A stretch of 34,328 nt of DNA from an uncultured archaeon. Its GTDB lineage: Archaea > Halobacteriota > Methanosarcinia > Methanosarcinales > Methanoperedenaceae. The stretch spans positions 1 through 34,328 of the forward strand of contig CABMCA010000075.1 in the NCBI GenBank assembly GCA_902384525.1. The letters are read 5' to 3'. The notes below the pieces were generated by a model. That model made no database searches. It was not told the origin of the DNA and saw only the letters and a program-made list of their open reading frames with translations. Shown here in pieces: positions 1 through 34,328 of the stretch (position 1 is the first letter of the stretch; each line of letters begins with the position of its first letter). The position numbers were made by a program, and so were the translations under genes.

Positions 1-2
1 CG

Positions 3-3000
3 AATCTGGGTCTCTATTATCCGATGCAGGTAAGGTATACTGCCGTAATAGTGCCTCCAGGCGGTGGAGCGCCGATATGGCCTGTGGATACTCCCCCCGG
101 CATTGCCACCCAACCGGCAAACCAGATCACTGTAATTGGAGATACTGCAACATTCAGTGTTGCTGCAACCTCAACAGGAACTGCGCCGCTGTACTATCAG
201 TGGCAGAAGAACGGCGCGAATATTGATGGGGCATATAGCTCATCTTATACAATTCCGCCGGCTACAGAAGCAGATGATGGATCAGTATACCGGGTTGTGG
301 TGTCAAACAAGCTGGGCAGCATAACAAGTAATGGTTCTGTGCTCACACTTGTGCCGTCGATAAATCTCATCCAGAATCCTGGCTTTGAAGCAGGAAGCTC
401 GACCTCACTGACCAACTGGGCGAAATACCAGCTGAATGCCGGTGCGGCCTTAAGCAAAATAACTCCAGGCTATGAAGGAACCAGCGCTGCCAAACTTGCA
501 ATAACCAGTGTTGGAACGAATCCGGACATCCAGTTATACCAGACAGCGATACCTCTGGAACAGGGCAGATACCTGGAACCAAATACGCGCTATCGGCTGC
601 GTTTCGCTGCATATTCATCAAAAGGACATGATATGACAGTAAGGCTTGTCAGGGCAACTTCGCTTAATCTTAACTATGGACTGGATTATACTGCCAATCT
701 CAATACTTCCTGGCAGGTATTCACGACAGAGTTCAATACTACCAATTTCACAAGTAAAGTGAAAGACGGACGTTTGCAGTTCAGGCTTGGATCCTTTGCG
801 AAAGTTGGAGACAACTACTTCATAGATAATGTGAGCCTTGAGAAGGTGATCGCTGCGGTACCTCCGCAGATCGTGAGAAATGCTCCCAACGGTATGGATA
901 TCCCGGTGACAGCAGTTATTTCAGTGAATTTCAGCAAACTCATGAACCAGACCTCTGTGCAGTCGGCCTTCTCTACTTACCCTGCTATAACGGGTAGCTT
1001 TAGCTGGAGCGGGAATAAAATGACATTTACCCCGGTGAGCCTTAATTACAGCATGACCTACAATGTTACAATTGGGATTGCTGCTGCGGACCTTGCAGGG
1101 AATAATATGGCAATTCCATTTATATGGAACTTCACTACAATGGATCGGGCTCTAACATCTCCAAGCATCACAATACAGCCATCAGATCAGATCGTTAAAA
1201 CAGGAGATACAGCAACTTTCAGCGTAGTCGCCACGGGTACAGAGCCAATGATGTATCATTGGCAGAGAAATGGAGAAGATATCTCTGGAGCTACAAGTGC
1301 GACATATACAACGCCTTCTACCGCGTTAGCTGATAATGGTACTGCTTTCCGTGTCGTGGTATCGAACGCTGCAGGTAGTACCACGAGTAATAAAGCAACT
1401 CTGGTTGTTGTCCCATTACCGATTGCCCCAACAATCACAATGCAACCATCAAATCAGATGGTTAGTGAGGGAGAGGCAGCAACATTCAGTGTAGTCGCCA
1501 CAGGTACGGCACCGATAATATATCAATGGCAGAGAAATGGAGTAGATATCCCGGGAGCTACAAGTGCAACGTATACTATTCCCTCAACAGCCTTATCTGA
1601 CAGCGGCTCAACTTTCCGTGTCAATATAACAAACGCTGCAGGAAGCATAACAAGCAATGAGGTAACCTTGATTGTAGTACAGCGGTTATTAATTAACATT
1701 GAATCCCCGGCTGACGGAAGTATTGATACTACAGGCAATGTAGATGTTATAGTTACGCTTAGCAGGCAGGGGATAGCAATTCTTAACTGGGAAGGATTAA
1801 ACCAATCCATGATCCAGCAGGGAACAAGCTTCTATGTAAACAAAACCGGTCTTCTTAGCGGTAATTATAATTTCAGGGTATATGCAAGCGATTCAAATGG
1901 TATATCCAATATCTCAGAATCAAGAAGCATAACAGTGGATCGGAATGTAAGCTTATCATTTGAGGATATTATCGATACAACCACTTTTATTACTAACTCC
2001 ACAAGATCAATAACCTCACCTGGTGGAAATGTAGCAGTCACCATTTTTAACAATACCAATGCCTCTGTTAATAATTCAGCCGTAACATCAATTTCAATTG
2101 ATTCCCTGGCCAAAATAAACTCGACATTTGTAGCAAATTTGGGCAGCGATAAGCTGATCGGTGAAAATATTACTCTCGGTCCGGAAGGTGCTATTTTCAA
2201 CCCGGATATACAAATAAGGTTCAATTATTCAGGAGCGCAGCTCACAGCAGCAGGAATTGGCTCTGTATCTCAATTAAGGATCAAGTTTTATAACAAAACC
2301 ACTAATTCATGGGATGTGTTAACACCTTACACCCTATATCAAAATGGAAGTGATGGATATCTCATTGCAAATGCCAGCCACTTCAGTACTTTTGCACTGA
2401 TTGGAGTCCCCGCATCGTCAACCGGCGGCACAAAATGCTGTACCGATAGTAACAGCGGAAGCGGTGGAAGTAGCAGTAGCATTGGTGGCGGCGGTGGCGG
2501 TGGATCGTCAGGTGAAGATTACACCAACATCGAAATGATAGAGAAATATGATATGCAAATATCAAAAGATGTTCTTACCTCTTATAGATTCACTCATGCG
2601 AAGAATCCCGTAATGTTCGTCAACATAACAGGTAACACCAGTCTTGGCATAATCACAGCATCGATAGAAGGATTAAAAAATACCTCAACCCTCGTGAAAG
2701 TCTCGCCTGAGGGGCTTGTTTATAGGAACGCAAACATCTGGGTTGGAACTGCAGGCTTTGCTTCACCAAAGAACATCAAGGAAGCACTCATCAAATTCAG
2801 GATAGACAATGCATGGATGAGCACAAACGGTGTTTCCGCAAGCGATATAGTGCTAATGAAATGGGACGGTAAGAGCTGGATAAAGCTTGAGACAAAAGTA
2901 TTGTCAAAAGACGACACCAACTCATACTTTGAAGGGAAGACAAATGCTTTCTCAGAATTTGCAATAGTTGCAAAGACCGCACCGATAGCAAAACCTGCGG

Positions 3001-3134
3001 TCACAACGACTCCAGCTGAAACACCAAAGATCACAGCAACAGGGTCACCTGAGCCTACAAAAAAGGCGCCAGGGTTCGGGATTGTTCTTGCGCTTGTGGG
3101 ATTGACGGCGTTAGCTTTAAGAAAGAGAAGCTGA
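3..3134 (+). CDS. Ig-repeat surface protein with PGF-CTERM sorting tail (5' end outside window)
   Basis: The frame is open from base 3, so the ATG at 24 is probably internal and the N-terminus with its signal peptide lies outside the window. Numbering from that ATG: Ig-like domain about 25-108; a beta-sandwich resembling carbohydrate-binding modules (opening NPGFEAG) about 112-275; an SbsA/Big_5-like Ig domain about 280-375; two near-identical Ig-like domains about 381-466 and 470-556; another Ig-like domain to about 640; a Gly/Ser linker near 805-835; a PGF-pre-PGF-type domain about 836-985; a Thr/Pro stretch; then a PGF motif at 1016, a hydrophobic helix and a basic tail. The family rule is that archaeosortase A removes this tail and the protein is lipid-anchored in the S-layer. 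A candidate archaeosortase lies at about 31.3-32.1 kb. Role is likely cell-surface adhesion or glycan binding; the ligand is unknown. Confidence 0.9.
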   Translation, partial: NLGLYYPMQVRYTAVIVPPGGGAPIWPVDTPPGIATQPANQITVIGDTATFSVAATSTGTAPLYYQWQKNGANIDGAYSSSYTIPPATEADDGSVYRVVVSNKLGSITSNGSVLTLVPSINLIQNPGFEAGSSTSLTNWAKYQLNAGAALSKITPGYEGTSAAKLAITSVGTNPDIQLYQTAIPLEQGRYLEPNTRYRLRFAAYSSKGHDMTVRLVRATSLNLNYGLDYTANLNTSWQVFTTEFNTTNFTSKVKDGRLQFRLGSFAKVGDNYFIDNVSLEKVIAAVPPQIVRNAPNGMDIPVTAVISVNFSKLMNQTSVQSAFSTYPAITGSFSWSGNKMTFTPVSLNYSMTYNVTIGIAAADLAGNNMAIPFIWNFTTMDRALTSPSITIQPSDQIVKTGDTATFSVVATGTEPMMYHWQRNGEDISGATSATYTTPSTALADNGTAFRVVVSNAAGSTTSNKATLVVVPLPIAPTITMQPSNQMVSEGEAATFSVVATGTAPIIYQWQRNGVDIPGATSATYTIPSTALSDSGSTFRVNITNAAGSITSNEVTLIVVQRLLINIESPADGSIDTTGNVDVIVTLSRQGIAILNWEGLNQSMIQQGTSFYVNKTGLLSGNYNFRVYASDSNGISNISESRSITVDRNVSLSFEDIIDTTTFITNSTRSITSPGGNVAVTIFNNTNASVNNSAVTSISIDSLAKINSTFVANLGSDKLIGENITLGPEGAIFNPDIQIRFNYSGAQLTAAGIGSVSQLRIKFYNKTTNSWDVLTPYTLYQNGSDGYLIANASHFSTFALIGVPASSTGGTKCCTDSNSGSGGSSSSIGGGGGGGSSGEDYTNIEMIEKYDMQISKDVLTSYRFTHAKNPVMFVNITGNTSLGIITASIEGLKNTSTLVKVSPEGLVYRNANIWVGTAGFASPKNIKEALIKFRIDNAWMSTNGVSASDIVLMKWDGKSWIKLETKVLSKDDTNSYFEGKTNAFSEFAIVAKTAPIAKPAVTTTPAETPKITATGSPEPTKKAPGFGIVLALVGLTALALRKRS
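1165..1680 (+). repeat. Tandem duplication of an Ig-like domain within the surface protein
   Basis: Two adjacent units (about 1165-1425 and 1432-1680) are highly similar at the DNA level, sharing stretches such as AGTGTAGTCGCCAC with one or two changes and the encoded YxWQRNG and GATSATYT motifs. A third, more diverged copy lies at about 95-350. The closeness of the two adjacent units suggests recent duplication or gene conversion. Confidence 0.75.
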
Positions 3135-3158
3135 TAGCTCTCTTTTTTTCATTTTTTT
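3124..3158 (+). terminator. Hairpin plus T-tract terminator
   Basis: AGAG-A-AGCT pairs with AGCT-CTCT around a GAT loop (3124-3143), with the stop codon inside it. T-runs follow at 3143-3149 and 3152-3158. This fits archaeal T-tract termination of the surface-protein gene. It lies between convergent genes, so it may also serve the gene on the other strand. Confidence 0.55.
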
Positions 3159-3203
3159 AAATCATTTCTATCTAAAAACATTCAATCACCTCTAGATTTA
3201 TTA

Positions 3204-4211
3204 TCAAATCCCAAGATACATTTTCTGGAAGAGTTTTGAAAATATCCTGCTGCATGCGGCCTTTTTGATGGTTCCGGGAACAATATTATCAAGAAGTGGC
3301 GTTTGCAGATTAAGCAGCCACCTGTATCTGTTCTTACTCTTATTTACAATATCACTGTATTCAATAAGGCCATCTTTTAACTTTTTATGACCGTCTATTA
3401 TACCCTGGACGATCCCTGCACAGTCCCTTGCGAAGTTTATCGCGGGGCGTATTCCTTCACTCGTCGTTGGCGGCGCCATACCTGCAGAATCACCGACCAT
3501 GAATAGATTATCTACAACAGGTTCACGAAGGCCGAATGGAATATAACCGCCATGGGTTTTTGAAATTTCATGACAAAGTGTTCTTGTGAATCCGCGAAGT
3601 TGTGGCAGGATCTGGGTTTTCCCTGCATAACTTGCCACTCCAATGCGGGATTTTTTTCCTGCCGGAAATATCCAGGCTGCGCCCTGTCCTATGATCTTCG
3701 GATCAACAAAAAAATGTAAGCTGTCATTCGTATAATCCACCTCTGATTCCAGGCCGAATGCAAGATTTCTTTTGTCAACATAATCCTGCCTGAGGGAACT
3801 GGCAAGGACTGCTCTCCAGCCCGTACAATCAAGAATACATTGTGAACTGAAATTTCCCGAATCTGTAAAAACCACATCTCCCGCAACACCTTTCACCGAT
3901 GCTTTCAGGGTTTTCACTTTTAAGCGCTGCCCTATTATTTTGCAGAATTTTTCATAATCAAATGTACTGATAGGCTCGATCAATTCAACTTTTTTTTCAT
4001 CAGGAATATGCAGCGTAAGTGTGTCAAATTCCTGCAGTATCGAGCTTTTGCACCCTGAATCTTCTAATACTGATGTGAAAGTTGCGCACGCTGAGGTCTG
4101 CCGTGTTCCGATTTCCTTCCTGTCTAAGAGAAGTATATCCCCTTCCAGACTATCGGCAGCCGCAAGTCCTGCAAAACTTGCCCCGGCAATTATTGCGTCA
4201 TATTCATGCAT
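3204..4211 (-). CDS. Geranylgeranyl reductase-family FAD-dependent oxidoreductase
   Basis: A 335-residue flavoprotein. The N-terminus carries the dinucleotide-binding fold GASFAGLAAA; a mid-protein DCTGW and a C-terminal GDSAGMAPPTTSEGIRPAI match the second FAD-contacting motif of the geranylgeranyl reductase / digeranylgeranylglycerophospholipid reductase family. These enzymes reduce isoprenoid double bonds, in archaea mainly those of the membrane lipid side chains. The protein is shorter than typical lipid-saturating GGRs (about 390-400 aa), so a different isoprenoid or quinone substrate is possible. The ATG at 4211 has no clear Shine-Dalgarno, and an AT-rich TATA-like stretch lies about 26-35 bases upstream, suggesting a leaderless mRNA. 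It is divergent from the phosphoesterase gene. Confidence 0.8.
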   Translation of the reverse strand: MHEYDAIIAGASFAGLAAADSLEGDILLLDRKEIGTRQTSACATFTSVLEDSGCKSSILQEFDTLTLHIPDEKKVELIEPISTFDYEKFCKIIGQRLKVKTLKASVKGVAGDVVFTDSGNFSSQCILDCTGWRAVLASSLRQDYVDKRNLAFGLESEVDYTNDSLHFFVDPKIIGQGAAWIFPAGKKSRIGVASYAGKTQILPQLRGFTRTLCHEISKTHGGYIPFGLREPVVDNLFMVGDSAGMAPPTTSEGIRPAINFARDCAGIVQGIIDGHKKLKDGLIEYSDIVNKSKNRYRWLLNLQTPLLDNIVPGTIKKAACSRIFSKLFQKMYLGI

Positions 4212-4300
4212 ATTATTGGGATTATTAATTTATTGATTAATATTTTTTTGCATTTTATCTTTCTCTTTTTGACTATTACCTGGCAAGAAATTAGGTGAAA

Positions 4301-4310
4301 ACTATATATG
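4301..4310 (+). promoter_or_regulatory. TATA box with upstream purine-rich BRE
   Basis: ACTATATATG preceded by GGTGAAA forms a BRE/TATA pair about 65 bases before the ATG at 4374. It lies in the divergent spacer between the reductase and the phosphoesterase. Confidence 0.5.
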
Positions 4311-4373
4311 CACTACATTAATTATATGCCCATCCGGAATATCAATTAATTATGTCAAATAATGGATAAATAA

Positions 4374-5171
4374 ATGACAGTAACCCCTATTTTGAACGAA
4401 CCCGCACTTGTCGTCAAGAACACTATAAAAGTTCTTGTGATCGCGGATGTTCATCTTGGCATCGAATGGGAGCTTTATCACAAGGGGTTCTCGATCCCCA
4501 GCCAGGTGGAAAAAAGAACGAAGCGCATATGTGAGTATCTTGAAAATATGAAGCCGGACCGGATCGTGCTTCTTGGGGATATCAAACATAATGTACCACG
4601 TACATCATGGCAGGAAAAAAAAGAAATACCCGATTTTCTCGAAACAATAGCAGCTTATGCGCCTATTGATATCGTACCCGGGAATCATGATGGGGATATT
4701 GAGGAGCTGATTACCGGAAATGTTACGGTGCACGACATGCGGGGTTTTGTGCTTGACGGCGCAGGTTATTTTCACGGTCATACCTGGCCTGTTGTAGAGT
4801 TGTTATCTGCAAAATACGTGGTGGTGTCCCATAACCATCCCTCTGTAAGGCTCACGGATTCATTGGGGCATACTGTTTCTGAAAAGGTGTGGATAAGGAC
4901 GCATTTTATCGAGAAATCCATTCGAGATCATTATGGGGATATTGAGTGGACTAACCCTGAAGTAATAATTATGCCTGCATTTAACGAACTGTGCGGAGGG
5001 ATACCGTTCAATGAGTCCATACATGAGGATTTACTGGGGCCTGTTTTTGCCAACCATGCCATCGAGCTTGAAAATGCAAGGGCGTTTTTGCTTGACGGGA
5101 CAGATCTTGGAACGATAGGAAATATCAAGAAGCTGGGGATAACGCGAAGGAGAAGGAAGAGAAGAAAGTGA
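4374..5171 (+). CDS. SbcD/Mre11-related archaeal metallophosphoesterase
   Basis: 265 residues with the calcineurin-like metallophosphoesterase motifs in order: DVHLG (D25, H27), GDIKH (D69), GNHDGD (N104-D106), then HGH (134-136) and SHNHPS (H153, H155), which supply the two-metal site. Length and motif set fit the archaeal family of putative phosphoesterases related to SbcD/Mre11 (TIGR00024 type), not Mre11 itself, which has an extra capping domain. The substrate is not established; a nucleic acid role is inferred from similarity. The C-terminus is strikingly basic (RRRRKRRK), consistent with nucleic acid contact. It appears to be a single gene with its own promoter. Confidence 0.88.
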   Translation: MTVTPILNEPALVVKNTIKVLVIADVHLGIEWELYHKGFSIPSQVEKRTKRICEYLENMKPDRIVLLGDIKHNVPRTSWQEKKEIPDFLETIAAYAPIDIVPGNHDGDIEELITGNVTVHDMRGFVLDGAGYFHGHTWPVVELLSAKYVVVSHNHPSVRLTDSLGHTVSEKVWIRTHFIEKSIRDHYGDIEWTNPEVIIMPAFNELCGGIPFNESIHEDLLGPVFANHAIELENARAFLLDGTDLGTIGNIKKLGITRRRRKRRK

Positions 5172-5190
5172 CTTCTCTCGATGGAGATAT

Positions 5191-5198
5191 TTTAAATA
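5191..5198 (+). promoter_or_regulatory. TATA box of the DUF362 fusion gene
   Basis: TTTAAATA lies about 40 bases before the ATG at 5235. A strong GGGG Shine-Dalgarno (about 5225-5228) follows in the short leader. Confidence 0.45.
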
Positions 5199-5234
5199 TG
5201 AGTAGAACCTTTTCATCGGAAAAAGGGGATAAAA

Positions 5235-7430
5235 ATGAGTTTCTTACTAGACCCACCAATGCTGTTCGTTATAGGTGTATTGCTATATTTTTTAGGCAAT
5301 AAACTTGGATTTGAAAGGCTTGCAAAAATTACAATCGGCTTCCTTGTCGTTACTGCATTTATCCTGTTCAGTCTCTTGCTTTATGCAGATATTTTCCGTT
5401 GCATATTCCCGATAGTATGCAATAACATGAGCGGATCAGAATTCATGTTCCATTCGGATATTACAGGCATCTACAAGAAAGATGTTCCGCTGCTTGTGGT
5501 CATCGTGCTATTTGCATTGTATCCTGTCTGGATTTATCTTGGATATGCAAGTGCGCTTTTACTTACAAAACGAAGGAGATATTCTAAAGAGCTCTATTCT
5601 TATAATGATGTGAAAAGCAGAAAAAAACCTGCAAGCTCAAAATACTCTATTGTGCGATATCCCGATATAAAACAAGGAATAAATGATCCGCAGAATGCCA
5701 CCAGAGCTGCTGTTGATTCCCTTGGGGGAATGAAGAATTTCGTTAAAACCGGAGATAAAGTCCTTATCAAAGTGAATGTATGCGGAGGTGTGCCGGAATT
5801 AAAGGGAACCTATACAACAAAGGAAGTTGCAGGTGTTGTTGTGGATATGGTCCGCGAAGCAGGTGGTGAACCTTTCATCTGCGATGCTGACATGGTATGG
5901 ACAAAATTCTGGCCTAATGCAAAAGCAGAGGGATGGATAGAGTGGGCAAAGCAAAAAAATGTAAACATTGTTAATCTTTCTGATACGAAAATCGTGAATT
6001 TTGACTTTGGCGAAGATAATATGATGCCAGTAGAAAGGGTCTCAAAAGAGATCCTGGATTCTGATGTGATAATATCCATACCTGCGATGAAGACCCATAT
6101 GATGACAGGTGTGACGCTTGGGATGAAAAACATGTATGGAACTTTGCCTGAGATCGATAAGGCGCGATATCATAAGATCGGGATAGATGAAGTTATTTAT
6201 TATGTCAACAAAGCCTTCACCCCAAACCTGACAATAATCGACGGCAGTATTGGCGGTGAAACTGTAGGGCCCCTGTCGTGCGATTCTGTGGATTATCACA
6301 CTATTATCACCTCCAACGATGTAGTAACAGCCGACTCAATAGCTGCACAAATGATGGGCTTTTCAGACCCGATAGCGGATATCAGGCACATCCAGCTTGC
6401 CCATGAAAATGGAGTAGGTGATGCATCGCCAAGATTCGACCCTTCAATACTTCCGTATCAGCACAGTTCGGATATGAAATGGAAACGGCCGGATCCCGAT
6501 GTTGCAAAATTCTATGTATGGGGCACTCATGCATTGCTGAAGTTACCGGGTTGGGATTCTGTATTTAGCATTTGTTCCGATTTCTTTTTATATGATGCAG
6601 CAAGATTGCCAATCCTGAAATATTTCACGCCGGCCTTATTGCAGATAGTTAATGATGTCGCCAGCTGGTCACTGGGAAAGAAGCCGGATTCACCTGAAAA
6701 TAAAAAGAGAAGGGATATAAACCTGGGGATTTTTTCAATCCTTACATTGATGTCACTTTTTGGCTTTGTTTCTGGTGGATATCTGATGAAATCTTCACTA
6801 TACTTCAGCCTTGGATTTTTATTTTCAATTATTTCTGCAGGTTGGTTTGCCACAAGAATGAAAACAAAGCATTTTGTGGCGATCTCTTTAACATCGATCC
6901 TTATTTCGTTCCTGATAGAACGTTATACAACCCTTGCCGGAATGTGGCGTTATTTAGACAATGCAACGCCCCCGGTTTTTGCCCTGTTTTCAACGCCATT
7001 GTTAGTGATCACGATCATTGGTTTTTCTGATTTCTTAAGAAAAGTCTTTTCGTATGTTGAATTGAGCGGATCAAAACTCAGAAATATTCCATTTGTCCTG
7101 ATGCTGGTCGGGCTTGTGGCATTTATGCAATTTGAAGGATATTTAACGATCATTTCTAATGAAGTTATCGCTATTTATTCAGCATTTGCAATTTTAGGTA
7201 TATTCTATAATAATAAACAAACCCTGGATTGGAATCTGGCTGTAGCATCAGTCACTATTGGAATAAGCGGCACTATGGAGCTTCTGGGATCTTCTTCAGG
7301 TCTGTGGGGTTATCATTTTTCCGAAACGATGCCAGTGTTTTTGATCATGGGCTGGACAATGAATGTGTGGGCAGCATGTGCAATAGCGCAAATTTTTGGA
7401 ATAAATTTCAAAGAGGCGATTGCAGATTGA
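5235..7430 (+). CDS. DUF362 domain embedded between membrane segments
   Basis: 731 residues. Residues 1-110 hold about three hydrophobic segments and a basic KRRR stop-transfer patch. Residues about 135-400 form a DUF362 domain, recognisable from KVNVCGG, an ADMVW region, IPAMKTHMMTGVTLGMKNMYG and IIDGSIGGE. From about 490 to the end come six to seven predicted helices, with aromatic/acidic motifs such as ERYTTLAGMWRY and GLWGYHF that loosely recall lycopene-cyclase-like membrane folds. DUF362 proteins are often paired with ferredoxin domains and their chemistry is unknown. The start is supported by GGGG about seven bases upstream. The next gene begins 16 bases downstream, so the two are probably co-transcribed. 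No function can be assigned; a membrane-bound redox or lipid enzyme is only a guess. Confidence 0.82.
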   Translation: MSFLLDPPMLFVIGVLLYFLGNKLGFERLAKITIGFLVVTAFILFSLLLYADIFRCIFPIVCNNMSGSEFMFHSDITGIYKKDVPLLVVIVLFALYPVWIYLGYASALLLTKRRRYSKELYSYNDVKSRKKPASSKYSIVRYPDIKQGINDPQNATRAAVDSLGGMKNFVKTGDKVLIKVNVCGGVPELKGTYTTKEVAGVVVDMVREAGGEPFICDADMVWTKFWPNAKAEGWIEWAKQKNVNIVNLSDTKIVNFDFGEDNMMPVERVSKEILDSDVIISIPAMKTHMMTGVTLGMKNMYGTLPEIDKARYHKIGIDEVIYYVNKAFTPNLTIIDGSIGGETVGPLSCDSVDYHTIITSNDVVTADSIAAQMMGFSDPIADIRHIQLAHENGVGDASPRFDPSILPYQHSSDMKWKRPDPDVAKFYVWGTHALLKLPGWDSVFSICSDFFLYDAARLPILKYFTPALLQIVNDVASWSLGKKPDSPENKKRRDINLGIFSILTLMSLFGFVSGGYLMKSSLYFSLGFLFSIISAGWFATRMKTKHFVAISLTSILISFLIERYTTLAGMWRYLDNATPPVFALFSTPLLVITIIGFSDFLRKVFSYVELSGSKLRNIPFVLMLVGLVAFMQFEGYLTIISNEVIAIYSAFAILGIFYNNKQTLDWNLAVASVTIGISGTMELLGSSSGLWGYHFSETMPVFLIMGWTMNVWAACAIAQIFGINFKEAIAD

Positions 7431-7446
7431 AAAGGGGCTTAGAGAA

Positions 7447-9420
7447 ATGCACATTACCAAACAAAATCCAAATCAAAATACATCATTCGATCTCGACAAG
7501 AGTCACCTTTTCTGGTGCCATAAATGCAATATCCCCTTACTGGAAGCTCAATGCGGGATATGCAGGGAAAAAGGGTCAGAGGTTGACCTATCCCCACCCG
7601 GGGATGTTCGTTTTGCTTCACCCTATGAAAAAAACATAATCAATGACCTGATCTCAAAATCTTTTGGTGAAAATCCCATTTCTGAAAAACTTATCCTTTT
7701 GAATAAAATCCCTGGTGAAGATAAAACCGATGAAATAATCGTGGACGGGCTTCATTTCGGGATATTGAGATTCGATATGAAAGAGCTTGCCTTCAAGCTT
7801 GACCTGATGGTCGATGGAGCGTGTGTGCTTATTGATTCTGGAATAAGTAAAAAACTCGTAAAGATCTCATCCGGCGGGAGGCACCTTAGCGGGAAAAACC
7901 TGGATGGAACGCAAGTTATCGAATGTTCTGGTGATATCATAAAAGGGGACACCGTACTTGTAACAGGTAAGAACCTTTGCGGATTCGGGATAGCATACAG
8001 GGGCAGCACAGAGATGAAGACCCCGGGGCAATCGTTAAAGATAAAAAAAATCGGATCAGGAAAAGTATCTTTTTTGCCAGGAAAACCGCGGCTTGAAGAT
8101 GTCATCCGGGCAAATGCGCCTCACATGAAACGGCTTGTTAAGGACGCTGTCAATACCATAAAGGGAATTGCCAACCAGGAAGAATTCAGGGATTCACCTG
8201 TTTATGTTTCATTTTCAGGGGGCAAAGACAGCCTGACCACGCTTGATCTTACCCGCAGCGCTGTGAAAAAACCAATAAAAGTGTTCTTTGCAAATACCGG
8301 CATCGAGTTCCCGGAAACTGTTGAATTCGCACGTAGATTCTGCAAGGAAAACAATATCGATCTTATTGAAATCAATGTAAATGAAGCATTCTGGAAGAAT
8401 CTTCCGGATTTCGGGCCGCCTGCGAAGGATTTCAGGTGGTGCTGCAAGGTCTGCAAGCTGGCCCCTATTAACTCAGTAATAGAGGAGTGCACGCGCACAG
8501 GTAAAAAGTGCCTTACCATTGATGGGAAAAGGAAATATGAATCATTCACACGCTCACGGATCGCCCCAAAAGAAGAGAATCCGTTCATTCCTGGCCAGGT
8601 GAGCGTGTTCCCGATCCGGAACTGGCGTGCTATCGAAGTCTGGCTTTATATTTTTTATCGTAAACTTGAATATAATCCCCTTTATGACGAGGGTTTTGAG
8701 CGTGTTGGGTGCTGGCTTTGCCCTGCAGAACTGAGTGCAGAATATTACAGGTTCGGCCAGCTGCACCCTGAACTTTTTATACGGTGGAAAGAATATCTTT
8801 TGAATTGGGCAAAGGACTACGGTCTGGACGAGGCGTTTGTCACGCATGGGTTCTGGCGCTGGAAAACACTTCCTCCAAAGATGATCCGTCTTGCTGAAGA
8901 ACTCAAAATAAATACGAAATTGGAGCCTAAGAAAGAAGAATTCGGGATTATAGTGACAGGCGGAATTTCGCCGTGTAAGACAGGCGGATATACAATGGAA
9001 GGAAATATCACAGGACTTTTGCCCCGGGAAGCGCAAAATATCGCAAATATCCTGGGTGAAAAAGTTTTTTCAGAAGATCTCGGTGTGTTGTTGATCAATA
9101 CAAAAGATGGGAATGTCAGGATATTCTCATCAGGGCACATTTCTGTTAATGCGCCGGGAGATGAGAATGCACGATCTGTTTTTGAAAATACTGCAAAGCA
9201 GCTGATAAGAGTAAAAAAGTGTACAAAATGTGGTGTATGTTTGAAAGTCTGTCCTGTCAATGCCATTGTTCTTGAGCCGGACCTTAAAATCGGAAAAGTT
9301 TGCACCAGATGCGGTAAATGCACTGAATCATGCGTAGTCGTCAAATATTTTGACAGGATATTGCCAGATTTCAGGCATAAAAATGCAGAGCGATTTTCGA
9401 GGTCAAATACGATTCGATAA
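7447..9420 (+). CDS. PAPS-reductase-like protein with zinc ribbon, PUA-like and 2x[4Fe-4S] domains
   Basis: 657 residues. A zinc ribbon (C24, C27, C36, C39) is followed by a PUA-like RNA-binding region (about 150-215) and an ATP-pyrophosphatase of the PAPS reductase family with the PP-loop SGGKDS near residue 258. Cysteine pairs WCCKVC and CWLC surround the active centre. A further domain spans about 500-575. The C-terminus is a ferredoxin with CxxCxxCxxxCP (from about 589) and CxxCxxCxxxC (from about 619). The order resembles the uncharacterised methanogen family typified by MJ0066-like proteins; PUA plus PP-loop suggests RNA or sulfur-transfer chemistry rather than assimilatory sulfate reduction. 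I chose ATG 7447 because GGGG lies nine bases before it; an in-frame TTG at 7420 overlaps the previous gene. Confidence 0.88.
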   Translation: MHITKQNPNQNTSFDLDKSHLFWCHKCNIPLLEAQCGICREKGSEVDLSPPGDVRFASPYEKNIINDLISKSFGENPISEKLILLNKIPGEDKTDEIIVDGLHFGILRFDMKELAFKLDLMVDGACVLIDSGISKKLVKISSGGRHLSGKNLDGTQVIECSGDIIKGDTVLVTGKNLCGFGIAYRGSTEMKTPGQSLKIKKIGSGKVSFLPGKPRLEDVIRANAPHMKRLVKDAVNTIKGIANQEEFRDSPVYVSFSGGKDSLTTLDLTRSAVKKPIKVFFANTGIEFPETVEFARRFCKENNIDLIEINVNEAFWKNLPDFGPPAKDFRWCCKVCKLAPINSVIEECTRTGKKCLTIDGKRKYESFTRSRIAPKEENPFIPGQVSVFPIRNWRAIEVWLYIFYRKLEYNPLYDEGFERVGCWLCPAELSAEYYRFGQLHPELFIRWKEYLLNWAKDYGLDEAFVTHGFWRWKTLPPKMIRLAEELKINTKLEPKKEEFGIIVTGGISPCKTGGYTMEGNITGLLPREAQNIANILGEKVFSEDLGVLLINTKDGNVRIFSSGHISVNAPGDENARSVFENTAKQLIRVKKCTKCGVCLKVCPVNAIVLEPDLKIGKVCTRCGKCTESCVVVKYFDRILPDFRHKNAERFSRSNTIR

Positions 9421-9480
9421 TCTATTTACCGGATTATAGGGCGATTTTTCTACTGTATAAACTTTTTTTTAATACTAAAC

Positions 9481-9488
9481 TATAAATA
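9481..9488 (+). promoter_or_regulatory. TATA box for the KaiC-Roadblock-FIST cluster
   Basis: TATAAATA lies 56 bases before the ATG at 9537, in a T-rich spacer. GAGGTTGA at about 9522-9529 is the ribosome binding site. Confidence 0.55.
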
Positions 9489-9536
9489 TTCTCCAAAGCA
9501 TACTGTAGAACATTATAATGATGAGGTTGAAGTATT

Positions 9537-10463
9537 ATGAAAACGGGTAGGACTTTAACAGGGATATATGGTCTGGATGAATTGATGGATGGAGGTTTCA
9601 GAAAAAATACTGTCAATTCAATTTATGGAGGGCCGGGTGTCGGTAAAACCACTTTTGCATTGCAATATTCTCTTTTCGGCCTTGATCGCGGTGAAAAAGT
9701 AATTTATGTTTCCTTTGAGATGTCAGAGCAACAGATCATCCGTGATTGCAAAGACATAGGATGGGGGGCCATTAAAGATTATATAGAGTCAGGGGATATG
9801 AAAATAGTCCATATTTTCGGAGAAGACCTCGAGTTTCCGAGTCTTGATATTATAGAGATCATAAAGAAATCAAGTCCCGGAGCAAATCCAAGAATAGTAA
9901 TTGATCCTTTTACATATCCTACATTTTATTCTGATAAAGAAAAAAGAAAATCGATCAGTACAATATTCCAGGATCTGCGAGCATTTGGAACCACAGTTGT
10001 AGTTCTTGAAGAGCCGGCCGATGGTGCAACTGCTACCAATTATGGAACTACTGGGGATTTCCAGCATATGAACAGGTTATTATCTACACCGTTGTATTTA
10101 TCAGATACGGTTCTATTCTTGCAGAATCTTGGTTTTGGGGAGATGTATGACAGGACTATCAGGATAATGAAACACAGGGGATCAAAACATGGTGAAGGAA
10201 TATACCCTTATTCCATAGAAGCAGGATTAGGACTCTTACTGAGAGCTTCAAAAAAACAAATTGACCGGGTTACGCCAAAAACCAAATTCGATGACAGGTT
10301 TGTGCAAGCTATTGAAAAAACAAAAACCATGGGAAAGCTGGGTCAAAAAATAAGGGTAAAGATTGAATCAGTGCGGAAAAACTGGGTACACGATGAAGAC
10401 CCGCAACAAATTCTTGAACTTGTCCTGGGAGAAGAGAAAAAGAGCTATGAAAATAGAACTTGA
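9537..10463 (+). CDS. KaiC-like RecA-family ATPase
   Basis: 308 residues. The P-loop GGPGVGKTT sits at 31-39, the N-terminal TGIYGLDELMDGGF is the usual KaiC/RadA opening, and the hydrophobic strand ending in IVIDPF looks like Walker B. This is a single KaiC domain, unlike the double-domain cyanobacterial clock protein, with a C-terminal extension (about 240-308) rich in charged residues. Archaeal single-domain KaiC proteins are generally thought to be signal-transduction ATPases. The following Roadblock-like gene overlaps its end by 17 bases, a sign of translational coupling, and a FIST sensor gene follows. The partner process is unknown. Confidence 0.87.
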   Translation: MKTGRTLTGIYGLDELMDGGFRKNTVNSIYGGPGVGKTTFALQYSLFGLDRGEKVIYVSFEMSEQQIIRDCKDIGWGAIKDYIESGDMKIVHIFGEDLEFPSLDIIEIIKKSSPGANPRIVIDPFTYPTFYSDKEKRKSISTIFQDLRAFGTTVVVLEEPADGATATNYGTTGDFQHMNRLLSTPLYLSDTVLFLQNLGFGEMYDRTIRIMKHRGSKHGEGIYPYSIEAGLGLLLRASKKQIDRVTPKTKFDDRFVQAIEKTKTMGKLGQKIRVKIESVRKNWVHDEDPQQILELVLGEEKKSYENRT

Positions 10464-10800
10464 AGATACTCTTGATCAACTTTATGATATTGAAGGAATT
10501 GAAGCCTGTATGATATACAGGATAGACGGGGTGCCCATAACCATAAGGGTCCCTGGTTACAGGGAGCACCTTCTGGAAACTATGTTCTGGCTTGAGAAAC
10601 ACATAAGCCGGGTGCTCGGGGAAATGAACCGGAATGGCTTGAAGGAAACTATTTTTTATTTCAGGAATAACCGTATCCTGATAGCTCCGTCTTCAAAATC
10701 TACAGTGCTTGTTACTGTTGCTAAAGCTGAAGCTAACCAGCAGCTTATATCCCTTGAAACGCTGCGTGCGACAAAACTTATAGGAGCATGTGTGACATAA
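10447..10800 (+). CDS. Roadblock/LC7-like small protein
   Basis: 117 residues with the Roadblock/LC7 layout: an N-terminal helix, IEGIEACMIYRIDGVPI as the first strand-turn-strand, a central helix ending in GLKETIFYFRNNRILIAP, and a C-terminal helix. Members usually dimerise and act as regulators of small GTPases or other P-loop NTPases (MglB type). The neighbouring P-loop protein here is the KaiC-like ATPase, whose 3' end overlaps this gene, so it is a natural candidate partner. The start at ATG 10447 is preceded by GGGAGAAGAG; a start further upstream would add sequence unlike the family. Confidence 0.72.
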   Translation: MKIELEDTLDQLYDIEGIEACMIYRIDGVPITIRVPGYREHLLETMFWLEKHISRVLGEMNRNGLKETIFYFRNNRILIAPSSKSTVLVTVAKAEANQQLISLETLRATKLIGACVT

Positions 10801-10809
10801 GGTGTTAAA

Positions 10810-12180
10810 ACGAAATCAATCACATTTTTCACAAATAAGAAAGATCATGTGCAAGCTGCCAATGACCTTATTGAAAAAGCCCGTTTGAGAAATGATTTTC
10901 ATCCAAATCTTATTTTATTTTATGCAACATTAAAATACAATGGCAAGTACCAATCAATGCTGGATATTTTTCATACGGAGTTCGGCGAAATACCGCAAAT
11001 TGGAGCTTCAGTAGATGGAATGATATTTCCTGATGATATGCGTACAGATGGAGCGGCACTTGTCCTTTGCAAAGATGACGATGCCCGGATAAGTGTAAAA
11101 GGTTTCTTTGAAAAAGGAGTAATAAACTCAGCAGAAAAACTTGCCAGGATGATAAAATGTAATAATGGATATATAGTGCTGCATTTTCCTCTTGTCAGGG
11201 TACCAAGCGTCCTTAAATCAGCTGAGTTTTTTGCAAAAGGGTATTATTATAGTAAAAAATGTAAAGGAGCCACCATCGAAAACCAGAAAGAATACGCCAG
11301 CAGATTTGCGCAATATTGTGATAAAGATAACATTTTTTACCTTCCCCCAACGATACTTGAAATCTTTGCAAAACAAACTGGTTATAGTGTACCTATAATT
11401 GGCGTAAACGTAATGCATACGCAGGTCAGAATCAATTCCCCAAGTATATTCTGTAATTTTAAGGATATTGAAGGTGGGATCGCAGCTCTGGTAATTGAAA
11501 AACAAGATGTCAATGCAATTTATGATGATATTTTTTCAGAAAAAGGAAAAACAATAGAAGAAACCAGGCGAAATGTCAATAAAGAATTTACGGTTATCAA
11601 AGAATTCAAAGCAATCTTTGAAAAGAATATTTTAATATCGCTGGACGGTATGGCCCCGGTAGAGGCCGTGGAAAATCTAATATATGCTGCTGAAAAAAAG
11701 AAAGAAGATTTGTTAGGGAAACTTGAAACAGGAGATTATAAGCTATATATACCATATGGACTTTCATTCTTTAATAAAAAAACAAATGGAGTTTTTATGC
11801 TTGGAATAGGAGCATACTATCCTTTCGAAATGTTTCCATTTTTTATGGATGTTTCAAATTACTCAGAGGATGTTGCTCTGGTATATGAAATAATTGATGA
11901 AAAGTTTGAAGCTTTTATTTCTACTTTAAATAATTTAAAATATAAGGATAGATTTATTTATTTCTTCCTGGATGTTGGTGTTACAACAGCCTTTGGAGAA
12001 AAAGTTTTTGAATATAAGGATAAAATAAAAAAATTGGTGGGAGATAATTATTTTGGGATTTTATCGTTTGCACCATCTGTATATATTCCGCTAGAATTCC
12101 AAAAAAGGAATTATTTATCTGAATCCGGAAAAAATATATTCTTTTCAACCGCAGGTACAAATGCCTGTTTAGAGATTTAG
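10810..12180 (+). CDS. FIST-domain sensory protein (start uncertain)
   Basis: About 456 residues. The first half has the FIST_N pattern (NLILFYATLKYNG, then EIPQIGASVDG and GAALVLCKDD). The second half resembles FIST_C, with a central VSNYSEDVALVYEIIDEKFEAFI-type helix. FIST domains are predicted small-ligand sensors found in signalling proteins. The first usable canonical start is GTG 10849, but the frame is open back to 10801 and the residues before the GTG (TKSITFFTNKKDH) look like the first FIST strand. I therefore placed the start near ACG 10810, five bases after AAGGTG. Alternatives are GTG 10849, or a one-base error that would bring in GTG 10802. There are no membrane segments. It follows the Roadblock gene directly and converges on the UbiA gene with a 4-base overlap. 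Confidence 0.75.
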   Translation, partial: TKSITFFTNKKDHVQAANDLIEKARLRNDFHPNLILFYATLKYNGKYQSMLDIFHTEFGEIPQIGASVDGMIFPDDMRTDGAALVLCKDDDARISVKGFFEKGVINSAEKLARMIKCNNGYIVLHFPLVRVPSVLKSAEFFAKGYYYSKKCKGATIENQKEYASRFAQYCDKDNIFYLPPTILEIFAKQTGYSVPIIGVNVMHTQVRINSPSIFCNFKDIEGGIAALVIEKQDVNAIYDDIFSEKGKTIEETRRNVNKEFTVIKEFKAIFEKNILISLDGMAPVEAVENLIYAAEKKKEDLLGKLETGDYKLYIPYGLSFFNKKTNGVFMLGIGAYYPFEMFPFFMDVSNYSEDVALVYEIIDEKFEAFISTLNNLKYKDRFIYFFLDVGVTTAFGEKVFEYKDKIKKLVGDNYFGILSFAPSVYIPLEFQKRNYLSESGKNIFFSTAGTNACLEI

Positions 12181-13082
12181 AAAAATACGCTTAGCCCTAA
12201 AAAAATTACAGATGCATATACTGAAATGCCCAGAGATTTAAGCGCTTTTAAATCTCCAATATCCAAAATCCAATTTTTTTGGTACATATGAACAAAAGTA
12301 TTTTTTGAGAAATATGCCAGAGGTACAATCATTATTAATATCCCATTATTAAAGTATTTCATAGTGATTGGATTCAAAATAATAAAAAAATATACGACCA
12401 TCAAATAGCATGAAAATCGAATCAATTTTGAAGGGGAAAAAACCACACCGAAAGTCATCAATCCCGCTTTCCTGTCACCGGATATATCCTTCAGATCTTT
12501 CAATAATAATAAAGAGATGCTAAAGAAAAAAAAAGCTAGTATAATTATTTCCCCGGTAATAGTGATATCTGAATATATCAACCATATACTGAGAGTGTAC
12601 ATAGGCCACGCGACCCCATACGTTACCAATTCCCCTATATAATGCTCTTTTAATCTAAAGCCAGTCACTTTTTTAATGATAATATTATCTGAATAACACC
12701 ATGTTGCAATTGCCCATATCAGAAAATATATATAAATAGGTTTTTCAACTTCCAATGATATTTTATAAACAAGAATAAGAGAAATTATATACAACAAGAT
12801 CGCAAAAATAATTGCTATTTTTTGCATCGAAGGATCCTGCGTTAAAATAGTTTTTTTTCCCTGTGCAATATCTTCCTTCAGGTCATTACAATGGTTCCAC
12901 AGGTTAGAAGCGGAATTTGATAAAAGTGTAACAACTATTCCTATTATAAGAAAAGGAATTTCAGAATAAGATAAATTTTTATGCGATATCAAAAAAATTG
13001 CAATCGCAAAGAATGGGAATGGTGAAATAATAGAAGTTGGATTATTACAAAGTCTTAATAATTCAGCTAGATTTTTCATCAC
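12177..13082 (-). CDS. UbiA-family membrane prenyltransferase
   Basis: 301 residues, about eight to nine hydrophobic segments. The two prenyl-diphosphate/Mg sites are visible: NLWNHCNDLKED (N60-D71) and LKDLKDISGDRKAG (about 194-207). The family attaches isoprenyl chains to aromatic rings or polar head groups (quinones, hemes, archaeal lipids). A MenA-like or archaeal-lipid role is possible; the sequence alone does not decide. The start pair ATG-ATG at 13082/13079 lies 12 bases after the stop of a 30-aa reading frame with an excellent ribosome binding site, so the two are likely translated from one message. The gene is more AT-rich than its neighbours. Its 3' end overlaps the convergent FIST gene by 4 bases. 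Confidence 0.85.
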   Translation of the reverse strand: MMKNLAELLRLCNNPTSIISPFPFFAIAIFLISHKNLSYSEIPFLIIGIVVTLLSNSASNLWNHCNDLKEDIAQGKKTILTQDPSMQKIAIIFAILLYIISLILVYKISLEVEKPIYIYFLIWAIATWCYSDNIIIKKVTGFRLKEHYIGELVTYGVAWPMYTLSIWLIYSDITITGEIIILAFFFFSISLLLLKDLKDISGDRKAGLMTFGVVFSPSKLIRFSCYLMVVYFFIILNPITMKYFNNGILIMIVPLAYFSKNTFVHMYQKNWILDIGDLKALKSLGISVYASVIFLGLSVFF

Positions 13083-13094
13083 AATTTCTATTAC

Positions 13095-13187
13095 TTAACC
13101 AAAACCAAGAACTACTTTCTTAAAAATTTCCTCTGCTACTTTTTCTTCTTCATCTTTTCTCTGGTTTTCAATTTTTTCATTATTCAT
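13095..13187 (-). CDS. 30-residue charged small protein upstream of UbiA
   Basis: Start at 13187, stop at 13095-13097. It starts MNNEKIENQRKDEEEK and ends EEIFKKVVLGFG: a strongly charged, helix-prone first half and a short hydrophobic C-terminus with Gly-Phe-Gly, and no Cys, Trp or Tyr. AGGAGA (13195-13200) sits seven bases before the ATG, a near-ideal ribosome binding site. The UbiA gene starts 12 bases downstream. It could be a translational leader, a small membrane-associated partner, or a peptide substrate; none is demonstrated. I do not recognise a family. Confidence 0.6.
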   Translation of the reverse strand: MNNEKIENQRKDEEEKVAEEIFKKVVLGFG

Positions 13188-13264
13188 TTTCAGATCTCCT
13201 TTATTTTGACCCTTGAAGAGCAATTATTACAAGGACGGGAGCTAATATAAGATAATACTAAATA

Positions 13265-13277
13265 TAGTTTATAAATT
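13265..13277 (-). promoter_or_regulatory. TATA-like element for the small-ORF/UbiA transcript
   Basis: On the minus strand ATTTATAAACTATA lies about 80-90 bases before the 30-aa ORF. The stretch is nearly symmetric, so it may also support transcription in the other direction. The 13188-13348 spacer otherwise shows only AT-rich sequence. Confidence 0.35.
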
Positions 13278-13348
13278 ATATTAAGAAAAAGAGTTAAGAA
13301 ACTTTGTTCCGTGGTATTATTTAATAAAGTTCCTATAATCTAATACTG

Positions 13349-13555
13349 ATGTCAAAATTCGGAGAAAATACAGATTCGATTCTCGATATACTGAAAAATG
13401 GTGATACAGTGGATATTGAAACTATCAGGGATAAGCTATTGCTTTCAGACACAGCTATTTTCAAATTATTGAATGAATTCGGGCTGATCGAATTAAGTGA
13501 AGGTACGGTAAGAATTACAGAACCAGGGCTGGAACTCTTGAAAATTGACATTTGA
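13349..13555 (+). CDS. Small winged-helix-like protein
   Basis: 68 residues: helices around SILDILKNGDTVDIETIRDK and SDTAIFKLLNEFG followed by a two-stranded wing (LIELSEGTVRITEPG). This is the size and order of a minimal winged helix-turn-helix, as in small archaeal regulators. ATG 13349 lies about 26 bases after ATTTAATAAAG, suggesting a leaderless transcript. It is divergent from the small-ORF/UbiA pair and about 110 bases upstream of a nitroreductase, either of which it could regulate. No family name can be given from sequence alone. Confidence 0.6.
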   Translation: MSKFGENTDSILDILKNGDTVDIETIRDKLLLSDTAIFKLLNEFGLIELSEGTVRITEPGLELLKIDI

Positions 13556-13665
13556 ATTTATAGATTCCCTCCCTCGTGGGTTTTATTATATATGGATGAT
13601 AATGAATATAATGGTATAATTGATATCTTATATCAACAAAATTTAAAAAAAAGGAGTGAAGATTT

Positions 13666-14181
13666 ATGGATGTGAAAACAGCAATAAGAACAAGACGAAG
13701 TATCCGGGCATATGATCCCCGTGAGGTGGAAGAAGAAAAATTAGTGAGGGTACTTGAATCAGGAAGACTTTCACCCTCAGCTTCAAACCGCCAGGAGCGC
13801 AGGTTTATCGTGATAAGAGATGCAGGCACACGAAAAGCGCTTTCAGAAGCTGCAAGAAACCAGAAATTTTTAGCAGAAGCGCCTGTAGTTATTGTAGCCT
13901 GTTCGGTCGAAAAAGAATATGTAATGTCCAGCGGCCAGCTTGCTTATCCTATTGACACTGCGATTGCTGTGGATCATATGACACTTGCGGCAGTTGAAGA
14001 GGGACTTGGCACATGCTGGATTGGTGCATTCGATGAAAAAAAGGTCAAAGAAATATTAAATATCCCGGATGAGATCCGGGTAGTTACGCTTCTACCTATT
14101 GGATATCCCTCAGATATCCCGCGCCCCACACCACGAAAAAGCCTCGATGAGATCGTAATGTGGGAGACCTGGAGGATTTGA
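13666..14181 (+). CDS. Nitroreductase-family flavoprotein
   Basis: 171 residues. The FMN-binding opening IRTRRSIRAYD is followed by the LSPSASNRQE region that contacts FMN and by AVDHMTLAAVEEGLGTCWIG, the dimer helix and second FMN motif; IGYPSDIPRPTPRKSLDEIV is the usual C-terminus. These FMN enzymes use NAD(P)H to reduce nitro groups, quinones or other electron acceptors. Physiological substrate unknown. The AAAAGGAG ribosome binding site lies about ten bases before ATG 13666, and a TATA-like ATTATATATGG occurs at about 13584-13594. A second, distinct nitroreductase lies at 27.4-28.0 kb. Confidence 0.87.
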   Translation: MDVKTAIRTRRSIRAYDPREVEEEKLVRVLESGRLSPSASNRQERRFIVIRDAGTRKALSEAARNQKFLAEAPVVIVACSVEKEYVMSSGQLAYPIDTAIAVDHMTLAAVEEGLGTCWIGAFDEKKVKEILNIPDEIRVVTLLPIGYPSDIPRPTPRKSLDEIVMWETWRI

Positions 14182-14199
14182 AGGACTTAACAATTCAAC

Positions 14200-14700
14200 T
14201 TATCTTTTTTCACTCTGGACAACTTTTGCCCCGCGGTTCATCGCGATCTTACCTGTCCTGACCATTTCTTTTATTCCAAACTGTCGAAGCAATTGCTCCA
14301 TGGCATTGATCTTGCTCTCATCCCCTGTCACTTCAATAACAAGCGATTTTATTCCCACGTCAACAATTTTGGCCCTGAAGATATCCACGATCTGCATTAC
14401 TTCAGCGCGGGTTGTTGTATCTACCCCGACTTTAATGAGTGCAAGTTCCCTGTTTACAGATTCATCTGCCGGGATATCACTTACCCTGATAACATCAATA
14501 AGCTTATTCAGCTGTTTTTCAACCTGTTCAAGGACATTGTCATCTCCGCTTACAAGAATTGTAATACGCGAAATATCCTTGTTTTCTGTAACACCAACAG
14601 CAAGGCTTTCTATATTAAAACCTCTCCTTGAGAATAATCCAGCGACCCTTGTTAAAACTCCGGGTTTATTTTCCACAAGTATGGCAAGCGTATGTTTCAT
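14200..14700 (-). CDS. ilvN: Acetolactate synthase small (regulatory) subunit
   Basis: 166 residues. An N-terminal ACT domain ([31 protein letters not shown] region, residues 2-35) precedes the C-terminal regulatory domain, which begins near NRELALIKV. This subunit activates the large subunit and confers feedback control by valine in the first common step of valine, leucine and isoleucine synthesis. I chose ATG 14700 because GGAG (14709-14712) lies eight bases upstream and the ACT strand starts right after it; a GTG at 14709 is in frame. It starts five bases after the ilvB stop, so the two are one operon. The closing bases face the convergent nitroreductase. Confidence 0.93.
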
Positions 14701-14705
14701 TCCTG

Positions 14706-16385
14706 TCACTCCAGGTCAAGTATCTCATTGATGGCTGCTCCGGCTGGAACCATCGGGGATACATTTTCTTCCCGCTCAACTACAAAGTCAATAACTGTTG
14801 GCCTCTTAGATGCTACAGCTTCTTCAATAACATCCTTTACTTCACTTTTCCTGGTTGCACGCAATCCAAGCGCCCCATAAGCCTCTGCAAGTTTCACGAA
14901 ATCCACACTATTTTCAACACATGTTGATGAATACCGCCTGTCGAAGAACAATTCCTGCCATTGCCTGACCATTCCAAGGAATCCATTGTTTAATATTGCA
15001 ACGATAACAGGAATGTCTTCCTGGACAACTGTTGCAAGCTCCTGTGAGTTCATCTGGAAAGATCCATCACCGGAGATATCAATAACCGTAGATTCAGGTT
15101 TTCCAACCTTTGCGCCTATGGCCGCAGGGAAGCCGTAACCCATAGTGCCAAGACCTCCGCTTGATATGAATGTCCCGGGAGTCTTATAATTGAAGAATTG
15201 CGCTGCCCACATCTGGTTCTGTCCGACTTCAGTAACAATTATCGCATCAGGGCATATCTCGCTTATCTGCTCAACCACATACTGGGGGCGAAGCAATTTA
15301 TCCTTTTTATAGGTTAGAGGATATTCTTTTTTCCATGCTTCTATCTTCTTGATCCACCCATCCGTCTTTGCCTGTTCAATTTTTATATATTTTGTAAGGC
15401 TTTTCAGAACATTCTTAGCATCCCCGACTATAGGGATATCTACGCGAACATTCTTGCTTATCTCAGCCGGGTCGATGTCAATATGAATTATCTTTGCATT
15501 GGGTGCAAATGCAGATATCTTACCTGTCACCCTGTCATCAAAGCGTACTCCAACTGCGATTATCAGGTCAGATTCCTGGACAGCATAATTTGCATACCTT
15601 GTTCCATGCATTCCCAGCATTCCAACAGATAACGGATGAGCTGTTGGAAAAGCGCTCATTCCCATAAGGGTCGTGGTAACAGGAGCAAGTATGGTTTCAG
15701 CAAGAGTCCTCAATTCTTCAGATGCCTTTGAGAAAATAATGCCTCCACCTACATAGAATATGGGTTTTTCAGCTTTTACGATCAAGGACGCAGCCTTTTT
15801 TATCTGCTGTTCATTTCCTGCGTACGTTGGTTTATATCCGCGCAATTTTACTTCCTGCGGATATTCAAAGTCTATTACCTCTATTTGAGTATCCTTGGGT
15901 ATATCGATCAGGACTGGTCCGGGCCGGCCTGTCTGGGCAATATAGAACGCTTCCTTGAAAATCCTGGGTATGTCTTTTGCATCCTGGACTAAATAATTGT
16001 GTTTTGTGATCGGAAGTGTTATGCCTGTAATATTGGCTTCCTGGAATGCGTCATAACCTATAAGCGACCTTGGTACCTGGCCCGTAATTGCTACCATGGG
16101 TACAGAATCCATATATGCAGTTGCAATACCTGTTACAAGGTTTGTAGCCCCGGGTCCTGAGGTGGCAAGACATACACCCGCTTTACCAGTAGCTCTTGCA
16201 TAGCCGTCAGCAGCATGAGCGGCAGCCTGCTCATGTCTTACAAGAATATGCCTTACATCTGCATCGTATAATTCATCGTAAAGCGGAAGAACCTGTCCTC
16301 CCGGATATCCGAAGATAACTTCAACATTTTCGCAGTGGAGCGATTCAATTACTGCACGCGCACCAGACATTTTCTGTTTTGTCAT
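14706..16385 (-). CDS. ilvB: Acetolactate synthase large (catalytic) subunit
   Basis: 559 residues, normal family length. It shows the N-terminal thiamine-pyrophosphate domain with the catalytic Glu in [16 protein letters not shown], a central FAD/structural domain, and the C-terminal TPP/Mg motif [15 protein letters not shown] with [15 protein letters not shown]. It condenses two pyruvates to acetolactate, or pyruvate with 2-oxobutyrate. It lies 50 bases after the leuA/cimA homologue and just before ilvN on the same strand. No ilvC is seen in the window. A weak AGGT sits before ATG 16385. Confidence 0.95.
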
Positions 16386-16435
16386 TTTTTATCTACCTTT
16401 AACACTGACTGATATTGTATAAATATTTCTAAAAT

Positions 16436-17923
16436 CTACCTGTTATTTTCCTGTTGTATTAGCCTGTTTATGCCCTCAAGAACTGCCTCGACTGATGCCA
16501 TTATGATGTCTGTCCTTGCTCCTCTTGCAGTTATTGTTTTTCCGCCTTTGCTGAGTTTTATCCAGACTTCAACCAGGGCATCGGTTCCGCCGGTGATGGC
16601 ATCAACATGGTATTCATCAAGATGTATATCCGCTACCCCTGAAAGGGCTTTTTTCAATGCGTTTATTGCGGCATCCACGGGTCCTGTTCCAACGCCTGCT
16701 TCAACGACGTGATTCCCGTTGACTTTCAACCTGACAGAAGCAGTAGGCATCACAGTATTTCCGGCTACGACCGTAAGTTCTTCAAGCTTGATCTTTGCTT
16801 CCTGGTATATTCCAAGAACGGTTTCTGCTATTGTCTGGAGATCTGCATCCGTGACCCGTTTTCCTTTATCTCCAAGTTCTTTCATCCGGATAACGATATC
16901 ATCGATCTGCTTTTCGCTTGCAGCCAGCCCCAGTTCTTTTAATGCAAGAACTACTGAACTTCTGCCTGCGTGTTTCCCGAGTACGATCTTTCGCTCACGC
17001 CCCACAAGTTCAGGTGTTATTGGTTCGTATGTAGCGGTATTTGCCAGAAGCCCATGAACATGGATGCCTGCTTCATGAGTGAACGCATTTCCACCCACGA
17101 TTGACTTATTGGGGGCAACAGGAATGCCGCTTAGCCTGCTGACAAGACGCGAAGTGGTGTATAAACCTTTTATATCTATTGCTGTTTTATGTTTATACAG
17201 TGAATAAAGAACCATGACCACTTCTTCAAGCGAAGTGTTCCCGGCGCGTTCTCCGATGCCATTTATGGTAACATGCGCCTCATTTGCGCCTGCACGCAGA
17301 GCTGAAACAGTATTGGCTGTAGCCATTCCAAAATCATTGTGACAGTGAATGCTTATAGGAGCACGAAGCGAAGACAGGTCAGTGAATATCTCATAGGTAT
17401 TTTCAGGAAGAAGGATCCCCACCGTATCGCAGAAACACAGCCTGTCAGCTCCGGCATCGATCCCTGCATTATAAACTGATTTAAGATATTCAAGATCTGC
17501 CCTTGATGCATCTTCCCCGCTTAATTCCACAATTAATCCATAAGATTTTGCATACTCTGTCATTTGCGCAGCCAGTTCCCGGACAGAATCCCTGTCTTTT
17601 TTCAATTTCTGCTGGATATGAAGGTCAGATACAGGAACAACAAGGTGGATTGAGTCAACATCACATCCAAGAGCTGCATCAATATCTTCTTTCTTAATAC
17701 GGCAGTAGCTGCATATCTCGGCATTCAACCCTGCCGCTGCTATTTCCTTTATTGAAGCGCGCTCACCCTCGGAAGTAATTGCAGAACCTGCTTCAAGAAT
17801 ATCAACGCCAAGGCTGTCTATCTTTCTTGCGATCAATAGCTTGTTCTCTGTTGTGAGTGAAACTCCGGGTGTCTGTTCTCCATCCCTGAGGGTGGTATCG
17901 AGTATTTTTATATTTTTAAATAA
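16436..17923 (-). CDS. 2-isopropylmalate / citramalate synthase family enzyme, no canonical start
   Basis: About 495 residues. The N-terminus reads LDTTLRDGEQTPG, the metal/acceptor motif of the family; HCHNDFGMATAN and GIGERAGNTSLEE complete the active site, HEAGIHVHG follows, and a C-terminal LeuA-type allosteric domain is present. In archaea LeuA and CimA are close, so leucine (isopropylmalate) and isoleucine (citramalate) roles cannot be separated here. The frame is open to a stop at 17936-17938, but this stretch has no ATG, GTG or TTG; the first TTG, at 17836, would delete the catalytic LRDGEQ. I set the start at TTA 17923, six bases after GGGA; ATA at 17911 or 17905 are alternatives. 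It leads the operon with ilvB and ilvN. Confidence 0.88.
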   Translation of the reverse strand, partial: LFKNIKILDTTLRDGEQTPGVSLTTENKLLIARKIDSLGVDILEAGSAITSEGERASIKEIAAAGLNAEICSYCRIKKEDIDAALGCDVDSIHLVVPVSDLHIQQKLKKDRDSVRELAAQMTEYAKSYGLIVELSGEDASRADLEYLKSVYNAGIDAGADRLCFCDTVGILLPENTYEIFTDLSSLRAPISIHCHNDFGMATANTVSALRAGANEAHVTINGIGERAGNTSLEEVVMVLYSLYKHKTAIDIKGLYTTSRLVSRLSGIPVAPNKSIVGGNAFTHEAGIHVHGLLANTATYEPITPELVGRERKIVLGKHAGRSSVVLALKELGLAASEKQIDDIVIRMKELGDKGKRVTDADLQTIAETVLGIYQEAKIKLEELTVVAGNTVMPTASVRLKVNGNHVVEAGVGTGPVDAAINALKKALSGVADIHLDEYHVDAITGGTDALVEVWIKLSKGGKTITARGARTDIIMASVEAVLEGINRLIQQENNR

Positions 17924-17979
17924 AGGAAATCCCTTCTATTATTTTATTGATTGTGAATCCAGTATAACGGTCTTGAGTT

Positions 17980-17996
17980 GTATATTATTTTTTCGG
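17980..17996 (-). promoter_or_regulatory. BRE/TATA promoter of the leuA-ilvB-ilvN operon
   Basis: The minus strand reads CCGAAAAAATAATATAC, a good archaeal BRE (CCGAAA) with an adjoining TATA element. Transcription would begin near 17960, giving a leader of a few tens of bases with GAAGGGA before the coding frame. No leader peptide or riboswitch-like fold was recognised. Confidence 0.5.
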
Positions 17997-18028
17997 TTAA
18001 TCTTTTATGTAAAGCCATAATATCTGCA

Positions 18029-19183
18029 TTAGTATTTATTCGGTCTATGAATTATTACCTTAAATCGCTCAGCTTTAGCATCATTAATAAATTCAATAGC
18101 AGGATCATCTTTCAGGGCTCTGACTATACCAGTGCCAAGGCCACGGTAGGGCAGCATTTTGGAAGCAAATGAAGCTAATACCCGATTTCTCATGCACGAT
18201 ATTCCATGTTTTATATTTTCGATTGTCATATTGTTGGGCAATTTTCCAGGACTGTCTATCTCTATACGATTATCGAATATCAATATGCGAATAGTGGCAT
18301 TAATAAAATAATCCCTGTGGATCAGGGCATTAACCAGGATCTCCTGCAAGGCTATCTCTGAAACCTCAAGGACCCCAGGTGCATTGAAATCCTTTCCCTT
18401 TTGGATTTTCCTTAGATTCCGCAGCAGAAATGCCATTGCGTTCCTGTATTGTTTTGGGAGATTGCCATCAATGTCCTCGCTGTCCCTGTATTGAGTGCCC
18501 CCTAAATCATTTCCGAAAAAAGAGACCGCTTTTATCAAGAATTCCGGCCTATATTTTTGGGGGTTTTTTCCAAAAAGCATCAATCCCGATAGATTAAGCC
18601 TTGTGTCATTAGCAAGGTTCAGGTTTTCAAGGATATTATCAAGTGGCAATCCTGATGCTTCTATGCTTTCCCCATATTGTTTCTCATAGAAAGAATATAA
18701 AAGCTCTTTATCAATATCTTTTATAGATGAGCCATATACAATGGTTTCATCTGCATATATTTTCCCTGATTCCTGAAAAAGCCGTAGCAGTTCTTCCTGT
18801 GAAATTTTCCGTTTGTCAGCTCCCACCTTGGCAAAATAGATACCTTCGCTTGTACAGTACGGTTTGTTTACTCCTTCTTTTATCTCTATGACAAGTAGTT
18901 TTCTTTCTCCTATTTTAACTATTTCACTGAATGGGGTTATAGGTGGTTTCACATTCTCATTTGCGCTATTTGAGATCAACTGGTTCAACCTGCGAATGTC
19001 CTTGCTTCCAAGACCCACAACATTTCCGGCATCATCCACTCCGACTATAATAAAACCGCCTCTTGTGTTTGAAAAAGCGACCATTTCCTGAGCAAGCTGG
19101 ACCGCATTGGTAATGTCTTTTTTAAACTGAGTCCTGCTGTCCTCGCCTTTATCGATCAGTTCTTTTAATTCTTCCGGGTGCAT
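18029..19183 (-). CDS. AlbA_2 (Schlafen-type) and GHKL-ATPase-like transcriptional regulator
   Basis: 384 residues. The N-terminal AlbA_2/divergent-AAA_4 domain (about 1-125) is shown by EDSRTQFKKD, AFSNTRGGFIIVGVDD and the C-terminal YCTSEGIYFAKVGADKRKIS. The second part (about 240-384) has ILVNALIHRDYF, NRIEIDSPGKLP and YRGLGTGIVRAL, the ATP-binding pattern of the RecG-like/HATPase_c_4 family. Such proteins are usually annotated as putative transcriptional regulators or called RecG helicases, although no helicase motifs are present. GGAG lies about ten bases before ATG 19183. It is a single gene with leuA downstream on the same strand but separated by a promoter. Function unproven; such proteins are often in accessory or defence regions. 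Confidence 0.82.
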   Translation of the reverse strand: MHPEELKELIDKGEDSRTQFKKDITNAVQLAQEMVAFSNTRGGFIIVGVDDAGNVVGLGSKDIRRLNQLISNSANENVKPPITPFSEIVKIGERKLLVIEIKEGVNKPYCTSEGIYFAKVGADKRKISQEELLRLFQESGKIYADETIVYGSSIKDIDKELLYSFYEKQYGESIEASGLPLDNILENLNLANDTRLNLSGLMLFGKNPQKYRPEFLIKAVSFFGNDLGGTQYRDSEDIDGNLPKQYRNAMAFLLRNLRKIQKGKDFNAPGVLEVSEIALQEILVNALIHRDYFINATIRILIFDNRIEIDSPGKLPNNMTIENIKHGISCMRNRVLASFASKMLPYRGLGTGIVRALKDDPAIEFINDAKAERFKVIIHRPNKY

Positions 19184-19305
19184 AATTATTAATCTCCTTT
19201 TAAAGTTAAATTATTGCCTGAAAGAATTGATTTTATCTCGTCGACGGTTTTCATATTTGTGCACTATGATTCATAAATTCCCATAATCAGGATTCATCTG
19301 CGGTT

Positions 19306-19485
19306 TTATTTCTTCTTATAAATATTCAATCCTATTTTCAAAGCTTCCTTTCCATGTATGGACTGGTTGCCTTCACTCGATGCTATAATGATAGTTTTCC
19401 CTGATGCTGATGGCCCGAAATCTTTAGTCAAATCAACCTTTATAATTAAGATGTTTCCATCAACTGACATTTCAACATTCTTCAT
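19306..19485 (-). CDS. Small conserved protein, 59 residues
   Basis: Start at 19485, stop at 19306-19308. It begins MKNVEMSVDGNILIIKVDL, has the glycine-rich turn DFGPSASGKTIIIASSEGN, and ends in NIYKKK, giving an alternating-strand pattern typical of a small beta-rich domain. I recall similar small proteins with GPS(A/S)SGK in archaea and bacteria but no function. The GPSASGKT resembles a P-loop, but the protein is too short to be an NTPase. No strong ribosome binding site is visible. It lies between the M42 peptidase and the AlbA_2 gene on the same strand. Confidence 0.72.
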   Translation of the reverse strand: MKNVEMSVDGNILIIKVDLTKDFGPSASGKTIIIASSEGNQSIHGKEALKIGLNIYKKK

Positions 19486-19540
19486 TTATTTATTCATCTT
19501 TGTTTATTATTTAAATCTGTATAACAATAATAGCCTCTAT

Positions 19541-20590
19541 TCAGAAAAATTTATCCACGATTTCAACCGCTCTTGCGATCAATTCTGCGCTCTTTTCAAG
19601 GTCTGCCATGCTCAGTACTGATACCGGAGTATGGATATAACGTGTTGGCATACTGATAACACCTGTGGGTATTCCTTCCTTTGTAAGGTGTATCGCTGTT
19701 GCATCAGTAGTGCCGCCGCTTCCCACTTCGAGCTGGTATGGGATGCTGTTTGCCCCGGCAGCCTCCTTTAGCCATTTCAATACAGATTCAGGAACGATTA
19801 TCCCGCGTCCGTCAGCATCACTTACGGTGACTGAAGGGCCTTTTCCCATCTCGATCGAAGAATCCTTTTTATCAATTCCAGGATGGTCTCCGGTTATAGT
19901 GACATCAGTAGCAAGAGCCACATCAGGACTCAACCTGAAAGCAGATGTTTTAGCCCCTTTTAATCCTACTTCTTCCTGTACTGTAAATACTGCATGGATT
20001 GTGGCTTTAACATCTTTCATCATACTAAGCGCCTCAATCAGCATCACACAGCCTGCCCTGTTATCAAAAGCCTTTCCTGTGACAAAGTCATTTCCCAGGG
20101 GTTTGAAATCAATATCAGAAGTGACAGGAGTCCCGGCTTTTACACCTATTTTATCTGCATCTTCTTTGCTTGTTGCCCCGATATCAATAAACATATCATC
20201 GGCTTTTATTACTTTATTCCTTTCCTCTTCTTTTATTACATGCTGGGGTTTGGAACCAAGAACACCATAAACAGGGCCGTTCTCCGTATGCATGATCATT
20301 CTCTGGTTAAGAAGGGTCTGGTCGAACCATCCTCCGGTTTTTGTGAAGCGGGCAAAGCCTTTATCGTCAACGTATTTTACCATTAACCCGATCTCATCCA
20401 TATGGGCAGCAAGCATAACAACAGGTTTTTTTCCTTTTTTTGTAGCAATGAGGTTTCCCATCTTGTCAGTTGAAATTTGATCAACATAGGGCTTTACTTC
20501 TTCTTCAATGATCTGCCTTATATTTCCTTCGTATCCCGAAACACCATGTGCATTCGATAATCTCTCTAAAAGCGCTTTTCTATCAAACAT
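19541..20590 (-). CDS. M42-family metalloaminopeptidase
   Basis: 349 residues. The di-metal ligands of the M42 (TET-type) family are visible: AAHMDEIG (H63, D65), KAFDNRAG, the catalytic and ligand Glu pair in QEEVGLKGAK, ATDVTITGDHPG, and the C-terminal His in YIHTPVS. Family members form large tetrahedral cytosolic assemblies that remove N-terminal residues from peptides made by the proteasome; some are annotated as endoglucanases, probably wrongly. I chose ATG 20590 because GGAGTG (20597-20602) is a ribosome binding site at the right distance; an upstream in-frame GTG lies inside it. The gene is monocistronic or leads the small gene at 19.3-19.5 kb. Confidence 0.92.
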   Translation of the reverse strand: MFDRKALLERLSNAHGVSGYEGNIRQIIEEEVKPYVDQISTDKMGNLIATKKGKKPVVMLAAHMDEIGLMVKYVDDKGFARFTKTGGWFDQTLLNQRMIMHTENGPVYGVLGSKPQHVIKEEERNKVIKADDMFIDIGATSKEDADKIGVKAGTPVTSDIDFKPLGNDFVTGKAFDNRAGCVMLIEALSMMKDVKATIHAVFTVQEEVGLKGAKTSAFRLSPDVALATDVTITGDHPGIDKKDSSIEMGKGPSVTVSDADGRGIIVPESVLKWLKEAAGANSIPYQLEVGSGGTTDATAIHLTKEGIPTGVISMPTRYIHTPVSVLSMADLEKSAELIARAVEIVDKFF

Positions 20591-20599
20591 AAATTTCAC

Positions 20600-20915
20600 T
20601 CCGGTTCTAATTGTATGTTGATATAATTAAATTATTGGGAACGTGTTGGTAATTGCCCTAATGTTCAACACAAAACCATTTACTTCAAATAGTATGTAGT
20701 GGAGAATTAGGGTCTAATAGGTGGTTGATGCACTTATACAGGCCTCGTACATCGTACGGGGTATACCGGTGACTGAAAACGTTAGGTTTTTTATGCTCAT
20801 ATGAGGCGATAGATACTCGAACACCTACCGAAATGCTAAAGCTCAGGCGCCCATCATATGCATTCAAAGATAATCTTTATGTAAATGTACTTTCCATACT
20901 ACAGTAGCGATAATA
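20600..20915. other. 316-base spacer with hairpins and a decayed-looking frame
   Basis: No intact gene. An 8-bp stem CCTCGTAC-ATC-GTACGGGG (20743-20761, one G-U pair), a GTGTTG/CAACAC pair and a CCCTAAT/ATTAGGG pair are present. The plus frame from about 20721 gives a protein-like stretch interrupted by stops. It could be a decayed mobile element or a structured RNA. Confidence 0.4.
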
Positions 20916-21131
20916 ATGTTAAAAGTAAAATCTACTGAAAAAGGTATTTTTATTCCTCATGAACTAATCGATTTGCCCTCTGGAACAGAGTTTTCAATCC
21001 GTATAGGTAAATACCATATCACTCTTGAGCCTGAAGGTCTCACGAATAAAACAGCCGGGCTGGTCAGAACTGGAAAGATAGATATAGATGAAGAGATCGA
21101 AAGAATGGTAGAATCAAAAGTGATCGGATGA
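20916..21131 (+). CDS. Putative VapB-like antitoxin
   Basis: 71 residues. The first half (KVKSTEKGIFIPHELIDLPSGTEF and a RIGKYHITLEP strand) has the short beta-strand pattern of AbrB-like or related archaeal antitoxins. The second half ends in an acidic helix (DIDEEIERMVESK), the typical toxin-wrapping segment. It ends three bases before the start of a PIN-domain gene. Antitoxins of this kind neutralise the PIN ribonuclease and repress their own promoter. Family assignment rests mainly on size and position. Confidence 0.68.
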   Translation: MLKVKSTEKGIFIPHELIDLPSGTEFSIRIGKYHITLEPEGLTNKTAGLVRTGKIDIDEEIERMVESKVIG

Positions 21132-21134
21132 ATC

Positions 21135-21632
21135 TTGAAGGGTCCCGAGAAAATATACATAGACTCTTCTATTTTGGTAAGTCACTATAGTAAAGATGCT
21201 GTCGATAGAAAGGAGTGCACGGCTTTTCTTAATACTGTTGAAAAAGGGAAGATAAATGCTGTTACTTCCTCTATTGCAATCGATGAGACAGCTTATATCC
21301 TGTTAAAATTTAAAGCAGCGGAGATATTGGGCACAGATAGACATTATAAAATCCTGGATTCCTTGCGCCATGATAAGAACGTATTTGATGAGGCATGGGA
21401 GGTTGTAGAGGTGCATATTGATTTCGTTGATGCGCTCAGAGTAAAGAATGTCCTTCAGATAATAACCCAAACCGCTGATCCTCTTGAATTGAAAGACATT
21501 GCTAAGAAATATCAACTCTTACCAAGAGATGCTTCTCACCTTGGTATAATGCGCAGAAATATGATAAAAAATATTGCCACCAATGACAGTGATTTTGAAA
21601 GAATCAAAGATTTAAAAGTTTGGATGCCGTAA
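21135..21632 (+). CDS. PIN-domain ribonuclease, VapC-like toxin
   Basis: 165 residues. The four acidic PIN positions are seen in YIDSSIL (D10), SIAIDETAYIL, LPRDASHLGIM and ATNDSDFERI, which bind Mg and cut RNA, often tRNA or rRNA in VapC toxins. The start is TTG 21135, since the stop of the antitoxin gene lies immediately upstream and the first strand (KIYIDSS) follows closely. It sits in a small-gene-rich accessory-looking stretch. Target unknown. Confidence 0.87.
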   Translation: MKGPEKIYIDSSILVSHYSKDAVDRKECTAFLNTVEKGKINAVTSSIAIDETAYILLKFKAAEILGTDRHYKILDSLRHDKNVFDEAWEVVEVHIDFVDALRVKNVLQIITQTADPLELKDIAKKYQLLPRDASHLGIMRRNMIKNIATNDSDFERIKDLKVWMP

Positions 21633-21836
21633 AAATATTATAATCTTATTATAATACTAAGGTTCTATGGTGTTCAGTCACCAAAAGATAAATTAGTTTT
21701 GTTCACATTCAATTTTTGTTAATGGTAAACCAAGCCGTATTCTTTGCTTTGCTGTTTTATTTATCTTGGCGTTCTTATTGAGATTAGTGATTCGATTGTG
21801 TAGCTGGGACACCCCTTCTATTGGAACATACTTCCG

Positions 21837-22090
21837 TTATTCTTTAAAATCCTTTAAAATAATGTAACTCCATCCATCGCCATAATATTCAAAACTTTTA
21901 ATTTCCCCTTCTCCATAAATTCTTTCACTGTTCATTTTTAAGGGGAAAGGAAGTCTCTTATAATCATATTTTTCTGCACTTTTAACTATCTGCGTTTTAC
22001 CGCCCCATTCCAAATGCTCGATTGGGCATTCAACTCCTCTTCTCTCTTTTTTATAGTGACATCCTACTAAAAAGCCAGTAAATTTTTCAT
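21837..22090 (-). pseudogene. 84-residue hypothetical gene with a one-base frameshift near its start
   Basis: From the stop at 21837 backwards the frame codes a credible small protein (GFLVGCHYKKERRGVECP near the start, ending GDGWSYIILKDFKE). The frame has no start codon, but ATG at 22090 with AAGGTGA upstream is out of frame by one base: the sequence reads ATG-AAAAA-TTT, and six As would give MKKFTGFL and an intact 84-residue product. Either the gene is frameshifted in this strain or the run of As is miscounted. I do not recognise the family. Minus strand, convergent with the toxin gene. The 21633-21836 spacer shows nothing else I can identify. Confidence 0.55.
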
Positions 22091-22201
22091 TATATTGTAT
22101 TTACTCACCTTCCTTATTTGTCGAAATCTTATTTGAATAAATCCTCTAATATCTATAAATTGGATTAGAATAATAACAGTATATATACCAAATTAAAAAT
22201 A

Positions 22202-22363
22202 TTATTTCTTAGCTAATAGATAGCTGCCGAGGATGATAACGATCACAGATACAATACTTATCACAAGGCTTAATCCCGGACGCACATCAGTAGCGCCTTC
22301 CACGCCGCCAACAATTCCTATTGCATACAATATGTAACCAACTGTTTTTTCATTGAACTCCAT
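22202..22363 (-). CDS. 53-residue single-pass small membrane protein
   Basis: Start at 22363, stop at 22202-22204. One hydrophobic segment (VGYILYAIGIVGG) and a second (LSLVISIVSVIVIILGSYLL) flank a short polar loop (VEGATDVRPG), and the protein ends LAKK. AAGAGGTC lies just before the ATG and a TATA box (TTATAAATA on either strand, 22401-22409) about 40 bases upstream, so this is a well-supported gene. Function unknown; no family recognised. Confidence 0.68.
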   Translation of the reverse strand: MEFNEKTVGYILYAIGIVGGVEGATDVRPGLSLVISIVSVIVIILGSYLLAKK

Positions 22364-22400
22364 AATTCGACCTCTTATTGTTTATATAGGATTGCAAGTA

Positions 22401-22409
22401 TTATAAATA
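22401..22409 (-). promoter_or_regulatory. TATA box of the 53-residue membrane protein gene
   Basis: The minus strand reads CTATTTATAATAC centred about 42 bases upstream of the ATG at 22363. Confidence 0.45.
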
Positions 22410-22466
22410 GTTTTGCTACACTGTGATTTACAGTACAAAAATCCTTCCCGGGATCGCAAATATCAT

Positions 22467-24275
22467 TTATATCCTTCTGTTCTCTTTTCTTCTCTTTACC
22501 AGGCACTTCCTCTCACTCCCGATCAGATCCTCCCTCCCTGCCATCTTCAATCCCTCGACCACAAATCCGTAATTTCGTTCATCCCTGTACTGCAAAAGTG
22601 CCCTTTGTATCCTTTTTTCCCGTCCTTTTGCCACATGCACTTTTTCCATAGTAAAAGGATCAATGCCTGTGTAATACATACAGGTTGAAGCTGTCATGGG
22701 TGTGGGCGTGAAATCCTGTACCTGTTCAGTATAAAGGTTATTATCGCGGATATATTCGGCAAGCTCGACCATGTCCTCGACGCTGCATCCGGGATGCCCG
22801 GACATGAAATATGGAAGAATATATTGCCGTTTCCCCAGCCTTTTATTTTCTGCGTCAAATCGTTTCCTGAAATCCTCGAATACTTCTTTTCCAGGTTTGT
22901 GCATAATATCCGTGACATGTTTTATTATGTGTTCAGGCGCAACTTTGAGATGTCCGCTCACATGATGCTCGCATAGTTGGGAAATATACCCGGATGTATC
23001 TTTAAGTGCCAGATCATAGCGTATCCCCGAACCTATGAACACTTTTTTAACTCCTTCTATTTCGAGGAGTCGCCTGAGGAGTTCGACCTGACCCTTATGG
23101 CTTGCGTCAAGACTCTTGCAGTCCATACATATTTTACCGTGACATGCGCCCTGTGTTTCCCATCTGTTACAGTGCATCGAATACATATTTGCAGTTGGTC
23201 CTCCCACATCCTGCACGATGCCCTTAAAATCAGGCATCTTCAGCATTCTTTTTACTTCGCGTACAATTGATTCTATGCTCCTGCTCTGGATTATCCTTCC
23301 CTGGTGATGCGTAAGGGCGCAAAAGGAGCACGATGCAAAGCATCCGCGGTGGCTCACGACTGAGAATTTAACAGGAGCAAGCGCTGGTATGGGCTTATTA
23401 TAAGAGGGATGCGCTTTTCTTGAAAAAGGAAGTTCATATACATAGTCGAGTTCCTGTGTACTCAACGGCATTGCAGGTTTATTCTGGATTATTATGGTTT
23501 TCGGGTGCTGCTGCACCACAGGTCTTCCCCTGACCGGGTCTTGTTCCTGGTAATGAAGATTAAATGCTTTAGCATAAAGCTCTTTATCGCGCGACACATC
23601 AGAAAATCCGGGAATTTCCATATAGCCATCATGACCGATCGAGCGCCATTTGCTTATTTCCACTTTAATAGCAGTTCCTGCTAAATCTATGATCTCTTTA
23701 ATGTTCTCGCCTTTTGAAAGGCGGTTTGCGATCTCTACAACCTGTCTTTCTCCCATCCCGAAGACAATCATATCCGCAGGCGCATCTGCAAGGATGGACT
23801 GGCGCACCGAATCAGACCAGTGATCATAATGGGCAAACCGCCGCAGGCTTGCTTCAATCCCGCCAAGAATTATTGGTGTACCAGGGAAAATCGAATGAAG
23901 CTTATCAGAATATACAATTGATGCGCGGTTTGGACGCAGTCCTCCTTCCCCGTCAGGTGAATAAACATCATCACTCCTGATTTTGAGATTCGCAGTATAA
24001 TTATTTACCATGGAATCAACATTTCCTGAACTCACACCGAAGAATAACCGCGGTTTTCCTAACTTTTTAAAATCATCATTGCTTTTCCAGTCTGGCTGTG
24101 CTATAATACCAACAGTGAATCCTGCATCCCGGAGAACACGCCCGATCAATGCTGTCCCGAAAGAAGGATGGTCAACATAGGCATCGCCTGTTACAAGGAT
24201 TATGTCAAATTCCCGGATGCTGAGTTTTTTAGCTTCCTGGAGTGACATCGGAAGGATAAGGGGTTGGGATTTCAT
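22467..24275 (-). CDS. YgiQ-family radical SAM protein
   Basis: 602 residues. The radical SAM cluster CFASCSFC (CxxxCxxC) is near residues 311-320, followed by the YgiQ signature THHQGR. The long N-terminal part (GDAYVDHPSFGTALIGRVL, GGIEASLRRFAHYDHW) is the B12-binding-like region shared by this family (UPF0313). The C-terminus has GHPGCSVEDM and QVQDFTPTPMTASTCMYYTG, both typical. Distribution in bacteria and archaea is wide but the reaction is unknown. Length matches the family (about 600-700). The final segment is basic and shortened compared with bacterial versions. Monocistronic; start at ATG 24275, with the divergent tatC promoter nearby. Confidence 0.93.
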   Translation of the reverse strand: MKSQPLILPMSLQEAKKLSIREFDIILVTGDAYVDHPSFGTALIGRVLRDAGFTVGIIAQPDWKSNDDFKKLGKPRLFFGVSSGNVDSMVNNYTANLKIRSDDVYSPDGEGGLRPNRASIVYSDKLHSIFPGTPIILGGIEASLRRFAHYDHWSDSVRQSILADAPADMIVFGMGERQVVEIANRLSKGENIKEIIDLAGTAIKVEISKWRSIGHDGYMEIPGFSDVSRDKELYAKAFNLHYQEQDPVRGRPVVQQHPKTIIIQNKPAMPLSTQELDYVYELPFSRKAHPSYNKPIPALAPVKFSVVSHRGCFASCSFCALTHHQGRIIQSRSIESIVREVKRMLKMPDFKGIVQDVGGPTANMYSMHCNRWETQGACHGKICMDCKSLDASHKGQVELLRRLLEIEGVKKVFIGSGIRYDLALKDTSGYISQLCEHHVSGHLKVAPEHIIKHVTDIMHKPGKEVFEDFRKRFDAENKRLGKRQYILPYFMSGHPGCSVEDMVELAEYIRDNNLYTEQVQDFTPTPMTASTCMYYTGIDPFTMEKVHVAKGREKRIQRALLQYRDERNYGFVVEGLKMAGREDLIGSERKCLVKRRKENRRI

Positions 24276-24383
24276 GATTTCGATATAAAATGATCATTAT
24301 CCTTTATATCTGCTGGTCAGGGAAGATGAAAGGGAGCAATTCGTGTTTGTAATTTTGCGAATTATGTTGGCTATTTTGCTACC

Positions 24384-24391
24384 CTTTTATT
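24384..24391 (+). promoter_or_regulatory. TATA box of tatC (leaderless)
   Basis: CTTTTATTA is centred about 28 bases before ATG 24416, which puts the transcription start at or next to the start codon. Confidence 0.45.
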
Positions 24392-24415
24392 ACGAAAAAG
24401 AATCAATACAACATA

Positions 24416-25123
24416 ATGAATTCTGTACCTGGCGATCAGGAACTGCCTCTTGAGGAACATATCAAGGAACTGCGTTCAAGGATGCTGGTAGTGGTTATTC
24501 CGATCATCCTGATCACTTCTATTGTTTTCATTTATTCCGGAGTGCTCTTAAAACTCATATGGAACAACGCAATTCCGGTGCCAATGACCATATACTCCCC
24601 CATGGAACTGATCCTTACACGATTTAAACTCTCTTTAGTCACAGCACTTTTTATAGGGGTTCCTCTTCTTGTTTATGAGGGATTCATGTTTATTGCAAAA
24701 GGACTTTATAAAAATGAAAAAATGTTTTTCATCAAGATCGTACCATTTTCATTTATACTATTCGTGTTGGGGGCAATTCTTGCTTATTTTTTTGTATTGC
24801 CCATTCTATTCAAATATACGATATTTTATTCAAATGATGTTGCAAACCCGCAGGTTTCAGTCATAAAAACAATTGACACGATAATTACACTGATACTCGG
24901 ATTTGGACTTATATTCCAGTTTCCTTTAATCCTCATATCTGCGATCAAGATGGGTCTATTGAAACGTGATTTCATTATAGGAAAACGAAAATTCGTTTAT
25001 GGGGCTCTTATTGCATTTGCATTTTATATAACTCCCGACCCCACAGCCATTTCAGAATTGATAGTGGCGTTAGTTCTTGTAATGTTGTTTGAATTCAGTT
25101 TGATGATTGCCAGATATTTTTGA
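24416..25123 (+). CDS. tatC: Twin-arginine translocase subunit TatC
   Basis: 235 residues with six predicted membrane helices. The conserved N-terminal EEHIKELRSR (13-22), SPMELILTRFK after the first periplasmic-side loop, the GLYKNEK cytoplasmic loop and the late FYITPDPTAISE loop match TatC. TatC recognises the twin-arginine signal and starts export of folded, often cofactor-containing, proteins. No tatA homologue was seen adjacent, so TatA must be encoded elsewhere. A leaderless transcript is inferred from the TATA spacing. It converges on the oxidoreductase gene with a 19-base gap. Confidence 0.92.
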   Translation: MNSVPGDQELPLEEHIKELRSRMLVVVIPIILITSIVFIYSGVLLKLIWNNAIPVPMTIYSPMELILTRFKLSLVTALFIGVPLLVYEGFMFIAKGLYKNEKMFFIKIVPFSFILFVLGAILAYFFVLPILFKYTIFYSNDVANPQVSVIKTIDTIITLILGFGLIFQFPLILISAIKMGLLKRDFIIGKRKFVYGALIAFAFYITPDPTAISELIVALVLVMLFEFSLMIARYF

Positions 25124-25142
25124 CCTGCTGGCTCCTCAATTT

Positions 25143-26579
25143 TTATACCAGCCCCATATGTCCCAGGATATGATGATAATCTTCGGGAGGCATCAATGAA
25201 TAAAAAGCTTTCTGGACAACCTCGCTTAATGCAGGATGGATATGCATTCCCCGGATTACAGGCTCCGGATTTTCTTCTTTTGTATACATGAGGTTTATGA
25301 CCTCCTGGATAAGGATAGATGCATATGGGCCTATGATATGAGCGCCTAATATCCGCTGTGTATTTTTTTCAAATATGATCTTCACAAAATAATCTTTTAC
25401 ATCCATGGCATTTCCTTTTGCCGTATTTTCGTAGTTCCAAAAACCAATCAGCGTGTTTGTCTTCCCGTATTTTTCAATGGCTTCTTTTTCTACCATTCCA
25501 ACGCTTGCTATCTCAGGATATGAAAAAACAGCATAAGGGACTGCGTGATAATCAACTTTCATCTTCTTTTTCATGATCGCATTATAGAAAACGACCCTTG
25601 ATTCATAATTTGCCACGTGCTTGAAGAGATATTTTCCATTAGCATCCCCAAAAGCCCAGACACCAGGCTGGGTTGTCTCAAGAAATTCATTTACAACGAT
25701 CCATCCTCTTGCATCTGTATTTATTCCACCTTTCTCAGGATGCAGTATATCATGATTCGGCCCCCGTCCTGAAGCAACCAAGATCTCATCAACAATAAAA
25801 TCAACTTTTTCCGCTTCTCCCCGGGCAATGACTTTTTTCTTCCCATCTGCTGTTGTTTGCACTTCTTCAACTTCATGACCTGTGATGATGTCCATGAATC
25901 CGGACATATCTCTTTTTGCCAGCATTGAAATCTCCGGTTCTTCTTCAGGGATGAATTGCTTGTTCCTTCCTATAATAGTCACTTTAGAACCCATTGAGGA
26001 GAAAAAATGGCCATACTCTGCTGATATGTATCCACCACCGATTATGGCAATACTTGCTGGAAGTTTCGTCATTTCCAGTACAGTATCACTTGTGAGATAA
26101 CCTGCTTCCTCCAGTCCCTTTACTTGTGGTATGATAACTTTTGAGCCGGTACAGAGAAATATCATTTTTGAAGTAATGGTCATGGCGCCAACTTTCATAG
26201 TATATGGTGACACGAATTCTGCAATATCGTGATAATAATCAAGATTCGGGTCGCTGGAAAGTCCAATACCTATGGATTTAATGTCTTCTGAAATAATTGA
26301 CCTCATTCTATCCATAATATAATTGAAATCAACTTTTTTCAATTCTACATCTATACCGAATTTTTTTGCTGTTCCTATCGTCCTTATAAGTTCAGCAGGG
26401 TATAGCAGGAGTTTGGAAGGTATACATCCCCGGGTAAGGCATATTCCGCCCGGTTCATCTTTATCTATTACGGCAATTTTAAAACCAGGATTCTTTTCAA
26501 GGATTGAACCAGCATAGTTCATTCCTGAACCTGTTCCGATCACGATCAGATCATATTTTTTTATATCAGACTTTTTCAA
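25143..26579 (-). CDS. Class I pyridine nucleotide-disulfide oxidoreductase (dihydrolipoamide dehydrogenase / mercuric reductase-like)
   Basis: 478 residues, start TTG 26579 seven bases after GGGG. Order: N-terminal FAD-binding GTGSGMNYAG, redox-active GGICLTRGCIPSK (C47, C52), NAD(P)-binding IGGGYISAEYGHFFSSMG, the second FAD motif VWAFGDANG, and the dimerisation domain with HPALSE (about H448, E453), the catalytic His-Glu pair. Substrate could be dihydrolipoamide, Hg(II), trypanothione-like or another disulfide; the GGICLTRGC form rather than GGTCLNxGC and the lack of lipoyl-complex neighbours make a generic call safest. The N-terminal Cys-rich Hg-binding domain of many MerA proteins is absent. 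Confidence 0.88.
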   Translation of the reverse strand: MKKSDIKKYDLIVIGTGSGMNYAGSILEKNPGFKIAVIDKDEPGGICLTRGCIPSKLLLYPAELIRTIGTAKKFGIDVELKKVDFNYIMDRMRSIISEDIKSIGIGLSSDPNLDYYHDIAEFVSPYTMKVGAMTITSKMIFLCTGSKVIIPQVKGLEEAGYLTSDTVLEMTKLPASIAIIGGGYISAEYGHFFSSMGSKVTIIGRNKQFIPEEEPEISMLAKRDMSGFMDIITGHEVEEVQTTADGKKKVIARGEAEKVDFIVDEILVASGRGPNHDILHPEKGGINTDARGWIVVNEFLETTQPGVWAFGDANGKYLFKHVANYESRVVFYNAIMKKKMKVDYHAVPYAVFSYPEIASVGMVEKEAIEKYGKTNTLIGFWNYENTAKGNAMDVKDYFVKIIFEKNTQRILGAHIIGPYASILIQEVINLMYTKEENPEPVIRGMHIHPALSEVVQKAFYSLMPPEDYHHILGHMGLV

Positions 26580-26670
26580 TAAAATTCCCCATTAATTAAA
26601 AGTATTCACTTGTTCGTTTAAATCCTTTTTCGAATAGTCAAAATGTTTTTTAATAGTCATAATGGCATAT

Positions 26671-26678
26671 AATTTATA
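26671..26678 (+). promoter_or_regulatory. TATA box of the DUF167-Toprim operon (leaderless)
   Basis: AATTTATA within CATATAATTTATATC lies about 27 bases before ATG 26702, so transcription should begin at the start codon. Confidence 0.5.
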
Positions 26679-26701
26679 TCAGTCCGATCATTTTAGAACC
26701 A

Positions 26702-27001
26702 ATGAAAGATGCCATCAAAATCGCCCGGGAAGGGGTTATCCTTGATCTTGAGATAACAGCAGGAGCAAAAGAAACTGCAATCCAGGGTTATAATCCATGG
26801 CGCAAGCGTATTGAAGTAAGGATCGCAGAAAGGGCCCAAAAAGGAAAGGCCAATGGAGAACTTATTTCTTTTTTATCAAAATTATTTAATACCAGTTCTA
26901 AAAATATAGAGATAGTATCCGGTCTGGCAAGCAGTAAGAAATCAGTAATGATCTTCCAGGGAAACCACGAAGAGATTTTGAAAATCCTGGGCTCGAAATG
27001 A
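26702..27001 (+). CDS. DUF167 (UPF0235, YggU-like) small protein
   Basis: 99 residues. EITAGAKETAIQGYNPWRKRIEVRIAE and AQKGKANGELISFLSKLF, with the C-terminal IEIVSGLASSKKSV, are the diagnostic DUF167 stretches. A compact alpha/beta fold of unknown function, conserved in bacteria and archaea. The last bases overlap the start of the Toprim gene (ATGA, 26998-27001), which means translational coupling. A leaderless promoter is inferred. Confidence 0.88.
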   Translation: MKDAIKIAREGVILDLEITAGAKETAIQGYNPWRKRIEVRIAERAQKGKANGELISFLSKLFNTSSKNIEIVSGLASSKKSVMIFQGNHEEILKILGSK

Positions 27002-27423
27002 TGCATAGTGATCTTGAAGATATAGAACGTCTTGAAAAACTCGAAGAAATTATCCTGGAACTTAAGGAATTTGCACAGGCCGGGGCAATTATCATTGTCG
27101 AAGGAAGGAAAGATGAAGGGTCTTTGCGATATCTTGGCATCAATGGTGATTTCCAATTTGCCTCACAGCAGCCATTGCTTGATCTTACGGATTCGCTCTC
27201 AAAGACCGGGAAAGATATCGTGCTATTGACCGACTGGGATAAAAGAGGAAGCCTTGTTGCACGCAAAATAGTTAAACATCTTTCTGCATATGGTATTGTG
27301 CCCAATACAGAAATCCGGTTAAGATTAAGATCCCTTTCAAAAAAAAGAATAAAAGATATAGAAAGTCTCAATAATTATGTAAATAAATTGAGATATGAAA
27401 TTCATGGGATTATGAGATTTTAG
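26998..27423 (+). CDS. Small archaeal Toprim-domain protein
   Basis: 141 residues. A helical N-terminus precedes the Toprim pattern: IIIVEGRKDEGSL (the conserved Glu) and LLTDWDKRGSLVARK (the DxD pair). Toprim is the metal-dependent nucleotidyl-transfer/hydrolysis domain of primases, topoisomerases and RNase M5; this small stand-alone archaeal version (UPF0292/RNase M5-like) has no established function. It overlaps DUF167 by four bases, so the two are one operon. Convergent with a nitroreductase; the gap is three bases. Confidence 0.87.
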   Translation: MMHSDLEDIERLEKLEEIILELKEFAQAGAIIIVEGRKDEGSLRYLGINGDFQFASQQPLLDLTDSLSKTGKDIVLLTDWDKRGSLVARKIVKHLSAYGIVPNTEIRLRLRSLSKKRIKDIESLNNYVNKLRYEIHGIMRF

Positions 27424-27426
27424 AAG

Positions 27427-28002
27427 CTACCTTAACCATTTCACATCTGGCTCATTTTTTTCAGGCATTTCGGTTCTACCCCCGGGGTGTCCGAATATCA
27501 ATGGAGCAACTGCTTTATAGCCATCAGGTGCGCCAAGTTCTTTTAATAATTTTTCATCCATGAGAGCCGGAAGTAAACCCCCAACCCAGCAGCTTCCGAT
27601 ACCTTTTGAATGAGCAGCCAGCATCATGTTCTGGGCTGCCATCGCACAATCGAAATCAACAGTGGGCGAGTTTTTATTCCCCAGTATTATAACAAGCACA
27701 GGAGCACCATAGAGCATGTTTGTTCCCTTTGTTTTGAGGAAAACAAGAAAATCAGAAGCTTTCCTGGAACTGTTTTTCATTGGTTCAAGAATAGGAATCA
27801 TTGACTTCTTGCCGCCTTCAGATAACTTATGTAAAAGGTCTTTGTTTTTAATCACTAAAAAACTCCATGGCTGCATATTAAAGCCTGTTGGAGCATATCT
27901 TGCGCAATCAATCAGGAATTTTATATCATCATCTGATACAACATCTTCATTATATTCACGTACACATCGCCTTGTTTTAATTATTTCAATTATATCTTTC
28001 AA
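27427..28002 (-). CDS. Nitroreductase-family flavoprotein (second copy)
   Basis: 191 residues. IKTRRCVREYNED is the FMN-binding opening; YAPTGFNMQPWSFLVI, FDCAMAAQNMMLAAHSKGIGSCWVGG and APLIFGHPGG are the further FMN and dimer-interface motifs. The start is TTG 28002, with GGGTGAG (about 28009-28015) upstream. It is clearly divergent from the 13.7-kb nitroreductase, so the two are separate paralogues. Substrate unknown. The promoter region is shared with the divergent 28-31 kb metal-handling-like module. Confidence 0.87.
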   Translation of the reverse strand: MKDIIEIIKTRRCVREYNEDVVSDDDIKFLIDCARYAPTGFNMQPWSFLVIKNKDLLHKLSEGGKKSMIPILEPMKNSSRKASDFLVFLKTKGTNMLYGAPVLVIILGNKNSPTVDFDCAMAAQNMMLAAHSKGIGSCWVGGLLPALMDEKLLKELGAPDGYKAVAPLIFGHPGGRTEMPEKNEPDVKWLR

Positions 28003-28132
28003 AATAACTCACCCATATTCAAATAGGCTTGATTTTAGTTATAGTTTTCTCAAACTTTTAAAGAAAAAACCTACTTTTATTTGTATTTTTAAACCACAAC
28101 ACACATTAAAAAGCACACCCTTTTAGATAATA

Positions 28133-28181
28133 GTGACCGGAAAAAATACCTATCCAATTCTTTTTTCCCACCACCGGTCAC
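28133..28181. promoter_or_regulatory. Interrupted inverted repeat in divergent spacer
   Basis: GTGACCGG (28133-28140) is matched by CCGGTCAC (28174-28181) across 33 bases, and A-runs after the left arm can pair with T-runs before the right arm. It may be an operator or a leader structure. It lies in the 271-base spacer 28003-28273, about ten bases upstream of the first TTTAC dyad. Confidence 0.45.
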
Positions 28182-28189
28182 AACCACCT

Positions 28190-28208
28190 CTTTACATCAA
28201 CCGTAAAG
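28190..28208 (+). promoter_or_regulatory. Operator dyad 1 (CTTTAC-N7-GTAAAG)
   Basis: A perfect inverted repeat with 6-base arms and a 7-base spacer, immediately upstream of the TATA box GTATATATC (28208-28216). The same dyad recurs with identical spacing at 28220-28236 (arms 5 bases plus a changed outer base) and exactly at 29405-29423. Repressor binding here would block TBP access. Confidence 0.7.
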
Positions 28209-28216
28209 TATATATC
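28208..28216 (+). promoter_or_regulatory. TATA box of the YHS-module operon
   Basis: GTATATATC sits between two TTTAC-N7-GTAAA dyads, about 58 bases before ATG 28274. A GAAGGA ribosome binding site is near the start. Confidence 0.6.
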
Positions 28217-28219
28217 TAG

Positions 28220-28236
28220 TTTACATACATTGTAAA
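28220..28236 (+). promoter_or_regulatory. Operator dyad 2 (TTTAC-N7-GTAAA)
   Basis: TTTACATACATTGTAAA, centred about 29 bases downstream of dyad 1, falls over the expected transcription start. Left outer base is G instead of C. Confidence 0.65.
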
Positions 28237-28273
28237 GTTGAGAATTATGAGAAAATAAAATGAAGGAAAATAA

Positions 28274-28504
28274 ATGCACAGTGCGCTTATGTTGTCTATA
28301 ATTTTATTATCGTTGACAATTTTATTTGTTTTTCTTGGATATATTTTTTACAAAAAAACGAAAACAGACATTGTACCTGATATAAATAAGTATGAACAAC
28401 AGTTTGAAGAGGAATACAGGAATTTTGTTTCTGAAATTGATGAACCTGATAAGGATACAAACCATATTCCCAGGGATATACCATCTCAGGAGGCTAAGTG
28501 GTAA
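28274..28504 (+). CDS. Small single-pass membrane protein, first gene of the YHS module
   Basis: 76 residues. One N-terminal hydrophobic helix (LSIILLSLTILFVFLGYIF), then a basic KKTK patch and a polar, acidic tail with a helical QQFEEEYRNFVSEIDEPD stretch, predicted to face the cytoplasm. I do not recognise the family. It is controlled by the operator-flanked TATA box and overlaps the next gene by seven bases (28498-28504), so it is coupled to it. Probably an accessory subunit of the secreted or membrane proteins that follow. Confidence 0.7.
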   Translation: MHSALMLSIILLSLTILFVFLGYIFYKKTKTDIVPDINKYEQQFEEEYRNFVSEIDEPDKDTNHIPRDIPSQEAKW

Positions 28505-29376
28505 TCGTTATAAGGAGATCCGTTTCTATATTCATAGCGCTATTGTATTTGATAAACATAGCTTCTGCCGGGGTTCATGAGAGCGACAATATAAGTGTTG
28601 CTCTTGACCACATTTTCATAACGAAAAAAAATAATTCAATTGAGATATCCGAGATCGTCATATTCAGGAATGATGGTGAAGATATCCATTATAGCAAGGA
28701 CAACCATACTTTCTTTGCCATTTCAACTCCACCGGATATTAAGAATTTAAAAACCGAGGCAATGGAGTGTTGTCTTGTGCAGGATGAAGGAATAGTCTAC
28801 ATGGATCCAATGAAGTCCATAAAGTCCGGTGAAAATTTCGAGATGCAGATATCATATACATTCATTCAGGATCAAGAATATGTGTTCAATAAAAGTACTA
28901 TATATAATACCTCTTCTATTTCGATGTACGTTGATAAAACAAGTGGAATGGACATAGAAGAAATATCTGAGGTTATGACACTTTCAGGAAATGAATACAA
29001 AGTCATCAGTTTCAATAATCTCATGGCAGGGGAAACTGTCAGCATTCCAGTTAGAATAATACATGAGTCTGGTGATCTTTATGCCTGGATTGGATTGTTC
29101 TTTTTATTATCAACTGGTTTAATTTATGGTTTTAAGGATAAAATCATGGGGAGAAGAAAAAAAGAGCTTACGCTTGAAGAACTTGAGGTAGAGAAACGAA
29201 ATATTTTCAAGACAATTCACGGATTTGAAAAACATGCAGGACCTGAACACTCTGAGGAATACAGGAAATTAATGGATGAGTACAGGCAGAAAGCCATCCG
29301 GATTTTTATTAAGATCGACAACTTAAAAACAAAGAGCAGTCCGAATGATAAGTATCCAGGCAGAAGGTTGGAATAA
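28498..29376 (+). CDS. Secreted/anchored hypothetical protein with C-terminal cytoplasmic coiled coil
   Basis: 292 residues, GTG start at 28498 directly after CAGGAGG (28487-28493). The N-terminus is a signal peptide (about 1-25, ending SAG). Residues about 26-190 form an extracytoplasmic beta-rich domain with Cys pair MECC and a string of N-glycosylation-like NxS/T sites. A membrane segment (about 197-215) is followed by a basic, charged coiled-coil tail (EELEVEKRNIFKTIHGFEKHAG). The topology (sensor-like exterior, cytoplasmic coiled coil) is visible; no family is recognised. Coupled to the preceding gene. Confidence 0.75.
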   Translation: MVIVIRRSVSIFIALLYLINIASAGVHESDNISVALDHIFITKKNNSIEISEIVIFRNDGEDIHYSKDNHTFFAISTPPDIKNLKTEAMECCLVQDEGIVYMDPMKSIKSGENFEMQISYTFIQDQEYVFNKSTIYNTSSISMYVDKTSGMDIEEISEVMTLSGNEYKVISFNNLMAGETVSIPVRIIHESGDLYAWIGLFFLLSTGLIYGFKDKIMGRRKKELTLEELEVEKRNIFKTIHGFEKHAGPEHSEEYRKLMDEYRQKAIRIFIKIDNLKTKSSPNDKYPGRRLE

Positions 29377-29404
29377 ATACATCGCAGCCACTTTAAGATA
29401 CTTA

Positions 29405-29423
29405 CTTTACAACAAACGTAAAG
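29405..29423 (+). promoter_or_regulatory. Operator dyad 3 (CTTTAC-N7-GTAAAG)
   Basis: CTTTACAACAAACGTAAAG has the same outer sequence as dyad 1 with a different central 7 bases. It is followed by a TATA-like TACAAATATAG (29424-29434) and then the AGGAG and ATG of the YHS gene at 29475. It suggests an internal promoter with the same control. Confidence 0.7.
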
Positions 29424-29474
29424 TACAAATATAGTGAAAACCTAATAAGAATCATAAAAGGAGAAATAAAAAAT

Positions 29475-29666
29475 ATGCAGACAGACCCAATTTGTAAAAT
29501 GCAGGTAGATGAAAATACAGCACAGTACAAATCAGAATATAATGGTAAGACCTATTATTTCTGTGCGCCCGGATGTAAGAAAGCATTTGATTCCGAGCCT
29601 GAAAAATACAGCAAAAGCCAGCCTGTAAGTACAGGTGAGAAAAAACCCTGGTGGAAGTTCTGGTAA
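29475..29666 (+). CDS. YHS-domain metal-binding protein
   Basis: 63 residues. DPICKMQVDENTAQYKSEYNGKTYYFCAPGC shows the YHS (TRASH-like) pattern: Cys of PICKMQV, then YYFCAPGC with the usual aromatic and Cys residues. The family binds metal ions, most often copper, and occurs at the ends of P-type ATPases and as free proteins. The C-terminus ends KKPWWKFW, a basic/aromatic tail that may touch membrane or partner. AAAGGAG is 10-15 bases before ATG 29475 and operator dyad 3 lies about 50 bases upstream. It opens a second transcriptional unit of the same-strand set. Confidence 0.87.
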   Translation: MQTDPICKMQVDENTAQYKSEYNGKTYYFCAPGCKKAFDSEPEKYSKSQPVSTGEKKPWWKFW

Positions 29667-29677
29667 TGCATCTTTTG

Positions 29678-29755
29678 ATGATGAAAAATATGAAACATGG
29701 TACGCAGAACCCTGAAAGCCGGATTGATGAAAACAAGAAAGAGGAACTTACATGA
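29678..29755 (+). CDS. Possible 25-residue peptide between YHS and lipoprotein genes
   Basis: The frame begins MMKNMKHGTQNPESRIDENK and ends KKEELT, with the stop overlapping the lipoprotein ATG in an ATGA (29752-29755). That overlap is the usual sign of translational coupling. There is no clear ribosome binding site before ATG 29678. Four Met/His residues come early, but the peptide is otherwise ordinary. It could be a real small peptide or just a leader used to load ribosomes. Confidence 0.35.
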   Translation: MMKNMKHGTQNPESRIDENKKEELT

Positions 29756-30186
29756 GAACATCGAGAATTATAATCGTACTTTTTATCTTGATCATAGCAG
29801 CAGTTAGCGGGTGTTTATCAGGCAATAAACCCCAGACCGCTACTGTAGTTCCCACTTCTACTGTAGATAAAATATCAACAACGGATTCATCTGAAACAAG
29901 AGAAAACTCAGAAGCGGGAGTAACTATCACTGCTGTGTATCTTGGAAGCAATGCCTTTAATATTAAGCTGGATACACACTCAGTCCCACTGGACTATGAG
30001 ATGGCAAAGATATCCTATATCCGCGACAATAAAGGAAATACCATCAAACCAGAGTCCTGGGATGGCGGCATTGGAGGGCATCATTTTGGAGGCACCCTGA
30101 AATTCCCGGAATTTGATGATAGCGCCGGTTTTGAACTGGTTATCCAGAATGTTGCAGGAGTGAAAGAAAGAGTCTTAAAATGGTAA
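29752..30186 (+). CDS. Lipoprotein with GGHHFGG motif
   Basis: 144 residues. A signal peptide (hydrophobic to about 18) ends in a lipobox (AVSGC) and is followed by a Thr/Ser-rich linker (about 25-55). The mature domain is beta-rich and contains SWDGGIGGHHFGGTLKFPEF, whose paired His-Gly motif looks like a metal-site or turn signature. I do not know the family by name. GAGG lies about ten bases before ATG 29752. Within a run of metal-related proteins the His pair suggests a metal ligand, but this is inference. Confidence 0.78.
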   Translation: MRTSRIIIVLFILIIAAVSGCLSGNKPQTATVVPTSTVDKISTTDSSETRENSEAGVTITAVYLGSNAFNIKLDTHSVPLDYEMAKISYIRDNKGNTIKPESWDGGIGGHHFGGTLKFPEFDDSAGFELVIQNVAGVKERVLKW

Positions 30187-30190
30187 GTAT

Positions 30191-30682
30191 ATGTCTCTAA
30201 AACAGAGAATCAAACTTCATTTAAGAAATCCCTTTGTTTTTGGGGCAGGTATTGGAATCCTTGTAGTACTTTTTAATATCTCTATCGCTTCCCTGGCCGA
30301 AGGATCGTTTGAGAAAGGATACGAGGTATTTCTTACCAACGGGATATTTGTGTACCTGATCCCTCTTGCGGTCAGTGTGCAAATGGGACTTTTCAGATAC
30401 CACAGGAATATTACAACTGGTAATGTAGCAGGAACCGAAAAAATGGGCATGGCAGGTTCAGCCACTTCATCTCTGACGATGGTGGCTTGCTGCCTGCACC
30501 ATGTAAGTGATCTTTTGCCCTCAATTGGTTTGATCCTCGCAGCATCATCGTTCCTGGTCCGGTATAAAGACACCATAATAATTATCGGGCTACTTGCCAA
30601 CGTAGCCGGAAGCATCTACATCGCAAGAGCCATAATAAAAGATAGAATAATTATTGCAAATGTAGAAAAATCTGTTTCCTGA
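30191..30682 (+). CDS. Four-helix membrane protein with CCLHH motif
   Basis: 163 residues, about four hydrophobic segments. In the third segment the sequence MVACCLHHVSDLLPSIG places two Cys and two His in or next to the membrane, as in metal-transport or metal-sensing membrane proteins. The rest (FGAGIGILVVLFNISIASL, IPLAVSVQMGLF, TIIIIGLLANVAGSIYIA) is plain helix. The start ATG 30191 is five bases after the lipoprotein stop; Shine-Dalgarno weak. The next gene begins nine bases downstream. It could be a metal permease, a redox protein or a membrane factor of the same pathway. Confidence 0.78.
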   Translation: MSLKQRIKLHLRNPFVFGAGIGILVVLFNISIASLAEGSFEKGYEVFLTNGIFVYLIPLAVSVQMGLFRYHRNITTGNVAGTEKMGMAGSATSSLTMVACCLHHVSDLLPSIGLILAASSFLVRYKDTIIIIGLLANVAGSIYIARAIIKDRIIIANVEKSVS

Positions 30683-30690
30683 GGGAATAT

Positions 30691-31284
30691 ATGAAGAAAA
30701 AAGCTTATATTATCGTTATCATCGCTTTCGCACTGATGTTGTACTTGCTATATCAGCCAGCCATGAAAAGTATTTTCACAGAGAAATTAGGAGACATGAC
30801 ATTAACAAGATACGATACCGGCGATGTTGCAGCAAAACAGATATCGAATATATACGGAATAAATGAAATACCACTGGCGAAAGCATATTCAGCAGTATAC
30901 AGCAGCAACCATGGAACAATGCGCATATGGGCAGTCGAGGCCCCTGACCATAATATTGCAAATGATGCCTACAATACCATGAACTCTATGCTTGGAGGTT
31001 CATCAGTCATGGATGACATGGATATGCAAGGAGAGAGATCAAAGTCTAATGAAGGGCATGATAAACCTGGAATGATGAATGATAACTTCACAAAACCCGA
31101 AAAATTGGATTTCATGGAGTTTACCAAGCCTGATGTTTACATGATAAGAGAGAATAACATAATGAATTACTACTATTTTAAAATGAATTACAACATGGGG
31201 AGAGTCTACTGGATAATTTTTGACTCAACTGATATGGACTATCAGGTATCGATGGTGAAAGAGGCTGTAATTAATATCAAATAG
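30691..31284 (+). CDS. Membrane-anchored protein with Met/Asp/His-rich loop
   Basis: 197 residues. An N-terminal hydrophobic helix (AYIIVIIAFALMLYLLY) anchors an extracytoplasmic domain that opens IFTEKLGDMTLTRYDTG and closes NYNMGRVYWIIFDSTDMDYQ. In the middle, DDMDMQGERSKSNEGHDKPG and MMNDN form a Met, Asp and His-rich loop, a composition seen in copper-binding segments. GAGGG precedes ATG 30691. It ends just before the archaeosortase frame. The protein has no recognised family. Confidence 0.75.
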   Translation: MKKKAYIIVIIAFALMLYLLYQPAMKSIFTEKLGDMTLTRYDTGDVAAKQISNIYGINEIPLAKAYSAVYSSNHGTMRIWAVEAPDHNIANDAYNTMNSMLGGSSVMDDMDMQGERSKSNEGHDKPGMMNDNFTKPEKLDFMEFTKPDVYMIRENNIMNYYYFKMNYNMGRVYWIIFDSTDMDYQVSMVKEAVINIK

Positions 31285-31295
31285 GGGATATTATT

Positions 31296-32129
31296 ATTAT
31301 AACACAAACTCTCTGGATCTCCCTGGGACTTCTCATCATAGCATCATTCCTCCCAAAGTCCTTTAATTCAAGGTTCATCTTCGGGGGTTCTGGCTGGGTA
31401 TTCCTTTCAATCTACTGGTCAGGGCAGCTTGCGGGTTATATTGACCTTAAAGACTATGTCAATATCATCCTGGTAATCGCCGCAACCGCCGCCTCCCTCT
31501 TTATAGCACATATAACATTCCAGGCGAAAGATAATATCGATAAAAGCGGCTATGAAGTGTTTATTTCATTGTCAAGGGCTGCATCTGTTGGCGGTTTGAT
31601 ATATTTCATGTTCGCAGAAGTCGGGTTTTTGAACACCTGGATAATTTCAACGGTCACAGGACAGGGAGTATGGCTTGTAGAGAAATTCGGGTTTCCTGTT
31701 GCACAGACTGCATGGAACAAGCTTGCGGTCAATGGCCTTCCTATTGAAATAATACTTGCCTGTACCGCTATCGAAAGCATCGCCCTGTTTTCAGGCATAA
31801 TTTCTTCTGCGACTGGTGCGACTACTGCAAGAAAACTCCAGGTATTTATGATCTCAGTGCCTGTGATCTATGTACTGAATATTATAAGGGTCTCATTTAC
31901 TGCCTCAGCCTATGGATTAAGCTGGTTTGGCACACCTGATGAGAGTTTCCATATTTCAGAACATATTATAACAAAGGCAGGCTCATTGATTGCTTTAATG
32001 TTGATTTCTTATACGGTTCTAAAAATGCTGCCTGAAGTTGCTGATATGATAGATGGTATCCTGAAGATGATGAGAATAGAATTTCGCAGGATGGTTGGAA
32101 GTAACAATGAAACTAAAAGTGAACTATGA
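31296..32129 (+). CDS. artA: Archaeosortase A-like cysteine transpeptidase (start uncertain)
   Basis: About 277 residues with seven to eight membrane helices. The catalytic triad of the exosortase/archaeosortase family is visible: Cys in ACTAIES, Arg in NIIRVSF and His in ISEHII. ArtA processes PGF-CTERM proteins; one such protein is at the left edge of this window. The frame reads back through LWISLGLLIIASFLP and only ends upstream at 31272-31274, yet has no ATG/GTG/TTG before GTG 31558-region, which would remove the first helices. I put the start at ATT 31296, seven bases after GGGGA (31284-31288); ATT 31293 or ATA 31299 are equally possible. It sits right behind the Met-rich protein, so it may be co-transcribed with the metal-like module. 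Confidence 0.85.
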   Translation: MITQTLWISLGLLIIASFLPKSFNSRFIFGGSGWVFLSIYWSGQLAGYIDLKDYVNIILVIAATAASLFIAHITFQAKDNIDKSGYEVFISLSRAASVGGLIYFMFAEVGFLNTWIISTVTGQGVWLVEKFGFPVAQTAWNKLAVNGLPIEIILACTAIESIALFSGIISSATGATTARKLQVFMISVPVIYVLNIIRVSFTASAYGLSWFGTPDESFHISEHIITKAGSLIALMLISYTVLKMLPEVADMIDGILKMMRIEFRRMVGSNNETKSEL

Positions 32130-32400
32130 TTTTATCCAGCAGGAACTCGTCGGGGATTCAGATGTTTTTGAGGTTGCAGATGCAGCTAAACTTGGGGATT
32201 TGCTGCGGTTAATAGATATCAGGATCACGGAAGCTGGAAAAAAGAAGGGTATAGAGACAACTTATAAAACAATCCTGGCTGGCGATCAGTTGAATGCTTG
32301 CATGGTTTTTATTAATACTTGCGCACCGGAAAATATTATGGATCATGAATTACATGATGGGGACACTGTTGAATTTGTTTATGGTTTTTGCGGAGGATAG
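32107..32400 (+). CDS. MoaD/ThiS-like ubiquitin-fold protein with C-terminal Gly-Gly
   Basis: 97 residues. A beta-grasp pattern (KLKVNYDF, then a central helix LGDLLRLIDIRITEAG, late DGDTVEFVYGF) ends in CGG, the C-terminal di-Gly used as the sulfur carrier or ubiquitin-like conjugation site in MoaD, ThiS and archaeal SAMP proteins. Which of these it is cannot be decided; no activating E1-like enzyme is in the window. The start is ATG 32107 inside the end of the archaeosortase gene (overlap about 23 bases). DUF63 begins two bases after its stop. Confidence 0.82.
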   Translation: MKLKVNYDFIQQELVGDSDVFEVADAAKLGDLLRLIDIRITEAGKKKGIETTYKTILAGDQLNACMVFINTCAPENIMDHELHDGDTVEFVYGFCGG

Positions 32401-32402
32401 TT

Positions 32403-33242
32403 ATGAGTGGATTGATCGATTTCATAAACCGGAATTTTATTGAAGGTATCGTTAATGATACCAGTTATAATCATTTTGACATGATCACTTATGTCATTAT
32501 TTTGTTCGTGGGTGTATTTGTTATTACGAAACTGTTGAATAAATTGAGAATAAAGGTCGATGAAGAATTTGTCATAGCCACGATCCCTTTTATTTTTATG
32601 GGTTCGGTGTACCGTGTGATCGAGGATGCTGATCTTTTAAAGCCGCCAGTGAAATATTTTTTCATCACGCCACTTATTTTCTTTGTGATCTTTGCAATAT
32701 GTTTCGGGACTCTTCTCGTTGCGAGGTATCTTGAAAAGCGGAAGAAAATAAAGAATTATACTCATGCTTATGCGACTACCGGCCTTATATTATCGTTAGC
32801 AGTAGTTGTGATCTTAATATTTAATACCTCTTCGAAATGGAATCCGGGTATTCTGGTCTATGCTCTTGTGCCAGCCATAGCTTTGACAGAAATTGTAAAA
32901 AAACTATCGCCCGTGATCGGTATGACCTATCTTAGAAGCCGGATGTATTCATTTGCGATCTTTTCATTTTTGCTTGATTCATTTACAACATACATAGGTG
33001 TAGACCTGATGGGTTACATGAATAAGCATCCATTCAGTTCATTCCTGACTTCAATTGCTGGTACAGGGGCTGTATTGATCCCCTTATCCCTGGTCCTGGC
33101 CATGTTGATAATCCTGATGCTTGAAAAAGATTCCGCCAAAGAAAAGGGCACGGATGAAAAGTATATGTTGACCTTGACGTTGATAGTTCTTGGTTTTTCA
33201 ATGGGGGCACGGAATTTGCTGGCAATGGTATTTGGAGTTTAG
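32403..33242 (+). CDS. DUF63 integral membrane protein
   Basis: 279 residues, about seven to eight hydrophobic helices. The N-terminal GLIDFINRNFIE and the DEEFVIATIPFIFMGSVYRVIEDADL segment, with a later YMNKHPFSS loop, match DUF63, an archaeal membrane family of unknown function. The start is ATG 32403, with GGAGG (32391-32395) eight bases upstream inside the 3' end of the preceding gene. It closes the archaeosortase-MoaD-like-DUF63 run, suggesting a shared membrane or surface role. Confidence 0.83.
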   Translation: MSGLIDFINRNFIEGIVNDTSYNHFDMITYVIILFVGVFVITKLLNKLRIKVDEEFVIATIPFIFMGSVYRVIEDADLLKPPVKYFFITPLIFFVIFAICFGTLLVARYLEKRKKIKNYTHAYATTGLILSLAVVVILIFNTSSKWNPGILVYALVPAIALTEIVKKLSPVIGMTYLRSRMYSFAIFSFLLDSFTTYIGVDLMGYMNKHPFSSFLTSIAGTGAVLIPLSLVLAMLIILMLEKDSAKEKGTDEKYMLTLTLIVLGFSMGARNLLAMVFGV

Positions 33243-33245
33243 CAG

Positions 33246-33546
33246 CACTTACAACGTAAATTTTCAGTAAGGATAATCAACCACAGAGAACGCAGAGATC
33301 ACAGAGTTGTAATAACTCTCTGTGTACTCTGTGCGCTCTGTGGTTTCTTCATCCTTCCTCGAATGCTTGGGAAAAGCATATATTCTATATACAAGACAGT
33401 ATCTCCGAAGAAAAATAACCCCTTCGAAAAAATCCCCTAAAAAAGCATTCGTCTTAAACTATTGCAGATGTGGGCATATTACCGAAAGACGTCGTGATGT
33501 TCTCCCGGCCTGCACCCCCTTATAAATGAGATATGGAGATGGCTAT
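33246..33546. other. Spacer between DUF63 and the broken insertion sequence
   Basis: Apart from the inverted repeat I see no intact gene. A plus-strand frame ends NYCRCGHITERRRDVLPACTPL (stop near 33523-33525), with zinc-ribbon-like CxC...C spacing. It could be the remnant of a larger gene, but the rest of the frame is featureless. Confidence 0.35.
33279..33345. repeat. Inverted repeat built from 9-bp CACAGAG units
   Basis: The left arm (33279-33306) contains CCACAGAGA, ACGCAGAGA and TCACAGAG, about three 9-base steps. The right arm (33316-33345) is a near-complement with changes mainly at the two-base linkers. A nine-base loop separates them. The RNA would form a long hairpin. Similar CACAGAG-periodic palindromes are known to recur in many environmental genomes, which is from memory, not checked. 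Confidence 0.7.
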
Positions 33547-34150
33547 CTATTGAATTTTCTTTTTTTCGTAATTAATCATCTGATCCAATTCTTCTCTAAC
33601 CTTATTATTTTTAGGGACAAAAATCAAATACGGGTAACATGCTTGGTTCAATGTGAGCATAAGTTCTTTGTTAAAAAACCCTCTATCGAATAACATCAAT
33701 TTTATTGAGTTGACCAATGGCTTTACCATTGAATAACACCAGCAAATTTCCTTAGCCATGTTGTGACCAACATGAACCGGAATAGATATCAAAGGGATTT
33801 TCTGGGGAATATCCGAGCTTACAATTGCACACGTGAGAAACTTGAACTGTATAATCAAACGCCAGAATTACATCCTTTCTATCAAGCTGAAATCTGGTTC
33901 CAAGAAGTTCGACGGTTTTAAGATACCCCCAAGATATTGGCTCCTGGCACTTGTTTAATTGCAAGAGGATAGAATCTGCTCGTCTGCCTACAGTTTCCAG
34001 ATAAGTGTTTGCCAAGGCTGCATGTAATAAATCAAGATCATAGTCGAATCCTGAAAGGATATTCCCATTTGGTTTTATTCCGAGAGCACGATCGATGAAT
34101 GTATCAATTGTTTTGAGTGACCTAAAGTATCTATCAGTTTTAACGGTCAA
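33547..34150 (-). pseudogene. Frameshifted, 3'-truncated DDE transposase (IS4/ISH3-like)
   Basis: Two minus-strand frames carry one transposase. The first (from TTG 34150 or ATG 34195) reads RYFRSLKTIDTFIDRAL and reaches LAFDYT with the first catalytic Asp; the second (33858 to 33547) reads FLTCAIVSSDIPQKIPLISIPVHVGH and LMLFDRGFFNKEL with the second Asp. They join by a one-base shift near 33845-33855. The C-terminus with the catalytic Glu is missing, as the frame stops at 33547. The element is dead here. It lies next to a small DUF2080 protein, as expected for this kind of archaeal IS. The exact IS family is uncertain. Confidence 0.78.
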
Positions 34151-34299
34151 ACTATCACCAGATATACTGTTCGGTCGATGTATTCTTTGGGACAATCAAC
34201 TTTTGCACTGTTGCCAAATTTTGTTACTTTGCGAATGAAGAATCCTTCGATTCCTTCAATCTCAAGATGAGTCTGGGCTTGAATTTCAACTTTTTTCAT
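34147..34299 (-). CDS. DUF2080 transposon-encoded protein
   Basis: 50 residues. It begins MKKVEIQAQTHLEIEGIEGF and has FIRKVTKFGNSAKVDCPKEYIDRTVYLVIV, the pattern of DUF2080, a small protein encoded just before transposase genes in archaeal insertion sequences. The KFGNSAK motif resembles an AbrB/SpoVT-type strand, suggesting DNA binding. The stop overlaps the presumed TTG start of the transposase. The IS extends to the right of the window. Confidence 0.85.
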   Translation of the reverse strand: MKKVEIQAQTHLEIEGIEGFFIRKVTKFGNSAKVDCPKEYIDRTVYLVIV

Positions 34300-34328
34300 T
34301 GGATATACTATGGATATCCTATAATATA

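Follow-up and report, generated by a model that had tools for sequence, protein, structure and literature searches.

Palindromic operators of a probable autoregulated BlaI/MarR-like repressor with a partner M48 protease in Candidatus Methanoperedens

We find that three palindromic TTTAC-N7-GTAAA sites in a 34,328-nucleotide stretch of archaeal DNA (the window) are probably operators of an autoregulated BlaI/MarR-like repressor, which is encoded elsewhere in the genome in one operon with an M48 membrane protease (we put this reading at about 0.8). The sites, their spacing, enrichment, conservation and promoter placement, their co-occurrence with the regulator and the synteny of regulator and protease are shown; binding, repression and control by the protease are inferred, and the signal is speculative. 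The host is a Ca. Methanoperedens, and the closest named relatives of the regulator come from Ca. Methanoperedens (ANME-2d) genomes, the same genus as the window.

Operator sites in the window and across genomes

The window contains three exact TTTAC-N7-GTAAA dyads (28191-28207, 28220-28236 and 29406-29422). Operator 1 (CTTTACATCAACCGTAAAG, 28190..28208) abuts the upstream side of a TATA box (GTATATATCTAG, 28208..28219, plus strand), which forms the 12-bp linker to operator 2 (TTTACATACATTGTAAA, 28220..28236) on its downstream side. Operator 3 (CTTTACAACAAACGTAAAG, 29405..29423) lies upstream of a YHS gene and is followed by a TATA-like sequence (CAAATATAG, 29426..29434, plus strand; by inspection). 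Copies 1 (28190-28208) and 3 (29405-29423) extend to CTTTAC-N7-GTAAAG, and the outer bases of copy 2 are G...G. All three dyads obey a tighter rule, TTTACR-N5-YGTAAA, and the consensus operator reads [C/G]TTTACR-N5-YGTAAA[G/C]. Exact matches to the tighter rule number 3 in the window compared with 0.01 expected from dinucleotide shuffles (0 of 100 shuffles reach 3); with up to one mismatch allowed, 5 matches compare with 1.42 expected.

An earlier note on the window, made from the sequence alone, had described the three dyads, the 29-base centre spacing of the first two and the outer extension of copies 1 and 3, all of which held exactly, as did its placement of two copies around the TATA box before position 28274 and of the third before the YHS gene. 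It had read the spacing as about three helical turns. The centre-to-centre distance between operators 1 and 2 is indeed 29 bp. Precisely this pairing is shared by 9 distinct promoters, and in every one of them the linker is 12 bp long and TATA-like. Because these pairs bracket the TATA box and the remaining operator pairs are spaced 24, 25, 27 or 28 bp, TATA-box occlusion fits the spacing better than helical phasing alone.

Enrichment was measured by pattern searches of the 2.92-Mb host assembly. Counts of TTTAC-Nk-GTAAA for k = 4 to 10 are 3, 4, 4, 13, 2, 5 and 6, and 0, 1, 1, 13, 0, 1 and 1 when the inner R...Y rule is imposed (hand count). N7 is the sole enriched spacer, with 13 sites compared with 0.67 per other spacer, and the rule is obeyed by 13/13 N7 copies versus 4/24 copies of the other spacers (hand count). 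The N7 excess has a Poisson probability of ∼3e-4 when the plain form is counted and of ∼4e-13 when R...Y is also required; the latter value is somewhat optimistic, because the rule was noticed in the same 13 sites. The rule is confirmed in genomes outside those used to discover it.

Eight genomes of the Methanoperedens family that carry the regulator described below contain 111 exact sites versus 16 reversed controls, and 13 genomes from that order which lack it contain 9 versus 13. This comparison is partly phylogenetic, since all eight regulator genomes belong to one family. Sites and reversed controls number 10 and 2 in M. nitroreducens, 6 and 2 in Methanolobus profundi, 6 and 1 in a Thermoplasmatales MAG, and 4 and 3 in a Methanosarcina. 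Three sites cluster around the regulator and its divergent neighbor in Methanosarcina and Methanolobus, and four in the Thermoplasmatales MAG; sites away from the regulator locus in the first two are mostly intragenic, and we took them as chance occurrences. A dyad is located 30-85 bp upstream of operon-type ccmE in 13/13 cases examined and upstream of a second class of ccmE from the same genus in 0/8 (Fisher P 5e-6), so that not every ccm gene belongs to the regulon. The upstream operator of the ccmE promoters in L193, L200, L209 and L212 is homologous to operator 1. In at least nine other loci the YHS cluster is likewise preceded by operator 3, with a changed core (orthologous sites in L061, L062, L073, L142, L143, L192-L195, L198 and L199).

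Could the dyads be functionless AT-rich palindromes that arose by chance or base composition? In favor of this explanation, plain-motif matches in the host genome do not exceed those of the reversed-pattern control (13 versus 14), and a search allowing up to one mismatch returns noise (49 versus 75 control matches). The case therefore rests on the spacer, the inner R...Y, location and conservation, not on raw counts. Spacer specificity, the shuffles, the 13/13 orthologous promoters, conservation across phyla and dependence on the regulator all speak against chance, which we consider virtually ruled out.

A candidate regulator and its partner protease

One of the 13 genomic sites targets the gene of a 119-residue winged-helix protein (G000:C10:10145-10501, minus strand), with the operator at G000:C10:10505, 3 bp ahead of the start codon. 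Penicillinase_R (PF03965) is the best of seven Pfam hits for this protein (40.1 bits compared with a cut-off of 22.6), and the MarR and TrmB models are likewise above cut-off; Penicillinase_R is the family of BlaI, MecI and CopY (Pfam). The NCBIfam CopY_TcrY equivalog is not reached (23.1 of 121.95 bits), and no BlaI/MecI model is among the NCBIfam matches. An AlphaFold model (pLDDT 89) resembles the winged helices of MarR, MecI and TFE; the match to MecI (1sd6) has an E of 8e-4 and a TM of 0.53, and MarR-type and TFE structures score equally well or better. Cysteine is absent from the 119-residue protein and from the consensus of 17 orthologues.

We located 54 loci of this regulator in genome contigs (protein identity 39-100%), and in 53 of them a dyad starts 19-21 nt before the regulator ATG (47 exact, 6 with one mismatch). 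The loci with a dyad come from Methanoperedens, Methanosarcina, Methanolobus, other Methanosarcinaceae, an ANME-2 MAG and Thermoplasmatota. Across 31 Methanoperedens loci, the 17-mer is far better conserved than its flanks, and within this genus it is set off, together with the TATA box, from an upstream region of poor conservation. The operator in this autoregulatory promoter sits between the TATA box and the start codon, and the order TATA box-operator-ATG probably reflects an autorepressor, for which we have no binding or expression data. That the repressor binds the 17-bp N7 dyad is likewise inferred, without binding data or a structure showing such binding. Copies of the regulator are also found in other contexts. 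Both the regulator gene and the protease gene lie between PCYCGC and YHS in L142 and L143, within the counterpart of the window's own ccm operon. In L144 the regulator gene follows CcdA, and L148 has a more distantly related paralogue, transcribed divergently from a thioredoxin-PCYCGC-CcdA-CcmF operon; each of these copies has a dyad at its own start.

The same dyads might instead be activator sites, at which the BlaI/MarR-like protein would recruit TBP/TFB and the protease would destroy the activator. Archaeal activators bind just upstream of BRE/TATA, and this is the position of operator 3, of the upstream copy of each pair and of the site in some target promoters. A few target promoters have a site solely on the upstream side of the TATA box, an arrangement that would also suit an activator. 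Against this, the autoregulatory site, like the second copy of each pair, is placed between the TATA box and the start, the usual location of repressor sites. We consider activation unlikely and retain the repressor reading.

Directly downstream of the regulator, 48/54 loci encode a 220-240-residue HExxH membrane protein; several of the remaining six end near the position of the protease gene. The regulator stop and protease start codons usually overlap, as they do in the host, where the regulator is the first gene of the operon. The host protease (224 residues) passes the Peptidase_M48 model (PF01435) and stays below the cut-off of Peptidase_M56 (PF05569, BlaR1) at 19.8 of 31 bits, with no sensor domain. 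Its nearest structural neighbors are the M48 proteins BepA, a putative Zn peptidase and ZMPSTE24, with BlaR1 a weaker match (E 0.02; moderate-confidence model). The protease is thus more like HtpX/Ste24/BepA than BlaR1, which counts against our main reading. Beyond the catalytic residues, C9, C13, Q52, M66 and C68 are invariant in 48/48 proteases. The cysteines and methionine of the membrane part may form a Cu(I) or thiol sensor, a possibility inferred from sequence alone.

A second Penicillinase_R regulator of the host overlaps an M48/M56-like protease gene (G000:C106:4033-5260, L055) and forms an independent pair of the same architecture. This regulator is 34% identical to the candidate, and we set it aside as the binder, as the 9 kb around it contain no dyad. 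TTTACR-N5-YGTAAA is absent from these 9 kb, and the pair presumably uses another operator.

Several expectations of the earlier note can be judged from these data. A protein-binding dyad with a regulator acting in trans is strongly supported, with the candidate encoded at G000:C10 and binding data still lacking. No repressor gene is present in the window's block, as stated, yet the regulator lies inside or beside the block in relatives (L142, L143 and L144). Among the suggested ArsR/DtxR/CopY-like regulators, CopY-like comes nearest, through Penicillinase_R, and the protein is a cysteine-free BlaI/MarR-like regulator with an M48 protease. A random genomic distribution, or lack of conservation upstream of orthologous blocks, would have refuted the note's proposal; both checks were run and passed, as the targets are non-random and orthologous blocks keep the site upstream.

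Regulon targets and the gene block in the window

In the host, the sites precede the regulator operon, the window block, a CcdA gene, a gene for a NapH-like protein with a Met-rich N terminus, a thioredoxin-PCYCGC-CcdA-ferredoxin operon, a thioredoxin-CcmF operon and, on C66, a small membrane protein gene. About three of the 13 sites (C89, C118 and C119) have no clear target, a point against our main reading. M. nitroreducens shows the same target set: the TRASH-domain regulator described below, thioredoxin-PCYCGC, CcdA, the Met-rich NapH-like protein, a ccmE operon, a cupredoxin operon and the regulator itself. The sites in L144 lie between a copper P-type ATPase gene and CcdA. In Methanosarcina, Methanolobus, other Methanosarcinaceae and Thermoplasmatota, dyads are found between the regulator and a divergent transporter operon, which encodes an FtsX-type ABC transporter with its ATPase and an FtrD-like (PF10080) protein.

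A further target raises the alternative that a different regulator binds the dyad, the most plausible one being a TRASH-domain Lrp/AsnC copper sensor (CopR-like), with the BlaI-like gene as a mere target. In support, a site lies 8 bp upstream of a TRASH-domain AsnC-type regulator gene beside a copper-type P-ATPase gene in the host (L051), and the same TRASH gene is preceded by a site in M. nitroreducens (L180). However, in Methanosarcina and Thermoplasmatota the BlaI-like gene has the site at a constant position, -20, regulator copies and dyad travel together into new contexts (L142, L143, L144 and L148), and TRASH genes occur at only two examined loci. We regard a TRASH-type binder as very improbable and the BlaI/MarR-like protein as the preferred one.

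We also noted a second palindrome near some operators. On C119 (L054 5451-5752; G000:C119:15450-15751), TTCGTATATATACGAA and variants occur three times at intervals of ∼140 bp in a stretch with few genes, alternating there with an exact operator and a near miss, and another copy (TTCGTATTGATACGAA) is found 28 bp after an operator on C118 (L053:4562). This palindrome could be the site of another regulator or a duplicated intergenic element. A near-identical second YHS gene adjoins the operator-controlled CcdA on C95 (L052:6306-6561), with a one-mismatch operator (TTTACGTGTTATATAAA) upstream.

The earlier view of the window genes as one block can be refined: the block is probably the deletion remnant of a ccmE-ccmF-ccmH operon for cytochrome c maturation, in which operators 1+2 and operator 3 have been retained. 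In relatives, this operon encodes CcmE, CcmF, CcmH, a large carboxypeptidase-regulatory-like protein, a second CcmH, an orthologue of the 28498 protein, a cupredoxin, a CcdA-like protein and a PCYCGC protein, followed by an operator and YHS. By blastn, window positions 28050-28262 correspond to the ccmE promoter of L193 (85% identity; 89% in L212 and L200), 28308-29343 to the C-terminal part of the second ccmH of L193 plus the next gene, and 29345-29667 to its YHS region. This segment layout implies that ∼4.8 kb and ∼1.7 kb of the relatives' operon are absent. At the second deletion junction (29343..29345), the L193 coordinates jump from 6392 to 8073, and the cupredoxin, CcdA/DsbD_TM-like and PCYCGC genes of relatives are missing. 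An assembly error in this MAG is not excluded, and decay versus refunctionalization remains undecided. The host assembly has one further ccmE-like gene (C119:20766, 39% identity).

The 76-residue open reading frame at 28274..28504 (plus strand), which aligns at the DNA level to ccmH of L193, L192 and L061, is a CcmH stump, because 28308-29343 aligns to the C-terminal part of the second ccmH. It retains the C-terminal membrane segment alone and lacks the CPCEC...CDC redox part; full CcmH of L193 matches PF03918, and the remnant has no Pfam match. It is followed by a 292-residue membrane-anchored protein of unknown function (28498..29376, plus strand), which is regularly encoded in the ccm operon of Methanoperedens and has homologues in 27/60 relatives searched, and by the 63-residue YHS-domain protein (29475..29666, plus strand; PF04945, E 6.5e-19). 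Co-oriented genes for a lipoprotein (29752), a 163-residue membrane protein (30191) and a 197-residue envelope protein (30691) span 29752..31284 (plus strand), an order kept in relatives. The archaeosortase A, ThiS-like and DUF63 genes beyond them (31284..33242, plus strand; TIGR04125 E 3.3e-63, PF02597 and PF01889) may be read from the operator promoters or may be ordinary neighbors.

Three observations concern the surroundings of this block. The two CcmH-type genes in the operon of relatives (L193:2903-5519 and orthologues) differ from each other, both match PF03918, and they are separated by the carboxypeptidase-regulatory-like protein (∼560 residues). At 33281-33345 the window contains a CACAGAG-rich inverted repeat (ACCACAGAG ... 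CTCTGTGGTTT) resembling a small mobile or REP-type element. At the block's downstream end (33547-34195, minus strand), overlapping open reading frame fragments look like a broken transposase.

Proposed mechanism and relation to known systems

We propose that each dyad would be occupied by a dimer of the regulator. The first two operators, which bracket the TATA box, would then block TBP/TFB (or RNA polymerase), and operator 3 abuts the TATA box ahead of the YHS gene. A cell-envelope signal, speculatively copper or thiol stress, would activate the protease, and the active protease may release or cut the repressor in the manner of BlaR1/BlaI; loss of the repressor would induce the genes for cytochrome c maturation, for CcdA and thioredoxins, and for metal handling. 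We favor copper or thiol stress as the signal because the targets include the copper-ATPase/TRASH locus, YHS, cupredoxin, CcdA and thioredoxins.

A bolder reading, tentative and as a whole more apt to fail than to hold, is that archaeal signaling across the membrane by a protease plus repressor either predates the divergence of Methanosarcinales from Thermoplasmatota or was passed between the two lineages. The system would first have controlled the FtsX/FtrD-like transporter and then have been extended in Methanoperedens to thiol redox, copper handling and cytochrome c maturation; the M48 protein would detect the copper or thiol state through its invariant membrane Cys/Met. The multiheme cytochromes of Methanoperedens carry extracellular electron transfer and hence methane oxidation. 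No regulator of cytochrome c maturation in archaea is described in the open-licence literature we searched, and our work names a regulator, gives its operator, lists targets and points to a likely sensor. As the system is conserved into the genetically tractable Methanosarcina, direct testing is feasible. If true, control of the BlaR1/BlaI type by a membrane protease would extend to archaeal envelope and redox physiology.

The genes under the operators in relatives (ccmE, ccmF, ccmH and ccdA-like) are those of the archaeal Ccm system of Methanosarcina acetivorans (PMC9084895), a study in which a word search found no mention of a regulator or transcription factor. CcmH has already been noted in ANME-2d (PMC9012536), a paper that does not mention BlaI or M48. 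Archaeal BlaI/M48 operators are not described in the open-licence literature searched, an absence that is not proof. Like the archaeal TRASH-domain Lrp regulators of the CopR/CopT type (Pyrococcus furiosus CopR, PMC7830388), the system would control an archaeal copper-ATPase gene, but the regulator belongs to another protein family, and the TRASH gene, which carries a dyad, appears to be target rather than binder.

The closest outline is that of BlaI/MecI-BlaR1/MecR1 from Staphylococcus and Bacillus licheniformis: a small, autoregulated Penicillinase_R winged-helix repressor, a co-operonic membrane zinc metalloprotease and paired operators at the promoter. In contrast to BlaR1/MecR1, the archaeal protease is an M48 protein without a penicillin-binding sensor domain; and unlike BlaI/MecI, the archaeal regulator is paired with TTTAC-N7-GTAAA rather than TACA-N2-TGTA, with TATA promoters, and with targets in cytochrome c maturation, thiol redox and metal handling. 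The archaeal operator fails the family form TACANNTGTA, its half-sites being three bases further apart. With the copper repressors CopY/CopR/TcrY, whose operator is RNYKACANNTGTMRNY (PMC7253601), the regulator shares the Pfam family, TAC...GTA half-sites and some copper-gene targets (P-type ATPase, YHS and cupredoxin); it differs in operator spacing, in its equivalog score (23 versus 122 needed) and in lacking the C-terminal cysteine metal-binding motif of CopY. Because the outline is alike, yet operator spacing, the M56 family, the sensor domain, the cysteine motif and the equivalog scores all fail, we regard the archaeal system as a variant of BlaR1-BlaI/CopY.
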